The translations under genes and the position numbers were made by a program. Under the pieces are notes generated by a model. That model searched no databases and was not told the DNA's origin. It worked only from the letters and a program-made list of their open reading frames with translations. 64,000 nucleotides of DNA from contig NZ_FOOT01000002.1 in the NCBI RefSeq assembly GCF_900113285.1, positions 248,001 to 312,000 of the forward strand, written 5' to 3'. Source of the stretch: Pontibacter chinhatensis. Its GTDB lineage: Bacteria; Bacteroidota; Bacteroidia; Cytophagales; Hymenobacteraceae. Position 1 is the stretch's first letter. Each line of letters starts with the position of its first letter. Below, piece by piece: positions 1 through 64,000 of this stretch.

Positions 1-2
1 TG

Positions 3-602
3 CCCGGCAATGCGTGGTTCTACCGCTTCGTACCGAAAGGGTATACTCGGCCAGTAGAGGAAAAGCCTTACAAGATCACCGACATCTACGACGACTTCGA
101 CACGAACGGGAATGTAGTATGGAAAACCGAGAACCTGCTGCTCAACGAGAGCTACGACAACCCGGCTCCGTTCCCGATAAACGAGTCTGCTAAGGTAGCC
201 ATGTATGTGAAGCAGGCAGGCCAGCAATATGAGTTCGCCAACATGTTCACCGACTTCGAGCATAAGCTGGATCTGCGCGAGCGCCATGTGTTCAAGATAA
301 AGGTGTTCATCCCGGGCTACAATGACTTTGAGACGGCCGATGGAGAAACATGGGCTAACCCGCGCCTGCTCAAGCAGGTTTCCATCAAGCTGCAGGATGG
401 CACATCCTCGCAACCCTGGGCAAACCAGGTGGAGATAAAGCAGCAAGTGGACAAGCTGAATGAATGGGTAGAGCTGACCTTTGACTTCGGCGCCGCCGAA
501 ACCATCAACAGAAAAGACCTGGATAGAATTGTGATACAGGCAGGCGGTGAGGGCAACTTTATCCCTGGCATCTTCTTCCTGGACGATTTCAGGCTGGAGT
601 AA
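3..602 (+). CDS. C-terminal part of a probable surface glycan-binding protein (5' end outside window)
   Basis: The reading frame is open from the first bases of the window, so this is the end of a longer protein; an ATG at 201 is internal. The visible ~199 residues look like a beta-sandwich carbohydrate-binding-type domain: many aromatics, alternating strand-like hydrophobics, and the ending FFLDDFRLE, a usual terminal strand of jelly-roll carbohydrate-binding modules. A GH16 beta-glucanase lipoprotein follows on the same strand 91 bases later, so a role as the SusE/SGBP-position glycan-binding protein of a beta-glucan utilisation locus is inferred. No catalytic motif is visible. The family could not be named from this fragment alone. 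Confidence 0.6.
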   Translation, partial: PGNAWFYRFVPKGYTRPVEEKPYKITDIYDDFDTNGNVVWKTENLLLNESYDNPAPFPINESAKVAMYVKQAGQQYEFANMFTDFEHKLDLRERHVFKIKVFIPGYNDFETADGETWANPRLLKQVSIKLQDGTSSQPWANQVEIKQQVDKLNEWVELTFDFGAAETINRKDLDRIVIQAGGEGNFIPGIFFLDDFRLE

Positions 603-693
603 GCCTTTAAAAGAAGTATGGTCTGGCCGACATCCGGGCCATACTTTCATCTCAAAGTATAAAGTTGAATTGCAGGGAGACTATCGCTATGTC

Positions 694-1590
694 ATGCCTG
701 CTAGAAAGCCATCATACTATATGTTATTGCTAGGACTAAAACAGATGCTGCTAGCCCTGATTGCCTGCGGCACGGTGTTCTCTTATGCGGCCTGTAGCCA
801 GAAAGACGAACCCAAACCCTATATAGCCACTCCTACGGCCCCGGTCGACAAAAACTGGAAATTCGAGACCACCCCTGTTTGGGCGGATGAGTTCGATTAC
901 ACTGGCGCACCAGACCCCAAGAAATGGGGCTACGATACAGGCGGCCATGGCTGGGGCAACAACGAGTTGCAGTATTACACTGATAAGGCGTCCAATGCCA
1001 GCGTGGCCAACGGCATACTTACCATCACTGCCCGCAAAGAGAACGAGGGCGGCATGGAGTATACTTCGGCCAGGCTTGTCACTAAAAACAAAGGAGACTT
1101 TTTGTATGGCAGAATCGAGGTGCGGGCAAAACTGCCGACCGGAAAAGGCACCTGGCCGGCTATCTGGATGCTCCCGACCGACTGGGCCTACGGAGGCTGG
1201 CCAAAATCCGGTGAGATAGACATTATGGAGCACGTGGGCTATGACCAGAACAACGTGCACATCACAGTGCATACCGAGGACTATAACCACGGCAAAGGCA
1301 CCCAGAAAGGCAAAAGCAAAATAGTGCCTACCGCCAGCACCGCCTTCCACAATTACCGCGTGGACTGGACCCCCTACTCTATCAGGGGCTTCATTGACGA
1401 CGAAAAAGTGTTTGAGTTTATCAACGAGGGCAAAGGCTTTGCCTCCTGGCCATTCGATAAGCGCTTTCACCTGCTGCTCAACATCGCGGTTGGTGGCAAC
1501 TGGGGAGGCGCTCAAGGCGTCGACCCTACCGTTTACCCGCAAAGTATGGAAGTGGATTATGTTCGCGTCTACAAACTGATTGAAGGATAA
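694..1590 (+). CDS. GH16 family beta-glucanase (laminarinase-type) lipoprotein
   Basis: Endo-acting glycoside hydrolase of family 16, expected to cut beta-1,3 (or mixed 1,3/1,4) glucans. The family active site ExDxxE is present as GEIDIMEH; with the start at 694 the nucleophile is E174, the middle Asp D176 and the acid/base E179 (coded at 1210-1230). The N-terminus has a hydrophobic stretch ending in SYAAC, a lipobox, so the enzyme is probably anchored in the outer or inner membrane. The frame is open to 547, but that start lies inside the preceding gene; ATG 694 (or 721) gives a proper signal peptide. The C-terminus DYVRVYKL is the usual last strand of the family. It follows a glycan-binding protein and faces a sensor-regulator, which fits a small polysaccharide utilisation locus. 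Confidence 0.9.
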   Translation: MPARKPSYYMLLLGLKQMLLALIACGTVFSYAACSQKDEPKPYIATPTAPVDKNWKFETTPVWADEFDYTGAPDPKKWGYDTGGHGWGNNELQYYTDKASNASVANGILTITARKENEGGMEYTSARLVTKNKGDFLYGRIEVRAKLPTGKGTWPAIWMLPTDWAYGGWPKSGEIDIMEHVGYDQNNVHITVHTEDYNHGKGTQKGKSKIVPTASTAFHNYRVDWTPYSIRGFIDDEKVFEFINEGKGFASWPFDKRFHLLLNIAVGGNWGGAQGVDPTVYPQSMEVDYVRVYKLIEG

Positions 1591-1679
1591 GGCACAGCGC
1601 TTACTATACAGCAGGCCATTGAGTATTTACCTCTGAGCCCGCTTATACTTTCTTAAAAGGTGAATTTTTAGACAAAGCG

Positions 1680-1712
1680 AAAGGCCCGGTAACTTAGCCG
1701 GGCCTTTTTTAT
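1680..1712. terminator. Rho-independent terminator between convergent genes
   Basis: Inverted repeat AAAGGCCCGG / CCGGGCCTTT with a short loop followed by a T run on the plus strand; the A run on the other side lets it serve the minus-strand regulator as well. Confidence 0.85.
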
Positions 1713-1715
1713 AGG

Positions 1716-4649
1716 TTAATACTTAAGTATAAACTCGGTGAGGTTTACCTCCTGCTCCAGGTTCAGCTTCTTCCGCAGCCGGTAGCGGCTGGTTTCCACG
1801 CCTCTTAGCGACAGGTTCAGCAGCGAGGCGATTTCCTTGCTTGTCAGGTTCATGCGCAGGTACGCACAGAGCTTAATGTCCCGGTGGGTGAGGTCAGGGA
1901 AGTCGTGGCGCAGCCGCTTGAGAAAGCCCTGGTGCAGCTGGTTGAAGTGCAGCTCAAACTGGTCCCAGTTGTTCTCTACCTTAATGTCTTCTTCCACGGA
2001 ACGTAGCACTTTGCGCAGCTGGTGCAGCGCCTGCCTGTCCTCTACCTGCTCCATCACCGTCTGCAGCTGCCCCCGCACCTTGTCTATCGTCTCCAGGCTT
2101 TGCATCACGTGCATGGCCGAAGAAGCCAGCTCCTTGCTCTTGTGCTCCAGCTCGCTCTCCAGTTTTTCGTTATTCAGCCGGATAACCTCTTTCTCAGCTT
2201 TGAGCACCTCTTCTATGTAGGCGGCCTCTTTCAGGCGGAGGGCTTTCTCCTGCTCCTCCCGCAACTGCCCCTGCTGCAGGCGCACCCGGCGGTCTATCAA
2301 CCGCTTCAATAACCAGATGGCCAGCAGGCCTAACAAAAAGTACACAGCTTTGGCCCAATAGGTGCTGTACCAGGCCGGTAGAATGGTAAAAGTAAAGGCA
2401 GTTTCCCCGCTCTCATGGCCATACACATCGCGGGCTTTTACTTTAAAAGTATAAGTCCCCTCCGGCAGGTTGGTATACTCTTTTTGCTTGGATGTCCCCC
2501 AACCGGACCAGTTTCGGTCGAAGCCCTCCAGCATGAACTGGTACTGCACGTGGTCATTGTCCAGGAAGGTAACGCCACTGTAGGTAAACTTTACCGAATT
2601 GAAAGTATAAGGGAGCTCCGGCCTTAGCCCGGCTGGTTGGCTGATGGACAACTGCCCCTGGTGCAGGAAATCCCCACCTGAGATGAGCGAATCGGTGGCC
2701 CCGTCCGTGGCGCTTACCTGCCTTATCAAGGTATGGAAAGTATGGTCTGTACTTTCAGTTTGCCGGAAAGTGGGATGGTAGTGCACAAAACCTTCGTCGG
2801 TACCGATTAGCATATTGGCCCGGTCGTAGTGCGCGATATGCTCAAAGCCTCCTACCAGCTTGTCATATAGCTTGTTAAAGATGTTCTTCTCTACCTCAAA
2901 GCTGCCGTTTGCCTTTTTCTTCAGCACCCCTACCTCTTTCCCGGCTGAGAACCATATATGCCCGTCTGAATCCTCTACCAGCTTCCGGATGTGCACATCA
3001 GGCGCAAACAGCTTGCTGAACACCGGGTGATCCTCAAACTTGTCTGTGCGCTTGTTGTAGGTAAATACGCCCCGTTCCCCAGTAAACACCAACTCACCGT
3101 TAATCTTAAACACGTTGATGAAGATGTTGGAAGGGAAGCCGCTTGCCTGCCCGTAAAAATCCACCCTGGCCGCCCTGCTCAGGTCGTCGGAGAGCTTTAA
3201 CCTGTAGATTCCTTTGTAGCCGTGGGCAATCCAGATGTTTCCGGCTTCATCCTCCTCCATCACCCGGGAAGACTCACTGAAACCCTCAATGGTGCGTACG
3301 AATTTCAGGTTATCCCCCTCGAATTTATAGAGCAGCAAGCCATTGTAGGTACCGCACAGCAGGTAATCGGGGTGGGCTTTTAAGGGAAGGAACAGCCAGG
3401 CGCCGCGGTGATCGGACAACCGTTCGGCAACACCATTTTTTACCTGGTAAGGCCCTTCGTGGTGAGCGAGCAGCAGCCTGTTGCGTATTTTCTGGAGGTT
3501 GTATACTTGCCCCTGCGTATGCTCTACCAGCCGGAAAGGGGCCGGCTGAATTGGGTTTTCGCTGTTAGACCACTGCTTAAAGTATAACCCGTCGCTGGTG
3601 CCCAAGTATACTTTGCCGCTGTCGAGCAGCGACGTGTAGGCGGTACCCGGCAGCCCGCTATAGGCATTGAAATGGGTGAAGGCCGAGTTCGTTTCCACAT
3701 AGCTGATGCCGTTGTTGAGCCCCAGCCACAGGTTTCCCGCGTCGTCCTCGTAAATGCTGCGGACGGCGTTGTTCTGCAGCCCCTTCTCGATGTTGAGGTG
3801 CTGCCGCGGCGTGCCATCTTTATCGGTGAGCAGCAGGCCGTTGTGCGCCGTACCAAACGCCAACCCGTTGGAAAAGGACATCACAGTGTTTATCCGGGCC
3901 TCCTCCAGAAAAGGGCTCACAGGTAATTTCCATGCTGTGAAGTGGTTATAGCCATCGTAGGCGAAGAGCTTGCCTTGGTTGGTTACCAGCAGCATGCCAG
4001 CCTTGTGGTGCGGCAGAATGCCCGTGATGGTGTAGCCCTTGAGCACATCGCTGTTGGGAATGAGGGTCATTTTACCGGCGCTTATCTCGTAGAGCCCCTT
4101 TTCCGGCACCGGCACATACAGCGTGTTGCGGACATAGAAGGGAAAACCCCAAGGCAGCTCCGGCAGCCGGTATACATCAAACTTGTTGTTGCGGAGCAGG
4201 TAGATGGCCTGGACGGTGCAAAAGTACACGCCATCGCTCGTAACGTAGGTTTTCCAGACATCGTCAAACGAGCGGTCTGCTTCCGGAATCTGGTCCTTTA
4301 GCGACACAAACTCCATAAGCCCTTGGCGGTTGGGGCTTAGGTAGCCGAAATCGTTCTGCCCACCTACATAAATGGTGCCGTCCTTGCCAATAGCCAGGGA
4401 GCGGGCGATGGTGCGGTTAGGAAGTATAATGACGCGCCAGTTGTTGCCATCGTACTCCAGCACCCCGTAGTTGTTGCCGAAGTACATTACCCCGCGGTGG
4501 TCCTGCACCGCTGCCCAGTTCTGGGCCGAGGCATTGTACTCCTTCTGCCCGTAGTTCCGGATAAAAGGAATTCCCTCGTCCTTTACCTGGGCTTTTAGAT
4601 TAGCATGACCAATAAGTATACTGAGCAATAATAAAAGGAGCCTTTTCAC
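1716..4649 (-). CDS. Membrane-bound sensor-regulator: beta-propeller, Y_Y_Y domain, one TM helix, LuxR-type HTH
   Basis: A 977-residue one-component regulator. It starts at a GTG with a signal peptide (MKRLLLLLLSILIGHANLKA). Residues ~25-640 carry two-component-regulator propeller repeats (for example DDVWKTYVTSDGVYF, EDDAGNLWLGLNNGI, EDSDGHIWFSAG). Residues ~680-760 form the triple-tyrosine (Y_Y_Y) domain, followed by one membrane helix (AVYFLLGLLAIWLL). After it come a charged coiled coil and a C-terminal LuxR/GerE-type helix-turn-helix (LTSKEIASLLNLSLRGVETSRYRL). No histidine kinase or receiver domain is seen, so this is not a classical hybrid sensor: the periplasmic propeller would signal straight to a cytoplasmic DNA-binding domain. 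It faces the GH16 gene across a shared terminator; control of that glucan locus is an inference from position. Confidence 0.88.
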   Translation of the reverse strand: MKRLLLLLLSILIGHANLKAQVKDEGIPFIRNYGQKEYNASAQNWAAVQDHRGVMYFGNNYGVLEYDGNNWRVIILPNRTIARSLAIGKDGTIYVGGQNDFGYLSPNRQGLMEFVSLKDQIPEADRSFDDVWKTYVTSDGVYFCTVQAIYLLRNNKFDVYRLPELPWGFPFYVRNTLYVPVPEKGLYEISAGKMTLIPNSDVLKGYTITGILPHHKAGMLLVTNQGKLFAYDGYNHFTAWKLPVSPFLEEARINTVMSFSNGLAFGTAHNGLLLTDKDGTPRQHLNIEKGLQNNAVRSIYEDDAGNLWLGLNNGISYVETNSAFTHFNAYSGLPGTAYTSLLDSGKVYLGTSDGLYFKQWSNSENPIQPAPFRLVEHTQGQVYNLQKIRNRLLLAHHEGPYQVKNGVAERLSDHRGAWLFLPLKAHPDYLLCGTYNGLLLYKFEGDNLKFVRTIEGFSESSRVMEEDEAGNIWIAHGYKGIYRLKLSDDLSRAARVDFYGQASGFPSNIFINVFKINGELVFTGERGVFTYNKRTDKFEDHPVFSKLFAPDVHIRKLVEDSDGHIWFSAGKEVGVLKKKANGSFEVEKNIFNKLYDKLVGGFEHIAHYDRANMLIGTDEGFVHYHPTFRQTESTDHTFHTLIRQVSATDGATDSLISGGDFLHQGQLSISQPAGLRPELPYTFNSVKFTYSGVTFLDNDHVQYQFMLEGFDRNWSGWGTSKQKEYTNLPEGTYTFKVKARDVYGHESGETAFTFTILPAWYSTYWAKAVYFLLGLLAIWLLKRLIDRRVRLQQGQLREEQEKALRLKEAAYIEEVLKAEKEVIRLNNEKLESELEHKSKELASSAMHVMQSLETIDKVRGQLQTVMEQVEDRQALHQLRKVLRSVEEDIKVENNWDQFELHFNQLHQGFLKRLRHDFPDLTHRDIKLCAYLRMNLTSKEIASLLNLSLRGVETSRYRLRKKLNLEQEVNLTEFILKY

Positions 4650-4800
4650 GGATTTTCCACCAGCTTATACTATAGAAGATAAGCAATATACAAAAAAGGG
4701 CTTTCTCTGCAAGTATGGCCGTGCGCTTTTGGCCAAGCACAGTAGGGCTCCGCTCCTGCTTTTACTTTCAGTGAGCTTGAAGTATGATGGAAGTATGGAT

Positions 4801-6081
4801 TTAGTAGTTCCAGGGGTAGAGATCGGGTTCTTTGGCGCCACGGCTCTTCATGCGCAGCGGGTGCACGGCCTCTGTCTCCTCAAAGTATAAAAAGGCATCG
4901 TAGCGCTCCGGGATGATGGTGGGCACGTAATTTCCGAACACTTCAAATTTGGGGTCATACACCACCCCAATGGCCCTGTGTCCCATGTGTTCCTGCACCT
5001 CGGGCACATGCTTCAGGTCTTTGGAAAGGATGATTTTGTCTTCGGTGCTGATGTTATGCAGCAGCTCCTCCCAGCTTCCGCTGGCGGCAGGCGGCACATC
5101 CATTTTCTGCATGGGCGCTCCCCACGCTTTGCTGGCTACCACACTGCCCTGGTAGGTACCAAAACCCACCAGGCGCACGTTGGCGCGGCCATACTTTTCA
5201 CGGGCCAGCTGGCCGATGTTGAACATGCCGTTATCTACCATATCCGTGTAGCGGGCGTCGCCGATGTGGGTATTGTGCTCCCACACAATAGCTTTAGAGT
5301 TGGGTCCGTGAAATTCAAGCAGACGGTCCAGGGTTTCCATCATGTGGCTGTCGCGCACGTTCCAGGAGGTGGCGCTGCCCCCTATCATGGCCCGGTAGTA
5401 CTTCTCGGCGTTGGCGGCCACCAGCGCATTTTGCTTTGTGTTGAAGTCCTGCTCCGGATCCTGGCCGAAGCTGCGCTGCTGCTGTATTTTCTGCAGCATC
5501 TCGATGACCTCCCGCTCACAGTCGGTGGGCACGAAGGCTGTGGCACGGGCATAGGATTGCGGGTCGCGGTTAAAGGGCTCAAAGCAGCTGATGGCCTGCC
5601 GGGCCGCCTCTGCCGCCTGCCCGTCATTGTTCTCCAGGTAGCGCACGATCTGCTCCAGGCTCTCCCACAGGCTGTACACGTCCAGCCCATAAAAGCCGGC
5701 CTTATCGCCCTGCTTGCGCTGGTTGTTGTACTCGCGCAGCCACTCCACCAGCGCCGCCACCTCCCAGTTGGCCCACATCCAGGTGGGCCAGCGGCGGTAT
5801 ACTTCCAGCACATCAGCGATCTTGCTCCCGGCATGGGGGTAGCCCTTCACGAAGCGGTTCACCGCATAGCACTCCGGCCAGTCGCCCTCCACGGCTATAA
5901 AGTTAAAGCCCTTGTCCTGGATTAGCCGCCGCGAGATGGCCGTGCGCCAGGTATAATACTCCGAGGTGCCATGCGAGGCCTCCCCCAGCATCACCACCCG
6001 GGCATCGCCGATCTCCTGCAGTAACACATCCAGGTCTTTCTCTTTTGTAAGCGCTGTATAGTGAAAAGGTCTTTGTCCCAT
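4801..6081 (-). CDS. Erythromycin esterase family protein
   Basis: A 426-residue member of the erythromycin-esterase-like family (EreA/EreB fold). Family signatures are visible: VMLGEASHGTSEYY near residue 31, AVEGDWPECYAVNRF near residue 64, WEHNTHIGDAR near residue 265 and VGFGTYQGSVVA near residue 306. The family uses paired Glu/His residues (GEASHG and EHNTHIGD here) to open macrolactone rings in the resistance enzymes; most chromosomal members in environmental Bacteroidota have no known substrate, so drug resistance should not be assumed. No signal peptide is seen. It appears monocistronic; 151 bases separate it from the upstream-lying regulator gene. Confidence 0.85.
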   Translation of the reverse strand: MGQRPFHYTALTKEKDLDVLLQEIGDARVVMLGEASHGTSEYYTWRTAISRRLIQDKGFNFIAVEGDWPECYAVNRFVKGYPHAGSKIADVLEVYRRWPTWMWANWEVAALVEWLREYNNQRKQGDKAGFYGLDVYSLWESLEQIVRYLENNDGQAAEAARQAISCFEPFNRDPQSYARATAFVPTDCEREVIEMLQKIQQQRSFGQDPEQDFNTKQNALVAANAEKYYRAMIGGSATSWNVRDSHMMETLDRLLEFHGPNSKAIVWEHNTHIGDARYTDMVDNGMFNIGQLAREKYGRANVRLVGFGTYQGSVVASKAWGAPMQKMDVPPAASGSWEELLHNISTEDKIILSKDLKHVPEVQEHMGHRAIGVVYDPKFEVFGNYVPTIIPERYDAFLYFEETEAVHPLRMKSRGAKEPDLYPWNY

Positions 6082-6172
6082 AGCCGTGGCGCGAAGTGTA
6101 AAGTATAAAGTACGCTACATCAAATATTGGTGTATTGTACTACCCTCTGCCTCTTAATGTTCCATAAAATGG

Positions 6173-6207
6173 AGCACCCGCCCTGCCCTTGTGGCAAAGC
6201 GGGTGCT
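6173..6207 (-). terminator. Hairpin downstream of the DUF4197 gene
   Basis: Inverted repeat AGCACCCGC / GCGGGTGCT with a 17-base loop, 29 bases after the stop of the minus-strand gene. The T run after it is weak, so termination is plausible but not certain. Confidence 0.5.
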
Positions 6208-6235
6208 GCTATGGGCCCGGCGCGGCCGGATGTGG

Positions 6236-6958
6236 CTAGTCCTGCTGGGAAAATACCCTGCGCAGTAGCTCTGTGGTGCGGGCCACCGGGTTTTCGCGGA
6301 TCTTCAGCTCCTCCTCCGCCACCAGGGTAAACAGGCCGTCGATGGCTTTCTGGGTGGCGTAGTCGTCCAGGTCGGGGTTTACCTTTTGCACCAGCGGAAT
6401 CTTGTTGTACTGCGTTACCAGGTCGGCATAGTACTTCGTGGCGTTCGTTTTCTCCAGCGATTTAACCATGATTGGGTTAAAGGCGTCGTAGAGCTGCTGC
6501 GAGGTGGTGCGCTTGAGGTAGTTGGTGGCCGCATCCTTCTCCCCTTTCAGGATGGCCCAGGCATCCTGTATGGTCATCTGCTTGATGGCGCTCACAAAGA
6601 TAGGCACCGCGCTTTTGGCCGCGTCCTCGGCCCCACGGTTCAGGGTAAGGATAAACTTGTCCACCTGGCCACCGAGCCCTACCTGGCGCAGGGTGTTCTC
6701 CACGCGCCTCACATCCTCCGGGAAGGGAATCCGGATAAGCGAGTTGCCATAAAAGCCATCGGTCTGGGAAGCCTTGCCCGCGCCGTTGGAGATACCCACC
6801 TCCAGGGCCTGCTTCAGTCCGGCCGCCACCTCGGTTTGGGTAACAGGCACGCCGGTGCCGGCCAGTACCCCGTCCATGGTGCGCTGCAGGTCAGTAACGG
6901 TGCAGGCCGAGGCGCCCAGTGCCACGGCCAGGGCAGAAGTATAAATCAGCTTCTTCAT
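6236..6958 (-). CDS. DUF4197 family lipoprotein
   Basis: A 240-residue exported protein. The N-terminus (MKKLIYTSALAVALGASAC) is a lipoprotein signal with the lipidated Cys at position 19. The rest matches the DUF4197 family, including GLKQALEVGISNGA, NSLIRIPFPEDVRRVENTLRQVGLG and DYATQKAIDGLFTLVAEEELKIRENP. The function of the family is not known; members are found in many Gram-negative bacteria. The gene diverges from cinA with 146 bases between starts. Confidence 0.85.
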   Translation of the reverse strand: MKKLIYTSALAVALGASACTVTDLQRTMDGVLAGTGVPVTQTEVAAGLKQALEVGISNGAGKASQTDGFYGNSLIRIPFPEDVRRVENTLRQVGLGGQVDKFILTLNRGAEDAAKSAVPIFVSAIKQMTIQDAWAILKGEKDAATNYLKRTTSQQLYDAFNPIMVKSLEKTNATKYYADLVTQYNKIPLVQKVNPDLDDYATQKAIDGLFTLVAEEELKIRENPVARTTELLRRVFSQQD

Positions 6959-7104
6959 GTATGGTTTTGTAATGATTTCTTCTCTGTGAAAACTATAACG
7001 TATGGCCCCGTAAAGTTAGGCGCGGCAATGTATGCAATCTGCCGCAACATCTTTACCTTTATCCGGTTTAAAAAGCCTACACATAAATCAGACCACAAAT
7101 ATAC

Positions 7105-8364
7105 ATGAAAGCAGTTACTGCTGAGATAATCACGATTGGCGATGAGATCCTCTACGGCCAGATCGTGGACACCAACTCTGCCTGGATGGGCGCAGAGCTG
7201 GCTAAAATCGGGGTGAGGGTGAAGCAGATAACCTCCATCTCGGATGATGCAAATCATATCACCCAGGCCCTGGATGAGGCCAGAACCCGCGCCGACATTA
7301 TCCTGATGACCGGCGGCCTGGGCCCCACCAAGGACGACCTGACCAAGCAGGTGCTGACCGGCTACTTCCATACCTCGCTCAAGCTGCACGAGCCCTCGCT
7401 GGCCCACCTCGCCGAGCTCTTCCGGGGCCGCGGCAAGGAGCTGACCGACCTTAACCGCGAGCAGGCCTACCTGCCCGAAGGCTGCACCCCGGTAACCAAC
7501 GCCCTGGGCACGGCGCCGGGCATGTGGTTTGAGCAGGACGGGAAGGTGTTCGTGTCGATGCCGGGCGTCCCCTTCGAGATGAAGCGCATGATGACCGACA
7601 TGGTGCTGCCGCAGCTGAAAGCTTACTTCAAGACCCCGCACATCCTCCACAAGGTCGTGCAGACCATCGGCCTGCCCGAGTCGCTGCTCTCAGAGCGCCT
7701 GGAAACCTGGGAAACGAGCCTGCCCGGGCACCTGAAACTGGCCTACCTGCCCCATCTGAATGGTGTGCGTCTCCGCCTGACCGGGCAAGGCACGGACGAG
7801 GCCATACTGGAAAAGGAAATGCAGGAGCAGGTGGAAAAACTTCCCGCAATTCTCGGCAAGCATATTTTCGCTTACGGCGAGGTGACGCTGGAGGAAGCCA
7901 TTGGCCTGCTGCTGACCGAGCGCGGTCTGACGGTGGCCACCGCCGAGAGCTGCACCGGGGGCCTGCTGGCGCACAAGCTGACAAGTATAGCCGGCAGTTC
8001 GGCCTACTTTATCGGCAGCGTGATCGCCTACCACAACGAGGTGAAAATACAGGAGCTGCACGTGGCGCCTGAAACCCTGCAACAGCATGGCGCCGTAAGC
8101 GAGGCTACTGTGCGCGCTATGGCCGAGAACGTGCGCCTGAAGTTCGACACTGACATTGGCCTGGCCACCAGCGGCATTGCCGGCCCCGATGGCGGCACAC
8201 CCGACAAACCGGTGGGCACCATCTGGATAGCCTATGCCGACAAGTATAAAACGGTGGCTAAACTGCTCAACTACAACAAAGGCCGGCTGCTCAATATCGA
8301 GTATACTGCCATGGCTGTGCTGAACCTGCTGCGGCAAAGTTTGGAGCCAACGGTTGAGGAATAG
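7105..8364 (+). CDS. cinA: CinA: molybdopterin-binding-like domain plus nicotinamide-nucleotide amidase domain
   Basis: A 419-residue full-length CinA. The N-terminal half is the MoCF/COG1058 domain (EIITIGDEILYGQIVDTNS at the start; MTGGLGPTKDDLTK near residue 70), which in the family hydrolyses ADP-ribose type pyrophosphates. The C-terminal half is the PncC amidase domain (VATAESCTGGLLAHKL near residue 278; TSGIAGPDGGT near residue 353), which deamidates nicotinamide mononucleotide in pyridine-nucleotide recycling. In some naturally competent bacteria cinA is induced with competence, but it is widespread in non-competent species. A second, stand-alone amidase domain protein lies at 50793-51284. 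The promoter of the next gene overlaps the last codons. Confidence 0.93.
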   Translation: MKAVTAEIITIGDEILYGQIVDTNSAWMGAELAKIGVRVKQITSISDDANHITQALDEARTRADIILMTGGLGPTKDDLTKQVLTGYFHTSLKLHEPSLAHLAELFRGRGKELTDLNREQAYLPEGCTPVTNALGTAPGMWFEQDGKVFVSMPGVPFEMKRMMTDMVLPQLKAYFKTPHILHKVVQTIGLPESLLSERLETWETSLPGHLKLAYLPHLNGVRLRLTGQGTDEAILEKEMQEQVEKLPAILGKHIFAYGEVTLEEAIGLLLTERGLTVATAESCTGGLLAHKLTSIAGSSAYFIGSVIAYHNEVKIQELHVAPETLQQHGAVSEATVRAMAENVRLKFDTDIGLATSGIAGPDGGTPDKPVGTIWIAYADKYKTVAKLLNYNKGRLLNIEYTAMAVLNLLRQSLEPTVEE

Positions 8365-8383
8365 CCTAAAATATTTAACTTTG
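8353..8383 (+). promoter_or_regulatory. Bacteroidota-type promoter for the E2 gene
   Basis: TTG (8354-8356), a 19-base spacer and TAACTTTG (8376-8383) match the Bacteroidota consensus TTG-N19-TAnnTTTG exactly. The -33 element is inside the last codons of cinA; transcription would start near 8390, giving a leader of about 100 bases. Confidence 0.65.
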
Positions 8384-8490
8384 TCTGGATTTTAAGTCGA
8401 TAGGGCCTTGGAGGGGTTAGTACTCACTCTCCTTTTCACCGGCCTCCGTGTAAACCCTGAATTAAAAACGATCAACGAAGAACGACATAT

Positions 8491-9849
8491 ATGGCACTTG
8501 TAGAAATGGTTATGCCCAAAATGGGCGAGAGTATCATGGAAGGTACCGTTTTGAAATGGCTCAAAAATGTGGGTGATACCATTGAGCAGGACGAATCGGT
8601 GCTGGAAGTGGCAACCGACAAAGTGGACACCGAGGTACCAGCCCTGCAAGGCGGTGTGCTGAAGGAGATTCTGGTGCAGGAAGGTGACGTAGTGGCCGTT
8701 GGTGCCCCTATCGCCATCATCGCCACCAACGGCGAAGATACCGCTGCTCCTGCCACGCCAGCTGCTACCGAAGCTCCGGCTGCTCCACAAGCTGCCGCTC
8801 CACAGGAGGCTGCGCCTGCCGCCGCTTCTGCTGCTTCCGTAGCCAAGCTCGACAAGCCCGCCAGTGGCCGTTTCTACTCTCCGCTGGTGCTCAACATTGC
8901 CCGCGAGGAAGGCATCTCGATGGAGGAACTGGAGTACGTGCCAGGTACCGGCAGCGAAGGACGCGTGTCTAAGAAAGATATACTGGCCTACGTAGAGAGC
9001 CGCAAAAATGCACCGGCTGCTCCAGCTGCTCAAGCACCTGCTCCTCAGGCACAGGCTCAACAGCAGGTACAGGCTCCGGCCGTGCAGCCGCAGGCCACTC
9101 CTGCCCAGGCTGCAGTGAAGCCAGCCGCCTCTGTAGGCGGAAACACCGAGATCATCGAGATGGACCGCATGCGCAAGATGATTGCCGACCGCATGGTAGA
9201 AAGCAAGCGCATCTCCCCACACGTTACCTCTTTCGTGGAGGCCGACGTGACCAACCTCGTGAACTGGCGCAACAAGTGGAAGGACGTGTACAAGAAGCGC
9301 GAGGGCGAAAACCTGACCTTCACGCCGATCTTTATCCAGGCCATTGCCAAAGCCATCCAGGATTTCCCGATGATCAACGTATCGGTGGACGGCAGCAACA
9401 TCATCCGCCACAAAGACATCAACATCGGCATGGCCGTGGCACTGCCAAGCGGTAACCTGATTGTGCCTAACATTAAAAACGCTGATCAGCTGAACCTGAA
9501 CGGCCTGACCAAAAAGGTGAACGACCTGGCTAACCGTGGCCGCATGAACAAGCTGACGCCGGACGACCTGGCAGGCGGCACTTATACTATCTCTAACGTG
9601 GGCTCTTTTGGTAATGTGATGGGTACGCCGATTATCATGCAGCCGCAGGTGGCCATCATGGCCGTGGGCGCTATTAAAAAGAAGCCGGCTGTAATCGAGA
9701 CACCGGAGGGCGACCTGATTGGCATCCGCCACTTCATGTTCCTGTCGCACTCCTACGACCACCGCGTGGTGGACGGCTCGCTGGGTGGCATGTTCGTGCG
9801 CCGGGTAGCCGACTACCTGGAGCAGTTTGACGTAAATCAGGCGATATAG
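8491..9849 (+). CDS. 2-oxo acid dehydrogenase E2 (dihydrolipoyl acyltransferase)
   Basis: Core subunit of a 2-oxo acid dehydrogenase complex, moving acyl groups from lipoyl-lysine to CoA in the cytoplasm. Domain order: lipoyl domain at residues 1-80 with the lipoylated Lys in ATDKVDTEV (K44); an Ala/Pro-rich linker; the peripheral E1/E3-binding domain near residues 127-165 (SPLVLNIAREEGISMEELEYV); a second Ala/Pro/Gln linker; the acyltransferase domain from about residue 215, ending with the catalytic HSYDHRVVDG (H424, D428). One lipoyl domain and this length fit branched-chain or 2-oxoglutarate types as well as pyruvate; the substrate cannot be told, since no E1 or E3 gene lies next to it. 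It has its own promoter and terminator. Confidence 0.9.
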   Translation: MALVEMVMPKMGESIMEGTVLKWLKNVGDTIEQDESVLEVATDKVDTEVPALQGGVLKEILVQEGDVVAVGAPIAIIATNGEDTAAPATPAATEAPAAPQAAAPQEAAPAAASAASVAKLDKPASGRFYSPLVLNIAREEGISMEELEYVPGTGSEGRVSKKDILAYVESRKNAPAAPAAQAPAPQAQAQQQVQAPAVQPQATPAQAAVKPAASVGGNTEIIEMDRMRKMIADRMVESKRISPHVTSFVEADVTNLVNWRNKWKDVYKKREGENLTFTPIFIQAIAKAIQDFPMINVSVDGSNIIRHKDINIGMAVALPSGNLIVPNIKNADQLNLNGLTKKVNDLANRGRMNKLTPDDLAGGTYTISNVGSFGNVMGTPIIMQPQVAIMAVGAIKKKPAVIETPEGDLIGIRHFMFLSHSYDHRVVDGSLGGMFVRRVADYLEQFDVNQAI

Positions 9850-9871
9850 CCGGACCAAAGTATAAAATATA

Positions 9872-9911
9872 AAATAAGCCTGCTGCGATACCGTGGCAGG
9901 CTTATTTTTTT
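9872..9911 (+). terminator. Rho-independent terminator after the E2 gene
   Basis: Inverted repeat AATAAGCCTGC / GCAGGCTTATT with a short loop, followed by a run of T. Confidence 0.85.
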
Positions 9912-10473
9912 GCATGTAGCTCAAAGAAAGTATACGCAGCTGTTAGTGTTAAATAGTGTTTGTGCAGCCTGTATAAGCACAGCGAAGAAATAAACAGAAG
10001 CAGCGGCAGTATACTGTATGTGTGCCGTCCGGTTTAGCCGGAGGATGTGAATACAGCCTTTACAGAACAGGCCTCGGCATTAGGATACATTACCTATTCT
10101 ACCCGACTCTTATTTATACTATATTTATTTGCATTATAATAATTATAACTATATATTAGTTACAGCATGTCCGGTCTGAAATTTTCGGAAAGGCTGACAG
10201 GCAAAACAGGCTCAGGTTAGCACGCAGAACCTACAGTAAATCCATTTTTACAGCTAACCGAAGTTTCCCCCACTGCCAAGGGCATGAAATCGAGCCTGTG
10301 TATCATTCATACATTCAATGCTTTTGCTCAAGGGAACCTCAAGTATAAAAGGGTTTAGTGCATACTGCCTTCTTTCTGCTTTTGGTCTTATTCAATGATT
10401 ACGGATGGGCGGCTCAACTTGCGCCTAATCCGCTGTCAACACCACTTGCTGTGCTCACCACATACTAAAGATA
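9912..10473 (+). other. Intergenic region, no gene seen
   Basis: About 560 bases without a convincing reading frame. It includes a very AT-rich stretch (about 10105-10165) and several AAGTATA/TATACT words. No hairpin with a T run and no known RNA family was recognised. It probably holds the promoter of the acetyltransferase gene. Confidence 0.5.
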
Positions 10474-11022
10474 ATGGATAGGATAATAGAAGCAGATCTT
10501 TTCCGCTACGGTGGATTATCAGGCACGAAAGGTCTTCTAAAAGGCCTTCAGAATCCCGGGTTCAGGTACATGTATTTGCTGCGCAAGGCGTCAAAGTATA
10601 AAAAGAACTCCATAAAGTGGCTGTTATTCAATTTCCTCAAATCGCGCTACTCGCATAAGTATGGGTTTCAAATTCCTTCTTCAACCGAAATCGGCGAGGG
10701 ATTTTACATCGGACACTATGGGCCAATAGTGATTAACGGAAAGGCAAGGATTGGTAAAAACTGCAATATTACCCATAACGTTACGATTGGGCAGGCCAAT
10801 AGGGGCAGGTTAAAAGGCTACCCAACCATTGGCGACAATGTGTGGATCGGGACGGGATCCGTGATTGTTGGTAACGTGCGTATCGGGTCAAATGTGCTGA
10901 TTGCGCCCAACGCCTTTGTCAATGTTGATGTTCCGGATAATTCGCTGGTAGTAGGAAACCCGTGCAAAATACTGGAGAAAGAGGCTCCCTGCGAAGGATA
11001 TATCAATAGTACCTTAAACTGA
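10474..11022 (+). CDS. Serine acetyltransferase-like hexapeptide-repeat acyltransferase
   Basis: A 182-residue protein with a helical N-terminal part and a left-handed beta-helix from about residue 75 (IGEGFYIGHYGPIVINGKARIGKNCNITHNVTIGQ, then IGDNVWIGTGSVIVGNVRIGSNVLIAPNAFVNVDVPDNSLVVGNPCKI). This is the serine O-acetyltransferase fold, but the protein is shorter than housekeeping CysE (about 270 residues) and lacks its long N-terminal domain. Short members of this type O-acetylate sugars of exported polysaccharides. A polysaccharide export cluster lies 11 kb away, and no cysteine genes are near, so a role in polysaccharide decoration is favoured over cysteine synthesis. Confidence 0.8.
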   Translation: MDRIIEADLFRYGGLSGTKGLLKGLQNPGFRYMYLLRKASKYKKNSIKWLLFNFLKSRYSHKYGFQIPSSTEIGEGFYIGHYGPIVINGKARIGKNCNITHNVTIGQANRGRLKGYPTIGDNVWIGTGSVIVGNVRIGSNVLIAPNAFVNVDVPDNSLVVGNPCKILEKEAPCEGYINSTLN

Positions 11023-11484
11023 CAGCACACTGCTTTTGTAGAGATTCATCTGCCTTGATTTCCTAACTACGACAGACCGATACTATAGTGCCTGGGCACC
11101 TGTCCGGGCGCTAGAGTATTTCTATTAAGAATTATAAGTGCAATTCAGCGCTAGCTCTCCTTTATTAAAGGATGTTTATCTTTTTGAGCAGGCTCGCTGA
11201 TAGACACTTTATGACTAACACATGCAGCGGCGGGCTAAAATTCAAGATCCTGCCCCTGCCCCACTGTTACTTCATTTAGCCCCTCTATGAGCAGCTTTAC
11301 AGAAGCCAAGGTAACGCTCTGATAAAAATTCATCGTAAAGACTGCTATACTTATACTTCTGATGCTGCAAGACCCTTGCTGCATCAGAGGTGCTTAGAAT
11401 ATTTTCTGCCCGATTAGCACTTTTTGCTGCGCCGAAAGTATAAATTAGCAAAACAATATATTATCAAGACAAACCGATAAAACT
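11023..11484 (+). other. Intergenic region with one imperfect hairpin
   Basis: About 460 bases with no credible gene. At 11358-11388 there is a hairpin of 13-base arms (TCTGATGC-T-GCAA / TTGC-T-GCATCAGA type, one T-T mismatch, loop GACCC) with no T run after it. Two TATACTT words lie immediately before it. Confidence 0.5.
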
Positions 11485-12000
11485 ATGAGAAGTATCTTAC
11501 CCTGGCTTCTGGCCACCTCATTCCTGTTTTTGGCGCTATACTTTTACTGGCAGAAGAACGAGGCCGAGAGTCGCCTGGCCATTGCCGATAACCAGGTAGC
11601 CAAGATAGACCAGGAGCTGGAAGAGCAGACCGAGGCCGTGGACTCGCTGGAGGAGATGGTGCTGCCACCCGACACCATGAATCTGGTGCCGCCGGGAGGA
11701 GCCGCTTTTGTGGACGAGCTAGGCAGCCTGAGCCAGAGCGATATCCAGCGTTTAAAACGCAAAGGCCTGAAAAACCCGGAAACCGACCTGATGAACGACC
11801 TGAACCGCAAACAAGGCCAGCTTATACCTACCGAAGGGGTGATGGGCGGCACCATGGCCATCCGCGACACCCGCATCCTCAACGACCGCTACGCAATGGC
11901 CTACTATGAGGATGGCCACATCGGCGGCTACATGCTGCTTAAGTATGAGGTCAACAACGGAAAGATCAACTGGAAGGTAGTGGACAGCTCCAAGCTGTAA
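11485..12000 (+). CDS. Hypothetical membrane-anchored protein with coiled coil
   Basis: A 171-residue protein not recognised as a named family. It begins with a single membrane segment (SILPWLLATSFLFLALYFYW), followed by a charged coiled-coil stretch of about 40 residues (NEAESRLAIADNQVAKIDQELEEQTEAVDSLEEMV type heptads) and a compact C-terminal domain that ends in a strand-rich segment (GGYMLLKYEVNNGKINWKVVDSSKL). It is most likely bound to the inner membrane with the C-terminal part in the periplasm. The SIMPL gene follows after 16 bases, so the two are probably co-transcribed. Confidence 0.75.
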   Translation: MRSILPWLLATSFLFLALYFYWQKNEAESRLAIADNQVAKIDQELEEQTEAVDSLEEMVLPPDTMNLVPPGGAAFVDELGSLSQSDIQRLKRKGLKNPETDLMNDLNRKQGQLIPTEGVMGGTMAIRDTRILNDRYAMAYYEDGHIGGYMLLKYEVNNGKINWKVVDSSKL

Positions 12001-12016
12001 AGTATAAGTATAAACT

Positions 12017-12718
12017 ATGAGACTGAGCATCACCCTACTTTTTCTGTTGTGCTGCCTTATAGCAAAGGCGCAGAAAACTTCCCCCGAAAATCGCATCGTG
12101 GTTCTGGGCGAGGCAAGTATAGACGTCCCCGCTGATCAGGTAAAATTCACGGTTGTGCTCGAATCCACGGACTCGACAAGTATAGAGAAAGTATACCAGT
12201 TGCATCGGGAGCTAGAAAATAAGATGGTAAGGCTGCTGCAGGACCTGCAACTGCCATCTTCAGATATAGCATACTCGCTTTTCTCAATAAACAAGAGGCA
12301 GGATTATACAGGTAGAAAGCGGGTAGAGTACTTCATGGGCCGCCAGAGTGTAACGTTTACCCTCAGCGCTATAGATAAACTTTCGGAGGTACAGGCACGG
12401 TTGATAAAAGAAGGGTTTATATCATTCAACAGCCACTTTACTTCCAGCCAGCTAAAACAACGACAGACAGAACTGCTGGAAAAAGCTGTTGAGGTAGCCA
12501 AAGAAAAAGCCAATGTGCTGGCCAAAGCGTCTGACAGAAGTATAAAACGCATCGTGAAAGTCGCTGATACCGAAGATACTGACCCGGCATTCAGGAACTA
12601 CCGTAGCGAAAGTATTCATGAAAAGGCAGCTATCAGCTATGCTGGAGCAGGCTTGACCAACTTCCCGCAAACCATACCGCTATCAGCTGTAGTGAAAGTA
12701 GTGTTTGAGCTCAGGTAA
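12017..12718 (+). CDS. SIMPL domain (DUF541) periplasmic protein
   Basis: A 233-residue exported protein with a signal peptide ending near KAQ (residue 19). The mature part matches the SIMPL/DUF541 family: it opens with NRIVVLGEASIDVPADQVKFTVVLES and has the typical later strand-rich segment with the conserved GRQSVTFTLSAIDKLSEV pattern and C-terminal AVVKVVFELR. SIMPL proteins form ring-like assemblies in other bacteria and have been linked to stress and signalling, but no biochemical role is fixed. It follows the coiled-coil membrane protein by 16 bases and precedes another small exported protein by 53 bases. Confidence 0.87.
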   Translation: MRLSITLLFLLCCLIAKAQKTSPENRIVVLGEASIDVPADQVKFTVVLESTDSTSIEKVYQLHRELENKMVRLLQDLQLPSSDIAYSLFSINKRQDYTGRKRVEYFMGRQSVTFTLSAIDKLSEVQARLIKEGFISFNSHFTSSQLKQRQTELLEKAVEVAKEKANVLAKASDRSIKRIVKVADTEDTDPAFRNYRSESIHEKAAISYAGAGLTNFPQTIPLSAVVKVVFELR

Positions 12719-12771
12719 ATTCCCCGCACAGGATTTGCAGGGATGTATAAAGTATAACTATTCAGAACAAC

Positions 12772-13362
12772 ATGGTAAACCTACTCCTAAGTATACTGCT
12801 GCCCCTTTCCTTTATACTTACAGATACCACGAAGCTGCACCTGCTGCAGGACCTGCAGAAAGACCTGGGCCAGTTGCAGACAAGCGAGCGCCACTTTATC
12901 AGTGACAACAGCAGCCTTAGCCCTTCTGTAGAGACCGTGGCCGAGGATCTGCAACTTTTCAGTTTGGTAGCTAACCTCAACCTGAGCCAGGCTTCCTATA
13001 CCTGGCAGGAACAGGGGCCGCACCAGATCCACCGCTGGCGCTTAGACGAAGGCAACATCCGCAGCATCACCCAGATTCAGAGTATCATCCAGCTCGATAC
13101 AGTGGTAACGCAGCGCTACGCCGATAACAAGCCGCCTACCCAGCAGCATATCCGCAACAGCTTCACGTTTCGTACCTACCTGGTTTCCACGGCATCGGAG
13201 CAGCACAAGCTATACTACCTCACCGAGGAAGAGCAGGGATTGCTGGCGTATAGGATTGGGGAAAAGCAGGTAAAGATAACCTATGCCGCGTCAAAAGCTG
13301 GCCTTGCCGATGTGCTTCCCGACTTTCTCAGGCAGCTCGATAACCTGACAGCAACGCTATAA
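12772..13362 (+). CDS. Hypothetical exported protein
   Basis: A 196-residue protein not recognised. A hydrophobic N-terminus (VNLLLSILLPLSFIL) suggests a signal peptide. The body is rich in Gln, Ser and Thr with strand-like segments (TFRTYLVSTASEQHKLYYLTEEEQGLLAYRI) and ends in a helix. It lies in line behind the SIMPL gene with a terminator after it, so the three genes from 11485 may form one transcript. Confidence 0.7.
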   Translation: MVNLLLSILLPLSFILTDTTKLHLLQDLQKDLGQLQTSERHFISDNSSLSPSVETVAEDLQLFSLVANLNLSQASYTWQEQGPHQIHRWRLDEGNIRSITQIQSIIQLDTVVTQRYADNKPPTQQHIRNSFTFRTYLVSTASEQHKLYYLTEEEQGLLAYRIGEKQVKITYAASKAGLADVLPDFLRQLDNLTATL

Positions 13363-13398
13363 CTATAGCCGCAGAGGCCATACTTATAAGAGCATAAG

Positions 13399-13434
13399 AG
13401 GGCCGTCTCCGGGAGGGGCGGCCCTTGTATTTTA
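13399..13434 (+). terminator. Terminator closing the SIMPL gene group
   Basis: Inverted repeat AGGGCCG / CGGCCCT with a 13-base loop, followed by TGTATTTT. Confidence 0.75.
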
Positions 13435-13589
13435 TCCCTTCCCAAAACCTGCCGCAGCTTGTTATGGTAAAGTATAGGTAAGCAATAATGTCGTGGCAGA
13501 GGGTTCGGGTACCGACAAGCCGGCTACTAGATATGGAGCACTGGCTATACTTTCTGACAGAATGACATAAATAAAGCTTCTGGACTCCC

Positions 13590-13605
13590 TTGGCACATAG
13601 CTTGA
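13590..13605 (+). promoter_or_regulatory. Sigma-54-like element upstream of dnaK
   Basis: TTGGCAC, five bases, then TTGA resembles the sigma-54 -24/-12 consensus (TGGCAC-N5-TTGC) with one change in the -12 GC. It would start transcription about 45 bases before the dnaK ATG. No CIRCE element (the HrcA operator) is seen. This is a motif match only. Confidence 0.35.
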
Positions 13606-13661
13606 TAAAACAGAAGTAGCAAAGAAATCAAGTTGAATAAGAAATATAATAAAACTATAGA

Positions 13662-15593
13662 ATGGGAAAAATAATAGGTATTGACTTAGGTACTACCAAC
13701 TCCTGCGTTGCCGTAATGGAAGGTAACGAGCCAGTGGTGATACCTAACAGCGAAGGTCGCCGCACGACTCCGTCTATTGTGGCTTTTCTGGATAACGGAA
13801 ACGGCGAGCGTAAAGTAGGAGACCCTGCCAAGCGCCAGGCCATCACAAACCCTAAAAACACGATCGCTTCTATCAAGCGTTTCATGGGCCATAGCTACAA
13901 CGAGGTAAGCGAGGAAGCCAAGCAAGTATCCTACGATATCGTGCAGGGCTCGAACAACACGCTCCGTGTGAAGATTGGCGATAGAGAGTACACGCCACAG
14001 GAAATCTCTGCGATGGTGCTTCAGAAGATGAAGGCTACTGCCGAGGAGTACCTGGGCACTACCATCACCGAGGCGGTTATCACCGTACCGGCATACTTTA
14101 ACGACGCGCAGCGCCAGGCCACTAAAGAGGCTGGACAGATTGCTGGTCTGGAGGTGAAGCGTATCATTAACGAGCCGACAGCTGCTGCCCTTGCCTACGG
14201 CCTGGACAAAAAGCACAAAGACCAGAAAATCGCCGTGTTTGACTTAGGTGGCGGTACGTTCGATATCTCTATCCTGGAGCTGGGTGACGGCGTATTCGAA
14301 GTACTTTCTACCAACGGCGACACGCACCTGGGTGGTGACGACTTTGACCAGGTTATCATTAACTGGCTGGCCGATGAGTTCAAGAACGACGAAGGCCTGG
14401 ATCTGCGCAAGGACCCAATGGCCCTGCAGCGTCTGAAAGAAGCTGCAGAGAAAGCTAAGATCGAGCTTTCTTCTTCTCAGGAGACTGAAATCAACCTGCC
14501 ATACATCATGCCGGTAGATGGTGTGCCGAAACACCTGGTGCGCAAACTGACCCGCGCCAAGTTCGAGCAGCTGTCCGACGACCTGATCCGCCGCTCTATG
14601 GATCCATGCAAGCGTGCCCTTCAGGATGCAGGCCTGTCTACTTCCGACATCGACGAGGTGATTCTGGTAGGTGGTTCTACCCGTATCCCGAAAGTACAGG
14701 AGGAAGTAGAGAAGTTCTTCGGCAAGAAGCCTTCTAAAGGCGTGAACCCAGATGAGGTGGTGGCCATCGGTGCTGCTATCCAGGGTGGTGTACTGACAGG
14801 TGAAGTAAAAGACGTACTGCTGCTGGACGTTACGCCACTGTCACTGGGTATCGAGACCATGGGTGGTGTTTTCACTAAGCTGATTGAGGCGAACACGACG
14901 ATTCCGACAAAGAAGTCTGAGACGTTCTCCACAGCTTCTGATAACCAGCCGTCAGTGGAGATCCACGTGCTGCAGGGCGAGCGCCCAATGGCAAAGGATA
15001 ACCGCACAATCGGTCGCTTCCACCTGGATGGTATTCCACCAGCACCGCGTGGCGTGCCGCAAATCGAGGTAATCTTCGACATCGACGCCAACGGTATCCT
15101 GCACGTAACGGCTAAGGATAAGGCTACTGGCAAAGAGCAGAAGATCCGCATCGAGGCTTCGTCTGGTCTGAGCGAGCAGGAAATCGAGCGCATGCGCAAG
15201 GAGGCTGAAGCCAACGCAGAGGCTGACAAGAAGGCGAAGGAGGAAATCGAGAAGCTGAACACAGCTGACTCAATGATCTTCCAGACCGAGAAGCAGCTGA
15301 AAGAGTATGGCGACAAGCTTTCTGCCGGCAACAAGTCTAACATCGAGAACGCGCTGGGCGAGCTGAAGACCGCACACGGTGCCAAAGACATCGCCGGTAT
15401 TGACCGCGCCATTGAGAACCTGAACAATGCCTGGAGCGCAGCCTCCCAGGAGATGTATGCCGCTACGCAAGGCCAGGGTGCCCCAGGCGCTGACGCTGGC
15501 AACGGCCAGGCTGGCGGCCCGCAGGGCGCAGCCAACGATGGCGGTGTAACCGACGTGGACTACGAGGAAGTAGACGGCAGCACCAACAAGTAA
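13662..15593 (+). CDS. dnaK: Chaperone DnaK (Hsp70)
   Basis: A 643-residue Hsp70 ATPase that binds exposed hydrophobic segments of unfolded proteins in the cytoplasm. Signatures seen: [17 protein letters not shown] at the start, [12 protein letters not shown]-type motif ([14 protein letters not shown] near residue 188), and [11 protein letters not shown] near residue 338. The substrate domain follows from about residue 385 ([17 protein letters not shown]), then the helical lid and a Gly/Ala/Gln-rich tail ending [13 protein letters not shown]. grpE and dnaJ are not adjacent. It stands alone between its own upstream region and a strong terminator. Codon use is clean: the AAGTATA word found throughout the window does not occur in this gene. 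Confidence 0.98.
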
Positions 15594-15616
15594 GCATCTA
15601 AAACTCAAACTATATT

Positions 15617-15652
15617 AAACACCCCTGCCGGGCTCCGGCAGGGGTGTTTTTG
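15617..15652 (+). terminator. Strong terminator after dnaK
   Basis: Perfect 15-base arms (15617-15631 and 15635-15649, core CACCCCTGCCGG) with a 3-base loop and a T run. Confidence 0.92.
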
Positions 15653-15758
15653 CTTTATGGCAAACATCATATTAGGGCGCATACTATAATTAAATAGTGC
15701 AATTTTAAGATAATTGACTTACTTGCGTCTTTTTACGATAACCAACTTTCAACATTTT

Positions 15759-17003
15759 ATGAAACAACTTTACATTACCATCACGCTATTATTTATTTTT
15801 AACTTATCCTCAGCGCAGAAGAATTTCAAAAGCGGGTTTATACTTCAAAACGGTGACACCATCAGAGGTCTGGTGGATTACAGGGGAGATGTTCGCAGTT
15901 CTCAATTAGTGACTTTTAAGCAGAACGAAACTACTCCAGAACAAGCATACACTCCAGAAGATATACAAGCCTATGGGTTTGATCAGGAGCAAAAGTACTT
16001 TGAGGCACATGTACTGCCTGCTGTGGAAGGAGGCGCCTCAACGCGGCTGTTTCTAAACGTATTAGCCAAGGGGAAAGCCAGCTTGTACCACTACCGTGAT
16101 ACCTTCCAGAAAGAGAACTACTACTTATCAAAGGACAATGGCCCACTGGTTGAGCTAGCCCAGGAAGTTTATTACATAACAGACGCTTCAACAGGCCAAA
16201 AGCGGAAGGTAACTGATAAGAAGTTTGTTACTGTGTTATCTAGTGTTTTCTCCGACTGTAATGAAGTCTCACAAACACAATTGAAAAAAGTAAGTTATAA
16301 TGCCTCATCCCTTACTAGTATTGTACAAGCATATAACCAATGCGTTGCCCCCGGCAGCAGTGTTTATGTACAGAAAAAAAAGAAAGGTGCGGTTACCATT
16401 GCCCCTGTTTTCGGTTATTTCACCTCAAGCTTGAAAGTAACAGGAAGCCATAGGCTTGTTGAGCGCAATTATGACAAGAGCACAACACATTTTACGGGAG
16501 GTGTTAGCTTCAATTTTACAATTCCTAGCATAAATGAAAAGCTTTCGATCCAAACGGAGCTCCTTTACTTTCCTCAGAAATTCTACTCTTATCATTATGA
16601 AAAGAACCAAATGGGCAGAACAACCACCAGTGAAATAACATTCGACCAGAGCTACCTTAAATTACCAGCCCAGTTGCGCTATACTTTCCCCAAAGGCAAG
16701 ATTAGGCCTTTTATCAATGCTGGACCGGTTCTGGCATATGCTGTAAAGCTGAAGGACAACGAAGTTGTGCACAGCTCTTTCATGTCATCGAGCTACACCG
16801 AAGAAGGCCCGGTATTTCCAGATAATGAGAGCGTTCGCCCATACTCTATGGGATTAGCTTCGGGCGCCGGTATCTCCTATCTGTTGAAGGGCAAGGCATT
16901 GTCCTTAGAGGCCAGATATGAAATAAACGATGGTTTTTCTGTGATAGACAAAATAAATACCAGGATTAGGAGCACCTACTTTATCCTGAGCTACGCTCTG
17001 TAA
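15759..17003 (+). CDS. Outer-membrane beta-barrel family protein
   Basis: A 414-residue exported protein. The ATG at 15759 opens a clean signal peptide (MKQLYITITLLFIFNLSSAQ); the frame is open a little further upstream, but that start is less likely. Residues ~21-200 form a globular N-terminal part (FILQNGDTIRGLVDYRGD), often found fused to barrels in Bacteroidota. Residues ~215-414 look like a small 8-10-strand porin-like barrel (GVSFNFTIPSINEKLSIQTELLYFPQ, KLPAQLRYTFPKGKIRPFINAGPVLAY) ending in aromatic RSTYFILSYAL, a usual outer-membrane signal. Base composition is more AT-rich than the neighbours, a possible sign of transfer or weak selection. Function unknown. Confidence 0.8.
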   Translation: MKQLYITITLLFIFNLSSAQKNFKSGFILQNGDTIRGLVDYRGDVRSSQLVTFKQNETTPEQAYTPEDIQAYGFDQEQKYFEAHVLPAVEGGASTRLFLNVLAKGKASLYHYRDTFQKENYYLSKDNGPLVELAQEVYYITDASTGQKRKVTDKKFVTVLSSVFSDCNEVSQTQLKKVSYNASSLTSIVQAYNQCVAPGSSVYVQKKKKGAVTIAPVFGYFTSSLKVTGSHRLVERNYDKSTTHFTGGVSFNFTIPSINEKLSIQTELLYFPQKFYSYHYEKNQMGRTTTSEITFDQSYLKLPAQLRYTFPKGKIRPFINAGPVLAYAVKLKDNEVVHSSFMSSSYTEEGPVFPDNESVRPYSMGLASGAGISYLLKGKALSLEARYEINDGFSVIDKINTRIRSTYFILSYAL

Positions 17004-17026
17004 CCTTGCAGACCAGCAAAACAAGA

Positions 17027-17056
17027 AGCCAGTGCCAGAAGAGCACTGGCTTTTTG
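17027..17056 (+). terminator. Terminator after the barrel gene
   Basis: AGCCAGTGC / GCACTGGCT stem with a short loop and TTTTTG. Confidence 0.88.
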
Positions 17057-17661
17057 TTTACCCCCTTGTTGTAAGGACCTGATATTGCTGTCATCATACT
17101 GCTAAAGAGGCAGCCATAGGCATTTTAACCGCGATTCACCTACATAGAAAGTATAATTTAAAATCTATCTTTCCGCATATATCTCGTAATAACCTACATT
17201 CAGAGCGCTAAGAAATGATATAATTATTCCACTACAGCATTTTTTTACCCAGTTTCAAAAAGGATGTGTTATTCCAAGCATATTTATACTATGACGCCCT
17301 GATATCCAAGATTACACGTCAACTTCTACATCATAGCAACATTTAAAGCAGCAAGTTGACCTTGCAAACATTTTATAAACTATTCCGTGAGTGGTTTTGT
17401 TCGGTGTCAAATAATCATCACTATTGCAGAAGATTATCTCTTCGCAGAGAGATAAAAACAATACAATTTCAACTTCTAGTATTTAACCGGTTATATGGCA
17501 AAATTTTACGCTTTAACTTCCCTTTCCAAAGTACAGGCATGTGGGCACATGTCTACCTTAGTTTGCTGCCCCTCTCCCTCCCTCTCGGAGCGAGTACTTC
17601 AAAAAAGTTTTGCCTACGGCACCTCTCCGGCATAGCCATGCGTTAAGTAAGTGTTGTGGTT
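17057..17661 (+). other. AT-rich intergenic region before the T9SS protein
   Basis: About 600 bases with no convincing gene. A small hairpin TTATCTCT / AGAGATAA sits at 17434-17455. A 96-codon frame at 17356-17646 has no recognisable protein character. The region likely holds the promoter and leader of the secreted protein. Confidence 0.5.
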
Positions 17662-20600
17662 ATGAGAATCATATCAGCAGCCCTCAGTTTGCTGTTATTA
17701 CTAGGTTATTTCTGTGCCCAAGCAGAAACCTACTATGTCAGCAGTACCGGTAATGATGAGAATTCCGGTTCCTCCAAAACGTCTGCCTGGGCAAGTATAG
17801 ACAAGGTAAATAACACCCTCCTGGTGCCTGGCGACACAGTGCTTTTCGAAGGAGAAGTAGTTTTTACAGGCAGTTTGGGCTTTGAGGAAGGGGTAAAAGG
17901 TACCCCGCAAAAGCCAATTGTGCTTGGCTCCTACGGAACAGGAAGGGCCGTCATCAGGAGCGGAACACAGCAAGGCTTCTGGCTCTATAATACCTCCGGC
18001 TTTAAGCTAGAGAACCTTGTGTTTGAAGGTGCTGGCAGAACGCTCAGCACAACGGCCGGGATAGACATTTACATGGACTTGCCCAATACAAAGCTGCCCT
18101 ATATTGTCATCCATAACGTGGAAGTATACGGCTACCGTGAGGCAGGTATCAGCATTGGCAGTTGGGAAGGCCCACAGGGCTTTCGCGACGTCTCCATCAC
18201 CAACACCTCCTCCCATGATAATGGCGATGGGGGTATCGTTGTATGGGCGCAGGATAACCTACTGGCGCACCAAAACGTCTACATTGGCCATTCGAAAGCC
18301 TATAATAATGCAGGTATTCCTACGAAAACGCACTCCCACAGCGGCAACGGCATCATCTTGGGCGGAGTTGACGGAGGTATGATCGAATACTGTGAGGCCT
18401 ACAACAACGGCTGGCTGAATGCCTGGAAAGATGGTGGCCCAGTGGGCATCTGGTGCTACACCAGCAACAACGTTATCATACAGTACAACGAATCGCACCA
18501 CAATAAAACGGGCACCACCAAGGACGGCGGCGGATTTGACATCGACGGGGGCAGCACCAACTGCATCCTGCAATACAACTACTCACATGACAACGAGGGT
18601 GCTGGCTTTCTTTTAGCCCAATACTCCGGTGCCAAAGAGATGAAGAACCTGACCATCCGCTACAACATCAGCGAGAATGACGGCAGGAAAAACGGCTACG
18701 GTGCCATCCACCTCTGGTCCTCCGGCTCAAAGGGTGGTATCCAGAATGCTCAGATCTACAACAACACGATTTACCTGACGCCGGCGCCGAGCGGGACAAC
18801 GAAAGCCGTTTGGGTGCAATCAGGGGGAACGACGATCGCCACTTTCCGCAACAACCTGTTCGTGACAACCGGCGGCGCAAGGCTGGTGCAGGTGGACTCT
18901 AACGTAACTGCCAACATACGGTTTGAGGGAAATAATTACTGGTCGTCCGGTGCTACACCTTCCTTTAGCTGGGCGGGTAAGGCTTACAACTCGCTCGCGA
19001 ACTGGCGCACGGCAACTTCACAGGAACTCAGAAATGGCGTGGCCCTAGGTTATGCTCTCGATCCGAAGCTGGAGGCACCGGGTAAAAGTGTAACCATTGC
19101 AGACCCAAAGCTGCTTTATACGTTGGATGGTTACAAACTACAACGCACCTCCCCCTTGGTTGGCAAAGGACTGAACCTGCCGGTGGACTTCGGCATCGAT
19201 GCCGGCAAAAAAGACTTCTGGGGCAACAGCATTACGCAGCGAAAGGATTTATGCATTGGAGCGCACCAAATGACTAACAGCAGCCGCGCCTGTTTATACG
19301 GAGGGCCGCAGCCACTTACCTTTGGCCATGCCGCAGCAGGCACTTATAGCGGACCAGGGGTAGCTGAGGGCTTGTTTACCCCACAGGAATCGGGCGTAGG
19401 CAACCATGCATTGGCTTATACTTATATCGATGATCAGGGAGAGGCACAAACAACCCACCATACTGTCAGGGTGATCGATACAAAGGAAACAGCGTGGACC
19501 GGGAAAGCCGGTTCATCTGATTGGTTCGATAGCCAGAATTGGACAAGCTGTGTTCCTACACCTTCCATCAGCGCCAGTATAGCGATTTCGGCAGAGGCAA
19601 CCCCAACTTACCCGGTTATTAAACAGGGCAAGCATGGCAAAGCACTCGATCTCGATGCGGCAGGCACCCTCATGCTGGAACAGGAGGCCACGCTGGAGAT
19701 ATTCGGCAACCTGTCCGGTTCGGGGCTTCAAACTCACCCCTCCTCCAAGGTTATTTTACACAGCGACGCGCAGCAGGTGGTGCCCGGCGGCGCCTATGGC
19801 AATCTGGTTTTAACAGGCCCGGGCTCCAGGAAACTGCAGGACGATGTCATCGTTACAAACTTACTCGATTTGGGAAAGGGGAAAGTGTACCTGGGCGGCA
19901 AGAACCTTATCCTTTCGGAGCAGGCCACTATTACAAACTACAACGCCAGCAGCTACATCGTAGCGGACGGGGAAGGCAGGTTAACCTACCAGGCGCTGGG
20001 AGCAGGAAGCCAAAGAGTATTCCCGATAGGAACCGCTAAAGGCTATGCACCGGTTAAGCTCACCAACAAGGGCACAACGGATGACTTCAGCATTGGGGTA
20101 GAAGAACGCAGCCAGGTTATTACCAGCGCAGAGGAGCAGGCTACCTCCATCAAAAAAACATGGCACATAGACGAGGTTGTGACAGGAGGCTCTGATGTAA
20201 CGCTGGTGCTGCAATGGAGCAAGTATGACGAGCCGGAATACTTTAATAGGCGCGAAAGCTTTGTAAGCCACTACGAAGGCGAGGCTTGGCAGGTGATGGA
20301 GGAAAGTATAGGCACTGTAGCACAAGGCAGCATTCCGGACATGTATAACATCACCCTGAGCGGCGTATCTTCCTTCTCCCCTTTTACAGTGGCCAGCACC
20401 AGTTCTGCACCGGCTCCCCTGCCTGTCACGTTGGCTAAATTTACAGTTACCCGCCAGAGCGCCGATGCCCTGCTGGCCTGGGAGACAGCCTCTGAAATAA
20501 ATAATGCTGGCTTTGAAGTGGAGGTATCGGGAGACGGGAAAACATTCAGGCAGCTCGGCTTTGTCCGGAGCAAATCTCCCAACTCGCAGGCAAAACTATC

Positions 20601-20976
20601 CTATACTTTCCGTGACACGGAAGCTGGCAAGGCGGGCACACGGTACTATCGGCTTCGGCAGGTAGATTTAGACGGTACTGCCTCCTACTCTGCTGTAAAG
20701 GCAGTGTCGTTCCCGCGCGCTGAACTCAACTTTTCAGTGTACCCCAATCCTTTCTTCGATAGGATTATGCTCGAGATCGAATCTCCTGACAGCGGTACGC
20801 TGGCTCTGACCTTGACTGACGCAAAGGGACTTCAGGTCCTGCAAACAGCCGTCCTGCTACCACAAGGGCTGACAAGGCTCCCCATTGGCTTATCGCAGGT
20901 GCAGAAGCCGGGTTTTTACTACCTTACCGCTCACCTGGACGGCAAGTCGTACCATTTTAAGCTTGTTAAACAATAG
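17662..20976 (+). CDS. Secreted right-handed beta-helix protein with type IX secretion signal
   Basis: About 1,104 residues. ATG 17662 (two codons after a GTG) gives the signal peptide ending near CAQA. Residues ~25-560 are a right-handed parallel beta-helix: it opens with the common TYYVSSTGNDENSGSS pattern and has repeated IxYNxxHxN-type coils (IIQYNESHHNKTG, CILQYNYSHDNEGA, LTIRYNISENDG), the fold of polysaccharide lyases such as PL6. Then come Ig-like and WxG..DWFDSQNW modules, a segment LPVTLAKFTVTRQSADALLAWETASEINNAGF common in T9SS cargo, and a C-terminal Por sorting domain (VYPNPFFDRIMLEIES ... HFKLVKQ). It is therefore exported by the type IX system. Lyase activity is possible but no catalytic residues were assigned. 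It sits just before a polysaccharide export operon. Confidence 0.87.
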   Translation: MRIISAALSLLLLLGYFCAQAETYYVSSTGNDENSGSSKTSAWASIDKVNNTLLVPGDTVLFEGEVVFTGSLGFEEGVKGTPQKPIVLGSYGTGRAVIRSGTQQGFWLYNTSGFKLENLVFEGAGRTLSTTAGIDIYMDLPNTKLPYIVIHNVEVYGYREAGISIGSWEGPQGFRDVSITNTSSHDNGDGGIVVWAQDNLLAHQNVYIGHSKAYNNAGIPTKTHSHSGNGIILGGVDGGMIEYCEAYNNGWLNAWKDGGPVGIWCYTSNNVIIQYNESHHNKTGTTKDGGGFDIDGGSTNCILQYNYSHDNEGAGFLLAQYSGAKEMKNLTIRYNISENDGRKNGYGAIHLWSSGSKGGIQNAQIYNNTIYLTPAPSGTTKAVWVQSGGTTIATFRNNLFVTTGGARLVQVDSNVTANIRFEGNNYWSSGATPSFSWAGKAYNSLANWRTATSQELRNGVALGYALDPKLEAPGKSVTIADPKLLYTLDGYKLQRTSPLVGKGLNLPVDFGIDAGKKDFWGNSITQRKDLCIGAHQMTNSSRACLYGGPQPLTFGHAAAGTYSGPGVAEGLFTPQESGVGNHALAYTYIDDQGEAQTTHHTVRVIDTKETAWTGKAGSSDWFDSQNWTSCVPTPSISASIAISAEATPTYPVIKQGKHGKALDLDAAGTLMLEQEATLEIFGNLSGSGLQTHPSSKVILHSDAQQVVPGGAYGNLVLTGPGSRKLQDDVIVTNLLDLGKGKVYLGGKNLILSEQATITNYNASSYIVADGEGRLTYQALGAGSQRVFPIGTAKGYAPVKLTNKGTTDDFSIGVEERSQVITSAEEQATSIKKTWHIDEVVTGGSDVTLVLQWSKYDEPEYFNRRESFVSHYEGEAWQVMEESIGTVAQGSIPDMYNITLSGVSSFSPFTVASTSSAPAPLPVTLAKFTVTRQSADALLAWETASEINNAGFEVEVSGDGKTFRQLGFVRSKSPNSQAKLSYTFRDTEAGKAGTRYYRLRQVDLDGTASYSAVKAVSFPRAELNFSVYPNPFFDRIMLEIESPDSGTLALTLTDAKGLQVLQTAVLLPQGLTRLPIGLSQVQKPGFYYLTAHLDGKSYHFKLVKQ

Positions 20977-21016
20977 CCAAAGTATAAAGCCCTGACCATA
21001 GGCGATTATACTTTCT

Positions 21017-21050
21017 AGAGGCAGAATAGCAGCACTATCTGCCTCTTTTC
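21017..21050 (+). terminator. Terminator between the T9SS protein and the export operon
   Basis: AGAGGCAGA / TCTGCCTCT stem followed by TTTTC. Confidence 0.8.
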
Positions 21051-21224
21051 GTTACAATAAAATAGAAGTATAAAACTTTTTCAACATTAAATTATACACA
21101 ACTCACAAACTTCCGTATAAGTTACGATTAAGGGGCACACCGGGTGAAAAGCCGCTTCGCACATGCAGCACCCCAGCCATGCATCAGTATGGCATAACTT
21201 AATCCAGCTTTTTTGAGGAGTTTC

Positions 21225-22079
21225 ATGTCTGTACCAAAGGTTAAATGGGATTGGGAGATTACCAGCCAAACGAGTTACTGGGGAGCCAGCCTGCGTGAGC
21301 TGTGGTCCTTTCGGCACCTGCTGGAGGGGCTGGTGAAACGAAACTTCCTACTGCGCTACCAACAAACCATATTGGGGCCTTTTTGGATACTTTTCCCGCC
21401 ACTCCTGACCCTGGTGACATATGTGCTTGTTTTCGGAAAACTGGTTGGTATCTCCACAGGAACGCTTCCCCCGGTGCTGTTCTATTTTGCCGGCATTATA
21501 CTTTGGAGTTTTTTCAACGACAGCTTCACGGGCACGGCCACCACGTTTCGCGACAATGTGCACCTGTTCAGCAAAGTATACTTTCCGCGCATCATCATCC
21601 CGTTGTCAGTCATCCACACGCAGCTGTACAACTTTCTGATCCAGTTCCTGATGATGCTGCTTCTGGTGGCCTATTACTGGCTTTTCCAAGGGCTGCGCCT
21701 GTCACTAAGTATAACCATACTTTGGTTTCCGCTGGTGCTGCTTGCCACGGCGCTGCTGGCCTTGGGGATGGGCTTGTTTTTCTCAGTACTTACAGCCAAG
21801 TACCGCGACATGAGCTATGTAATTAACCTAGGGGTACGCCTGCTGATGTACGTGACGCCGGTCATCTATCCCTTGTCTGCTGTTCCGGAGAAGGTGCGGT
21901 GGCTGGTGCAGCTCAATCCCCTGTCGCCTCTGTTTGAGGCATTTCGCCTGTCCCTGTTAGGGGAAGGTACTGTTTCAACATGGCAACTGGCTTATAGCGT
22001 CCTGTTCACGGTGGCGTTCTTCGGTGCCTCGCTGCTCCTGTTTAACAAGCAGGGGGATAAACTAATAGATGTCGTGTAA
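21225..22079 (+). CDS. wzm: Polysaccharide ABC exporter, membrane subunit (Wzm)
   Basis: A 284-residue ABC-2 type permease with six predicted membrane helices (for example ILGPFWILFPPLLTLVTYVLVF, FAGIILWSFFNDSF, FLIQFLMMLLLVAYYWLF). The conserved segments LVKRNFLLRYQQTILGPFWI, SKVYFPRIIIPLS and YVTPVIYPLSAVP are typical of O-antigen/teichoic-acid exporters of the Wzm/TagG type. The chosen ATG has a near-perfect GAGGAG ribosome site (21215-21220) four bases before it; an in-frame TTG at 21213 overlaps that site and is rejected. The wzt gene follows after 6 bases. Together they move lipid-linked glycan across the inner membrane. Confidence 0.92.
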   Translation: MSVPKVKWDWEITSQTSYWGASLRELWSFRHLLEGLVKRNFLLRYQQTILGPFWILFPPLLTLVTYVLVFGKLVGISTGTLPPVLFYFAGIILWSFFNDSFTGTATTFRDNVHLFSKVYFPRIIIPLSVIHTQLYNFLIQFLMMLLLVAYYWLFQGLRLSLSITILWFPLVLLATALLALGMGLFFSVLTAKYRDMSYVINLGVRLLMYVTPVIYPLSAVPEKVRWLVQLNPLSPLFEAFRLSLLGEGTVSTWQLAYSVLFTVAFFGASLLLFNKQGDKLIDVV

Positions 22080-22085
22080 AAACGT

Positions 22086-23375
22086 ATGGCTGACAACATC
22101 ATTCAGGTAGAGAATATTTCCAAGCTATACCGTTTGGGCACCATCGGTACGGGCTCCTTCCGGCAGGACCTGCAATGGTGGTGGAACCTGTATGTGCGGG
22201 GCAGAAAGGATCCATTTTTCCATTTGGATAAAACCGCCCCTCCTGGCGTAGCTGCCGACCAGATCTGGGCGCTGCGCGATGTGAGCTTTGATGTGAAGCA
22301 GGGAGAGTCGATGGGCTTTGTGGGCAGCAACGGCTCCGGCAAGTCTACGCTCTTGAAAATTATTTCCCGGATCGTGAAGCCGACCACAGGCGCAGTGCGG
22401 GGCAGAGGCAAGGTAAGCAGCCTGCTGGAGGTGGGCACGGGATTTAACAAGGAGCTGACGGGTCGCGAAAACATTTACATCAGCGGCTACATCTTAGGCA
22501 TGAACAAAGCTGAAGTGGCCGCTAAGTTCGATGAGATTGTGGCTTTTTCAGGAATAGAGGAATTTGTGGATACGCCCGTAAAGCGCTATTCCTCAGGCAT
22601 GTACGTCCGCCTGGCCTTTGCCGTGGCCGCCCACCTGGAGCCCGATATCCTGATTGTGGACGAGGTGCTGGCCGTAGGCGATGCCGATTTTCAGAAGAAG
22701 TGCCTGGGCAAAATGCGGGAAGTATCGCAGGCTGAAGGCCGCACCATCCTGTTTGTCAGCCATAACATGCAGGCTGTTAATACCCTCTGCGACAGGGCAA
22801 TTTGGCTGAATAAGGGGCAGATGTTGGAGATGGGGCCATCCTCTGCCGTGGTAAACAAGTACATCGCCAGCCTTCAGAAACTGCAGTTGGGGCAGAAGTG
22901 GGCAACACCACAAGAAGCTCCTGGGAACAAGTTCATACGCTTCAAGCAGGTGGAGCTTATCCCGCATGTCGAGCATTCGGATGGCATCATCGATGTCCGG
23001 ACCCCGCTAACGGTGAAGTTTCAGTTCTGGAACATGCTCGAGGAGATGAGCCTGAACGTGGGTATTGTGTTATACTCTTACACGGGCGACTGCATCTTCG
23101 ATCTGCTTTCCCCGGCCCTGCACTGCCATACTGGTATGGTGGAGGGTGAGTGCACCATTCCCGGCAACTTCCTCAACGACGGTTCCTACTACATCACCCT
23201 GACAATCGCCAAAGAAGCCTCTATCCCGGTGTATAACCTGGATGAGTGCCTCTCCTTTGATGTAGAGGACTACCGGGCAGACATCTGCTATTTTGAGAAA
23301 TGGTGGGGAGCGGTACGGCCTAAGTTCCCGTTCAGGCTGGAGAATCACCAGGAAGTGTGTCAGTTAAGCAGGTAA
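22086..23375 (+). CDS. wzt: Polysaccharide ABC exporter, ATPase subunit (Wzt) with C-terminal substrate domain
   Basis: A 429-residue ATPase. Walker A is GSNGSGKST (residues 80-88), the signature is YSSGMYVRLAF (~164) and Walker B is ILIVDEVLAVGDAD (~185). After the nucleotide-binding domain, residues ~265-425 form a Wzt C-terminal beta-sandwich (VELIPHVEHSDGIIDVRTPLTVKFQFWN). In E. coli O8/O9a and Klebsiella O12 systems this domain binds the modified non-reducing end of the O-antigen and so checks chain completion. The C-terminal domain implies that export here too is coupled to a terminal modification. A methyltransferase domain fused to a transferase two genes downstream is a candidate for making it. 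Confidence 0.93.
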   Translation: MADNIIQVENISKLYRLGTIGTGSFRQDLQWWWNLYVRGRKDPFFHLDKTAPPGVAADQIWALRDVSFDVKQGESMGFVGSNGSGKSTLLKIISRIVKPTTGAVRGRGKVSSLLEVGTGFNKELTGRENIYISGYILGMNKAEVAAKFDEIVAFSGIEEFVDTPVKRYSSGMYVRLAFAVAAHLEPDILIVDEVLAVGDADFQKKCLGKMREVSQAEGRTILFVSHNMQAVNTLCDRAIWLNKGQMLEMGPSSAVVNKYIASLQKLQLGQKWATPQEAPGNKFIRFKQVELIPHVEHSDGIIDVRTPLTVKFQFWNMLEEMSLNVGIVLYSYTGDCIFDLLSPALHCHTGMVEGECTIPGNFLNDGSYYITLTIAKEASIPVYNLDECLSFDVEDYRADICYFEKWWGAVRPKFPFRLENHQEVCQLSR

Positions 23376-23379
23376 AACG

Positions 23380-24639
23380 ATGCAGCCACCACTTTACACG
23401 ATAAAACACATCCGCCTCGACGAGCCGCACGCGCCGCTGCATACCTTCTGCATGGTGCCGCGCAGCTACTTGGTTTTCTGGTGGGGGCAAATTGCGTTGG
23501 GCCATCTATACTTAGAAATCAGGGAGAAACTGACAGCCGAGACATTCTATGTGAAACTGCGAAAGGCCCTTAAGCCAGCGCTACACCAGTATGCCCCTCA
23601 GCTCGTAGAAGATGATGAAGCATGGCAACAGCTCATATCAGAAGGGAATACTGCCGCCTTACAAGATGCATTTGCAGGGCATAACCCAGAAAGTATACCG
23701 GCCGAGGTACCGGTCTCCGTTGTTATCTGTACCCGCAACAGGGCTGTATACTTAGACAAGTGCCTTGAGCAACTGCATCAGCTTAGCTGCGTGCCCCATG
23801 AAATTATTGTGGTGGATAACGCTCCCTTGGATAACTCCACTTACGAGGTGGCCTCCAAGTATAAAAAAGTGGTTTATGTGAAGGAGCCCAGAGCAGGACT
23901 GGATATCGCCCGCAATACCGGGGCATTGAGCGCCTCCTGCGAAGTGGTGGCCTTTACGGATGATGACGTGCTGGTTCACCCGATGTGGGTATACTGGGTC
24001 TGGCAAACGTTTCAGGACAAGTCGGTTGCGGCCATGACGGGGCTGATTATAGCTGCCCAGCTACATACCAGGGCCCAGGTAAATTTTGAAAAGTACTGGA
24101 GCTTTAACAGGGGTTATGCAGACAAAGTATACACCGGGGATTTCATCCATTCAACTTTGTCTATCGGCCCTCCTGTGTGGGAGATAGGAGCCGGCGCAAA
24201 TATGGCCTTCCGAAAGTCCGTTTTTGAGCAGGTGGGCCTCTTTAATGAGTACCTAGATGTGGGCGCGGCCGGCTGCAACGGAGACTCCGAGATGTGGTAT
24301 CGCATCCTGGACAAAGGCTTAACCATTCATTATAACCCGAGAGCCATCGTTTTCCACGAGCACCGCAGGGAAACAGGCAGGCTGAAGAATCAAATCTTTT
24401 ACTACATGCGTGGCTTTACCGTGGCGGCCCTGCTGCAGCAACGGCAGAAAGAGGAGGCCGGCTACAAAAGGCACTTATACTATGTGCTCCCCAAATTTTA
24501 CCTGGAGCTCATCCGGAAGGGCTTCCCCTACTACCGGTCAAGGACCTCTACCATTTGGGCCGAAATGACGGGCATCGTATCGGGCCTCATCTATTACAAA
24601 AAGAATCAGCAAAAATTACTTAAGTCCTTAAGCAAATAA
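23380..24639 (+). CDS. Family 2 glycosyltransferase with N-terminal extension
   Basis: A 419-residue GT-A enzyme expected to add a sugar from a nucleotide donor to the growing surface polysaccharide on the cytoplasmic face of the membrane. The catalytic domain begins near residue 108 with VPVSVVICTRNRAVYLDKCLEQL; the donor/metal motif is FTDDDVLVHPMW near residue 190. The first ~105 residues are an extension not recognised (HTFCMVPRSYLVFWWGQIALGHLYLEI). The C-terminal part is helical and basic (FYYMRGFTVAALLQQRQ). It starts 4 bases after wzt and ends 1 base before the next gene, so it is in the operon. Confidence 0.88.
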   Translation: MQPPLYTIKHIRLDEPHAPLHTFCMVPRSYLVFWWGQIALGHLYLEIREKLTAETFYVKLRKALKPALHQYAPQLVEDDEAWQQLISEGNTAALQDAFAGHNPESIPAEVPVSVVICTRNRAVYLDKCLEQLHQLSCVPHEIIVVDNAPLDNSTYEVASKYKKVVYVKEPRAGLDIARNTGALSASCEVVAFTDDDVLVHPMWVYWVWQTFQDKSVAAMTGLIIAAQLHTRAQVNFEKYWSFNRGYADKVYTGDFIHSTLSIGPPVWEIGAGANMAFRKSVFEQVGLFNEYLDVGAAGCNGDSEMWYRILDKGLTIHYNPRAIVFHEHRRETGRLKNQIFYYMRGFTVAALLQQRQKEEAGYKRHLYYVLPKFYLELIRKGFPYYRSRTSTIWAEMTGIVSGLIYYKKNQQKLLKSLSK

Positions 24640-24640
24640 C

Positions 24641-26272
24641 GTGGTTACACCCTTGTCCATACCGTCAGCACCGCTTGTCTCTGTGGTTATTCCGTGCTAC
24701 AACCACGGGAAATACCTCCGCGAGGCTGTGGAGAGTGTGCAGCGGCAGACCTATCCCGCTGTTGAGATCCTGGTGGTGGATGATGGCTCCACGGACGATA
24801 CGAAAGCAGTAGCTCAGTCATTCGAAAACGTGAGGTACGTGTTCCAGGAAAACCAGGGCTTATCTGCCGCACGTAACACCGGCATCCGGCACAGCAAAGG
24901 CGATTTTCTGGTGTTTCTGGATGCGGATGACTGGCTTTACCCCGATGCCCTGGAGGTGAATGCACGATATATGCTACAAAATCCGGATTTGGCCTTTGTT
25001 TCGGGGGCTTACAACCTGGTTTTCACGGCCACCAACGAGGTAAAGCCGGTGGTACGGCAGGTAAGCAACAGCCATTTCCTCCACCTGCTCAAGGGCAACT
25101 ACATCGGGATGCACGCAGCGGTGATGTTCAGGAGGTGGGTTTTCGAGCGTTTTCAATACGATACTTCCCTCAGGGCCTGCGAAGACTATGATTTATACTT
25201 GCGTGTGGCCCGAGACTACCCGGTACATCACCACACGCACATCCTGGCTGCTTACCGCCAGCACAACACAAACATGTCCGGCAACAGCAAACTCATGCTA
25301 CGCACCACGCTAAAGGTGTTGCATAGCCAAAGCGACAGCCTCCGCACCCAGGCAGAACGTAGCGCCTACGCGGATGGGACCAACATCTGGAAAGCTTTTT
25401 ATACTTCTGATATGGCTGACAAACTGGAGAAAGGGAGCGCGTTCTCCCTGCACGATTACTATACTTTGCTGAAGTTTGACCCGGACCTGTCCGGAAACAC
25501 ACTAGCCAGCAGCACGAGTACAGCCTCCATTATGAACAGGATCGTGAAGCTGATTCCTTCCGGCCGGCTCAGAAAAAAGCTGCAATCTAGTTTGATCAGG
25601 AACAACACGCCTGCTGTGGGGCAGGTAAGGTTTGGGCACCTGCACAGGTACACACCCTTTAGCACCCAGTTCGGCTACGACCGGGGCGGCCCTGTTGACC
25701 GTTACTACATCGAGAATTTCCTGGGGCAGGAAGCTGGCATTATAAAGGGTCGTGTGATGGAGATCGGGGACAACTCCTATACGCTGCAATATGGTGCTGA
25801 GAAAGTAACACAAAGCGATATCCTGCATGTGGACGCCAGCAACCCGAACGCCACACTGGTCGGGGATATCAGCCACGCGCCCCACATTCCCGATAATACG
25901 TTTGACTGCATTATACTTACCCAAACCCTGCACCTGATCTATAACTTCCGGGAAGCCCTCCAAACCTGCTACCGCATCCTAAAACCTGGCGGCGCACTCT
26001 TACTCACAGTACCCGGCATCACGCCCATCGACCATGGGGAGTGGAAAGAAACCTGGTACTGGTCTTTTACCGATAAATCCATGAGGCGGCTGATGGAAGA
26101 AACTTTCCCTGGAGGCACCTCAGAAGTAACTCCCTATGGTAACGTGTTCACGGCTACCGCTTTCCTGTATGGGATGGGACTGCCGGAGGTACCGAAGACG
26201 AAGCTGATGTACAACGACCCGCATTTTCAGGTTATCATTACGGTGAAGGCCATCAAACCTGCAGACAGATGA
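24641..26272 (+). CDS. Fusion: family 2 glycosyltransferase and class I methyltransferase
   Basis: A 543-residue two-domain protein starting at GTG, one base after the previous stop. Residues ~8-230 are a GT2 domain (VSVVIPCYNHGKYLREAVESV, LVVDDGSTDDTK, FLVFLDADDWLYP). From about residue 335 the protein has a SAM-dependent methyltransferase domain: the glycine-poor motif I is VMEIGDNSY, followed by DILHVDASNPNATLVGDISHAPHIPDNTFDCIILTQTLH and LKPGGALLLTVPG, the type-11 methyltransferase pattern. One polypeptide could thus transfer a sugar and methylate the chain end, a plausible stop signal read by the Wzt C-terminal domain. The next gene overlaps by 4 bases (ATGA). Confidence 0.87.
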   Translation: MVTPLSIPSAPLVSVVIPCYNHGKYLREAVESVQRQTYPAVEILVVDDGSTDDTKAVAQSFENVRYVFQENQGLSAARNTGIRHSKGDFLVFLDADDWLYPDALEVNARYMLQNPDLAFVSGAYNLVFTATNEVKPVVRQVSNSHFLHLLKGNYIGMHAAVMFRRWVFERFQYDTSLRACEDYDLYLRVARDYPVHHHTHILAAYRQHNTNMSGNSKLMLRTTLKVLHSQSDSLRTQAERSAYADGTNIWKAFYTSDMADKLEKGSAFSLHDYYTLLKFDPDLSGNTLASSTSTASIMNRIVKLIPSGRLRKKLQSSLIRNNTPAVGQVRFGHLHRYTPFSTQFGYDRGGPVDRYYIENFLGQEAGIIKGRVMEIGDNSYTLQYGAEKVTQSDILHVDASNPNATLVGDISHAPHIPDNTFDCIILTQTLHLIYNFREALQTCYRILKPGGALLLTVPGITPIDHGEWKETWYWSFTDKSMRRLMEETFPGGTSEVTPYGNVFTATAFLYGMGLPEVPKTKLMYNDPHFQVIITVKAIKPADR

Positions 26273-27315
26273 TCCGGCAGCTTCTCCATACTATCAGAAA
26301 GCCGTATGAGCCCAAAGCGCTGGTGCTCATGTACCACCGTGTGGCAGCGTTGGAAACCGATGTCTGGCGTCTTGCCGTAAGGCCGCAGCACTTTGAAGAG
26401 CACCTGCAGGTGCTCCGCAGCAACTGGCGCGTGGTGCCGCTGGCGGAATTGGTAGACGGCCTCACCAACCACAGGCTACGCAGAAACAGTATCGCTATCA
26501 CGTTCGATGATGGCTACGCAGACAATTATGTAACTGCCCGGCCGCTTCTGGAAAAGTATAATGTGCCTGCTACCTTCTTTATCTGCACCGGAAAATTAGG
26601 TAGCGGGGCTGAATTTTGGTGGGATGAGCTCGAGCATCTTATACTTTCTACTGAAGAGCTGCCGCACACATTAGGCATCCGGATCAATCAGGAACTAATA
26701 AGCTTTGATCTGGGTGATGAATGGCACCTGACCGAAGACATAAGACAGAAACACCAGCAGTGGAAGGCCTTTGTGCAGGAGCCTCCTACCCTACGATGCA
26801 TACTTTACCTAAAGCTATGGGAGCAGCTAAAGTCCCTACCCAGCCACTTACAGCAAGAGTACCTGCAGCAGGTCAAAGTATGGGCGGGAACACCTGGACA
26901 CACACGAGCTGCCTACCAAAGTATGAACCTGGAGCAGCTTAAAGACCTGGCCTGGAACAGGCTTTTCCACATTGGATCACACACTGTCTCGCATCCGGAC
27001 CTTGCCTCCCTCAGCCCCTCTGCCCAACAACAGGAGCTGGTGAAAAGCAAAAGATTTCTGGAAGAAGCTATCTCCCGGGAGGTTACCTTGCTGGCCTATC
27101 CCTACGGGAGCTGTAACCTGGAAACGGTAAGGCTGGCGGCTGAGGCTGGCTTCCACGCCGCTGTCACGACGCAAGATTGTCCCGTAGTCTCCACCTCTGC
27201 CAAGTATAAACTAGGCAGATTCCTGGTGGATGACTGGGGCGGAAAACAGTTGGATACTTATCTGAAGTCCTGGCTAACTACTAAAGTAAACGCGCATGCA
27301 CATTTCCCAGCCTGA
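26269..27315 (+). CDS. Polysaccharide deacetylase (NodB/CE4 family)
   Basis: A 348-residue enzyme expected to remove N-acetyl groups from an amino sugar of the polysaccharide. Motif 1 is TFDDGYADN (D80-D81, catalytic base and metal ligand); motif 2 is HTVSHPDL near residue 242 with the two metal-binding His; motif 3-like LLAYPYGSCN follows near residue 273. No signal peptide is seen, and it starts MIRQLLHTI, so it may act on cytoplasmic lipid-linked intermediates. It overlaps the gene before by 4 bases and the one after by 20 bases, so translation is coupled. Confidence 0.87.
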   Translation: MIRQLLHTIRKPYEPKALVLMYHRVAALETDVWRLAVRPQHFEEHLQVLRSNWRVVPLAELVDGLTNHRLRRNSIAITFDDGYADNYVTARPLLEKYNVPATFFICTGKLGSGAEFWWDELEHLILSTEELPHTLGIRINQELISFDLGDEWHLTEDIRQKHQQWKAFVQEPPTLRCILYLKLWEQLKSLPSHLQQEYLQQVKVWAGTPGHTRAAYQSMNLEQLKDLAWNRLFHIGSHTVSHPDLASLSPSAQQQELVKSKRFLEEAISREVTLLAYPYGSCNLETVRLAAEAGFHAAVTTQDCPVVSTSAKYKLGRFLVDDWGGKQLDTYLKSWLTTKVNAHAHFPA

Positions 27316-28234
27316 GGTTTCCATCATCATGTGTATCTACAATGTCGAAAGATACCTGCGGGAGGCTATCGACAGTGTACTACACCAGACATTCACGAAC
27401 TGGGAGCTGTTGCTGATAGACGACGGCTCAGCGGACGGCAGTACGCAGATAGCCAAGCAATATGCCGCAGCACACTCAACCAGAATCCGGTTTTCGGAGC
27501 ATCAGGAGCATGTAAACAAAGGTTTGAGTGCCAGCCGGAACCTGGGCTTAAGTATAGCCAGAGGAGAATTGGTGGCTTTTCTGGACGCAGACGACGTGTG
27601 GTTACCGAATTACCTGGAAGTACAAGTAAGCCTGCTACGGCAAAAAAATGTGCCTGTCATCTGCGAAGCAACAGAATACTGGCACAACTGGAACGCGCCG
27701 GAGAAGGAGAACCAGGTAGTATACATAGGTGCAGCACAGGACAAGCTCTACCACCCACCACAGCTCATGCTGGAGTTGTACCCCTTGGGAAAAGGGGCCG
27801 CTCCCTGCATGTGCGGGATTATACTTGAGCGGGAACTGCTCCGGAGGCTGGGCGGCTTTGAAGATTCCTTCAGGGGTATGTATGAAGATCAGGTGTTTCT
27901 AAGCAAACTCTACCTGAACGTACCCGTGTACATCTCATCTAACCACCACAACCTCTACCGCCAGCGAGCTGACTCGCTGGTGGGCGCCTCGCAGCACACG
28001 ACGGCCTATCATGTGGTCCGGAAACAATACCTTGGCTGGCTAAAGAAATACCTGCGGCAGCACCCCCAAAAGTATAAGGAGGTAGATCTGCTTCTTCAGC
28101 AGGCCTGGCGACAGTATAATGTTTCGCCACTCAGGTTTATAGCGCGTCTGGTCCCGGGCCGCCTAAAGCGCTTTCTTAAAAAGCACGCTCGGGCGGAAAG
28201 GATGAGGCAGGCTTGGCTTTCCGCCAAAGTATAA
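27296..28234 (+). CDS. Family 2 glycosyltransferase
   Basis: A 312-residue GT-A glycosyltransferase. Visible motifs: VSIIMCIYNVERYLREAIDSVLHQTFTNWE at the N-terminus, LLIDDGSADGST near residue 40, and VAFLDADDVWLPNYLE near residue 94 (DxD region). The C-terminal third is basic and helical (RFIARLVPGRLKRFLKKHARAER), fitting membrane association. Part of the polysaccharide operon by overlap with the deacetylase gene. Confidence 0.9.
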   Translation: MHISQPEVSIIMCIYNVERYLREAIDSVLHQTFTNWELLLIDDGSADGSTQIAKQYAAAHSTRIRFSEHQEHVNKGLSASRNLGLSIARGELVAFLDADDVWLPNYLEVQVSLLRQKNVPVICEATEYWHNWNAPEKENQVVYIGAAQDKLYHPPQLMLELYPLGKGAAPCMCGIILERELLRRLGGFEDSFRGMYEDQVFLSKLYLNVPVYISSNHHNLYRQRADSLVGASQHTTAYHVVRKQYLGWLKKYLRQHPQKYKEVDLLLQQAWRQYNVSPLRFIARLVPGRLKRFLKKHARAERMRQAWLSAKV

Positions 28235-28315
28235 ATAAGCTCCTCACACTAGTTCTACACAACCCATATTTCCGCAGAAGTATAAAAACCGACGACCCAG
28301 TTAAGCAGCACGCCT

Positions 28316-29353
28316 ATGGAACGCATCCCTACTTCCCCACCCCTTATTTCTCCGTTGCCAGCATCCCCCGACCGCCCGAGGTGGTCGGTGATGATACCAG
28401 TATACAACTGCTCAGCTTTTCTGGTGCATACCCTTGAGAGTGTGCTGGCTGAAGGGATTCCTGTGGCAGACATGCAGATAGAAGTCGTGGACGATGCCAG
28501 CACCGACGCCGATGTAGAGCGCATCGTGCGGGAGGTTGGAAAAGGCAGGGTAAGCTATTACCGCCAACCGCAGAATGTGGGCAGCCTGCGTAACTTCGAA
28601 ACCTGCATCAACAGGGCGCAGGGCTACCTGGTGCACCTGCTGCATGGCGACGACCGGGTACGGCCGGGGTACTACCAAACCATCCAACGCCTCCTCGATG
28701 AGTTTCCGGAGGCCGGTGCCGCCTTTTGCCGCCACTTAAATATTGATGAGCACAATAACATCATCTCCAGGCATGTAAAGGACGATGACTCCCACTGGGG
28801 CTTGCTGGAGAACTGGCTCCTGCGTATCAGTGAGCGGCAACACATCCAGTATGTCACCATCACAGTAAAGCGCGAAGTATACGAAAAGCTGGGATCTTTC
28901 TACGGGATGACCTACGGCGAAGACTGGGAAATGTGGGTGCGCATCGCCAGACACTATCCGGTAGCCTTTACCTCCAGGGTGCTCGCGGAGTACAGAAAAC
29001 ACTCGGGCTCCATCTCGGGTGTTAAATTTCTCACGGGAGAGTACCTCGACGATATTGCCCGTCTGTTTCAGCTTATCCAGCAACACCTGCCGCCAGAGCA
29101 CCGAAAGGGGGTACTGAAGCGGGCGCAGAAGAACTTCGCCAACTACGGCATGCGCGTAGCTCAGGTCATGTGGGAGGAAACCGGTAACCGAAAGTATGTG
29201 GAGGCCAACCTGACAAAGGCCTTGAAAATGCACACCGATGCAAAACTGTGCCTGAAGGCGGCAAAGCTGCTGGCAAAAATGACCTTGCACGACCTGCAAC
29301 TCAGGCCACACACCGTGACAGGCAAGGCCGAGCACATAAAGCACTACATCTAA
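28316..29353 (+). CDS. Family 2 glycosyltransferase
   Basis: A 345-residue GT-A enzyme: WSVMIPVYNCSAFLVHTLESVL near residue 23, EVVDDASTDADVERIV near residue 52, and LVHLLHGDDRVRPGYY near residue 103 in the DxD position. YGEDWEMWVRIARHYPVAF (~residue 203) is the usual acceptor-side ED motif. It lies 81 bases after the previous gene and is the last plus-strand gene of the cluster; its stop overlaps the stop of the convergent gene. Confidence 0.9.
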   Translation: MERIPTSPPLISPLPASPDRPRWSVMIPVYNCSAFLVHTLESVLAEGIPVADMQIEVVDDASTDADVERIVREVGKGRVSYYRQPQNVGSLRNFETCINRAQGYLVHLLHGDDRVRPGYYQTIQRLLDEFPEAGAAFCRHLNIDEHNNIISRHVKDDDSHWGLLENWLLRISERQHIQYVTITVKREVYEKLGSFYGMTYGEDWEMWVRIARHYPVAFTSRVLAEYRKHSGSISGVKFLTGEYLDDIARLFQLIQQHLPPEHRKGVLKRAQKNFANYGMRVAQVMWEETGNRKYVEANLTKALKMHTDAKLCLKAAKLLAKMTLHDLQLRPHTVTGKAEHIKHYI

Positions 29354-30354
29354 TAGTGCTGCTGCAGGTACCGTAGCACCTCCGCCTCGTTCCTGGCATG
29401 GTAAATCTCTGCCCCGGATAGGGCCGGGAAAATGGCCTTAAACTCGTTGTATCGGTGTTCGTGGCCTCGCCGGGATAGGATAACATTCTTTCCGCTGAAG
29501 TAACTTGCCAGTGCCGCCGTGCCGCCGTGAACAGACAAAAACCGCTCGCAGTTGGCGTATAGCAGGAGTTGGAAATGATTATAGTTATTCACCTGCCCGC
29601 GATGTGCCTGAAATAAATCATCTGCCAGTATAACTTCAGGATAGTGTTTTCGGATGAACTCCGCTTCCTTCAACTCCAGGATGTCGCTGTTGTCCATGAC
29701 AATGTAATCGGGACCTGGGCGGTTGTACACGATTTGGTACTTATGGCTGAACATGGTCAGAATCCGGTCCAGCATCGGAAGGCTGAAATAGTTTATTGGC
29801 CCTTTTCCCCACTCCGTATTATACTTGTTGGCGATGATTAATAAGGGCTTGTCGAACACAAACAGGTCATTCTCATAATATTCTTTAAGCGGAACCTGTG
29901 CCCATTTTTCAAAAGACACAGTGCTGCAATGATACATGTTCGGAACGGTAAAATCGTCCTTTGGGAGCCTCCATACCCTCTTATCAAACCGTTCCTCGTG
30001 GTTATCACTGAAAAAGTATAGCTCTTTGGTATACTTGGAGGAGATCGTTTTCCCCAGTGTGCCGTTCAGGTGATGCCAGTAGGCAAAGGGCAAGACAAAG
30101 GTCAGTTCCTGCTGAAACTCCTGCCTGTACGCTATTTCTTTATACCTGGGCCTAAGCACATAATCGTTGATGCAGTACTTGGTTTGCACCAATCGCGCAT
30201 AACTGTTCTTCCACAGAAAAAACTCCGGAGTGCCATAGCTGAATGCCCCTATCAATCTGTTTCTTACTCTTTGGATAAACGGCGCCTTACTCCGCCCAGC
30301 TGAGGTGATGTAGCGCTGCCCATGGGGGCTTTCAACCCTGTTAATAACCTCCAT
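29350..30354 (-). CDS. Putative glycosyltransferase of GT-B type (family uncertain)
   Basis: About 334 residues from ATG 30354 (the frame is also open to a TTG at 30372). It has no DxD or GT2 motif. The segment FLSVHGGTAALASYFSGKNVILSRRGHEHRYNEF near the C-terminus resembles the nucleotide-binding end of GT-B enzymes of the GT61/fucosyltransferase sort, where SxHG(G)xxAL is typical. That and its place against the polysaccharide cluster suggest a glycosyltransferase, but the family is not certain. It is transcribed convergently to the cluster and its stop codon overlaps the opposite stop by 3 bases. Confidence 0.6.
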   Translation of the reverse strand: MEVINRVESPHGQRYITSAGRSKAPFIQRVRNRLIGAFSYGTPEFFLWKNSYARLVQTKYCINDYVLRPRYKEIAYRQEFQQELTFVLPFAYWHHLNGTLGKTISSKYTKELYFFSDNHEERFDKRVWRLPKDDFTVPNMYHCSTVSFEKWAQVPLKEYYENDLFVFDKPLLIIANKYNTEWGKGPINYFSLPMLDRILTMFSHKYQIVYNRPGPDYIVMDNSDILELKEAEFIRKHYPEVILADDLFQAHRGQVNNYNHFQLLLYANCERFLSVHGGTAALASYFSGKNVILSRRGHEHRYNEFKAIFPALSGAEIYHARNEAEVLRYLQQHY

Positions 30355-30569
30355 ACTTCCCGAAAACCTCAAAATAGTTTGTCAGAATTTAACGGCTGCT
30401 TTATCCACAAGGTTAGAAATAGTGCAAAAATTTATTAAATAAATTCAAAGCAAATTGCTTGCCTGTTTATTTTTAAATATCAGATAATTAAGTGGTTGCA
30501 AGTATAAATCATGTAAAGGCACTTATATAGCAAACAAAGAAAAGCGCTATATTGATGTAGAACGGATAT

Positions 30570-30600
30570 AAAAAAAGAGTAGCACGGCGTGCTACTCTTC
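30570..30600 (-). terminator. Terminator of the purKE operon
   Basis: Perfect 11-base arms AAGAGTAGCAC / GTGCTACTCTT with a 3-base loop; on the minus strand a run of T follows, 23 bases after the purE stop. Confidence 0.92.
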
Positions 30601-30622
30601 AAAATCATACACAATTTTACTT

Positions 30623-31150
30623 CTAATCCAGATCCCGGTCCCCGCGCTTGAGCTCTTCTACAGAGCGCATCACTTTGTCTTTCAGGCTGATTTTATACTT
30701 CTCCAATTTGTCAGCCACGGCTGGGTTGAAGGCACCAACGATCTCTGCAGCCAGTATGCCGGCATTAAGGGCGCCGTCCAACGCTACGGTTGCTACCGGT
30801 ATACCACCCGGCATCTGAAGTATACTTAGTACTGAGTCCCACCCATCAATAGAGTTAGAGGATTTTACCGGCACGCCGATTACCGGCAGTGTGGTAATTG
30901 AAGCTACCATACCCGGCAGGTGGGCGGCACCGCCTGCTCCGGCGATAATTACCTTGAGGCCGCGCTTGCGAGCGTTCTCGGCGTACTCAAACATGCGGTG
31001 TGGCGTGCGGTGGGCTGATACAATCGTCAGCTCATACGGTACACCCAGCGTTTCCAGGATCTCGGCGGCGGCATCCATCACTTTCAGGTCAGATTGGCTG
31101 CCCATGATGATGCCTACCAGCGGTTGTGCGTTCTTAACTTCTTCGGCCAT
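30623..31150 (-). CDS. purE: N5-carboxyaminoimidazole ribonucleotide mutase PurE
   Basis: A 175-residue class I PurE that moves the carboxyl group of N5-CAIR to give CAIR in purine synthesis. Motifs: VGIIMGSQSDLKVMDAA, VSAHRTPHRMFEYA (catalytic His), IIAGAGGAAHLPGMVAS and the C-terminal core PVKSSNSIDGWDSVLSILQMPGGIPVATVALDGA. It lies 2 bases after purK in the same operon, giving the two-enzyme bacterial route. It is followed by a strong terminator. Confidence 0.97.
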   Translation of the reverse strand: MAEEVKNAQPLVGIIMGSQSDLKVMDAAAEILETLGVPYELTIVSAHRTPHRMFEYAENARKRGLKVIIAGAGGAAHLPGMVASITTLPVIGVPVKSSNSIDGWDSVLSILQMPGGIPVATVALDGALNAGILAAEIVGAFNPAVADKLEKYKISLKDKVMRSVEELKRGDRDLD

Positions 31151-31152
31151 GC

Positions 31153-32283
31153 TTATGCGATTACTTTGATGACATTTTTAACGGATTCAGCGCGTTGCTG
31201 CGCCTCTTCTATACTTTGCCCTAATACGGTAATGTGCCCCATTTTACGGGCAGGGCGGGTAAACTTCTTGCCATACAGGTGAATGTACACACCCGGCACT
31301 GCCAACGCCTCCTGCAATCCCTCATACTTGGCCTCACCGTCGTAGCCCGGCTCACCCAGCAGGTTCAGCATCACGGCGGCGCTCTGGATTTCGGTAGAGC
31401 CCAGCGGCAGGTTCAGGATGGCGCGCAGGTGCTGCTCGTACTGCGATGTATAGTTGGCTTTTATAGTATGATGCCCGCTGTTATGCGGACGCGGCGCCAC
31501 CTCGTTCACTAAAATCTGCCCGTCTTTGGTCAGGAACATCTCCACGGCAAGAATACCAACCATCCCGAAGGCCTCAATCACACGCGTGGCAATTTCAATA
31601 GCATGGCGCTGCAGCTTGTAAGCCACGTTGGCTGGGGCAAAAAGCGAGTCCACCAGGTTGTGCTCCGGGTGAAAGCTTAGCTCTACTACCGGGAAAGCAG
31701 TCACTTCGCCCTTTTCGTTACGGGCCACAATCACGGAGATTTCCTTCTCAAAATCCACCAGTTTCTCCAGCACCGACGGCTCCTCAAAGGCCTTTCCAAA
31801 ATCGGCCTCGCCCGTCAGACGCGTAACGCCACGGCCATCGTAGCCCTCGCGACGCAACTTCTGGAAGGCCGGCAGGAAATCTATACGTTGCTCCAGCTCC
31901 GACTTGTCTTTTAGAAGTATAAAATCAGAGGTTGGGATGTTGTGCTGGCGGTAAAACTCCTTCTGCAGCCCTTTGTCTTGGATAGTGCGCACGGTTTTGG
32001 CGTCCGGGTATACTTTCACCCCTTCCTGCTCCAGCTTCTCAAGCGCATCGGCGTTTACATGCTCAATCTCGATGGTGAGGATGTCGCACTGCTTGCCAAA
32101 CTCATACACGGTGTCAAAATCGCGGAAGCTGCCCACATAAAACTCGTTGCAGATGTCTTTGCAAGGCGCATTCTCATCGGGATCAAGCACCAGGGTATAG
32201 AGGTTAAAATCGAGCCCGGCTTGCATCAGCATGCGGCCCAGCTGCCCACCGCCCAATATACCCAGCTTTACTTCTCCTTTCAT
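31153..32283 (-). CDS. purK: N5-carboxyaminoimidazole ribonucleotide synthase PurK
   Basis: A 376-residue ATP-grasp enzyme making N5-CAIR from AIR, bicarbonate and ATP. The N-terminus KLGILGGGQLGRML is the family's first motif; DILTIEIEHVNADALEKL and VVELSFHPEHNLVDSLFAPA follow; the catalytic end is NEVAPRPHNSGHHTI near residue 262. Length fits the family. It is first in the purKE operon. Confidence 0.97.
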   Translation of the reverse strand: MKGEVKLGILGGGQLGRMLMQAGLDFNLYTLVLDPDENAPCKDICNEFYVGSFRDFDTVYEFGKQCDILTIEIEHVNADALEKLEQEGVKVYPDAKTVRTIQDKGLQKEFYRQHNIPTSDFILLKDKSELEQRIDFLPAFQKLRREGYDGRGVTRLTGEADFGKAFEEPSVLEKLVDFEKEISVIVARNEKGEVTAFPVVELSFHPEHNLVDSLFAPANVAYKLQRHAIEIATRVIEAFGMVGILAVEMFLTKDGQILVNEVAPRPHNSGHHTIKANYTSQYEQHLRAILNLPLGSTEIQSAAVMLNLLGEPGYDGEAKYEGLQEALAVPGVYIHLYGKKFTRPARKMGHITVLGQSIEEAQQRAESVKNVIKVIA

Positions 32284-32312
32284 GTAGTGTAACGGTTTAG
32301 TTGATCTTCCCT

Positions 32313-32320
32313 CAAAAATA
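32313..32320 (-). promoter_or_regulatory. Possible -7 element for purKE
   Basis: Read on the minus strand this is TATTTTTG, a match to TAnnTTTG, 30 bases before the purK ATG. No TTG was found at the right -33 distance, so it is only half supported. Confidence 0.4.
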
Positions 32321-32380
32321 CGGATTATGAGCGGAGCGCGAAGACAAAAAGAAACATTTCCCGACAGCGGGCTTCATTCT

Positions 32381-32411
32381 TTTGATTTACATCCGCAATG
32401 CCCTATATTTA
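32381..32411 (+). promoter_or_regulatory. Bacteroidota-type promoter for the MarC gene
   Basis: TTTG (32381-32384), a 19-base spacer and TATATTTA (32404-32411; one base from TAnnTTTG). Transcription near 32418 would leave a 27-base leader before ATG 32445, which supports that start over the ATT/ATG-like start at 32382 inside the promoter. Confidence 0.6.
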
Positions 32412-32444
32412 AAGCTGCACTATACTCTAGTAGCCGTTTTATAC

Positions 32445-33068
32445 ATGGAAATCATACTTGCCACTTTCACCGCCCTTTTTTCTGTAGTAAACCCGTTCGG
32501 AGCGATGCCCGTTTTCCTGACCCTGACGCAGGACGACACGCCCACCTACAGAAACCAGCAGGCCCTGAAAGCCTGCCTGTACATGGTGGGTATTCTGGCG
32601 GTGTTTTTTCTGGCGGGGCAGTATGTACTCAACTTCTTCGGCATCCGCATCCACGACCTGCGCATCGCCGGCGGACTGATGATCATGCGGGCAGGTTTTG
32701 AGCTGCTCTCGCCGGGTGCCAGCAAGAAAAAGATTTCACCAGATGTAGTGGAGGAAGGGCAGCTGAAGGAGGATATCTCTTTCACGCCGCTTGCCATGCC
32801 CATGCTCTCCGGTCCGGGCGCCATTGCGGTAAGTATAGGTCTGTTCACCACATCGCTCTCCTATGTCGACATGGTCATGATCCTGATCGGGATTATACTG
32901 CTGGCGGCAGTCTCCTACATTATCCTGCGCTTTTCGCACCAGCTCACGCGCTACATGGGCAAGGCCGGTCTCGCGGCCCTGTCACGCATTATGGGCTTTA
33001 TCGTGCTTTCCATCGGGGTTAACTTTATCGTTTCGGCGCTGACGGCCTTGTTCTTTGCGGAACGGTAA
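32445..33068 (+). CDS. MarC family integral membrane protein
   Basis: About 207 residues with six predicted membrane helices. It matches the MarC/NAAT family: TFTALFSVVNPFGAMPVFLTLT at the N-terminus, IRIHDLRIAGGLMIMRAGFELL in the middle, PLAMPMLSGPGAIAVSIGL near residue 107 and the end GFIVLSIGVNFIVSAL. Members sit in the inner membrane; some archaeal members carry neutral amino acids, but the E. coli MarC function is not settled. A longer open frame starts at 32382, but the promoter overlaps it. The gene is divergent from purK. Confidence 0.88.
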   Translation: MEIILATFTALFSVVNPFGAMPVFLTLTQDDTPTYRNQQALKACLYMVGILAVFFLAGQYVLNFFGIRIHDLRIAGGLMIMRAGFELLSPGASKKKISPDVVEEGQLKEDISFTPLAMPMLSGPGAIAVSIGLFTTSLSYVDMVMILIGIILLAAVSYIILRFSHQLTRYMGKAGLAALSRIMGFIVLSIGVNFIVSALTALFFAER

Positions 33069-33082
33069 AGCTTTCCCGGAAG

Positions 33083-33740
33083 GATCTGAGTCAAACCACC
33101 CCTACCCCTCCTTGGCTAAGGAGGGGAGTTCTGTCATTACTTTGGCTGAAGTATAAGTTTTATAGTTGCTGATATCGCGCGGACAGGTCTCGACCTGTCC
33201 CTACAAAGTATAAACCCACCCCGTCCCTTCAGAGGAGGGGAATTGTCAGCAGGCGATTACACCCCTGTTGAGCTTTGCTCGCAAGCTTCGAACTCCCGTT
33301 CTCGCTTGTCCTCAAGGGACAGTCTGTACTTGTTGCATAGCAAGGGCAGGAGCTATCGAATGATTCCCAGCCTTTGGGTTGAGCGCCTTGTGAGATCCGG
33401 TGCCCGTCAAGGGCATGCTGAGCGCGAGCGAGGCAAGGAGGGAACACAGCGCGAGGCCCGAAGGCGAGGCCTCCCGGCCTGGGAGGGCACCAAAGCCAGA
33501 GGTGAAACAATAGCTTATGTAAGGCTGGAGGAGGAACGATGGCTAGTAAGGATAGCTTGTGTCAAGTTGCAGTCAGCAGCGGCTTATGGAAGTATAGCTC
33601 AAGTATAAAGTCTGACTTTTCAAGCCAGTTGGGTTACAAATCCACCATTATAGTAGCCACGGGTTGCAAACCCGCGCCAGCAATAGTTCGGAGAAACAGC
33701 AGAAAGTATAAACATCCTACTCCCCCAAGAATATAGAATT
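33083..33740 (+). repeat. Mosaic intergenic repeat, copy A
   Basis: Non-coding region sharing blocks with copies at 48496-49160 and 57600-58345. In order: CCACCCCTACCCCTCCTTGG with AAGGAGGGG; ACTTTGGCTGAAGTATAAG (33139); hairpin GGACAGGT-CTCG-ACCTGTCC (33181-33200); a CAGCAGGCGATTACACCCCT block (33248); CTATCGAATGATTCCCAGCC (33353) running on for about 140 bases; and a tail with small palindromes such as GGGTTGCAAACCC (33661). Open frames in it (33243-33608, 33229-33510) recur as out-of-frame relics in the other copies and are judged spurious. Confidence 0.85.
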
Positions 33741-33803
33741 CCCCCTATTCCACAGACAAAACCCACCCATTCGTCTAGAAGAAAACACGATCGCTTTGAC
33801 GCC

Positions 33804-33835
33804 TTTGCACGTACAGCCCAATTTGTGTAGTTTTA
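33804..33835 (+). promoter_or_regulatory. Bacteroidota-type promoter for the M16 pair
   Basis: TTTG (33804-33807), a 20-base spacer and TAGTTTTA (33828-33835; one base from TAnnTTTG). Start of transcription near 33842, about 42 bases before ATG 33884. Confidence 0.5.
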
Positions 33836-33883
33836 TCAGGTATAAAGCCTTTGGCAAAAGGAATAAAAACTAAACCAAAAACA

Positions 33884-35242
<1,359 letters not shown>

Positions 35243-35288
35243 GGCCCGGCCATACTTTAAAGTATAAATGACAAAGTTTCGAGAAAGC

Positions 35289-36923
35289 ATGAAAAAAATA
35301 GCTGCCTATATACTGCCTGTAGCCCTGCTGGCCGCCTCCTGCGCCAAGCAACCGCAGGCATCCCAGCAAACCACTGAAACAAAAGCGGAAACCACCGCAC
35401 CAGCCACTGTCTTTGATGCTAACACGGCCTTCGGCCCGGATAAAGTGGTAGAGCTGCGCCAGCCGGAGTCTAACAAGGTGATCATCAAGCTGATGTTCAA
35501 AAACGGCTCCATGGCGGACCCTAAAGGCAAGGAAGGCCTGACCTACACCACCGCCCAGATGATTACCGAGTCGGGAACGAAGGAGATGCCGGTGTCGGCG
35601 ATAAAGGACAAGATTTTCCCCTGGGCCGCCGAGTACTACAGCAACGTGGACAAGGAGGTAACTACGTTTACCTTTGCCGTGCACCAGGACTTTATCAACG
35701 ATTTTTACCCGATCGTACGCGGGCTTATGCTCTCCCCTGCCTTTGCCGAGGAGGACTTTAAACGCGTAAAGTCGAACCAGCAGAACTTTGTGGATGAGGT
35801 AATCCGTGCCTCTTCGGATGAGGAATACAGCAAAAAGGCGCTGGAAGACCTGCTGTTCCGTGGCACCAACTACCAGCACATGGTGGAGGGCAACTCGGCC
35901 AGCGTGCCAGGCATCACCCTGGAGGATGTGCGTAACCACTGGCAGAACTACTTCACCAGAAACAACGTGATGATTGGCATTGCCGGCAACTACAGCCCTG
36001 ATTTCCTGAATAAGCTGAAAGCTGACGTGGCCCAGTTGTCTGGCGCGCAACCTAATATCCCGGTGGCCGGGGAGCCTAACCAGCCGAAGGGCGTGCAGGT
36101 AGAGATCATTCAGAAAAACAATGCCCTCGGCTCTGCCATTTTCACCGGAACCCCGATGCCGGTTACCCGCTCCGCCGACGATTTTGCCGCGCTGATGGTG
36201 GCCAACTCCTTTCTGGGCGAGCACCGCAAGAGCTACGGAAAGCTTTATGATAAGATCCGCACCACCCGCTCCATGAACTACGGCGACTACTCTTATATTG
36301 AGTGGTACGACCGCGGCGGCTCTTTCCAGCTGCCCAACCCGGGTGTGCCGCGTACTTCCAATTACTTCGCCCTCTGGATCAGGCCGGTACAAATTGCCGA
36401 AGGCCTGAAGCAGCAGTACACCGAGCTGAGTGGCATCAACGTGGGCCATGCCCATTTTGCCCTGCGCCTGGCCATCCGCGAGGTGGACAACCTGATTAAC
36501 AGGGGCATGACGCAGGAGGAGTTTGAGCTTACCCGCACCTTCCTGCGCTCCTACATGAAACTCTACATTCAGACCATGGAAAAACAGCTCGGCTTTTTGA
36601 TGGACTCCCGCTTCTACGGACGCGAGAACTATATTGAGGAGATGGACCAGCTGCTGGCCAACCTGACGGTGGAAGAGGTGAACCAGGCCGTGAAAAAGTA
36701 CTGGCAGACGGATAACATGTTCGTCACCATCGTAACCGACGACAGCGAGGCCGGTCCGCTGCGGGAGGCACTGCTCAACAATACGCCATCGCCGATGAGC
36801 TACTCCAACCTGGTGAAGGAGGGGCTGCCGCAGGAGGTTTTGGCCGAGGACGACGCAATTGCCAAGTATAAACTGAATGTAACCGAGGTGAAGATTGTGG
36901 ACAGCAAGGACACCTTTAAGTAA
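35289..36923 (+). CDS. M16 family lipoprotein lacking the zinc motif (inactive partner)
   Basis: A 544-residue M16-fold protein. ATG 35289 opens a lipoprotein signal with lipobox LLAASC (residues 13-18); an ATG at 35268 is seven codons earlier. The region that should hold HxxEH reads KEGLTYTTAQMITESG, without His or Glu, so it cannot bind catalytic zinc. In M16B pairs the inactive member provides the glycine-rich loop and substrate chamber; here GSAIFTGTPMP may be equivalent. It follows the active subunit by 46 bases and should be co-transcribed, and the lipid anchor would hold the complex at a membrane. Confidence 0.9.
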   Translation: MKKIAAYILPVALLAASCAKQPQASQQTTETKAETTAPATVFDANTAFGPDKVVELRQPESNKVIIKLMFKNGSMADPKGKEGLTYTTAQMITESGTKEMPVSAIKDKIFPWAAEYYSNVDKEVTTFTFAVHQDFINDFYPIVRGLMLSPAFAEEDFKRVKSNQQNFVDEVIRASSDEEYSKKALEDLLFRGTNYQHMVEGNSASVPGITLEDVRNHWQNYFTRNNVMIGIAGNYSPDFLNKLKADVAQLSGAQPNIPVAGEPNQPKGVQVEIIQKNNALGSAIFTGTPMPVTRSADDFAALMVANSFLGEHRKSYGKLYDKIRTTRSMNYGDYSYIEWYDRGGSFQLPNPGVPRTSNYFALWIRPVQIAEGLKQQYTELSGINVGHAHFALRLAIREVDNLINRGMTQEEFELTRTFLRSYMKLYIQTMEKQLGFLMDSRFYGRENYIEEMDQLLANLTVEEVNQAVKKYWQTDNMFVTIVTDDSEAGPLREALLNNTPSPMSYSNLVKEGLPQEVLAEDDAIAKYKLNVTEVKIVDSKDTFK

Positions 36924-36952
36924 GCCATACATTATACTTGCCCGCTAAGTAT

Positions 36953-36987
36953 AAAAAAGCCGCAGATGATACGTCTGCGGCTTTTTT
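36953..36987 (+). terminator. Terminator after the M16 pair
   Basis: GCCGCAGA / TCTGCGGC stem flanked by an A run and a T run. Confidence 0.92.
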
Positions 36988-37046
36988 GTTGCCCCACACC
37001 CAGCTTATACCCTATCAGACTAAAATTAACTCAATATAGATTATTC

Positions 37047-37054
37047 TATATTTG
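37047..37054 (+). promoter_or_regulatory. Possible -7 element for the cytochrome gene
   Basis: TATATTTG matches the Bacteroidota -7 consensus in a very AT-rich stretch, 84 bases before the ATG. The -33 box is not recognisable. Confidence 0.35.
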
Positions 37055-37137
37055 ATTAAATCATATTTATTATAGAATTTACCACATTATTAAGTGCTAA
37101 TGCCCCTACACCTTATACCTATCTAACTATTAAACTC

Positions 37138-38127
37138 ATGAAAAAAGCCTTAAAAGTTACCGGCTATGTCATTGTAGTGGCTATGATAGCCATCGCATGC
37201 GGTATCATTTACCTGCAGTACGCCTTCCCGAGGGTGGACGCGGCCCCAAACCTGATCGTGGAAAGAACCACAGAGCAGATTGAGCGCGGCCGCTACCTGG
37301 CCAACCACGTCACCGTGTGCATCGATTGCCACTCCACCCGTGACTTCTCGCTCCCCTCAGCCCCTCCTGTTCCCGGCACCTTGGGTAAAGGCGGAGACAG
37401 GTTCGACCACTCCCTCGGCTTCCCGGGCGTGTTTTACGCCAAGAACATTACCCCCGACAAGGAAACCGGTATCGGTACCTGGTCAGACGGAGAGCTGTAC
37501 CGTGCTATGACCATGGGCGTTAGCAAAAACGGAGACCCGCTTTTCCCGATGATGCCGTACGGCGCCTATAAAAACCTGACCACCGAGGACGCTTATGCTA
37601 TCATTGCCTACATCCGCACCCTGGAGCCTATCCGAAACGAAGTACCCAAGTCCGATCCTGATTTCCCGTTCAACCTGATTCTGCGCACCATGCCATCCAG
37701 CGGCGTGTCCCACACACCGAAAGAAACTGTGCTGGATAACGATCTGTCGCGGGGCAAGTACCTGGTAACGATAGCCGGCTGCGGCGACTGCCACTCCCCG
37801 AAAGATGCTGATTTGGGCGCCTTTGCCGGCGGCATGGACTTCCAGTTCCCGGACGGCTCCATCCTGCGCGCTGCCAACATCACCCCCGACAAGGAAACCG
37901 GTATAGGCTCCTGGACAGAGGAAGCCTTCCTGATGCGCTTTAAAATGTACCAGGATACTGATTTTGCCGAACGAAAACTGGCGCCGGGCGAGATGCAAAC
38001 GCTGATGCCCTGGAAAATGTACTCCGGCATGAAGGAGGAAGACCTGCGCGCCATTTACAAATACCTGAGAACTCAGGTGCCGGCTAAAAACAAGGTAGAG
38101 CGCTTTACCCCGGCTGCTAAATCGTAA
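37138..38127 (+). CDS. Dihaem cytochrome c, membrane-anchored
   Basis: A 329-residue periplasmic cytochrome. An uncleaved-looking N-terminal helix (residues ~8-29) anchors it. Two class I c-type haem sites are visible: CIDCH (residues 61-65) and CGDCH (215-219), each followed about 50 residues later by the repeated ITPDKETGIG segment and a distal Met (for example MPYGAYKNLT and MPWKMYSGM). The two halves look like an internal duplication. Such proteins act as electron carriers or subunits of sugar/alcohol dehydrogenases; no partner dehydrogenase is next to it. It has its own terminator. Confidence 0.93.
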   Translation: MKKALKVTGYVIVVAMIAIACGIIYLQYAFPRVDAAPNLIVERTTEQIERGRYLANHVTVCIDCHSTRDFSLPSAPPVPGTLGKGGDRFDHSLGFPGVFYAKNITPDKETGIGTWSDGELYRAMTMGVSKNGDPLFPMMPYGAYKNLTTEDAYAIIAYIRTLEPIRNEVPKSDPDFPFNLILRTMPSSGVSHTPKETVLDNDLSRGKYLVTIAGCGDCHSPKDADLGAFAGGMDFQFPDGSILRAANITPDKETGIGSWTEEAFLMRFKMYQDTDFAERKLAPGEMQTLMPWKMYSGMKEEDLRAIYKYLRTQVPAKNKVERFTPAAKS

Positions 38128-38154
38128 AACAGCACAAAAGAGACTATACTCCGG

Positions 38155-38186
38155 AAGCTGCCTGCACCTGTGGGCAGCTTTTTTTG
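38155..38186 (+). terminator. Terminator after the cytochrome gene
   Basis: AAGCTGCC / GGCAGCTT stem followed by a T run. Confidence 0.88.
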
Positions 38187-38237
38187 TTGCAGGTCTGCCC
38201 GGGATGTCGTATCATCGCTGAAGGATAACTTTTACGC

Positions 38238-38726
38238 ATGCAACTTTACCAAAACGAGGAATCCAGAGCTCCTATAAACCTGGAATACGCCAGCTTCTGG
38301 AAACGTATGGCGGCTTTCTTTACCGATACGCTGATTATTTCCTTTTTCATGAGCCTCTTTGTGCTGCCCGTCATCGGCATTGACACTATTCCGGAGCTTA
38401 CGGATATTGAAGGGCGGCTGAAACTGCAGGGGCTGGTGTTTCTGGTAGCCTGGTTATACTTTGCCAGCTTCGAGAGTTCTTCCAGGCAAGCTACGCTGGG
38501 CAAGCAGGTTTTTGGCATTTTTGTAACCGATACAGAAGGCTACCGCCTCTCCTTTTTAAGAGCCTCCGGCCGATACTTCGGCAAGGTTGTCTCCAACCTC
38601 ACCCTGTTGATAGGCTACCTGATGGCCGCTTTTACCCGCCGCCGCCAGGCCCTGCACGACAAGATTGCCGGCACACTGGTGCTGCAGCACCCGGGCATCG
38701 CTCCCACCAAGCCAACTGAGGATTAA
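38238..38726 (+). CDS. RDD family membrane protein
   Basis: A 162-residue inner-membrane protein with three to four helices. The RDD pattern is seen as FWKRMAAFFTDTLIISFF near residue 18 (R..D) and QATLGKQVFGIFVTDTEGYRLSFLRASGRYFGK near residue 92, ending RRRQALHDKIAGTLVLQ. The family has no single known role; some members move sodium or protons. A smaller paralogue follows at 38871. Confidence 0.87.
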   Translation: MQLYQNEESRAPINLEYASFWKRMAAFFTDTLIISFFMSLFVLPVIGIDTIPELTDIEGRLKLQGLVFLVAWLYFASFESSSRQATLGKQVFGIFVTDTEGYRLSFLRASGRYFGKVVSNLTLLIGYLMAAFTRRRQALHDKIAGTLVLQHPGIAPTKPTED

Positions 38727-38759
38727 CTTTTTACACGTTGCAGAGATTAGCAACATCGG

Positions 38760-38801
38760 TTATACTTTATACTTTGCGCTTCTTTAAAGTATAAAGTATA
38801 A
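38760..38801. repeat. Perfect inverted repeat made of the iterated heptamer
   Basis: Arms TTATACTTTATACTTT (38760-38775) and its exact complement (38786-38801) around a 10-base loop. Each arm holds two TATACTT units. It lies between the two RDD genes and could fold as an RNA hairpin, although no T run follows. Confidence 0.85.
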
Positions 38802-38870
38802 CCCGGAAATACCGTAACCAAGGCGGCATCTGTAAGTATAAAACAGGTACATTGTTATTTATACTTACGC

Positions 38871-39302
38871 ATGCAAACTATCTATACCCAAAGCAAACAT
38901 AGGTCCGGGCTGGCCTCCCTTAGCACCCGCCTGATGGCCTTTGGCCTGGATGTATTGCTACTTTTAACGCTAGTCGGAATAGTGGATTACTTTACCTTCA
39001 GCAGCAACGAAGAAGTGTTTTTGCTGAAGCCGGAGCGCTTCCTGTTTGTACTGCTGGCATGGCTGTACTTTGCCGGCACCGAAACCTGCCCCTGCCAGGG
39101 CACACTGGGAAAATACCTGCTCAACCTGCGCGTGATAACTCCCAATGGGGAGCGAATTCGCTTCCGTGCCGCCACGCTGCGGTTCCTGCTCCGGCCCATC
39201 TCCGCCTTGATTATCATCTTCCAGTTTATAACCGGTTATGGCCACAGCAGCCGCCGCACCTTTCACGACAAGCTAGCTGGCACGCGGGTGATAGCGGAGT
39301 AA
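38871..39302 (+). CDS. RDD family membrane protein (second copy)
   Basis: A 143-residue membrane protein with three helices, similar in plan to the RDD gene just upstream: STRLMAFGLDVLLLLTLVGIVDYF, LFVLLAWLYFAGTETCPCQGTLGKYLLNLRVITPNGERIRF and the C-terminal SSRRTFHDKLAGTRVI. The shared WLYFA and GTLGK / ATLGK and HDK(I/L)AGT segments show the two are paralogues. Function unknown. Confidence 0.83.
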   Translation: MQTIYTQSKHRSGLASLSTRLMAFGLDVLLLLTLVGIVDYFTFSSNEEVFLLKPERFLFVLLAWLYFAGTETCPCQGTLGKYLLNLRVITPNGERIRFRAATLRFLLRPISALIIIFQFITGYGHSSRRTFHDKLAGTRVIAE

Positions 39303-39346
39303 ATAGCTACTCTTATTTAGGCAAGCTTTTAATTCGTAGCAAAAAA

Positions 39347-39380
39347 ACAGCCCCTGCAACTCAAGGGCTACAGGGGCTGT
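39347..39380 (-). terminator. Hairpin terminator, probably minus strand
   Basis: ACAGCCCCTG / CAGGGGCTGT stem; an A run precedes it on the plus strand, so a T run follows on the minus strand. It lies some 300 bases after the minus-strand phosphatase gene and 45 bases after the plus-strand RDD gene, so it may serve either. Confidence 0.6.
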
Positions 39381-39695
39381 GTTAAAAAGTATAAAATGTT
39401 TGTTGAGATGACCCCACCCCTACCCTTCCAAGTATACAAACCCTTACGTTACGGCGGGAACTGTCCCCTTGAGGGGACTATAGGGGTGTAGAGCAAGTAC
39501 TTAAAGCCTCTGCTAAAAGCAACACCCCTCTAACTCCCCTCAAGGGGAGAGTCTATAAGATTACTATCTGAAGGTGCTGAGCTAAGAACTAAGGATTAAT
39601 AAGTTATAGAACTTCACCCTTCTAACCGCTCCACAGGTGCTAAGGGCTGCTTTACCGCGAAAGTGTATAAATCAACCTAAGCTTTGAAACAGACC
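39381..39695. repeat. Intergenic region with fragments of the mosaic repeat (copy D, partial)
   Basis: About 315 bases with no gene. It has CCCCACCCCTACCC (39411), TGTCCCCTTGAGGGGAC (39463) and CACCCCTCTAACTCCCCTCAAGGGGAG (39522-39548, broken here by loops), all blocks shared with the larger copies, and AAGTATA words. The long central block of copies A-C is missing. Confidence 0.6.
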
Positions 39696-40274
39696 TTAAG
39701 GGTTAACGCCGTAATGGTCTGTTTCTACCGTAGCTTTTCCGTCCGGGGCCAGCGTTACCTTGAAGAGGTAATCGTACTCCTGCTCCGAAATATCAGGTAC
39801 CGGACGCTTGGCGCCGAAGGCCTCCAGAATCGGTAACAGCGTGTTCGAGTGGCCTGCGACTACCACCATCTGCCCCTGGTGGCTTTTCAGCACACGCTCT
39901 TTCAGGCCTACAAAATCATTGGCGTCGTACTGCAGAATCTCCAGCGAAAGCGAATCTGACAAGGGCTTTAGGGTATGCTGGGTGCGGATGTACTTAGTGG
40001 CGTACAAAGCACCGATGGGCTGCTCCTTTAGCAGGTTGCCCAGCACCTCGGCACGTGCAAGTCCCTTGGCAGACAGGCCAGGGTTTTGGTCTTTGAGGTC
40101 AGCGGTCTCTTTTTCGGCGTGGCGCACCAGGTATACGATGGTAGGCTGTGCGGTATTATCCACAGGGTCCACCACGGCGCTGTTGCCCTCATGCATCTCC
40201 GGCGACTGACGGCAGGCTACCGTCAGCAGCATCAGCAGGAAAAATACGTGTTGTTTGAGTAAAGATTTTTTCAT
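39696..40274 (-). CDS. Histidine phosphatase superfamily lipoprotein
   Basis: A 192-residue exported phosphatase of the phosphoglycerate-mutase/SixA-like superfamily. The lipobox LLTVAC puts the lipidated Cys at 21. The catalytic RHAEK motif (H52) and the second His motif VVVAGHSNTLLPIL near residue 141 are present. NPGLSAKGLARAEVLGNLL fits the small, substrate-unspecific members. The substrate is not known. The large TPR protein gene upstream on the same strand is 37 bases away, so they may be co-transcribed. Confidence 0.88.
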   Translation of the reverse strand: MKKSLLKQHVFFLLMLLTVACRQSPEMHEGNSAVVDPVDNTAQPTIVYLVRHAEKETADLKDQNPGLSAKGLARAEVLGNLLKEQPIGALYATKYIRTQHTLKPLSDSLSLEILQYDANDFVGLKERVLKSHQGQMVVVAGHSNTLLPILEAFGAKRPVPDISEQEYDYLFKVTLAPDGKATVETDHYGVNP

Positions 40275-40311
40275 GTGAACGATTGTAGGTTAGATAATAT
40301 AGTTGGTTGGT

Positions 40312-43188
40312 TTACGAATGTACCAGTTGCTCGCCCGCCCCGGCCACATCCTCAGCATCCTGAGTTCGGCCCTTCTTCTGGAGCAGGCGTATCAGGCTTT
40401 GGCGCACTTCCAGCTGGTAAGGGTACAGCAGCAGCGAGTTTTCGTAGGCTTGGATGGCCCTGTTTACCTTGCCCTCTGCCTCATACAAGTGTCCCTTTGC
40501 CGTTAGCGCTTTCGCGCTCTCCACCACCGTCGCTGATTTTGGCAGGGACTTGAGGGAAGTTTTGGCTTTATCGCCCTGCCCCAGCGCCGCGAACAGGGGC
40601 ACCAGTAGGTGGCGGTCCGCCTCTGGCAGGGTTTTCTTGCCATCCAGCAGGGCTTGTGCAGCGACACGGGCGGCCTCCTTGTTCTGGAGCTGCAACTGAT
40701 AAGTAGCCATCAGTGCCATGTAGTCTGTGCGCGGGTTGCCAGCCGCCGTGAGGATGCGCTGCGCCTCGGCCAGTGTCTCGTGGGCTTCTTTATACTTGCC
40801 CTGCGTCGCCAGAACCTCAGCATATTGCCTGCGCAGTTCGTAGTGTTGCGGTTTCAGGGACACCAGTCTTCTCAGCTCCTGCTCCGCCTCCGGGTTAATG
40901 CTGGTGGTGCCTTTCAGCCAGTTGGCGTAAGCCAGCGCCTCGTCGCGGCGGTCGCGGAGGTAGGTGGAGATAGTCGGGGCGTTCTCCACGTAAGCCTGTG
41001 CCACAGCAATGGCCTCAGGCACCATGCCGTAGTTCACGAAGAATTCCCGGAAGCGTTGGTTCACCTGCGCCTGCATCAGCAGATCGTCTTCCAGCTCAGC
41101 GGCCTTTTTGTACAGCGCCATCTGGCTCATCAGTGCGTCGTGGGCGTTGAGTTTGCCGTTGCGCTTCATGGTTTCCTGCAGCTCGGCCTCTGCCAGGTAA
41201 ATGGGGGCATAGTTTGGGTTGATGCCTTTGGCTTTCTCCAGCCAGGCCTGCGCCTCCTTATACTTTTTCTGCCGCTGCTCCACGCCGGCATAGGCCAGCA
41301 GGGCCGGTTGGTAATCCTTATCCCACACCAGGGCGCTGTCTAAGTATAAAGTCGCTTTTTGCAGTTCGTTCTGGCGTTGCGCGCGGGTGGCCAGGTTCAG
41401 GTATACTTGCGCCCAGTTGCTGGCCATGGCCTGTTTGTCACCAGCCAGGTAAGCCTTTTGCCGCTGTACCAGCCCGTCTAGGAAAGTATACAACTCCGGG
41501 TCCTTGGCTTTTAAATCAGCGGTGGTGTTAATGGATTTGTGGTTGAGCGGGTGTACTTTCACGGGCTCAAAGTAAGCCGGGTAGGTCTGTGCCAGGTACT
41601 CGTGCTCGTTGTTGGCCGAATAGTAATCCAGCGTACGACCCTGCTCCATGGCGTTGTAGTAGAGGCGGCGCACGGCACGGTTCTCAGCATCGGTAAACAC
41701 GCGCCCGTGGAACAGGTGTACATACTCATGGAGCACCACATTGCGCTCCAGGTATGATCCCCGCACCACGTACTCGATGGCTGCGGCTCCGCTGCCCACA
41801 CCCCGGATATCCATCCACTGGCGGTTATCAAAAGTAGTGGCCTGCCTGAAGTATGGCGATTTCATGGCGATAGCCAGGTCTACGTGTAGCGGCGGAATCA
41901 CGAACGTTTCGCCTTGCTTGGAGAGGAATGGAAAGTATACGATGCTCTCATAGAGCTGCGACCACACCATCTTCTGCACCTCGTCGCCGGGGTAATAGGT
42001 CACGTCGGGGAAGACTCTGGCAAAGTTTACCGGGTCTTTGATAACGGTCTGCTGTACCACCTGCTGCAGCGAATCGTAGTTGTGCAGGTAAATGAGCTGC
42101 TTTTGCTTAATCACGGCAGCCAGGGCGTTGTGCGCCGGGCCGTAGTGTTTCTTTTTCCGGAGGATACGCTGGAAAACAGCCTCGGCCGAATCCAGGCGTG
42201 CCTGGCGTTCCATATCGAAAGCCATGTAATAGGCAGAGCCACGCAGCATGGCCGGCAGCACCGAGGTTTTATATTTTTGCTGTACCTGCTCTATCTCCAC
42301 CAGGGCCTCTTTCAGCTTGTTCTCCGACAGGAGTTTATCAGCATGCTGCAGTTCCTGGCGCACTTGATCATCCTCTGGCTGGGCATAGTCGGCGTAGGTG
42401 AGGTTGGTATGGCCGTTGCCCCAATGCCAGTGTGTGACGTAGTGCAGCGGGTTGAGCTCCAGGGCCAGCTCCCATTGGGCGGCCATGGCATTGAGTTGGG
42501 TAGCATCCACACGGCGCCAGATGGCATAGCCGTAGTTAAAGCGTGCATCAGCGTTGAAGGGGTTCAGGGTAAGGCTGTTGATAAGCGGCTGCTCGGCCAG
42601 CTCCGGCTTCTGGTTCCAGAAATGCACATCCGACTCCAGTAGCCAGGCCCCGGCATTGTTGCGGTTCCAGCCCTGCACCTTTTTGGCCCAAGCCAGCGCC
42701 TCTTCATACTTTTTCTGCAGCATCAGCACACGCCCCACCATTAGGGCAGCCTCCTCATCGGTCGGATTTATTGCGAGCAGCTGCTCCGCTGTGGCCTTCG
42801 CCTTCTCCAGTTCCCAGGCCTGTACCTGCAACCTGCTCTGCAACAGCAAGGCCTCCCGCTGCTGCGGATTTTCCTCCAGCACCTGCTTCACCAACCCTTC
42901 GGCCTCGGCAAACCTGTTTTCCAGCATGGCTACCTCCGCCTGCGCCAGCTTTGTCGCGGTGCCGGCGGGAGCTTTTGCCAGCACCTGCTTTGCTTCCTGC
43001 CAGGCGCCCAGTTCCAGCAAGCGTAGGGCTTTTGGGGCCGGTTCTATACTTGCCGCCAGCGCCTGCCGCCGCTCCTGCTGCAGCTTTTGCCGCACAGCCC
43101 CCACCTCGTCAGGGTGCTGGGCAAAGGCAGGCAGTGTTAGCAGAAATCCGAAAGTATAAACCAGTAATTTTTTAGGGAAAGTCAACAT
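40312..43188 (-). CDS. Exported TPR protein with a central HExxH metallopeptidase core
   Basis: A 958-residue protein with a signal peptide (LLVYTFGFLLTLPAFA). Residues ~25-340 are TPR repeats (AEAEGLVKQVLEENPQQREALLLQ, LMLQKKYEEALAWAKKV). A zinc site HEYVH lies at residues 487-491 (coded at 41716-41730) in NVVLHEYVHLFHGRVF, and about 40 residues later NNEHEYLAQTYPAYFEP offers a Glu third ligand, the gluzincin arrangement seen in ATLF-like peptidases. More TPRs fill residues ~610-945 (ALLAYAGVEQRQKKYKEAQAWLEKAKGINP). The combination implies a periplasmic peptidase held by protein-binding repeats. Substrate unknown; most annotation would call it simply a TPR protein. Confidence 0.85.
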   Translation of the reverse strand: MLTFPKKLLVYTFGFLLTLPAFAQHPDEVGAVRQKLQQERRQALAASIEPAPKALRLLELGAWQEAKQVLAKAPAGTATKLAQAEVAMLENRFAEAEGLVKQVLEENPQQREALLLQSRLQVQAWELEKAKATAEQLLAINPTDEEAALMVGRVLMLQKKYEEALAWAKKVQGWNRNNAGAWLLESDVHFWNQKPELAEQPLINSLTLNPFNADARFNYGYAIWRRVDATQLNAMAAQWELALELNPLHYVTHWHWGNGHTNLTYADYAQPEDDQVRQELQHADKLLSENKLKEALVEIEQVQQKYKTSVLPAMLRGSAYYMAFDMERQARLDSAEAVFQRILRKKKHYGPAHNALAAVIKQKQLIYLHNYDSLQQVVQQTVIKDPVNFARVFPDVTYYPGDEVQKMVWSQLYESIVYFPFLSKQGETFVIPPLHVDLAIAMKSPYFRQATTFDNRQWMDIRGVGSGAAAIEYVVRGSYLERNVVLHEYVHLFHGRVFTDAENRAVRRLYYNAMEQGRTLDYYSANNEHEYLAQTYPAYFEPVKVHPLNHKSINTTADLKAKDPELYTFLDGLVQRQKAYLAGDKQAMASNWAQVYLNLATRAQRQNELQKATLYLDSALVWDKDYQPALLAYAGVEQRQKKYKEAQAWLEKAKGINPNYAPIYLAEAELQETMKRNGKLNAHDALMSQMALYKKAAELEDDLLMQAQVNQRFREFFVNYGMVPEAIAVAQAYVENAPTISTYLRDRRDEALAYANWLKGTTSINPEAEQELRRLVSLKPQHYELRRQYAEVLATQGKYKEAHETLAEAQRILTAAGNPRTDYMALMATYQLQLQNKEAARVAAQALLDGKKTLPEADRHLLVPLFAALGQGDKAKTSLKSLPKSATVVESAKALTAKGHLYEAEGKVNRAIQAYENSLLLYPYQLEVRQSLIRLLQKKGRTQDAEDVAGAGEQLVHS

Positions 43189-43542
43189 GAGTATCAGGCA
43201 CTATGCTTTTGATTTTTAAAAGTATGACTTTCCGGCATTTGAAAAAAGTATGACGCCATCATCTTCCTAAAGTTCACGCCTGACAAGGGATACTTTTTTT
43301 GGATAGTAGCCATTTATCACCAGAAAAAACATTGTTGTCCTTGCGCAGCAGCAACCTCCTCCTTTCCCCTCCTTCAGCACAACTCAAAGCAAGGCCTATG
43401 CGTTTTTATACTTTCAAAGTTCAACTTAATATTTATTTCCCACATAATTTAATATAGCAAACCGGAAGTTCTTCAGATTTACTACAGATTCCCGACAGAA
43501 TTTTAGCGTCCTATACTTCTTTGCCACCAGTACAGCATTTTT
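43189..43542. other. Divergent intergenic region
   Basis: About 354 bases between the TPR gene and the epimerase gene, with no reading frame of note. It contains several AAGTAT words (43220, 43247, 43409, 43512) and should hold both promoters, though no full consensus was found. Confidence 0.5.
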
Positions 43543-44586
43543 ATGGGTGCAACACGGCGCATACTTGTTACCGGCAGTGCCGGGTTCATTGGCCATCACC
43601 TGGTGCTGGCCCTGCAGCAGTACGGCCACACGGTGGTGGGCATCGACAGCCTGAACAGCTACTACGACCCGCAGCTGAAGTACAAACGGCTTGAGCAGCA
43701 GGGGTTCTGCATACCTTCTGCAGCGCCTGAAACCCTCATCCAAAGTATAAAATCACCAAATCTATACTTCCAGCAGCTCGATATTTCGGATGCGGCGGCC
43801 CTGGAGCAGCTGTTCGCCAGCCAAGAGTTTGACGTGGTGGTGAACCTGGCGGCACAGGCCGGGGTGCGCCACAGCATCGACCATCCGGAAGAGTATGTGA
43901 CGAGCAACTTGGTAGGCTTTGCCAATGTGCTGGAGTGCAGTCGTCGCCACCAGATAAAGCACCTGCTGTTTGCCTCCTCCAGTTCGGTGTACGGGCTCAA
44001 CAAGCAGACGCCCTTTAGTACCAGCCACTGCACCGATGCGCCCATCTCGTTTTACGCTGCCACTAAAAAGGCCAACGAGGTGATGGCCCACAGTTACGCC
44101 CACCTTTACGGCATCCCTACTACCGGCCTGCGCTTTTTCACGGTGTATGGTCCGTGGGGCAGGCCCGACATGGCCTACTACAGCTTCGCCAAGGCCATTG
44201 TAGCGGGCACGCCTATCCGCATCTTTAACCACGGCGATATGCTGCGCGACTTTACCTATGTGGACGACGTGGTGGAAAGTATTGTGCGGCTGGTGGACGT
44301 GCGGCCAGAGGCCAATCCTGTACCTTTCAAGCTCTATAACATTGGCAACCATAAGCCTGAGCAGCTGCTCAGCATGGTGGCTATACTCGAGCGGCTGCTG
44401 CAGCGCAAAGCCAGGCTGGACCTGCAGTCCATGCAGCCGGGCGACGTGCAAACCACTTATGCCGATGTGGAGGAACTAGCCAAGGCAACCGGCATTACGC
44501 CGCAGACGACGCTGGAAGAGGGTCTGGAGCAGTTCGTGGCTTGGTTCAGAGAGTATCATGGGGTGCCCGCGCTGGCAGTTCCCTGA
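43543..44586 (+). CDS. NAD-dependent sugar epimerase, UDP-glucuronate 4-epimerase-like
   Basis: A 347-residue short-chain dehydrogenase/reductase. The NAD-binding motif TGSAGFIGHHL is at residues 10-20, the catalytic triad is in SSSSVYG and FYAATKKANE (YxxxK), and DFTYVDDVVESIVRL is the C-terminal family motif. The opening VVGIDSLNSYYDPQLKYKRLEQ is typical of the CapI/LpsL group, which converts UDP-glucuronate to UDP-galacturonate. Such sugars feed surface glycans or lipid A decoration; the adjacent GT39 module is a possible user. Exact substrate is inferred. Confidence 0.88.
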   Translation: MGATRRILVTGSAGFIGHHLVLALQQYGHTVVGIDSLNSYYDPQLKYKRLEQQGFCIPSAAPETLIQSIKSPNLYFQQLDISDAAALEQLFASQEFDVVVNLAAQAGVRHSIDHPEEYVTSNLVGFANVLECSRRHQIKHLLFASSSSVYGLNKQTPFSTSHCTDAPISFYAATKKANEVMAHSYAHLYGIPTTGLRFFTVYGPWGRPDMAYYSFAKAIVAGTPIRIFNHGDMLRDFTYVDDVVESIVRLVDVRPEANPVPFKLYNIGNHKPEQLLSMVAILERLLQRKARLDLQSMQPGDVQTTYADVEELAKATGITPQTTLEEGLEQFVAWFREYHGVPALAVP

Positions 44587-44590
44587 CGGC

Positions 44591-45286
44591 TTATACCTGC
44601 TGCTCATACTTCCTGCTATAGCTTGCCTCCAGGCGCCGCATGAAGTATAAAGAAAGCAGCAGCCAGAGCAAGCCGATGGCGTAACCGGCCAGCACATCGG
44701 TGGCATAGTGCACGCGCAGGTAGATGCGGCTAAAGCCGATAAGCAACACGAGCAGCGTGAGCAAGAGCGTCAACACCCAGCGCCATACTTTCGCGCGTAC
44801 CATGCGCCAAACAATATAAATCAGTACCCCATAGAAGGCTCCGCCAATCATGGCATGGCCACTGGGGAAGCTCATCCCCGACTGCTCGAGCAGGGCCGTC
44901 TCGGGGCGGGGGCGCTCAAAGTAGCGTTTGAGGAGCTGGTTGAGGATGGAGGTGGAAAAAGAGATGAGCAGTACCTTGAGCGCCAACCAGCGCCAGCCCC
45001 TGAAAAAGCTGAACACCAGCACCACCAGCGGCGGCACGACCAGAAGGTACTCAAAAGAGGCAAAAAAAGAGACGCCCCGCATTACCTGTGTCATGGCTGG
45101 CGAGGGAAACCGGTCGGCAAATGCAAAAAGGGCGGCATCGAGGGTATTGTCGCGGGCGACGAACACCAGGTGCGCCATAAAAAGGAAAAGCGCCAGGCAG
45201 AGCAACATCGCCAGGCCCAGTACCAGCACCTCGGCAGTGAGCAGCGCCAGCAGGCGCAGGAAAGTCTGGGTTAGCCGTTGCCTCAT
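44591..45286 (-). CDS. PAP2 family phosphatase
   Basis: About 231 residues with six membrane helices. All three PAP2 motifs are present: KRYFERPRP, FPSGHAM and SRIYLRVHYATDV, with catalytic His in PSGH and in the last motif. The frame is open to 45421, but that start would run into the divergent gene; ATG 45286 gives the usual length. In this setting it may recycle undecaprenyl pyrophosphate or remove a lipid A phosphate. A paralogue is at 49399-50118. It converges with the epimerase gene, with 4 bases between stops. Confidence 0.9.
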   Translation of the reverse strand: MRQRLTQTFLRLLALLTAEVLVLGLAMLLCLALFLFMAHLVFVARDNTLDAALFAFADRFPSPAMTQVMRGVSFFASFEYLLVVPPLVVLVFSFFRGWRWLALKVLLISFSTSILNQLLKRYFERPRPETALLEQSGMSFPSGHAMIGGAFYGVLIYIVWRMVRAKVWRWVLTLLLTLLVLLIGFSRIYLRVHYATDVLAGYAIGLLWLLLSLYFMRRLEASYSRKYEQQV

Positions 45287-45390
45287 ATGGTAGGAGGATA
45301 CGGGCAGCGAAATAATGTAGTTAAAGTATAAACTTAGCTGCAGCAGCTGCTGTTTAAAAGCATGCATTAAACCATAAATAAGTAGGCAGA

Positions 45391-46152
45391 ATGCTTCATC
45401 GGAACACAGAGCGAATAACACTGACGGTACTCGTACCGGTTTTTAACGAGGAGGGCTGCCTGCAGCGCTTCCGCGAGGCCATGGACGCCTTTCTGGCGCA
45501 GGCGCCGGTGCCCACGCAGGTACTCTTCATAAACGATGGCTCTACCGACAGCAGCCTGGCGCTCATCCGCCAGATCTGCCAGGGCAGTGCGGGTTACAGC
45601 TATATCTCGCTGGACCGCAACCACGGCCTCAGCACGGCCATCAAGGCCGGTATCGACCACAGCCAGACCACGCACATCGGCTACATCGACTCCGACCTGC
45701 AGACCTCGCCGCTGGACTTCCTGCTGCTGCTCGAGCAGGTGACGGGCCATGAGATGGTGATCGGCATCCGAGCCAAGCGCAAGGATACGTTTATCAAGAA
45801 AATCTCCTCCAGAATTGCCAACGGTTTCCGCCGCTACATGATAAACGACGGCATTGTGGATACCGGCTGCCCCTTAAAGATCATGGACGCCGCCTTTGCC
45901 AAGCGCGTGCCTTTTTTTGATGGCATGCACCGTTTCCTGCCCGCGCTCATACAGCTGCAGGGCGGAAAAGTGAAGCAGCTGCCGGTGCAGCACTTCGAGC
46001 GCTTTGCCGGCTACTCCAAATACCACCTTTTCAACCGCCTCTGGGGCCCGCTCAATGATACGTTTGCCTTCCGGTGGATGCGCAAGCGCTATATAAAGTA
46101 TGGTATTGCCGAGGAGTTTGAGAACCAGCCCGTAGCCAATGGACATCTCTGA
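45391..46152 (+). CDS. Polyprenyl-phosphate glycosyltransferase (GT2, ArnC/DPM1-like)
   Basis: A 253-residue GT2 enzyme of the dolichol/undecaprenyl-phosphate sugar synthase type: TVLVPVFNEEGCLQRFREAMDAF, FINDGSTDSSLALI, YISLDRNHGLSTAIKAGIDHS and IGYIDSDLQTSPLDFLLLL (DxD-type site). It lacks the two C-terminal membrane helices of ArnC/GtrB and so is of the soluble DPM1-like form. It would load a sugar on a lipid carrier for the GT39 enzyme two genes down. The next gene overlaps by 14 bases, and the PAP2 gene diverges 104 bases upstream. Confidence 0.88.
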   Translation: MLHRNTERITLTVLVPVFNEEGCLQRFREAMDAFLAQAPVPTQVLFINDGSTDSSLALIRQICQGSAGYSYISLDRNHGLSTAIKAGIDHSQTTHIGYIDSDLQTSPLDFLLLLEQVTGHEMVIGIRAKRKDTFIKKISSRIANGFRRYMINDGIVDTGCPLKIMDAAFAKRVPFFDGMHRFLPALIQLQGGKVKQLPVQHFERFAGYSKYHLFNRLWGPLNDTFAFRWMRKRYIKYGIAEEFENQPVANGHL

Positions 46153-46795
46153 GATGCTCATCTACGGCGTGGGCCTGCTGGCGCAGCTGCTGTTTTCGGC
46201 GCGCATCCTGATACAGTGGGTAACATCGGAGCGGGCCGGGCGCGTGCTTTCCCCCGCCTCCTTCTGGACCACCAGCATGGTTGCCTCCATACTTTTAATG
46301 GCTTACGGCGCCCTCCGCAGCGACATCGTGATTGTGGGCGGGCAGCTGATCTCTTACTTTATCTACCTGCGAAACATCAAGCTCAAAAATGTATGGGATG
46401 AGCTGGCCTGGCCCATCCGCTGGGGAGCACTGCTTTTCCCGTTCGTGGCCGTTGGCTGGCTCCTCTGGAGCGATACCTATAGCTTCAGCTACATCATGGA
46501 GCACAGCAAAATATCCGGGGCGCTCATCGCCTGGGGTGGTGCCGGGCAGCTGATTTTCACGCTGCGCTTTGTGTACCAGTGGTGGTACTCGGAGCGGTTG
46601 CAGGAGTCGGTTATCCCCATCGGTTTTTGGGTTATCAGCCTGGTAGGCAGCCTCATGATTATGTCCTACGCCGTGCTGCGCCTGGACCCCGTGCTGTTTT
46701 TAGGTCAGATATTTGGTGTAGCCGCTTATACTCGTAACTTTATGCTGGGGCTGCGCGAGGCGCGGTCGGCCCCTGAACACTCTACACCAAACTAG
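46139..46795 (+). CDS. Membrane protein with two LAB_N (lipid A biosynthesis N-terminal) domains
   Basis: A 218-residue protein of about six to seven membrane helices. Two LAB_N-type repeats are seen: LLAQLLFSARILIQWVTSERAGRVLSPASFWTTSM at the start and AGQLIFTLRFVYQWWYSERLQESVIPIGFWVISLVGS near residue 135, both with the (F/L)xxR(F/I)xxQWxxSE pattern; each is followed by an SxLMxxYAxxR-type segment. Stand-alone proteins of this kind lie beside GT39 transferases; they are small multidrug-resistance-like and may flip the lipid-linked sugar. That role is inferred from context. It overlaps the GT2 gene and precedes the GT39 gene by 5 bases. Confidence 0.87.
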   Translation: MDISEMLIYGVGLLAQLLFSARILIQWVTSERAGRVLSPASFWTTSMVASILLMAYGALRSDIVIVGGQLISYFIYLRNIKLKNVWDELAWPIRWGALLFPFVAVGWLLWSDTYSFSYIMEHSKISGALIAWGGAGQLIFTLRFVYQWWYSERLQESVIPIGFWVISLVGSLMIMSYAVLRLDPVLFLGQIFGVAAYTRNFMLGLREARSAPEHSTPN

Positions 46796-46800
46796 CCCTG

Positions 46801-48435
46801 ATGCTGCTTATCCGCAAAACGAATGCAGACCGCTCTTTGCTTGGCCTGCTGCTTGTGTTATTGCTGCTTCTGTTGTTTAACCTGGGAGGGTGGGGCGTGG
46901 TGGAGACCAGCGAGGCCCGCTACGCCGAGATTAGCCGCGAGATGTGGCAGAGCGGCGACTTGCTGCACCCGCGCCTGCTGGGCATTCAGCATTATCATAA
47001 ACCTCCGCTTACCTACATCATCACTTCCTTTGGGATGGAGCTGTTTGGGCCTGATGCCTTCGGTGCGCGCATTTTCCTGCAGTTCTCGCTGCTGCTGCAA
47101 GTATGGCTCGTTTACCTGATTGCAAAGGTGCTTTTCGGCAACCCGCGGCAGGCCCTACTGGCGGCTGTTTTATACTTTACCATTCCGGCTGTGCTCGTCT
47201 CAGCCCGCAACCTCACCACCGACTCCTTTTTAGCCACCTTTGAGTTGGCCGCCATTTTGGCCTGGCTCAGGTATAAAACCAGGGCAAAGACGGGTTGGCT
47301 ATACTTTTTTTACCTGCTGCTGGCGCTGGCCTTCCTGACCAAGGGGCCGGTGGGGCTGATCTTTCCGGTACTAGTGGCCATTGGCCTTGGGGGAAATTAT
47401 ACTTCGCCTGACAGCCATACTTCCCGATGGCACCACTTGCCCGCGCTGCTGCTTTTCCTGGCAGTGGGCAGCTCCTGGTATATTTACCTCATGGTCAAGG
47501 ATGCCCAGTTTGTGGACTACTTCCTGTTTAAGCATACCGTGCAGCGCTACGCCAACCCCGAAACCTTTGGCCGCTCCAAGCCCTGGTGGTTTTACTTGGT
47601 GTTAGCCCCTGCCCTGAGTTTGCCCTGGTCGGCCATACTTTTTGCGCGCTTCCGGCAACTGCGGGAGATGCCGCGCCCGCTCAAGCGCCTCTTTATACTT
47701 TGGATACTGGTGCCACTGGTCTTTTTCTCCTTCTCCGGCTCCAAGCTCATACTTTACATCCTGCCCATTTTTGCGGGTCAGGCGCTGCTGACTACCTGGG
47801 TGCTCATCCACATGCCCGAGAAAACTGCCAGAAAGGCCATGAACTACGGCCTTGCATACCTGGTGGTGCTGACAGTAGCGCTCTTTGTGGCGCCGCTGCT
47901 GCCTGTAGGCATCACGCTGCCCTGGCGGGTGCTCACCTTTCCGGTGCTTATACTAGGCGCCCTGGCAGTGCTTTGGACGGGCGAGCGGTTGCCCCAGCAG
48001 AAACTTGTGTATGGTGCCCTGGTATTTACGGCGCTGCTCCTGCCCTATTCCACCAAGCTGCTGGAGCACAACCCACAGTTCACGAACGGCAGCCGCCCTA
48101 TTGCCGAGGTCATCCGGGAGAACAACCTGGAGCAGCGGCCGGTGCTGGTGTATAACAGGCTGCTCCCATCGCTGGCCTTTGAGCTTAACAAAAATATCGT
48201 TTCGATTAATGACGGCAGCGACAAACTAGTACGGGAAGTACAGTTTGAGCGCGACGAGAAGTGGCAAGAGGAACTGCTGCAACTGAGCCGTCCGGAGTCC
48301 ATGCAGCGGCTGCAGGAGTTGCTGCAACAAGAACCGGTGCTGGTGGTAAAAAATGAGCTTCCTGAGGAGCGACGATGGATACTTAAGCATTTTGACGAGC
48401 AGCGGCAGGTGGGTGAGTGGACGGTGTATTATTAA
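46801..48435 (+). CDS. GT39 family (ArnT/PMT-like) membrane glycosyltransferase
   Basis: A 544-residue GT-C enzyme with about 12 membrane helices in the first ~430 residues and a periplasmic C-terminal domain. The first periplasmic loop has the catalytic-type segment VVETSEARYAEISREM and PRLLGIQHYHKPPLTYI, as in ArnT and related dolichol-phosphate-mannose-dependent transferases. It should take a sugar from the lipid carrier made by the GT2 gene and put it on lipid A, a glycan or a protein in the periplasm. Acceptor unknown. Last gene of the three-gene unit, followed by mosaic repeat copy B. Confidence 0.9.
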   Translation: MLLIRKTNADRSLLGLLLVLLLLLLFNLGGWGVVETSEARYAEISREMWQSGDLLHPRLLGIQHYHKPPLTYIITSFGMELFGPDAFGARIFLQFSLLLQVWLVYLIAKVLFGNPRQALLAAVLYFTIPAVLVSARNLTTDSFLATFELAAILAWLRYKTRAKTGWLYFFYLLLALAFLTKGPVGLIFPVLVAIGLGGNYTSPDSHTSRWHHLPALLLFLAVGSSWYIYLMVKDAQFVDYFLFKHTVQRYANPETFGRSKPWWFYLVLAPALSLPWSAILFARFRQLREMPRPLKRLFILWILVPLVFFSFSGSKLILYILPIFAGQALLTTWVLIHMPEKTARKAMNYGLAYLVVLTVALFVAPLLPVGITLPWRVLTFPVLILGALAVLWTGERLPQQKLVYGALVFTALLLPYSTKLLEHNPQFTNGSRPIAEVIRENNLEQRPVLVYNRLLPSLAFELNKNIVSINDGSDKLVREVQFERDEKWQEELLQLSRPESMQRLQELLQQEPVLVVKNELPEERRWILKHFDEQRQVGEWTVYY

Positions 48436-48495
48436 GGATGACGTCGGCACTTGCGCCTTTCTTCGGAACAGCTCAGTGATTTTGTTTATATTAAC

Positions 48496-49160
48496 CGGGT
48501 CCAACCACCCCTAACCCCTCCTTATCCAAGGCGGGGATTTACGTAATTGCTTTGGCTGAAGTATAAGTTTTATAGCTTCTGTTTTCATCCGCAAAAGTGT
48601 ATACACCCCTGTGGACCCCTCAAGGGGACAGTTTATACTTCATACTTTCTCTGTCATCTCGAGCAGGGCGAGAGATCTATCCGGAATTCTCTTCAGTTCT
48701 CTCCCGAAGGTCGAGATGACAGCAATGGCCAGAGCTATCGAATGATTCCCAGCCTTTGGGCTGAGCGCCTCGAGAGGTTCCGGTGACGAGCGGCAGCCCG
48801 AGGCATGAGGGCAGGAAGCGAAAGCAGCGCGATGCCCGAAGGCGAGCCCTCTCGGGCTTGAGAGCTCCAAAGCCAGAGATGCAACGAGACGTTTGTGGGA
48901 ACTAGAGGATGAACGGTAGCTAGTAAGGATAGCTTGGTTCAGGTTGCGGGAAGCAGCGGCTATGAAAGTATAAGCCGGCAAGTATGAAAAGACATGTTCT
49001 ACCAGCTCGCGCCAGCTGGTACCAAAGTATAAAGCAGCAAGTAGATGAAGTATAAGTTCCGGGGACTTGGAAGTCCGCAGCAGCATTGGCTTCGAACAAG
49101 GGTGTCCGAAACAGCGGTGTAGCCGAAGTACAAAGTATAACGAAAGTATACCAAGCTATA
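48496..49160 (+). repeat. Mosaic intergenic repeat, copy B
   Basis: Shares with copy A the CCAACCACCCCTAACCCCTCC opening, CTTTGGCTGAAGTATAAG (48551), CCCCTCAAGGGGACAG (48615), CTATCGAATGATTCCCAGCC (48736) and CTAGTAAGGATAGCTTG (48918). It has its own insert 48652-48722 bounded by the inverted repeat CTGTCATCTCGA / TCGAGATGACAG, and a hairpin TACCAGCT / AGCTGGTA (49000-49021). Six or more AAGTATA words occur in the last 200 bases. Frames such as 48640-49086 are spurious. Confidence 0.85.
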
Positions 49161-49165
49161 AAAAC

Positions 49166-49198
49166 AAAAAAGGCTGACCCCGAAAGATCAGCCTTTTT
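49166..49198 (-). terminator. Terminator of tRNA-Leu
   Basis: AAAAAGGCTGA / TCAGCCTTTTT stem, loop CCCCGAAAGA, 12 bases past the tRNA 3' end on the minus strand. Confidence 0.88.
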
Positions 49199-49209
49199 AT
49201 GATTTAGTG

Positions 49210-49291
49210 TGCGCAAGAAAGGACTCGAACCTTCACACCTTGCGGAACTGCCGCCTGAAGACAGCGCGTCTACCAATTTCGCCACTTGCGC
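49210..49291 (-). tRNA. tRNA-Leu (anticodon CAG)
   Basis: An 82-base class II tRNA read on the minus strand. Acceptor arms GCGCAAG / CTTGCGC pair fully; the D region is TGGCGAAATTGGTAGACGCG; the anticodon stem CTGTC / GGCAG encloses loop TTCAGGC with anticodon CAG, decoding CUG; a short variable arm (TTCCGCAAGGTGT region) and a T arm with GGTTCGAGTCC follow. The discriminator is A and CCA is not encoded. Confidence 0.95.
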
Positions 49292-49398
49292 TTGATTCAC
49301 TATATCAATTAACGTCCCAAAACCCTTTAACCCTTTGTTTATTGGGATTGCAAAAGTAAGGCAAGCTTTCAGATAAGTCAATACCCTGGAGAAAAAAT

Positions 49399-50118
49399 TT
49401 ATTTCTTTTCCTCCGGCTCTTCCAGCACCAGGGGCGTAATCTCCTTACCCGAGTAGCGCTCCAGCCGGCGAAGCAGCGTCAGCCCGATCACAACCCACAG
49501 AAAACCAGCAGCAAAGCCAGCCAATACGTCGGTGGCATAGTGCACGCGCAGGTAAATACGGCTGAACCCAATCAGGACTACAAAAACAACCAGCAGCATA
49601 ATGAGCAGGTTACGCAGGTGCACATCCTTTACATTGTGCCACACCAGGTAAATCAACAACCCGTAAAACGAAGCCGCCACCATGCTGTGCCCGCTCGGGA
49701 AGCTCAGTCCGGAAGCCTCCACCAAGGGCGAGATTGGCCGCTCGCGGTCGAAAAAATACTTCAGGATAATGTTGAGCGAGATGCTGCCCAGTGCTACCAC
49801 CGGCACCCTCACGGAATTCCAGCGGTGCTTGCGGACAAACAGGTAATAGGCCACCAGCGCCAAAGCCGCAGGCGTCAGAAACTGCCGGGAGGCGAAAAAG
49901 GTAACGAACTTAATAAGCCCGTCCATGAAAGGGCTGCTGATGTTTGCCGCAAAGCCAAAGGCCGCCTCATCGAGCCATACTTCTTCGCCCTGCATTATCT
50001 CCCGGCCCAGCCACAGAAACACCACAATGCAGGCGATAAACAGCGCCCAGATAAAGACCAGCTCCACGGTAAAAAGCGCCGCAGAGGCCACCATCCGTTT
50101 ATAGAAAGTGCGTATCAT
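49399..50118 (-). CDS. PAP2 family phosphatase (paralogue)
   Basis: A 239-residue membrane phosphatase with the three PAP2 motifs: KYFFDRERP, FPSGHSM and SRIYLRVHYATDV. It is clearly related to the PAP2 gene at 44591 (shared FPSGH(A/S)M and GFSRIYLRVHYATDVLAG segments) but carries a charged C-terminal tail (EEPEEKK). It lies behind the GT39 module, on the other strand. Likely acts on a lipid pyrophosphate or lipid A phosphate; which one cannot be told. Confidence 0.9.
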   Translation of the reverse strand: MIRTFYKRMVASAALFTVELVFIWALFIACIVVFLWLGREIMQGEEVWLDEAAFGFAANISSPFMDGLIKFVTFFASRQFLTPAALALVAYYLFVRKHRWNSVRVPVVALGSISLNIILKYFFDRERPISPLVEASGLSFPSGHSMVAASFYGLLIYLVWHNVKDVHLRNLLIMLLVVFVVLIGFSRIYLRVHYATDVLAGFAAGFLWVVIGLTLLRRLERYSGKEITPLVLEEPEEKK

Positions 50119-50187
50119 ACTATCACGTTATCATCTTAGAAGCGTATTTAAATCCTGTTTCCTACAGAATATCATCATACGTAAACT

Positions 50188-50733
50188 ATGAAAGAGAGCA
50201 TCAGGTTATTTGTGGCTGCCCCTCTTCCGGCCGATTTACTGCAGGAGCTGCAGCAGCAACTGCAGCAATTTAAACACCCTGCGCTGCGCTTTTTGCCGCC
50301 CCAGAACCTGCACCTCACGCTCTACTTCATCGGCAACGTGCCGGCGCACGAGCTGCCAAGTATAAAAGAGCGCGTGGCACGCGTGGCCCAACAGCACCAG
50401 CGCTTTACGCTGCAATTCGAGCAGACGGAGCCTGGTCCCAAACCCAGGCACCCGCGCCTGATTTGGGCACGTTTTGCACGCCACGCTTCCTTTGAGGCTC
50501 TGAGCAGGCACCTGACCGAAGAACTGACTGCGCAGCCCCCGGCAAACCTGAAGGCCATTCCGCATATTACGCTGGCCCGCTTCCGGAAAGACAGCCAACC
50601 GCCCCGGGATTTGCCGCTTGTCACCTCAGAAAAGCCCCTGGAACTGCCCGTGCAGGAGGTAGGCCTGTGGCAATCGGTGCTGGGCTCGCCTCACCCTACT
50701 TATTCGGTGCTGGAACGATACCCGCTGGGCTAA
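50188..50733 (+). CDS. thpR: RNA 2',3'-cyclic phosphodiesterase (LigT/ThpR)
   Basis: A 181-residue 2H phosphoesterase. The two catalytic HxT motifs are HLTLYF (residue 42) and HITLARF (about residue 126). Start and length fit the family (IRLFVAAPLPADLLQEL...). ThpR opens 2',3'-cyclic phosphates on RNA ends and can join tRNA halves in vitro. pncC follows after 59 bases. Confidence 0.92.
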   Translation: MKESIRLFVAAPLPADLLQELQQQLQQFKHPALRFLPPQNLHLTLYFIGNVPAHELPSIKERVARVAQQHQRFTLQFEQTEPGPKPRHPRLIWARFARHASFEALSRHLTEELTAQPPANLKAIPHITLARFRKDSQPPRDLPLVTSEKPLELPVQEVGLWQSVLGSPHPTYSVLERYPLG

Positions 50734-50792
50734 AACCCGCAGGCGCCAAACACAGTACAACAAGCTGCAATTTAAGTTTCTAACGAGCATAT

Positions 50793-51284
50793 ATGAACCA
50801 AGCAGAACTTACCGAGCTGGTAATGGGATTGAAGGACAAAGGCCTGACCGTGGCATTTGCAGAGAGCTGCACGGCCGGCATGCTGGCCTCAGAGTTTGTA
50901 AGGGCAAAGGGCAGCAGCGATGTGCTGAAAGGCAGCCTGGTGGTGTACCAGCCGGAGGTAAAGCAGAAACTGCTGGGCGTTAAGAAACAGACCCTGGACC
51001 TCTACACAGCGGAATCGCAGCAGGTGACCAACGAGATGGTAATGGGCCTGAAGAAGATGCTGGGCGCCGATATCAGCATCGCCACTACCGGCCTGGCCGG
51101 GCCCGGCGGCTCCGAAACAGAGGAGAAGCCCGTGGGCACGATGTTCGTTTCCATACTTTACAACGGCAAGGCCGAGGAATTCCGGGAGCACTTTGAGGGC
51201 AACACCGAAAGTATACGCAAGCAGTTGGTAGACTACATCTTTCAGAAACTGGTAGGCATCCTGGACCAACATTACAAACGCTAA
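50793..51284 (+). CDS. pncC: Stand-alone nicotinamide-nucleotide amidohydrolase (PncC/CinA C-terminal domain)
   Basis: A 163-residue protein equal to the C-terminal domain of CinA. Motifs: VAFAESCTAGMLASEF (catalytic Ser/Lys region), STTGLAGPGGSETEEKPVGTMFVSI-type segment near residue 95 (IATTGLAGPGGS). It would deamidate NMN to nicotinate mononucleotide. It duplicates the domain in the full CinA at 7105-8364, so two amidase forms exist in this genome. Confidence 0.93.
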   Translation: MNQAELTELVMGLKDKGLTVAFAESCTAGMLASEFVRAKGSSDVLKGSLVVYQPEVKQKLLGVKKQTLDLYTAESQQVTNEMVMGLKKMLGADISIATTGLAGPGGSETEEKPVGTMFVSILYNGKAEEFREHFEGNTESIRKQLVDYIFQKLVGILDQHYKR

Positions 51285-51319
51285 TCCTTACCTTAGCGCC
51301 CGCACCAATCACTTATACT

Positions 51320-51988
51320 TTGCCCCAACTCCCTGATAGCGGATTTAACCGGGTTGCCCCTTTTTACGATGCACTGGCGCGGCTGGTGTATGGCAATGCC
51401 CTGGAGCAGGCACAGCTGGCCTTGCTGCCCTTTGTGCCACAGCAGACGCGCGTGCTGGTGATTGGCGGCGGCACGGGCTGGCTGTTGGAGCAGCTGCTGC
51501 AAACCGGCAAGAAGCTCGACATTTTATACCTGGAGGCCGCCCCGGCCATGCTGCAGCGTGCCGAGCGAAAGTATAGCAAGTATAAAAAGCCGCTTCACTG
51601 CCACGTTACCTTTCGCCTGGGCACCGAGCAAAGTATAAATCCCGGCGAGCAATTCGACGTCATCTTCACCCCTTTCCTGTTAGATCTTTTCCCGCCGCAG
51701 CGCCTGCAGGTGCTCATGAGCAAATTGGCGGCTGCTCTATCTCCGGATGGCCAATGGCTTTTTGCCGACTTCTGGCCTGTTCAGCAGCCCGCGCCCTGGT
51801 GGCAGCATCTGTTAATCAGGGGTATGTATACGTTCTTCGGATGGCTCAGCAACGTACAGGCCACGCAACTACCAGACTACAAAGCCCATTTCGACGCCTT
51901 AGGGTTCCGCGAAAAGTATAGCCAGCCGTTTTACGGGGGCATGGTGCAGGCAAAAGCGCTGGAGAGAGTTGGGGAGTTGGGGAGTTAG
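51320..51988 (+). CDS. Class I SAM-dependent methyltransferase
   Basis: A 222-residue methyltransferase. Motif I is VLVIGGGTGWLLEQLL near residue 45, the acidic residue of motif II is in LYLEAAPAML, and LSPDGQWLFADFW is the later strand. It starts at a TTG (51320); no ATG is available before the domain. Substrate unknown; the VAPFYDALARLVYG opening is as in small ubiE-like enzymes. The 3' end runs into the GTTGGGGAG/GTTAGAAAG repeat, which codes its last residues (VGELGS). Confidence 0.8.
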   Translation: MPQLPDSGFNRVAPFYDALARLVYGNALEQAQLALLPFVPQQTRVLVIGGGTGWLLEQLLQTGKKLDILYLEAAPAMLQRAERKYSKYKKPLHCHVTFRLGTEQSINPGEQFDVIFTPFLLDLFPPQRLQVLMSKLAAALSPDGQWLFADFWPVQQPAPWWQHLLIRGMYTFFGWLSNVQATQLPDYKAHFDALGFREKYSQPFYGGMVQAKALERVGELGS

Positions 51989-52030
51989 AAAGTTAGAAGG
52001 TTAGAAGGTTAGAAAGTTAAAAAGTTAGGC
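51966..52030 (+). repeat. Short direct repeats GTTAGAAAG / GTTAGAAGG
   Basis: Seven or so degenerate units (GTTGGGGA, GTTAGAAA, GTTAGAAG, GTTAAAAA) in tandem, overlapping the end of the methyltransferase gene. The same units recur at 60388-60490. Confidence 0.8.
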
Positions 52031-52106
52031 GTTGGCTTAAAGCTCAATGAGCAACTAAAAACAGATAAATGTTAACTGATAACTGTTAATTGCTAACTGA
52101 TTAGAG

Positions 52107-52137
52107 TTGCTCCCCTATTTACCAATCCCTATATTTA
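52107..52137 (+). promoter_or_regulatory. Bacteroidota-type promoter for the M61 peptidase gene
   Basis: TTG (52107-52109), a 20-base spacer and TATATTTA (52130-52137; one base off TAnnTTTG), 24 bases before ATG 52162. Confidence 0.5.
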
Positions 52138-52161
52138 GCTTTCCAACTTTACTGACCTAAA

Positions 52162-53994
52162 ATGAAACCAAAAGTATATAGCCTGCTGGGGCTGGCGATG
52201 GGGCTGATGATGCAACCGGCTCTGGCGCAGCAGCAGGTAACTTATGATTTGTCTTTCCCGAACGCAGCGCACCACGAGACGGAGATAAAAGTTACGTTTT
52301 CTGATATCCAGGGTGACACCTTGAAGGTACTGATGCCGCGCAGCTCGCCCGGTCGTTATGCCTTGCACGAGTTTGCCAAGAACGTGTACAACGTAAAAGC
52401 CACCAACGCGCAGGGGCAGCCGCTGCAACTGGTACGGCTGAACGTAAACGAGTGGGGCGTAGTGAACCACCAGGGCCAGGCCACCGTCAGCTATACTTTG
52501 TTTGCCGACCAGGCCGACGGCACCTACGCCGCTGTTGACGAAACCCACGCCCACCTGAACGCACCTGCCAGCCTGATGTATGCGCGCGAGTTCGAGGCGG
52601 CACCGGCTTACCTCACCTTTCATATCCCGCAAGGCAGCAACTGGAAAGTGGCCACGCAGCTACGGCATGAGCAAGGCAACACCTACTCCGCCCCCAACTT
52701 CCAGTACCTGATGGACAGCCCCATGGAGCTGAGCAACTTCGATTTTGCCGAGTGGACGGTGAATAGCGGCGGCAAGCCACAAACCATACAAGTGGCGCTG
52801 CACCACCACGGCACCAAAGAGCAGTTCGAGGAATACGTGGCGCACACCAAGGCTATCGTAGCCGAGCAGCAGGCCGTGTTCGGGCAGCTACCTGCCTTTG
52901 ATTACGGTCGTTATACCTTCATCGGCTGCTATCTTCCGCAGGCCTCCGGCGACGGCATGGAACACCGCAACTCCACTATCCTGACCAGCTCACGCCCGTT
53001 GGCCTCGGCCATGGGGCCGCTGCTGAACACGGTGTCTCATGAGTTTTTCCATGCCTGGAACGTGGAGCGCATCCGCCCTAAATCCCTGGAGCCATTCAAC
53101 TTTCAGGAGGCCAATATGAGCGAGGCGCTGTGGCTGGCTGAGGGCTTCACGAGCTACTACGGCGACCTGACGATGGCCCGCGCCGGCATTTACGACTTGA
53201 AAAAGTATGCTTCTGACCTGGCCGGAGACTTGAACTACGTGCTGCTCACGCCGGGCAGGCAGTATCACAGTTTGGTTGAGATGAGCCAGCAGGCGCCTTT
53301 TGTGGATGCCGCCCGCTCCGTGGACCCGGTGAACCGCCACAACACCTTTATCTCCTACTATACTTATGGCAGCATGATTGGCATGGGCCTGGACCTGACG
53401 CTGCGCCGCGACTACAACAAAACGCTGGACGACTTTATGCAGGCGCTCTGGCAAAAGTATGGCGCTACCGAAAAGCCTTATACCATGGCCGATGTGGAGG
53501 AAACGCTGGCGCAGGTAACCGGCGATGCCGCCTTTGCCCGAAAGTTCTTCGCGGAGAGCATCTTCGGAAGCGAACTGCCCGACTACACAGCACTGCTCGC
53601 GCTGGCTGGGCTTGAATTGAGAAAGTCCAAGCCGGGTGAGGCTACGGTAAGCATGCTCAACTTTACCTATAAAGACGGCACGGCCACCATCGCCAACGGC
53701 ACGTTTGTGCACACAGGCGCTTACAAAGCCGGCCTCGAGAAGGGCGATGTAATCCTGACCTTTGATGGGCGTAAGCTCAAATCAGAAAAAGAACTGGAGA
53801 AAATTCTCAAAAAGCACAAACCCGGCGATACAGTACCGGTTACCTACACGCGGCACGGGCAGACCCGCACCACCAGCTTTGTGCTGGATGAAGTGCCGCT
53901 CTTCGAGGTAGTGCCTTACGAAAGTATAGGCAAGCAACTGACGCCGCAGATGCAGTCCTTCCGCGCGGGATGGCTGGGGGCAAAGGCTAAATAG
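52162..53994 (+). CDS. M61 family peptidase with PDZ domain
   Basis: A 610-residue exported zinc peptidase of the glycyl-aminopeptidase (M61) family. Signal peptide MKPKVYSLLGLAMGLMMQPALA. The zinc motif HEFFH is at residues 293-297 in TVSHEFFHAWNVERIRPKSLEPF, and the third ligand Glu is in EALWLAEGFTSYYGDL. A PDZ domain occupies roughly residues 510-590 (GTFVHTGAYKAGLEKGDVILTFDGRKLKSEKELEKIL). Known M61 enzymes prefer Gly or Ala at the N-terminus of the substrate. Confidence 0.93.
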   Translation: MKPKVYSLLGLAMGLMMQPALAQQQVTYDLSFPNAAHHETEIKVTFSDIQGDTLKVLMPRSSPGRYALHEFAKNVYNVKATNAQGQPLQLVRLNVNEWGVVNHQGQATVSYTLFADQADGTYAAVDETHAHLNAPASLMYAREFEAAPAYLTFHIPQGSNWKVATQLRHEQGNTYSAPNFQYLMDSPMELSNFDFAEWTVNSGGKPQTIQVALHHHGTKEQFEEYVAHTKAIVAEQQAVFGQLPAFDYGRYTFIGCYLPQASGDGMEHRNSTILTSSRPLASAMGPLLNTVSHEFFHAWNVERIRPKSLEPFNFQEANMSEALWLAEGFTSYYGDLTMARAGIYDLKKYASDLAGDLNYVLLTPGRQYHSLVEMSQQAPFVDAARSVDPVNRHNTFISYYTYGSMIGMGLDLTLRRDYNKTLDDFMQALWQKYGATEKPYTMADVEETLAQVTGDAAFARKFFAESIFGSELPDYTALLALAGLELRKSKPGEATVSMLNFTYKDGTATIANGTFVHTGAYKAGLEKGDVILTFDGRKLKSEKELEKILKKHKPGDTVPVTYTRHGQTRTTSFVLDEVPLFEVVPYESIGKQLTPQMQSFRAGWLGAKAK

Positions 53995-54027
53995 CAGTAT
54001 CCGTATACTTTATGGCGGCCCGCTCCG

Positions 54028-54060
54028 TTTTGCATTTGAACCATCTAAGCCGTACCTTAG
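54028..54060 (+). promoter_or_regulatory. Candidate promoter for the barrel-like gene
   Basis: TTTTG (54028-54032), a 20-base spacer and TACCTTAG (54053-54060; one base off TAnnTTTG). Confidence 0.4.
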
Positions 54061-54090
54061 TATAAGATTTTATACTTGAGCAATTTCCAC

Positions 54091-54744
54091 GTGAAAAATA
54101 TACTTAGAACCCTACTGGTTGCCGGACTGCTGTATGCCGGGCCAGGCTTAGCGCAGAGCGTAAAGCCGAGCCTGGAGGCTGCGCCGGTGCCGGCTCAAAC
54201 CACGCCTGTCCCGACGACCACTGTAGAAAAGGAGCAAACAAAGGCCGAGAAGCCCTCCTGGCAAGGACCTAAGTTAAGCTACGGCCTGAACATGGGCGCC
54301 AGCTTCAGCAACGGCCTTGGCAGCGCCACGTACATGGAGCCTTCGGTGCGCTACCAGGTCAGCAACCGCTTTAGGGTGAACACCAGCCTGGCTTACGTGC
54401 ATACTTCCGGCTACAATGTGCCGGTTGCCGGCCCTGAAGGTACCACAGTGCTTTACCGAAACCGCGGCGGCAGCCACTACATCGGCAGCGTGGGCGTGGA
54501 TTACCTGGCCAGCGACCGCCTGATCCTGAGCGGCAACATCTGGCGCGACTTTTCTAAACTGCCTACCAACGACTTCAGAGGCGGTCTCTACAGCCCCGGC
54601 CGCATGGGCGCTGATTTCCGGGCCACTTATAAAATCACGGAACACCTAAGTGTAACCGGCGGCATCCGTTATACCGACGGCGCCTCGCCTTACGGTAACC
54701 CATACTATGGCCCGGGCTACGGCAGCCGGTACGGGTACTGGTAA
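54091..54744 (+). CDS. Outer-membrane beta-barrel-like exported protein
   Basis: About 217 residues from GTG 54091, which gives the signal peptide VKNILRTLLVAGLLYAGPGLAQ; an in-frame TTG at 54076 is less likely. After a Pro/Thr linker the rest alternates strand-like segments (LSYGLNMGASFSNGLG, SVRYQVSNRFRVNTSLAYVH, HYIGSVGVDYLASDRLILSGNIW, FRATYKITEHLSVTGGIRYTDG), as in an 8-strand barrel. The Gly/Tyr-rich tail (NPYYGPGYGSRYGYW) ends in an aromatic residue. Function unknown. Confidence 0.75.
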   Translation: MKNILRTLLVAGLLYAGPGLAQSVKPSLEAAPVPAQTTPVPTTTVEKEQTKAEKPSWQGPKLSYGLNMGASFSNGLGSATYMEPSVRYQVSNRFRVNTSLAYVHTSGYNVPVAGPEGTTVLYRNRGGSHYIGSVGVDYLASDRLILSGNIWRDFSKLPTNDFRGGLYSPGRMGADFRATYKITEHLSVTGGIRYTDGASPYGNPYYGPGYGSRYGYW

Positions 54745-54771
54745 AGGGCAGCAGCCTCGAAAACTTATACC

Positions 54772-54805
54772 ACGCTTCCCTGTTCATGCGGGGAAGCGTT
54801 TTTTT
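54772..54805 (+). terminator. Terminator after the barrel-like gene
   Basis: ACGCTTCCC / GGGAAGCGT stem followed by a T run. Confidence 0.9.
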
Positions 54806-54944
54806 CAGCCTTACAGGGCCTTATCCTAACCAAACTCACCGTTTTAGAAGTATACAGAGGGAAAGAAGGCAAAACTGGGAGAGCCTGGGCAAAGGTTTTA
54901 GCAACAGGCACCGCTCTCTAACGACTACTTAACGAAGACAAACG

Positions 54945-55961
54945 TTGCAACAGAATAAAACACTGATCCGCCACCTGAAAAACGAGCGCCTCGAAACTAT
55001 AAAACCCGGCTACCGAGGCAACAAGACCATTGATGGGCGCTTCGCCAATGGAAACGAGCTCTATAACCCTGACTTCAGCAAGGTGCTGCGCTGGCAGCTG
55101 AGCCGCAACCCGCAGCGGGAGCAGAAAAAGCTCGACCACTACACGCCGCATGTGCAGCAGGGCAAGGAGTTTATCCATGATAACCGGGACATGCTTGTGT
55201 GGCTGGGGCATTCGTCTTTTTTCCTGCGCCTGGGCGGCATCACCTTCCTGACCGATCCGGTGCTCTTCGACCTGCCGCTGCTAAAGCGCCGGGTGGGCCT
55301 GCCCTGCCAGCCAGAGGAGCTGCGCAACATCGACTTCCTGCTGCTTTCGCACGCCCACCGCGATCACCTCGACAAAAAATCGGTACAGGTAATTTTCCAG
55401 AATAACCCGCAGCTCAAGGCCCTGGCCCCGCTCCGTGTCGGCGACATCCTCAGAAGTATAGACCCGCACCTGCCCTACCAGGAGGCCGGCTGGTTTCAGA
55501 AGTATGACCTGGTGCCCGATGAGGTGGAAGTATACTTTATGCCTGCCTCGCACTGGCACCGCCGCGGCCTCCGCGATATGAACAAGGTGCTGTGGGGAAG
55601 TTTCGTGCTGAAGACCAGGGAGCACACGCTATACTTTGCCGGCGACACGGGCCTTGCCCCGCATTTTGAGGAAATAGAGCAGCTGCTGGGCCCTATGGAT
55701 GTTTGCATGATGCCGGTGGGCGCCTACAAGCCCTCGTTCCTGATGCAGAAAAGCCACCTCAGCCCGCATGAGGCTGTGAAAGCCTATAACCTGCTGCGCG
55801 GCGGCACCTTCATCCCCATGCACTACGGCACCTACGACCTCAGCGACGAGCCGCCGAGCGAACCGGTACGCCTGCTGGAGCAGATTGCCGCCTCCGGAAT
55901 GCTACAGGGCCTGCGCATGCCGGCCATTGGCGAGCCAGTGCTGCTGCAGGAGCTAATTTAG
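54945..55961 (+). CDS. Metallo-beta-lactamase fold hydrolase (NAPE-PLD/UlaG-like)
   Basis: A 338-residue hydrolase starting at TTG. The metal motif HxHxDH is HAHRDHLD (residues 136-143). WLGHSSFFLRLGGITFLTDPVL near residue 85 and ASHWHRRGLRD near residue 203, together with YFAGDTG near 228 and the C-terminal IPMHYGTYDL, match the group that contains NAPE-PLD, an N-acylphosphatidylethanolamine phospholipase D. No signal peptide. The bacterial substrate is not known; a lipid is possible. Confidence 0.88.
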   Translation: MQQNKTLIRHLKNERLETIKPGYRGNKTIDGRFANGNELYNPDFSKVLRWQLSRNPQREQKKLDHYTPHVQQGKEFIHDNRDMLVWLGHSSFFLRLGGITFLTDPVLFDLPLLKRRVGLPCQPEELRNIDFLLLSHAHRDHLDKKSVQVIFQNNPQLKALAPLRVGDILRSIDPHLPYQEAGWFQKYDLVPDEVEVYFMPASHWHRRGLRDMNKVLWGSFVLKTREHTLYFAGDTGLAPHFEEIEQLLGPMDVCMMPVGAYKPSFLMQKSHLSPHEAVKAYNLLRGGTFIPMHYGTYDLSDEPPSEPVRLLEQIAASGMLQGLRMPAIGEPVLLQELI

Positions 55962-55986
55962 GGGTGGCGTCGGAACATAGTTTTGC

Positions 55987-55994
55987 TATATTTG
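55987..55994 (+). promoter_or_regulatory. -7 promoter element for the symporter gene
   Basis: TATATTTG, an exact TAnnTTTG match 35 bases before the ATG. The -33 box is weak. Confidence 0.5.
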
Positions 55995-56028
55995 TGGATT
56001 ATAACCTCTAAGAACCTATAGCTTAACC

Positions 56029-57507
56029 ATGTCCCCTACCCTTATCATAGGCCTTATTTTAGGCTATTTCTGTATTCTTATTTTCATCTCATACCTCACC
56101 AGCCGCAACACCGACTCCGAGACCTTCTTTCTGGCAAACCGCTCCTCGCCGTGGTATGTGGTGGCTTTTGGTATGATTGGCACCTCCCTGTCCGGCGTTA
56201 CCTTCGTGTCGATACCCGGCATGGTGGCAGGGGCGCAGTTCTCTTACCTGCAGTTTGTGATGGGCTACCTGCTGGGCTACCTCGTGATAGCCACCGTGCT
56301 GATGCCGCTCTACTACCGCATGAACCTGGTCTCGATTTATACTTACCTGGAAGACCGTTTCGGGTGGTGGTCCTACAAAACAGGGGCAGCTTTCTTCCTG
56401 CTCTCGCGCACGCTTGGGGCGGCCATTCGCCTGTTCCTGATTGCCGGCGTGCTGCAACTGGCCGTTTTCGATGAACTGGGCATTCCCTTCTCCGTTTCCG
56501 TGCTGATTACGATTGCCCTGATTTGGGTATATACTTTCCGTGGCGGGATGAAGACAATCATCTGGACCGATACTTTCCAGACCACCGCTATGCTCACGGC
56601 CGTCGGGATTACGATTTGGTTGATTTCCGACGAGCTGAACCTGGGCTTCCAGGGAATAGTAGATACGATCACTGCCAGCGATTACTCCCAAGTGTTTTTC
56701 TGGGATGGCAAAGACAGCAAAAACTTCTTTAAGCAGTTCTTCTCAGGTGCCTTTATCACCATCGTGATGACCGGCCTGGACCAGGACATGATGCAGAAGA
56801 ACTTGAGCTGCAAGAATATCGGCGAAGCCCAGAAAAACATGTTCTGGTTCAGCATCATCCTGTTTGTGGTGAACATCCTGTTCCTTTCGCTGGGTGCCCT
56901 GCTCTACATTTATGCACAGGCGAAGGGTATTACCCTTCCTGAGAGAGGCGACGATGTGTTCCCATTCCTGGCCCTTAACCACTTCTCAGCCTTTGCCGGC
57001 ATCGTGTTTATACTTGGCATCATTGCTATTACGTACGCCTCCGCCGACTCAGCCCTTACGGCACTTACCACCTCCTTCTGCGTGGACTTCCTAAACTTCA
57101 AGGACCGTCCGGAGCAGGAGCGCGTTCGCCTGCGTTACCTTGTGCATGGTGGCATCTCCTTAGTCATGGGTTTGGTTATCATTGTATTCGAGCTCCTGAA
57201 CAACGACAGCGTAGTAACGGCCGTCTTTAAGGTGGCAGGCTATACGTATGGTCCGCTGCTTGGCCTGTATGCCTTTGGCATCTACACCAAGCGTGCCGTG
57301 CGCGACAGGCTGGTGCCGGCAGTCTGCATCATCGCCCCGCTGCTTACTTTCATTATCAGCTACAATTCAGCAGATTGGTTCTGGGGCTACGAGTTCGGTT
57401 TCGAGGTACTCATCCTTAACGGCTTCCTGACATTTGTTGGCCTGATGGCCGTGTCGGCCGGTAGAATAGACGAGCTGGAGCTGGCACGCGAGCAGCAGAC
57501 GGCGTAA
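56029..57507 (+). CDS. Sodium:solute symporter family transporter
   Basis: A 492-residue inner-membrane transporter with 13 or so helices. It matches the SSS family: the N-terminal SRNTDSETFFLANRSSPWYVVAFGMIGTSLSGVTF, GGMKTIIWTDTFQTTAML near residue 170 and ITYASADSALTALTTSFCVDFL near residue 330. The solute is not told by sequence alone; sugars, sialic acid, amino acids and proline are all carried by family members. It has its own promoter and a strong terminator. Confidence 0.93.
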   Translation: MSPTLIIGLILGYFCILIFISYLTSRNTDSETFFLANRSSPWYVVAFGMIGTSLSGVTFVSIPGMVAGAQFSYLQFVMGYLLGYLVIATVLMPLYYRMNLVSIYTYLEDRFGWWSYKTGAAFFLLSRTLGAAIRLFLIAGVLQLAVFDELGIPFSVSVLITIALIWVYTFRGGMKTIIWTDTFQTTAMLTAVGITIWLISDELNLGFQGIVDTITASDYSQVFFWDGKDSKNFFKQFFSGAFITIVMTGLDQDMMQKNLSCKNIGEAQKNMFWFSIILFVVNILFLSLGALLYIYAQAKGITLPERGDDVFPFLALNHFSAFAGIVFILGIIAITYASADSALTALTTSFCVDFLNFKDRPEQERVRLRYLVHGGISLVMGLVIIVFELLNNDSVVTAVFKVAGYTYGPLLGLYAFGIYTKRAVRDRLVPAVCIIAPLLTFIISYNSADWFWGYEFGFEVLILNGFLTFVGLMAVSAGRIDELELAREQQTA

Positions 57508-57529
57508 TACCTACTTTATAAGTATATAG

Positions 57530-57577
57530 CGCCACCGCCCTCTTCTGGTCTTCAGGGGAGGGCGGTGGCTTTTTTAT
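57530..57577 (+). terminator. Terminator after the symporter gene
   Basis: GCCACCGCCC / GGGCGGTGGC stem, 19-base loop, then a T run. Confidence 0.92.
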
Positions 57578-57599
57578 ACTTTTAGAACTGTGTAGGGTT

Positions 57600-58345
57600 T
57601 CTGCAATACCGGGCCCAACTACCCCTTTATCCCCTCAGAGCTACGCTCGCTACCTTCGAACTCGCGTTCTCGGTAGTCTAAGGCGGGGAATTTGTAGCTA
57701 CTTTGGCTGAAGTATAAGCTCTATAGCTGTTCTCCTTGCGCGGACAGGTCGCAACCTGTCCCTACAAAGTGTAAATCCAGCAGGCGATTACACCCCTATT
57801 GAGCTGCGCTCGCAAGCTTCGAACTCCCCTTCTCACTTGTCCTCAAGGGGACAGTTGGTACCTGTTGCATAGCAAAGACAGCGGCTATCGAACTTATTCC
57901 CAGCCTTTGGGTTGAGCGCCTTGTGAGATCCGGTGCCCGTCAAGGGCATGCCGAGCGAAAGCGAGGCAAGGAGGGAACACAGCGCGATGCCCGAAGGCGA
58001 GGCCTCCCGGCCTAGGAGGGCAGAAAGCAGGAGATGAAACGAGCCGTTTGTGGGAACTAGAGGATGAACGGAGGATAATGAGGATAGCTTGGTTCAAGTG
58101 GAAGGAAGCAGTGGCTATGCAAGTACAGGCAAGTATAACGTATGAATAAGCAGTTATTAAAGTATATCAGAAGCAATAAAGCATGACCAAAGTATAAGTA
58201 TGGCTCTTCGAGCCAGTCAAGTTGCAAACTTGACACCATAATAGGACACAAGTCTGAAGACTTGCGCCATGGAAGAGGAAGGCATAAGTGGACGCTCTGT
58301 GCCTGAGAAAGTATAAAAGTATAGCCGAAGTATAAAGTATACTTG
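57600..58345 (+). repeat. Mosaic intergenic repeat, copy C
   Basis: Nearly the same order as copy A: ACTTTGGCTGAAGTATAAG (57701), hairpin GGACAGGT-CGCA-ACCTGTCC (57741-57760), CAGCAGGCGATTACACCCCT (57779), CTCAAGGGGACAG (57842), ATTCCCAGCCTTTGGGTTGA (57895) and on through CGAAGGCGAGGCCTCCCGG (57992). With copy B it shares GTTTGTGGGAACTAGAGGAT (58049). Its tail has small palindromes (CAAGTTGCAAACTTG at 58218; AAGTCTGAAGACTT at 58250) and a cluster of AAGTATA words (58307-58344). Frames in it (57894-58097, 58057-58461) are spurious. Confidence 0.85.
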
Positions 58346-58429
58346 AACCGCATTCCCCAGCATCCAGCTTCCATCCTCAACACCATCGGGCGTGTTGAAC
58401 AAACCCTCCTTACTTTCCCACATATTCCG

Positions 58430-58437
58430 TACCTTTG
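58430..58437 (+). promoter_or_regulatory. -7 promoter element for the ABC exporter gene
   Basis: TACCTTTG, an exact TAnnTTTG match followed by CAG as in many Bacteroidota promoters. The -33 box is not clear. The leader would be about 120 bases. Confidence 0.45.
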
Positions 58438-58566
58438 CAGTATTTTGCAGAGAGGTGGCATCTTATACCTGTTTTAACTGTTGTTATAACGCCACGCCTC
58501 TAAAACGCGCTGCCCTAGCTACAGGGGCGGGCGGGGCATTTAAACACTTTAAGCAGCTTACAATTA

Positions 58567-60387
58567 ATGGCAAAACGCGGATTCGGGTCTAGCGGAGGCG
58601 AACAGGATAAGGAAGGCAGAAAGAAGATCACCAAGGAAAGCTTTCGCCGGGGTCTGAAGATTTTCAGCTACGTCCTACCTTACAAGTATAAATTTATCGT
58701 TGGCCTGGTGTTTCTGGTACTGTCCAGCCTCACGTTTATGGCCTTCCCGTACCTGGTAGGCAAGCTTTTTGACTCCTCAGCCGGCAACACTTCCGGCCTG
58801 TTCCAGGACATCAACATGATTGCCATGGGTCTGTTTGCCGTTATTTTGTTGCAGGGTATTTTCTCCTTCTTCCGGGTATACTTCTTTGCGCAGGTGAGCG
58901 AGAACGCCGTGGCCAACATCCGCCGCGACCTCTACAGCAAGTTCGTGCAGCTGCCTATCTCGTTTTTCGAGAAGCGCCGCGTGGGGGAAATCACCAGCCG
59001 CATCACCACCGACGTGGCCCAGGTGCAGGACGCCATGTCCATCACGCTGGCCGAGCTATTCCGTCAGACCACCACACTCATTGTGGGCGTGATCATCATC
59101 ATGTGGACATCCATCAAGCTGTCGCTGTTTATGCTGGCTACCTTTCCGGTGCTGGTGGCACTGGCGCTGGTATTTGGCCGCAAAATCAAGATGCTCTCCA
59201 AGAAAACCCAGGACGAACTGGCCAACACCAACGTGATTGTGGAGGAGACGCTGCAGGCGATAAACACGGTAAAGGCCTTTACAAATGAGATGTTTGAAGT
59301 GGGCCGCTATCAGAGCACCCTGAGCAAGGCTGTAAAAACGGCCATCGCCGGGGCCTATTACCGCGGGGCCTTCATCACCTTTATTATTGTGGGCCTTTTC
59401 GGAGGGATTATACTTGTGATCTGGTACGGGGCTACCTTGGTGGCAAACGGTGATATTGAGCAGGGCGACCTGGTTTCCTTTGTGCTTTATACTGTGTTTA
59501 TTGGCGCCTCGGTGGGCGGTCTGGGTGATCTCTACGGCAAGGTACAAGCCGCGCTGGGAGCCACCGAGCGTATCCTGGAGATACTGCAGGAGCAGGAGGA
59601 GCCTACCGATAAAAGTATAAAGGCCCTGAGCGAGATACCGCGCGTGAAAGGCGATATCAGCTACCAGAACGTGGCCTTCTCCTACCCTACCCGCCAGGAC
59701 ATTCAGGTGCTGCGCGACATTAACTTCAGCGTAAGAGCCGGCGAGAAAGTGGCGCTGGTTGGCCCGAGCGGTTCGGGTAAATCCACCATCATACAGCTAC
59801 TGATGCGCTATTACGATGTGCTGGGCGGAAGTATAACCGTAGACGGAAAAGATATCCGTAATATGAACCTGACGGAGCTGCGCGGCAATATTGGCGTGGT
59901 GCCGCAGGAGGTGCTGCTGTTTGGGGGCACTATCCGCGAGAACATTGCCTATGGCCGCCCGGAGGCTACAGAAGCAGAAATTATAGAAGCCGCCCAAAAG
60001 GCCAACGCCTACGACTTCATCAAGACATTCCCGGAAGGGTTCGACACATTGGTGGGCGAACGCGGCATCAAGCTCTCGGGAGGCCAGCGCCAACGCGTGG
60101 CCATTGCCCGTGCCATCCTTAAAAACCCGGCCATCCTTATACTTGACGAAGCCACCAGCGCCCTCGATTCCGAGTCGGAAAGCCTGGTGCAGCAGGCCAT
60201 GGACGAGCTGATGAAAGGCCGCACTACCATCGTTATCGCCCACCGTTTGGCCACTATCCGCAAGGTGGATAAGATCCTGGTGATTGAGAATGGGGAGATT
60301 GTGGAGGAAGGCTCGCACGAGCAGTTGTCGCTGAACCCGGAAGGCATGTACGCCAACCTGCTGCGCCTGCAGTTCGAGCTAAGCTGA
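58567..60387 (+). CDS. ABC exporter, fused membrane and ATPase domains (MsbA/MdlB-like)
   Basis: A 606-residue half-transporter that should work as a homodimer. Residues ~30-320 hold six membrane helices with the usual FFEKRRVGEITSRITTDVAQVQ segment. The ATPase has Walker A GPSGSGKST (~residue 398), Q-loop VVPQEVLLFGGTIRENIAYG, signature LSGGQRQRVAIARAIL and Walker B ILILDEATSALD. The type includes lipid A flippase MsbA and several lipid or drug exporters; which one cannot be told. It stands alone. Confidence 0.93.
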   Translation: MAKRGFGSSGGEQDKEGRKKITKESFRRGLKIFSYVLPYKYKFIVGLVFLVLSSLTFMAFPYLVGKLFDSSAGNTSGLFQDINMIAMGLFAVILLQGIFSFFRVYFFAQVSENAVANIRRDLYSKFVQLPISFFEKRRVGEITSRITTDVAQVQDAMSITLAELFRQTTTLIVGVIIIMWTSIKLSLFMLATFPVLVALALVFGRKIKMLSKKTQDELANTNVIVEETLQAINTVKAFTNEMFEVGRYQSTLSKAVKTAIAGAYYRGAFITFIIVGLFGGIILVIWYGATLVANGDIEQGDLVSFVLYTVFIGASVGGLGDLYGKVQAALGATERILEILQEQEEPTDKSIKALSEIPRVKGDISYQNVAFSYPTRQDIQVLRDINFSVRAGEKVALVGPSGSGKSTIIQLLMRYYDVLGGSITVDGKDIRNMNLTELRGNIGVVPQEVLLFGGTIRENIAYGRPEATEAEIIEAAQKANAYDFIKTFPEGFDTLVGERGIKLSGGQRQRVAIARAILKNPAILILDEATSALDSESESLVQQAMDELMKGRTTIVIAHRLATIRKVDKILVIENGEIVEEGSHEQLSLNPEGMYANLLRLQFELS

Positions 60388-60671
60388 AGGAGTTAGAGAG
60401 TTGGGGAGTTTAGGAGTTAGAGAGTTGTAGAGACGCAATACCTTGCGTCCTAGGAGTTAGAAAGTTAGAGGGTTAGAAAGTTAAAAAGTTGAGTTCTGGC
60501 GAAGTATAAGAGGCGCGGATAAGCTTCTGTTATTTTGTCATCCTGAAAGGATCTTAGTAGCTGGCAATATAGGCTTAGCAACTTTGAAAGGGCTCCGCTG
60601 TTCCGCTGAACTCCATCCAAAATGCCGGGCTTTTTACACTTTAACCTGATTCTGTTTTCATACTTAGCATT
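60388..60671. repeat. Repeat-rich intergenic region
   Basis: No gene. 60388-60490 repeats GTTAGAGA/GTTAGAAA units like those at 51966. Inside them is the palindrome GACGCAATACCTTGCGTC (60431-60448), of a type common in Bacteroidota and cyanobacteria. At 60539-60553 CATCCTGAAAGGATC is a further short hairpin of a type often repeated in this phylum. Confidence 0.7.
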
Positions 60672-60731
60672 TCTATAAAACATAAAATCCTACTGTGGCC
60701 AGTGCTGCAGTAGGATTTTATGTTTTATAGA
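60672..60731. repeat. 24-base perfect hairpin
   Basis: Arms 60672-60695 and 60708-60731 are exact complements over 24 bases (outer part TCTATAAAACATAAAATCC), loop 12 bases. The second arm contains a run TTTTATGTTTTAT. It ends 34 bases before the next ATG. Could be a terminator of upstream transcription, a leader hairpin or a mobile palindromic element. Confidence 0.85.
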
Positions 60732-60765
60732 TATACTTTAGGCGATATTTTCGAATAAGCGGCCC

Positions 60766-61296
60766 ATGCACCCTGTTATTAGCTCAGCTCTAAAGTATAG
60801 CACCCTTCTACTCTCGTTTCTGCTACTGGCCCAGGTGGCGCAGGCCCAGCGGCGGCCGGGTACCTTTACCGCCCGAAACGCTTATTACCTGGAGGTAAGC
60901 GGCTCTTCCGACACCTACTCCCTCAACTTCGACCGCATCGTATACCAGTACTATAACTTTAAGGCCGCTGTGCGTGCAGGCGTTGGCACCAACCTGTTTT
61001 TTCAGGAAGGCGAGCCTGGCGTATACCCCATTGTACCGATAGAGGCCTTGGGCATGATTGGCGCCACCCAGAACCACGTGGAGTTTGGCCTGGGCTATAC
61101 CCGCCGCTTTACCGACCATCCCGACCTGATGCAGAACATGTACTTTGCCCGCATCGGCTTCCGCTACCAGGACCCACGCGGCGGGCTGCTGGTCAGGCTG
61201 GCCGTTACGCCGTTTGTTTCACCAGAGAACAAATCTGATACGCCTGGCTTGGCAGTGGTACCCCGATTTGGGCTAAGTATAGGCCGCAGCTTCTGA
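60766..61296 (+). CDS. Hypothetical exported protein, barrel-like
   Basis: A 176-residue protein not assigned to a family. Signal peptide to about VAQAQ (residue 28). The mature part has strand-like repeats (NAYYLEVSGSSDTYSLNFDRIVYQ, FKAAVRAGVGTNLFF, HVEFGLGYTRRFTD, YFARIGFRYQDPRGGLLVRLAVTPFV) and ends GLSIGRSF with a terminal Phe, as in small outer-membrane barrels. It converges with the Trm112-like gene with 34 bases between stops. Confidence 0.72.
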   Translation: MHPVISSALKYSTLLLSFLLLAQVAQAQRRPGTFTARNAYYLEVSGSSDTYSLNFDRIVYQYYNFKAAVRAGVGTNLFFQEGEPGVYPIVPIEALGMIGATQNHVEFGLGYTRRFTDHPDLMQNMYFARIGFRYQDPRGGLLVRLAVTPFVSPENKSDTPGLAVVPRFGLSIGRSF

Positions 61297-61330
61297 GGCA
61301 AAGTATAAACCGTTGCCGCAGAGCGGCAGC

Positions 61331-61597
61331 CTACCCCCTCAGCAAAAACGGCTGTTCTTCAGCTTCCTCCAGCACCAGCCCCCACTTTTCCAGGATCGGC
61401 GCTTCCAGTGCTTTTTCCCTATACTCGTCGGGCGTCATGATCGGGATACCGTACACAATCGGGTAATACCGCTTGCACGAAGGGCAGGTCAGGAGCCCCT
61501 CCAGAATATCCCCGTTCTCGTGCTGCGCAAATACCTGCGACTTCAGTTCGTGCTTGTCCACGGGACAGCATAGCTTTTCTAAGAAGGATAGTTTCAT
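61331..61597 (-). CDS. Trm112-like small zinc-ribbon protein
   Basis: An 88-residue protein of the Trm112/YcaR family. N-terminal LEKLCCPVDKHELKSQ and the middle LTCPSCKRYYPIVYGIPIM (C38, C41) are the family halves; the first site is CPVD rather than CPxC. In eukaryotes and archaea Trm112 binds and activates several methyltransferases. Here it is the last of four coupled genes whose first visible member is a methyltransferase, so it may be that enzyme's partner. Its ATG overlaps the stop of the gene before (ATGA). Confidence 0.85.
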   Translation of the reverse strand: MKLSFLEKLCCPVDKHELKSQVFAQHENGDILEGLLTCPSCKRYYPIVYGIPIMTPDEYREKALEAPILEKWGLVLEEAEEQPFLLRG

Positions 61598-62244
61598 ACC
61601 TTATACTTGTTTAATGCATCCTTGTAAGCAGCGGTGGATTTTTGGGCAGAGGCAGCGTTCAGTATCCCTGAGATCACTGCCACGCCGTTAAAATCGAGCT
61701 CCTGTAGTTTATCTATATTTTCTGTGGTAATGCCTCCGGAAAGAAACAGCGGCAGCTGCGTAATCTTTCTGGCTTCCCGGATCGTGTCGGGCTGCACCAA
61801 TTCGCAGTTACCGGCTGAGGGCGAGGGAAATACGGCGCAGAAAGAGACATAATCCAGTTGACGCTCCTCAGCCCAGCGCACTACCTCCAAATTGTTGCTG
61901 CAGGTGATGCCGCAGATAAAATCCCGCCCAACCGCAGCTTTTATACTTTCAAAATCCTCGGGAATGCTATCGAAATGCACGCCTGCCAGTTCTGTATCCT
62001 TCAGGAGTTGCCATTCCTCGTTTACCAGCACCGGCACCTGATAGGCAGCAGCCAAGTCTACCAACTCCTGAATTAACAGCAACTTGTCGGAGTAAGTATA
62101 GCCGGTAGGCCAGTTGTTCCAGATCTGCAGCACGCTGGCGCCGCCGTCCAGCGCTTCCCTTACCTTCTGCAGCAGCAGGGGCTTGTCCATACTTGGGTCC
62201 AGCACCAGGTATACGCCACCCGTAATAGGCTTATACTTTCTCAT
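61594..62244 (-). CDS. Thiamine-phosphate-synthase-like protein (ThiE/TenI fold), divergent
   Basis: A 216-residue TIM-barrel protein of the ThiE/TenI family: GGVYLVLDPSMDKPLLLQKVREALDGGASVLQI, LAGVHFDSIPEDF, VSFCAVFPSPSAG and PLFLSGGITTENIDKL follow the family plan. Several usual active-site words are changed: the (L/V)RxK after GAxxxQ is IWNNWP, NDR is NEEW, GVHLGQ is GVHFDS and the FxTxTK loop is FPSPSA. It may therefore not make thiamine phosphate. It overlaps both neighbours by 4 bases (ATGA). No other thiamine genes are next to it. Confidence 0.82.
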   Translation of the reverse strand: MRKYKPITGGVYLVLDPSMDKPLLLQKVREALDGGASVLQIWNNWPTGYTYSDKLLLIQELVDLAAAYQVPVLVNEEWQLLKDTELAGVHFDSIPEDFESIKAAVGRDFICGITCSNNLEVVRWAEERQLDYVSFCAVFPSPSAGNCELVQPDTIREARKITQLPLFLSGGITTENIDKLQELDFNGVAVISGILNAASAQKSTAAYKDALNKYKV

Positions 62245-63305
62245 CTCCAGCCAGCTTTATATGCGTTAAAAAATGCCTCCCAGTAGGGGTCTTTGCCATC
62301 AAAGGAAAGCGGCCGCTCCTCATCCTGCTCCACGATTCTGAATCCGGCTTCCCTGGGGGTTAGCTCTCCTATCACCGTTGCCCTGATAGCCTTGGTTGCC
62401 AGATGGTTTATCAGCTTCTGCTCGCTTCCCCGCTTCACAGCCATGATCATAGATCCGGCGCCCACACAAAAACGGTGGTCAACACCAAAAAGCCCGGCAA
62501 TTTGCTCCTGCGCCTCCCCCACCGGCAGGGCATCGTCATAAATCCGGAAGCCACAGCCGGCCGCATTAGCCATTTCGCAGATAGCTCCCACCACGCCGCC
62601 TTCGGTAACGTCGTGCATGGCCTTTAGCTCCGCATTGCTTTGTAGCACCTCTTTCGCAGCCAGGGCATCGGGCAGTGCGGAGGTGCGGTAGAAATTCTCG
62701 CAGCCGCTCTCCCATACTTCCTTGCCGAGTTTATTCTTCACCGTTTCCGGAAAGCTCATGGCCAAAATAGAAGTTGATACCAGGGCCGTTTCCTTGGTCA
62801 CGATCAGTATATCGCCTGCTTCCGCCCGGTTGCTGGTGAGGATTTCGTCCAGCGGGGCCGTTAGGAACATGGTGCCCCCGCCGGAGATGGTGGAGTTCTG
62901 CCCCTCGATCTGCCCCGTGTGGCCGCCGGTGATGGAGACACCGATATCCTCGCAAAACTGATGGATGAAGGTCCAGTACTCCCTGAAGCCCTCCAGCGAC
63001 AGGCTGGTGGGCAGGTTGAGCACGAACTGCGCATACATGGGGGCAAAGCCGGTGGAGGCCATGTCGTTGGCCAGCAGGTGCACCGACAGCCAGGCCGATT
63101 CCCTCAGCCCCAGCGAGGGGATAAGCGAGAGCGGATCGCTGGAAACGGCCATGCCCAAGCTATTTCCCAGGTCGATGACAGCCGTATCCACGCCGAATTT
63201 CGGGCCTACCAGCACCTCCGCACGCCTTGCGCCGCTAAAAGGCAGCAGCACGTCTTTAAAAGTAGTGGCAGCTACCTTTCCGGAATTATCGTCAAAGGCG
63301 CTCAT
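62241..63305 (-). CDS. AIR synthase-related (PurM/HypE/ThiL-like) ATP-dependent protein
   Basis: About 354 residues from ATG 63305, chosen because it overlaps the upstream stop as ATGA; the frame is open to 63404. It has the PurM superfamily plan: VGPKFGVDTAVIDLG (in place of GDDAAV), AVSSDPLSLIPSLGLRESAWLSVHLLANDMASTGFAPMY, VSITGGHTGQIEG, then the C-terminal domain with MHDVTEGGVVGAICEMANAAG. The HDVTEGG(V)xGA motif is as in HypE and ThiL. It would activate a carboxylate, amide or phosphate with ATP; the substrate is unknown. The gene is too short a match to name as purM, hypE or thiL, and no hydrogenase or thiamine genes are seen. It is coupled to a methyltransferase before and a ThiE-like gene after. 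Confidence 0.82.
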   Translation of the reverse strand: MSAFDDNSGKVAATTFKDVLLPFSGARRAEVLVGPKFGVDTAVIDLGNSLGMAVSSDPLSLIPSLGLRESAWLSVHLLANDMASTGFAPMYAQFVLNLPTSLSLEGFREYWTFIHQFCEDIGVSITGGHTGQIEGQNSTISGGGTMFLTAPLDEILTSNRAEAGDILIVTKETALVSTSILAMSFPETVKNKLGKEVWESGCENFYRTSALPDALAAKEVLQSNAELKAMHDVTEGGVVGAICEMANAAGCGFRIYDDALPVGEAQEQIAGLFGVDHRFCVGAGSMIMAVKRGSEQKLINHLATKAIRATVIGELTPREAGFRIVEQDEERPLSFDGKDPYWEAFFNAYKAGWR

Positions 63306-64000
63306 TTCACATCGTTTAAGCGTACATGCAACCCGAAGAAATCGCCGTAAGGCTGCTGCCACTGCTGCACCGGAAACCACTCCGGCAGGCCCGTGGCCGT
63401 CCACTCCACGGTGTAGTCCCGGTCGTGCAGGGCCTCGGCAATCACGGCCATCAACTTTTTGGGGGTGTAGAACGTGGCGGTTACGTAGAAAGGATTCTTG
63501 CCAAGCAGCTCCTGTATCCTCCTTCGGGCCACTTTAGGGGAGTTGCGGTTCATCATGCCGAATACGATGCCATACTTGCCCACCCGCGCCGCCTCCCGGA
63601 TTACCTTCACCGGATCTTTGTAGTACTCGAAGGTGGTGATAAAAGCCAGGGCATCGAACGTGTGGTCTTTGAAGGGCATGTGGTGCGAGTCGGCCAGGAC
63701 CAGGTCGCCGTCGAACAGATGCACGCCCTGCCCCAGCATAAAAGGCGAGATGTCGCCGCCGCTGGCCTCGATGCCGATTTCCTTCCACCAGCGGGTGAAA
63801 CGGGTGGTGCCGCAGCCGAACTCGAGCAGGGTCTTCACGCGCTCATCTTTCTTGATCAGCTGCCCGATCACTTTCTTCTGCCATACTTCGGCCCGCTTGT
63901 AGCGGCCTTCATACCAGAGTTCATAGGTGTCGGTGTGGTCGCGGTTAAAGAACCACTCCTCGCGGCCCTGCCACTTGCGCAGGTCGCGGGTTACCAGGTC
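63302..64000 (-). CDS. Class I SAM methyltransferase (5' end outside window)
   Basis: The frame is open to the last base of the window, so the start is missing; a GTG at 63871 is internal. The visible ~232 residues begin upstream with WQGREEWFFNRDHTDTYELWYEGRYKRAE, then motif I TLLEFGCGTTRFTRWW, the acidic strand EASGGDISPFM, LVLADSHHMPFKDHTFDALAFITTFEYYKD (motifs II-III) and a C-terminal domain. It is the first visible gene of a four-gene coupled operon (stop overlaps the next start as ATGA). Together with the Trm112-like protein at the operon end, a methyltransferase-activator pair is suggested. Confidence 0.85.
   Translation of the reverse strand, partial: DLVTRDLRKWQGREEWFFNRDHTDTYELWYEGRYKRAEVWQKKVIGQLIKKDERVKTLLEFGCGTTRFTRWWKEIGIEASGGDISPFMLGQGVHLFDGDLVLADSHHMPFKDHTFDALAFITTFEYYKDPVKVIREAARVGKYGIVFGMMNRNSPKVARRRIQELLGKNPFYVTATFYTPKKLMAVIAEALHDRDYTVEWTATGLPEWFPVQQWQQPYGDFFGLHVRLNDVK

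Follow-up and report, generated by a model that had tools for sequence, protein, structure and literature searches.

In Bacteroides thetaiotaomicron, the thiSEGCHF-tenI operon serves thiamine biosynthesis and lies behind a TPP riboswitch, and a separately TPP-controlled outer-membrane receptor is encoded elsewhere, according to the available part of its description (PMC5613172). TPP riboswitches mostly govern thiamine synthesis and transport, as stated in an available excerpt (PMC3766115). For Trm112, the accessible portion of a 2017 review called the function of the bacterial protein unknown and gave [C/D]PX[C/D]-X19-36-CX2C as the signature of a short archaeal subfamily likened to the bacterial ones (PMC5372719).

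Here, we describe a four-gene operon at the end of a 64,000-nucleotide stretch of Pontibacter chinhatensis DNA (the window). As far as the excerpt on thiSEGCHF-tenI allows comparison, the two operons share a Bacteroidota host, a TPP riboswitch and a protein of the ThiE/TenI fold. In contrast to thiSEGCHF-tenI, the present operon lacks thiS, thiG, thiC, thiH and thiF, adds genes for a methyltransferase, a Trm112-like protein and an AIRS-like protein, and encodes a ThiE-fold protein without the diphosphate-binding residues. No description of this gene set was found in the open-access literature, judged by titles and the starts of abstracts, in agreement with the initial annotation, which had proposed an undescribed small-molecule or cofactor pathway.

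Organization of the operon and its riboswitch

The operon is a block of four overlapping genes on the minus strand. Gene 1 (63302..64000) encodes a class I SAM-dependent methyltransferase of 241 aa in full (Pfam Methyltransf_11, 55.5 bits) and is cut by the window edge, with its first 27 bases outside and a GTG start at contig C13:312027. Gene 2 (62241..63305), whose ATG start overlaps the stop of gene 1, encodes an AIRS/PurM-like protein of the PurM/HypE/ThiL superfamily (354 aa; AIRS, 39.2 bits; AIRS_C, 72.5 bits). Gene 3 (61594..62244) encodes a ThiE/TenI-fold protein of 216 aa (TMP-TENI, 109.6 bits), and gene 4 (61331..61597) a Trm112-like protein of 88 aa (Trm112p, 40.5 bits, cut-off 22). 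All four Pfam assignments exceeded the curated cut-offs and all three junctions read ATGA, which bears out the coupled four-gene operon with ATGA overlaps described in the initial annotation.

The conservation of the gene set was evaluated in named Bacteroidota genomes, using the best 80 of 225 loci (two Arenibacter genomes contributed two loci each). All four genes were found in the same order and on the same strand in 78 loci, and the two exceptions, L064 and L076, are both interrupted by contig ends. Conserved co-occurrence, named in the initial annotation as a check, was thus observed, and the genes were not scattered in relatives. Neighbor clustering, covering genes of at least 90 aa in flanks that extended to at most 10 kb per side and were in some cases truncated by contig ends, revealed no widely shared further neighbor, the next commonest occurring in 11 of the 80 loci. 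Moreover, no hydrolase, oxidoreductase or Nudix family was shared as a neighbor in these 80 loci. Mean column identity within the operon was highest for the methyltransferase (83% across 43 sequences, compared with 63% and 52%).

A TPP riboswitch (RF00059) was found beyond the window end, on the minus strand at contig C13:312106-312208 (L002:3607-3709; equal to 64106-64208 in window numbering). Its score was 59.0 bits (gathering score, 54.3). The riboswitch occupies bases 106-208 counted from the window end, and 78 bases separate its end from the start codon of the methyltransferase. The initial annotation, which had seen no thiamine context, missed this link because the riboswitch lies outside the window; the riboswitch contradicts that claim both here and in relatives. 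RF00059 passed in six of the first eight orthologous loci, and a TPP riboswitch precedes the operon in eight of the nine carriers of the sampled order, including L148; carrier G044 showed no recognized TPP riboswitch ahead of the operon. Our own riboswitch model R1 matched directly 5' of the methyltransferase in 80/80 named loci, although it was built from seven such sites and at least the L052 and L070 genomes also supplied training sites. Of seven of these 80 loci checked with the TPP model of Rfam, six scored above its gathering threshold. The remaining TPP riboswitch matches in the nine carriers lie ahead of TonB receptors, judged by eye except for that of the window genome, or ahead of one PnuC-type transporter (a match below the cut-off). 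The link of the operon to thiamine is near certain.

Features of the encoded proteins

The predicted model of the ThiE-like protein (pLDDT 95.5) resembled thiamin phosphate synthase (2tps, TM 0.85) and TenI (3qh2, TM 0.75), and the protein scored below the cut-off of NCBIfam TIGR00693 (101.9 vs. 145.1 bits). We compared residues R59, K61, D93, D112 and K159 (B. subtilis numbering), which we take to be those that bind diphosphate and Mg2+ in ThiE. Among 79 operon sequences, R59, K61, D112 and K159 were retained in none (K61 is R in one) and D93 in three, whereas all five residues were kept in five canonical ThiE proteins of the order; two of the seven comparison rows, L038|4 (TenI-like) and L037|11 (a fragment), were set aside as non-canonical ThiE. 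R59 is replaced by W or Y, K61 mostly by N or H, D93 mostly by N or E, D112 mostly by P, and K159 mostly by A, V or S. In addition, Q57, N92 (74/79), H107 and the GG pair of the phosphate loop are retained, and D92, C136 and C147 (window protein numbering) are new invariant residues. The residue comparison agrees with the earlier proposal of a ThiE-fold enzyme with altered active-site residues, and a canonical TMP synthase is unlikely, as the residues for HMP diphosphate and Mg are gone. However, the TenI-like protein of L038 keeps R59 and K159 and also lacks K61, D93 and D112, so that the loss of these three residues alone is no pointer to new chemistry. In a plasmid collection, the matches listed for the ThiE-like query were ordinary ThiE or unannotated proteins.

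The AIRS-like protein shares both AIRS domains with HypE, ThiL, SelD and PurM, and it scored below all four NCBIfam cut-offs: hypE (TIGR02124), 69.9 vs. 251.6 bits; thiL (TIGR01379), 62.8 vs. 184.15; selD, 56.8 vs. 125; and purM, 19.3 vs. 236.35. HypE was the top-scoring family among solved structures (E 1.8e-18). However, the AIRS-like protein reads HDVTEGG where the solved HypE chains shown have D-[AP]-T-R-[GA]-G, and the C-terminal cysteine that HypE carries is absent from the last 40 alignment columns of eight AIRS-like sequences. A role in hydrogenase, purine or selenium metabolism is unlikely given the sub-threshold scores and the lack of such shared neighbors. The protein shares 21% identity with the ThiL of the same genome, and its assignment as the sole ThiL was rejected because a separate ThiL is present. 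Its best relatives in the plasmid collection were haloarchaeal AIR synthase family proteins. In each of the three Haloarcula plasmids identified, the relative is divergently oriented to adjacent genes with the annotations thiamine-binding protein and thiamine transporter protein, and Pfam Thiamine_BP was confirmed in the one neighbor checked. Relatives in Halobacterium, Haloferax, Acaryochloris and Acetoanaerobium (one locus each) had no thiamine neighbors, and a scan of viral contigs gave no confirmed AIRS-like relative.

The methyltransferase has seven orthologs at 70-93% identity, and a plasmid scan returned distant methyltransferases only. Its model was of middling quality (pLDDT 77), so that the fold matches serve as a guide only; the top ones were other methyltransferases (1vlm, 3l8d and 2gs9), followed by Hvo_0019 with Trm112 (6f5z, rank 5) and Bud23 (6g4w, rank 11; 4qtu, rank 17). 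The Trm112-like protein scored below NF038101 for archaeal Trm112 (64.8 vs. 77 bits), and the zinc-knuckle signature [C/D]PX[C/D]-X19-36-CX2C was present in 75 of 78 other family members and, by eye, in the window protein. The linkage in 78/80 loci and the fold likeness to Hvo_0019 and Bud23 suggest that the Trm112-like protein is likely the partner of the methyltransferase. Eukaryotic Trm112–methyltransferase pairs have their targets in the translation machinery. Unlike these, the operon pair follows a TPP riboswitch, and the presence of the riboswitch in 80/80 loci argues against tRNA or ribosome methylation as its main role.

Thiamine genes in carrier genomes

The operon was found sporadically, in 9 of 148 genomes of the sampled order. 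The thiamine families searched were ThiC, ThiD, TPK, TMP-TENI and ThiL. ThiC was present in none of the nine carriers and in 43 of the 139 other genomes (Fisher p = 0.059), a borderline avoidance of ThiC within the order. In a wider set, 4 of 58 carriers had ThiC (p = 0.0002 against the same 139 genomes; 0.0003 without two duplicate genomes), where at least two genomes are double (G154 = G055 and G166 = G119, with identical match coordinates) and related genomes are not independent in either test. The searches for ThiD and TPK covered 39 of the 58 carriers. The four carriers with ThiC were also the four with ThiD of at least 139 bits (above the curated cut-off in one); in the remaining 35, a ThiD match was absent or reached at most 64 bits. 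TPK was found in five of the 39. The standard HMP branch is mostly missing from carriers.

Each of the nine carriers encodes one TMP-TENI protein over the cut-off, which in eight is the operon's own; in G025, it is encoded at the beginning of a different contig, in the position expected for the rest of the interrupted operon. ThiL scored above 300 bits in 9/9 carriers (329 bits in the window genome, separate from the operon). However, ThiL exceeded the cut-off in 133/148 genomes of the order, carriers or not, and is therefore not diagnostic of the operon. In one locus of the 80 (L056, Balneolales), ThiL (290.7 bits) was noticed as a fifth gene. Moreover, 105/148 genomes of the order lack ThiC and 96 of these 105 also lack the operon, indicating that the operon is not required for ThiC-less life.

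A proposed thiamine route and competing explanations

The operon is probably a TPP-controlled thiamine unit that delivers TMP to the separate ThiL from a putative precursor or an altered vitamer. It would occupy the place of the thi biosynthesis operon of relatives, beside a separately TPP-controlled TonB receptor, where ThiC and ThiD are mostly missing. With the Trm112-like protein holding it, the methyltransferase would methylate a small-molecule substrate, and the AIRS-like protein would spend ATP to phosphorylate or activate the substrate. The ThiE-fold protein may bind thiazole phosphate or thiamine phosphate through its kept phosphate loop and catalyze the formation or rearrangement of a bond, with no use of the diphosphate and magnesium that a true ThiE employs, and the resulting TMP would be converted to TPP by the separate ThiL. 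We infer repression by TPP, the direction towards TMP, the roles and order of the enzymes and the substrate.

It is unlikely that these are ordinary thiamine enzymes, that is, a divergent TMP synthase or TenI-type thiazole tautomerase with the AIRS-like protein as a second kinase, and with the methyltransferase and Trm112 as unrelated proteins sharing the promoter. The ThiE/TenI fold, the TMP-TENI match over the cut-off in the only such protein of the nine carriers, the TPP riboswitch ahead of the operon and the similar losses in TenI-like L038 would fit this explanation. However, the replacement of R59, K61, D112 and K159 in 79/79 sequences, with D93 left in three, contrasts with the five canonical ThiE proteins, which keep all; without a strong ThiD, no HMP diphosphate is expected in ThiC-less carriers; a separate ThiL is present in 9/9 carriers; and the methyltransferase, as the most conserved member (83% vs. 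63% and 52%), is a poor fit for a passenger. A function in which damaged thiamine or TPP (oxidized, methylated or ring-opened) is repaired or recycled, with no separate precursor, would suit carriers that resemble importers, their other TPP riboswitches preceding TonB receptors or a PnuC-type transporter, and an operon that is optional and coexists with ThiC in 4/58. Nevertheless, no hydrolase, oxidoreductase or Nudix neighbor is shared and a SAM methyltransferase would be an odd repair tool, which makes repair distinctly unlikely.

Methyltransferases and ATP-using enzymes are a common combination in natural-product synthesis. This combination and the sporadic distribution (9/148) are consistent with a natural product resembling thiamine, or with a modified TPP other than the cofactor, for which TPP control would only tune supply. 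However, no other gene is widely shared alongside, the methyltransferase is very slow to change and TPP riboswitches mostly serve thiamine synthesis or transport (PMC3766115, in its available part), and we consider such a product very unlikely. It is decidedly improbable that the operon forms a complete non-canonical pathway to thiamine phosphate in which the leaving group is created by methylation instead of diphosphate. In this pathway, the Trm112-held methyltransferase would make a sulfonium or quaternary ammonium from a thioether or amine of the pyrimidine, such as aminomethylpyrimidine or a product of thiaminase, and the ThiE-fold enzyme would join the pyrimidine to thiazole phosphate from the AIRS-like kinase. 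If the methylation-based route were true, bacterial Trm112 would gain a role outside translation.

For the favored TPP-controlled thiamine unit, the consequences concern both vitamin prediction and Trm112. The 105 of 148 genomes without ThiC would count as unable to make thiamine, and in such genomes a TPP riboswitch followed by a conserved set of genes could alter the predicted vitamin B1 dependencies between organisms. Bacterial Trm112, called a protein of unknown function in the accessible part of the 2017 review (PMC5372719), gains a fixed methyltransferase neighbor and a metabolic context, and the operon may hide new chemistry.

Layout and conservation of the four-gene operon

The operon lies on the minus strand at the end of the window (C13:248001-312000; genome size 5.07 Mb) and encodes a methyltransferase, an AIRS-like protein (PurM/HypE/ThiL superfamily), a ThiE-like protein and a Trm112-like protein. 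The initial annotation had proposed that the four genes are coupled, and ATGA overlaps were confirmed at all three junctions. Extension of the reading frame placed the methyltransferase start at a GTG 27 bases beyond the window end. The best named matches of this methyltransferase were in seven Pontibacter genomes (92-98% identical).

AIRS-like orthologs were detected over nearly their whole length in 8 of the 148 sampled genomes of the order (47-100% identity), and a ninth carrier of the operon holds an AIRS-like fragment at a contig end (36% identity); the next matches in the order reached at most 27% identity, with far lower scores. Seven of the nine carriers keep the four genes in order on a single contig, and the operon of G025 and G111 is broken across contig ends. 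Searching named genomes with the methyltransferase as query gave 225 relatives, and the best 80 were retained for comparison. These best 80 all belong to Bacteroidota in the broad sense, including Pontibacter, Algoriphagus, Cyclobacterium, Arenibacter, Salegentibacter, Chryseobacterium, Sphingobacterium, Chitinophaga, Mariniphaga, Balneolales and others. All four genes occur in the same order and strand in 78 of the 80 loci, and the sequence of the other two (L064 and L076) stops too early. All three gaps between the HMM-aligned segments were 50 bases or less in 66 of the 78 loci, and no other neighbour family (genes of at least 90 aa) was common to more than 11 of the best 80. Two Arenibacter genomes carry two whole operon copies each (L088 and L120; L089 and L121). 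In Rhodocytophaga, the operon is immediately followed by a nucleoside hydrolase-like gene (L052:6241-7227), and a 304-aa, SAM-methyltransferase-like gene, judged by sequence, lies 1.3 kb upstream on the opposite strand at L002:4863-5777.

TPP riboswitches and thiamine genes of the carriers

A thiamine pyrophosphate (TPP) riboswitch (RF00059; 59.0 bits vs. a gathering score of 54.3) was found outside the window on the operon's strand, ending 78 bases before the methyltransferase start. Rfam matches were obtained in six of the eight orthologous loci of the order. The upstream part is missing from L016 (G111), and the G111 methyltransferase on another contig does have a riboswitch; no recognised riboswitch was found upstream of the operon in G044. 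A riboswitch thus precedes the operon in eight of the nine carriers of the order. In G044, an amidohydrolase gene (Pfam Amidohydro_1; L139:2487-3857) is found 24 bases ahead of the operon, in the same orientation. A riboswitch model built from seven sites of the order's carriers matched just upstream of the methyltransferase in all of the best 80 of 225 loci (E 1.2e-11 or better), at least two of which come from training genomes. Since the training sites were of the very type being sought, seven loci were also searched with the original Rfam model; six passed the gathering score and L057 fell below it.

In Bacteroides thetaiotaomicron, TPP riboswitches are placed ahead of thiSEGCHF-tenI, OMthi and pnuT-tnr3, and the thiamine biosynthesis operon decreases with thiamine (PMC5613172). 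The available portion of a riboswitch-regulon survey (PMC3766115) contains nothing resembling the four-gene set, and "methyltransferase" is absent from the main text of a paper on algal TPP riboswitches of uncharacterised genes (PMC4260697). At the level of titles and abstract openings, no published description of the set was found.

ThiC occurs in 43 of the order's 148 genomes, none of them one of the nine carriers (Fisher p 0.059). A search of 58 carriers, nine from the order plus 49 named genomes, found ThiC in four; comparison with the 139 non-carriers of the order gave p 0.0002 (0.0003 with two duplicates removed), values that serve as guides since the two sets were sampled differently and their members are related. 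ThiD (TIGR00097) scored at least 139 bits in 4 of 39 carriers; these are also the ones with ThiC, and one of them passes the curated cut-off. The best score in the other 35 was 64 bits. Thiamine pyrophosphokinase (TPK; PF04263) was found in 5 of the 39 carriers and in 11 of the 148 genomes of the order. ThiL exceeded the cut-off in 133 of the 148 and 300 bits in all nine carriers. The ThiC, ThiD and ThiL counts therefore indicate that most carriers lack the known HMP branch and have ThiL at the end. The operon is absent from 96 of the 105 ThiC-less genomes of the order. Each of the nine carriers has one TMP-TENI protein over the cut-off, which is the operon's own in eight; in G025 it lies at the beginning of a separate contig, at the point where the interrupted operon would resume.

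One further TPP riboswitch was found in the window genome, ahead of a TonB-dependent receptor with PnuC-type transporter and NadR-like kinase genes nearby. A NadR-like AAA_28 kinase and a PnuC-type transporter adjoin a TPP-controlled TonB receptor at L006:11313-13051 (contig C15; Pfam-checked for this locus only), L140:4831-6017 and L143:8231-9381. Given the TPK and ThiL counts in the order (11 and 133 of 148), the kinase is a candidate for phosphorylating thiamine to thiamine monophosphate (TMP). In G062 (L146:2004-5351), a TPP riboswitch is followed by a TonB receptor and an NMT1/THI5-like protein (PF09084), a possible HMP synthase or binding protein whose start by eye lacks a signal peptide. 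In G119, a TPP-riboswitch-like match of 40.9 bits, below the gathering score, directly precedes a PnuC-type transporter gene (L144:1797-1898). Another G119 protein (L143:3603-4250) has no Pfam match; its N-terminus (MSSHHIVR) is similar to that encoded by the TPK genes in carriers G171 and G193, and from its sequence it looks like a degenerate TPK.

Features of the four proteins

Of the four proteins, the methyltransferase varies least, with 83% mean column identity (n=43), compared with 63% for the AIRS-like (n=42), 52% for the ThiE-like (n=45) and 54% for the Trm112-like protein (n=8). Its predicted model is middling (pLDDT 77), and the top fold matches of this model are other single-domain methyltransferases; among Trm112 partners, Hvo_0019-Trm112 ranked 5 and Bud23 ranked 11 and 17. 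Of 78 small proteins of the family, 75 show the zinc-knuckle signature of Trm112. A Trm112 review (PMC5372719) terms the function of bacterial Trm112 unknown and points out Trm112 fusions to methyltransferases.

The AIRS-like protein scored under each cut-off for hypE, thiL, selD and purM. Its best relatives in the plasmid collection belong to the AIR synthase family of haloarchaea, with 31% identity along the full length. On each of the three Haloarcula plasmids found, the relative lies divergent beside genes annotated as thiamine-binding protein and thiamine transporter protein (Pfam check on one plasmid); such neighbours were absent at one locus each from Halobacterium, Haloferax, Acaryochloris and Acetoanaerobium.

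The predicted model of the ThiE-like protein is of high confidence (pLDDT 95.5) and matches the fold of thiamin phosphate synthase 2tps (TM 0.85). We compared 79 ThiE-like sequences with five canonical ThiE of the order; the alignment had seven comparison rows, of which a fragment and the TenI-like L038 protein were left out. Numbering follows B. subtilis ThiE, taken from chain positions, where R59, K61, D93, D112 and K159 are the diphosphate- and magnesium-binding residues. Q57, H107 and the phosphate-loop GG pair are shared in all 79 sequences and N92 in 74, whereas K61, D112 and K159 are lost in all 79, D93 is lost in 76, and R59 is replaced by W in 77 and by Y in 2. D92, T114, C136 and C147 (numbered as in the window protein) are invariant in the ThiE-like family. 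In the L038 protein, R59 and K159 remain but K61, D93 and D112 are gone, so part of this residue loss is also found in TenI-type proteins; from these sequences, a TenI-like role may apply to the ThiE-like protein.

Proposed role in thiamine metabolism

We are close to certain that the four-gene set serves thiamine metabolism. At the Balneolales locus L056, ThiL (L056:12988-13992) is the fifth gene, 22 bases after the Trm112-like stop. Because almost all genomes of the order have ThiL and few have TPK, TMP would be the natural meeting point of the pathway, as this one locus and the gene content suggest. As for the chemistry, a hypothetical methyl-activated pyrimidine transfer would assign a role to each of the four genes and would account for the missing diphosphate site in the ThiE-like protein; we consider it improbable. 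The best reading, which we favour with moderate confidence, is that the operon supplies TMP or one of its precursors in genomes most of which are without ThiC.
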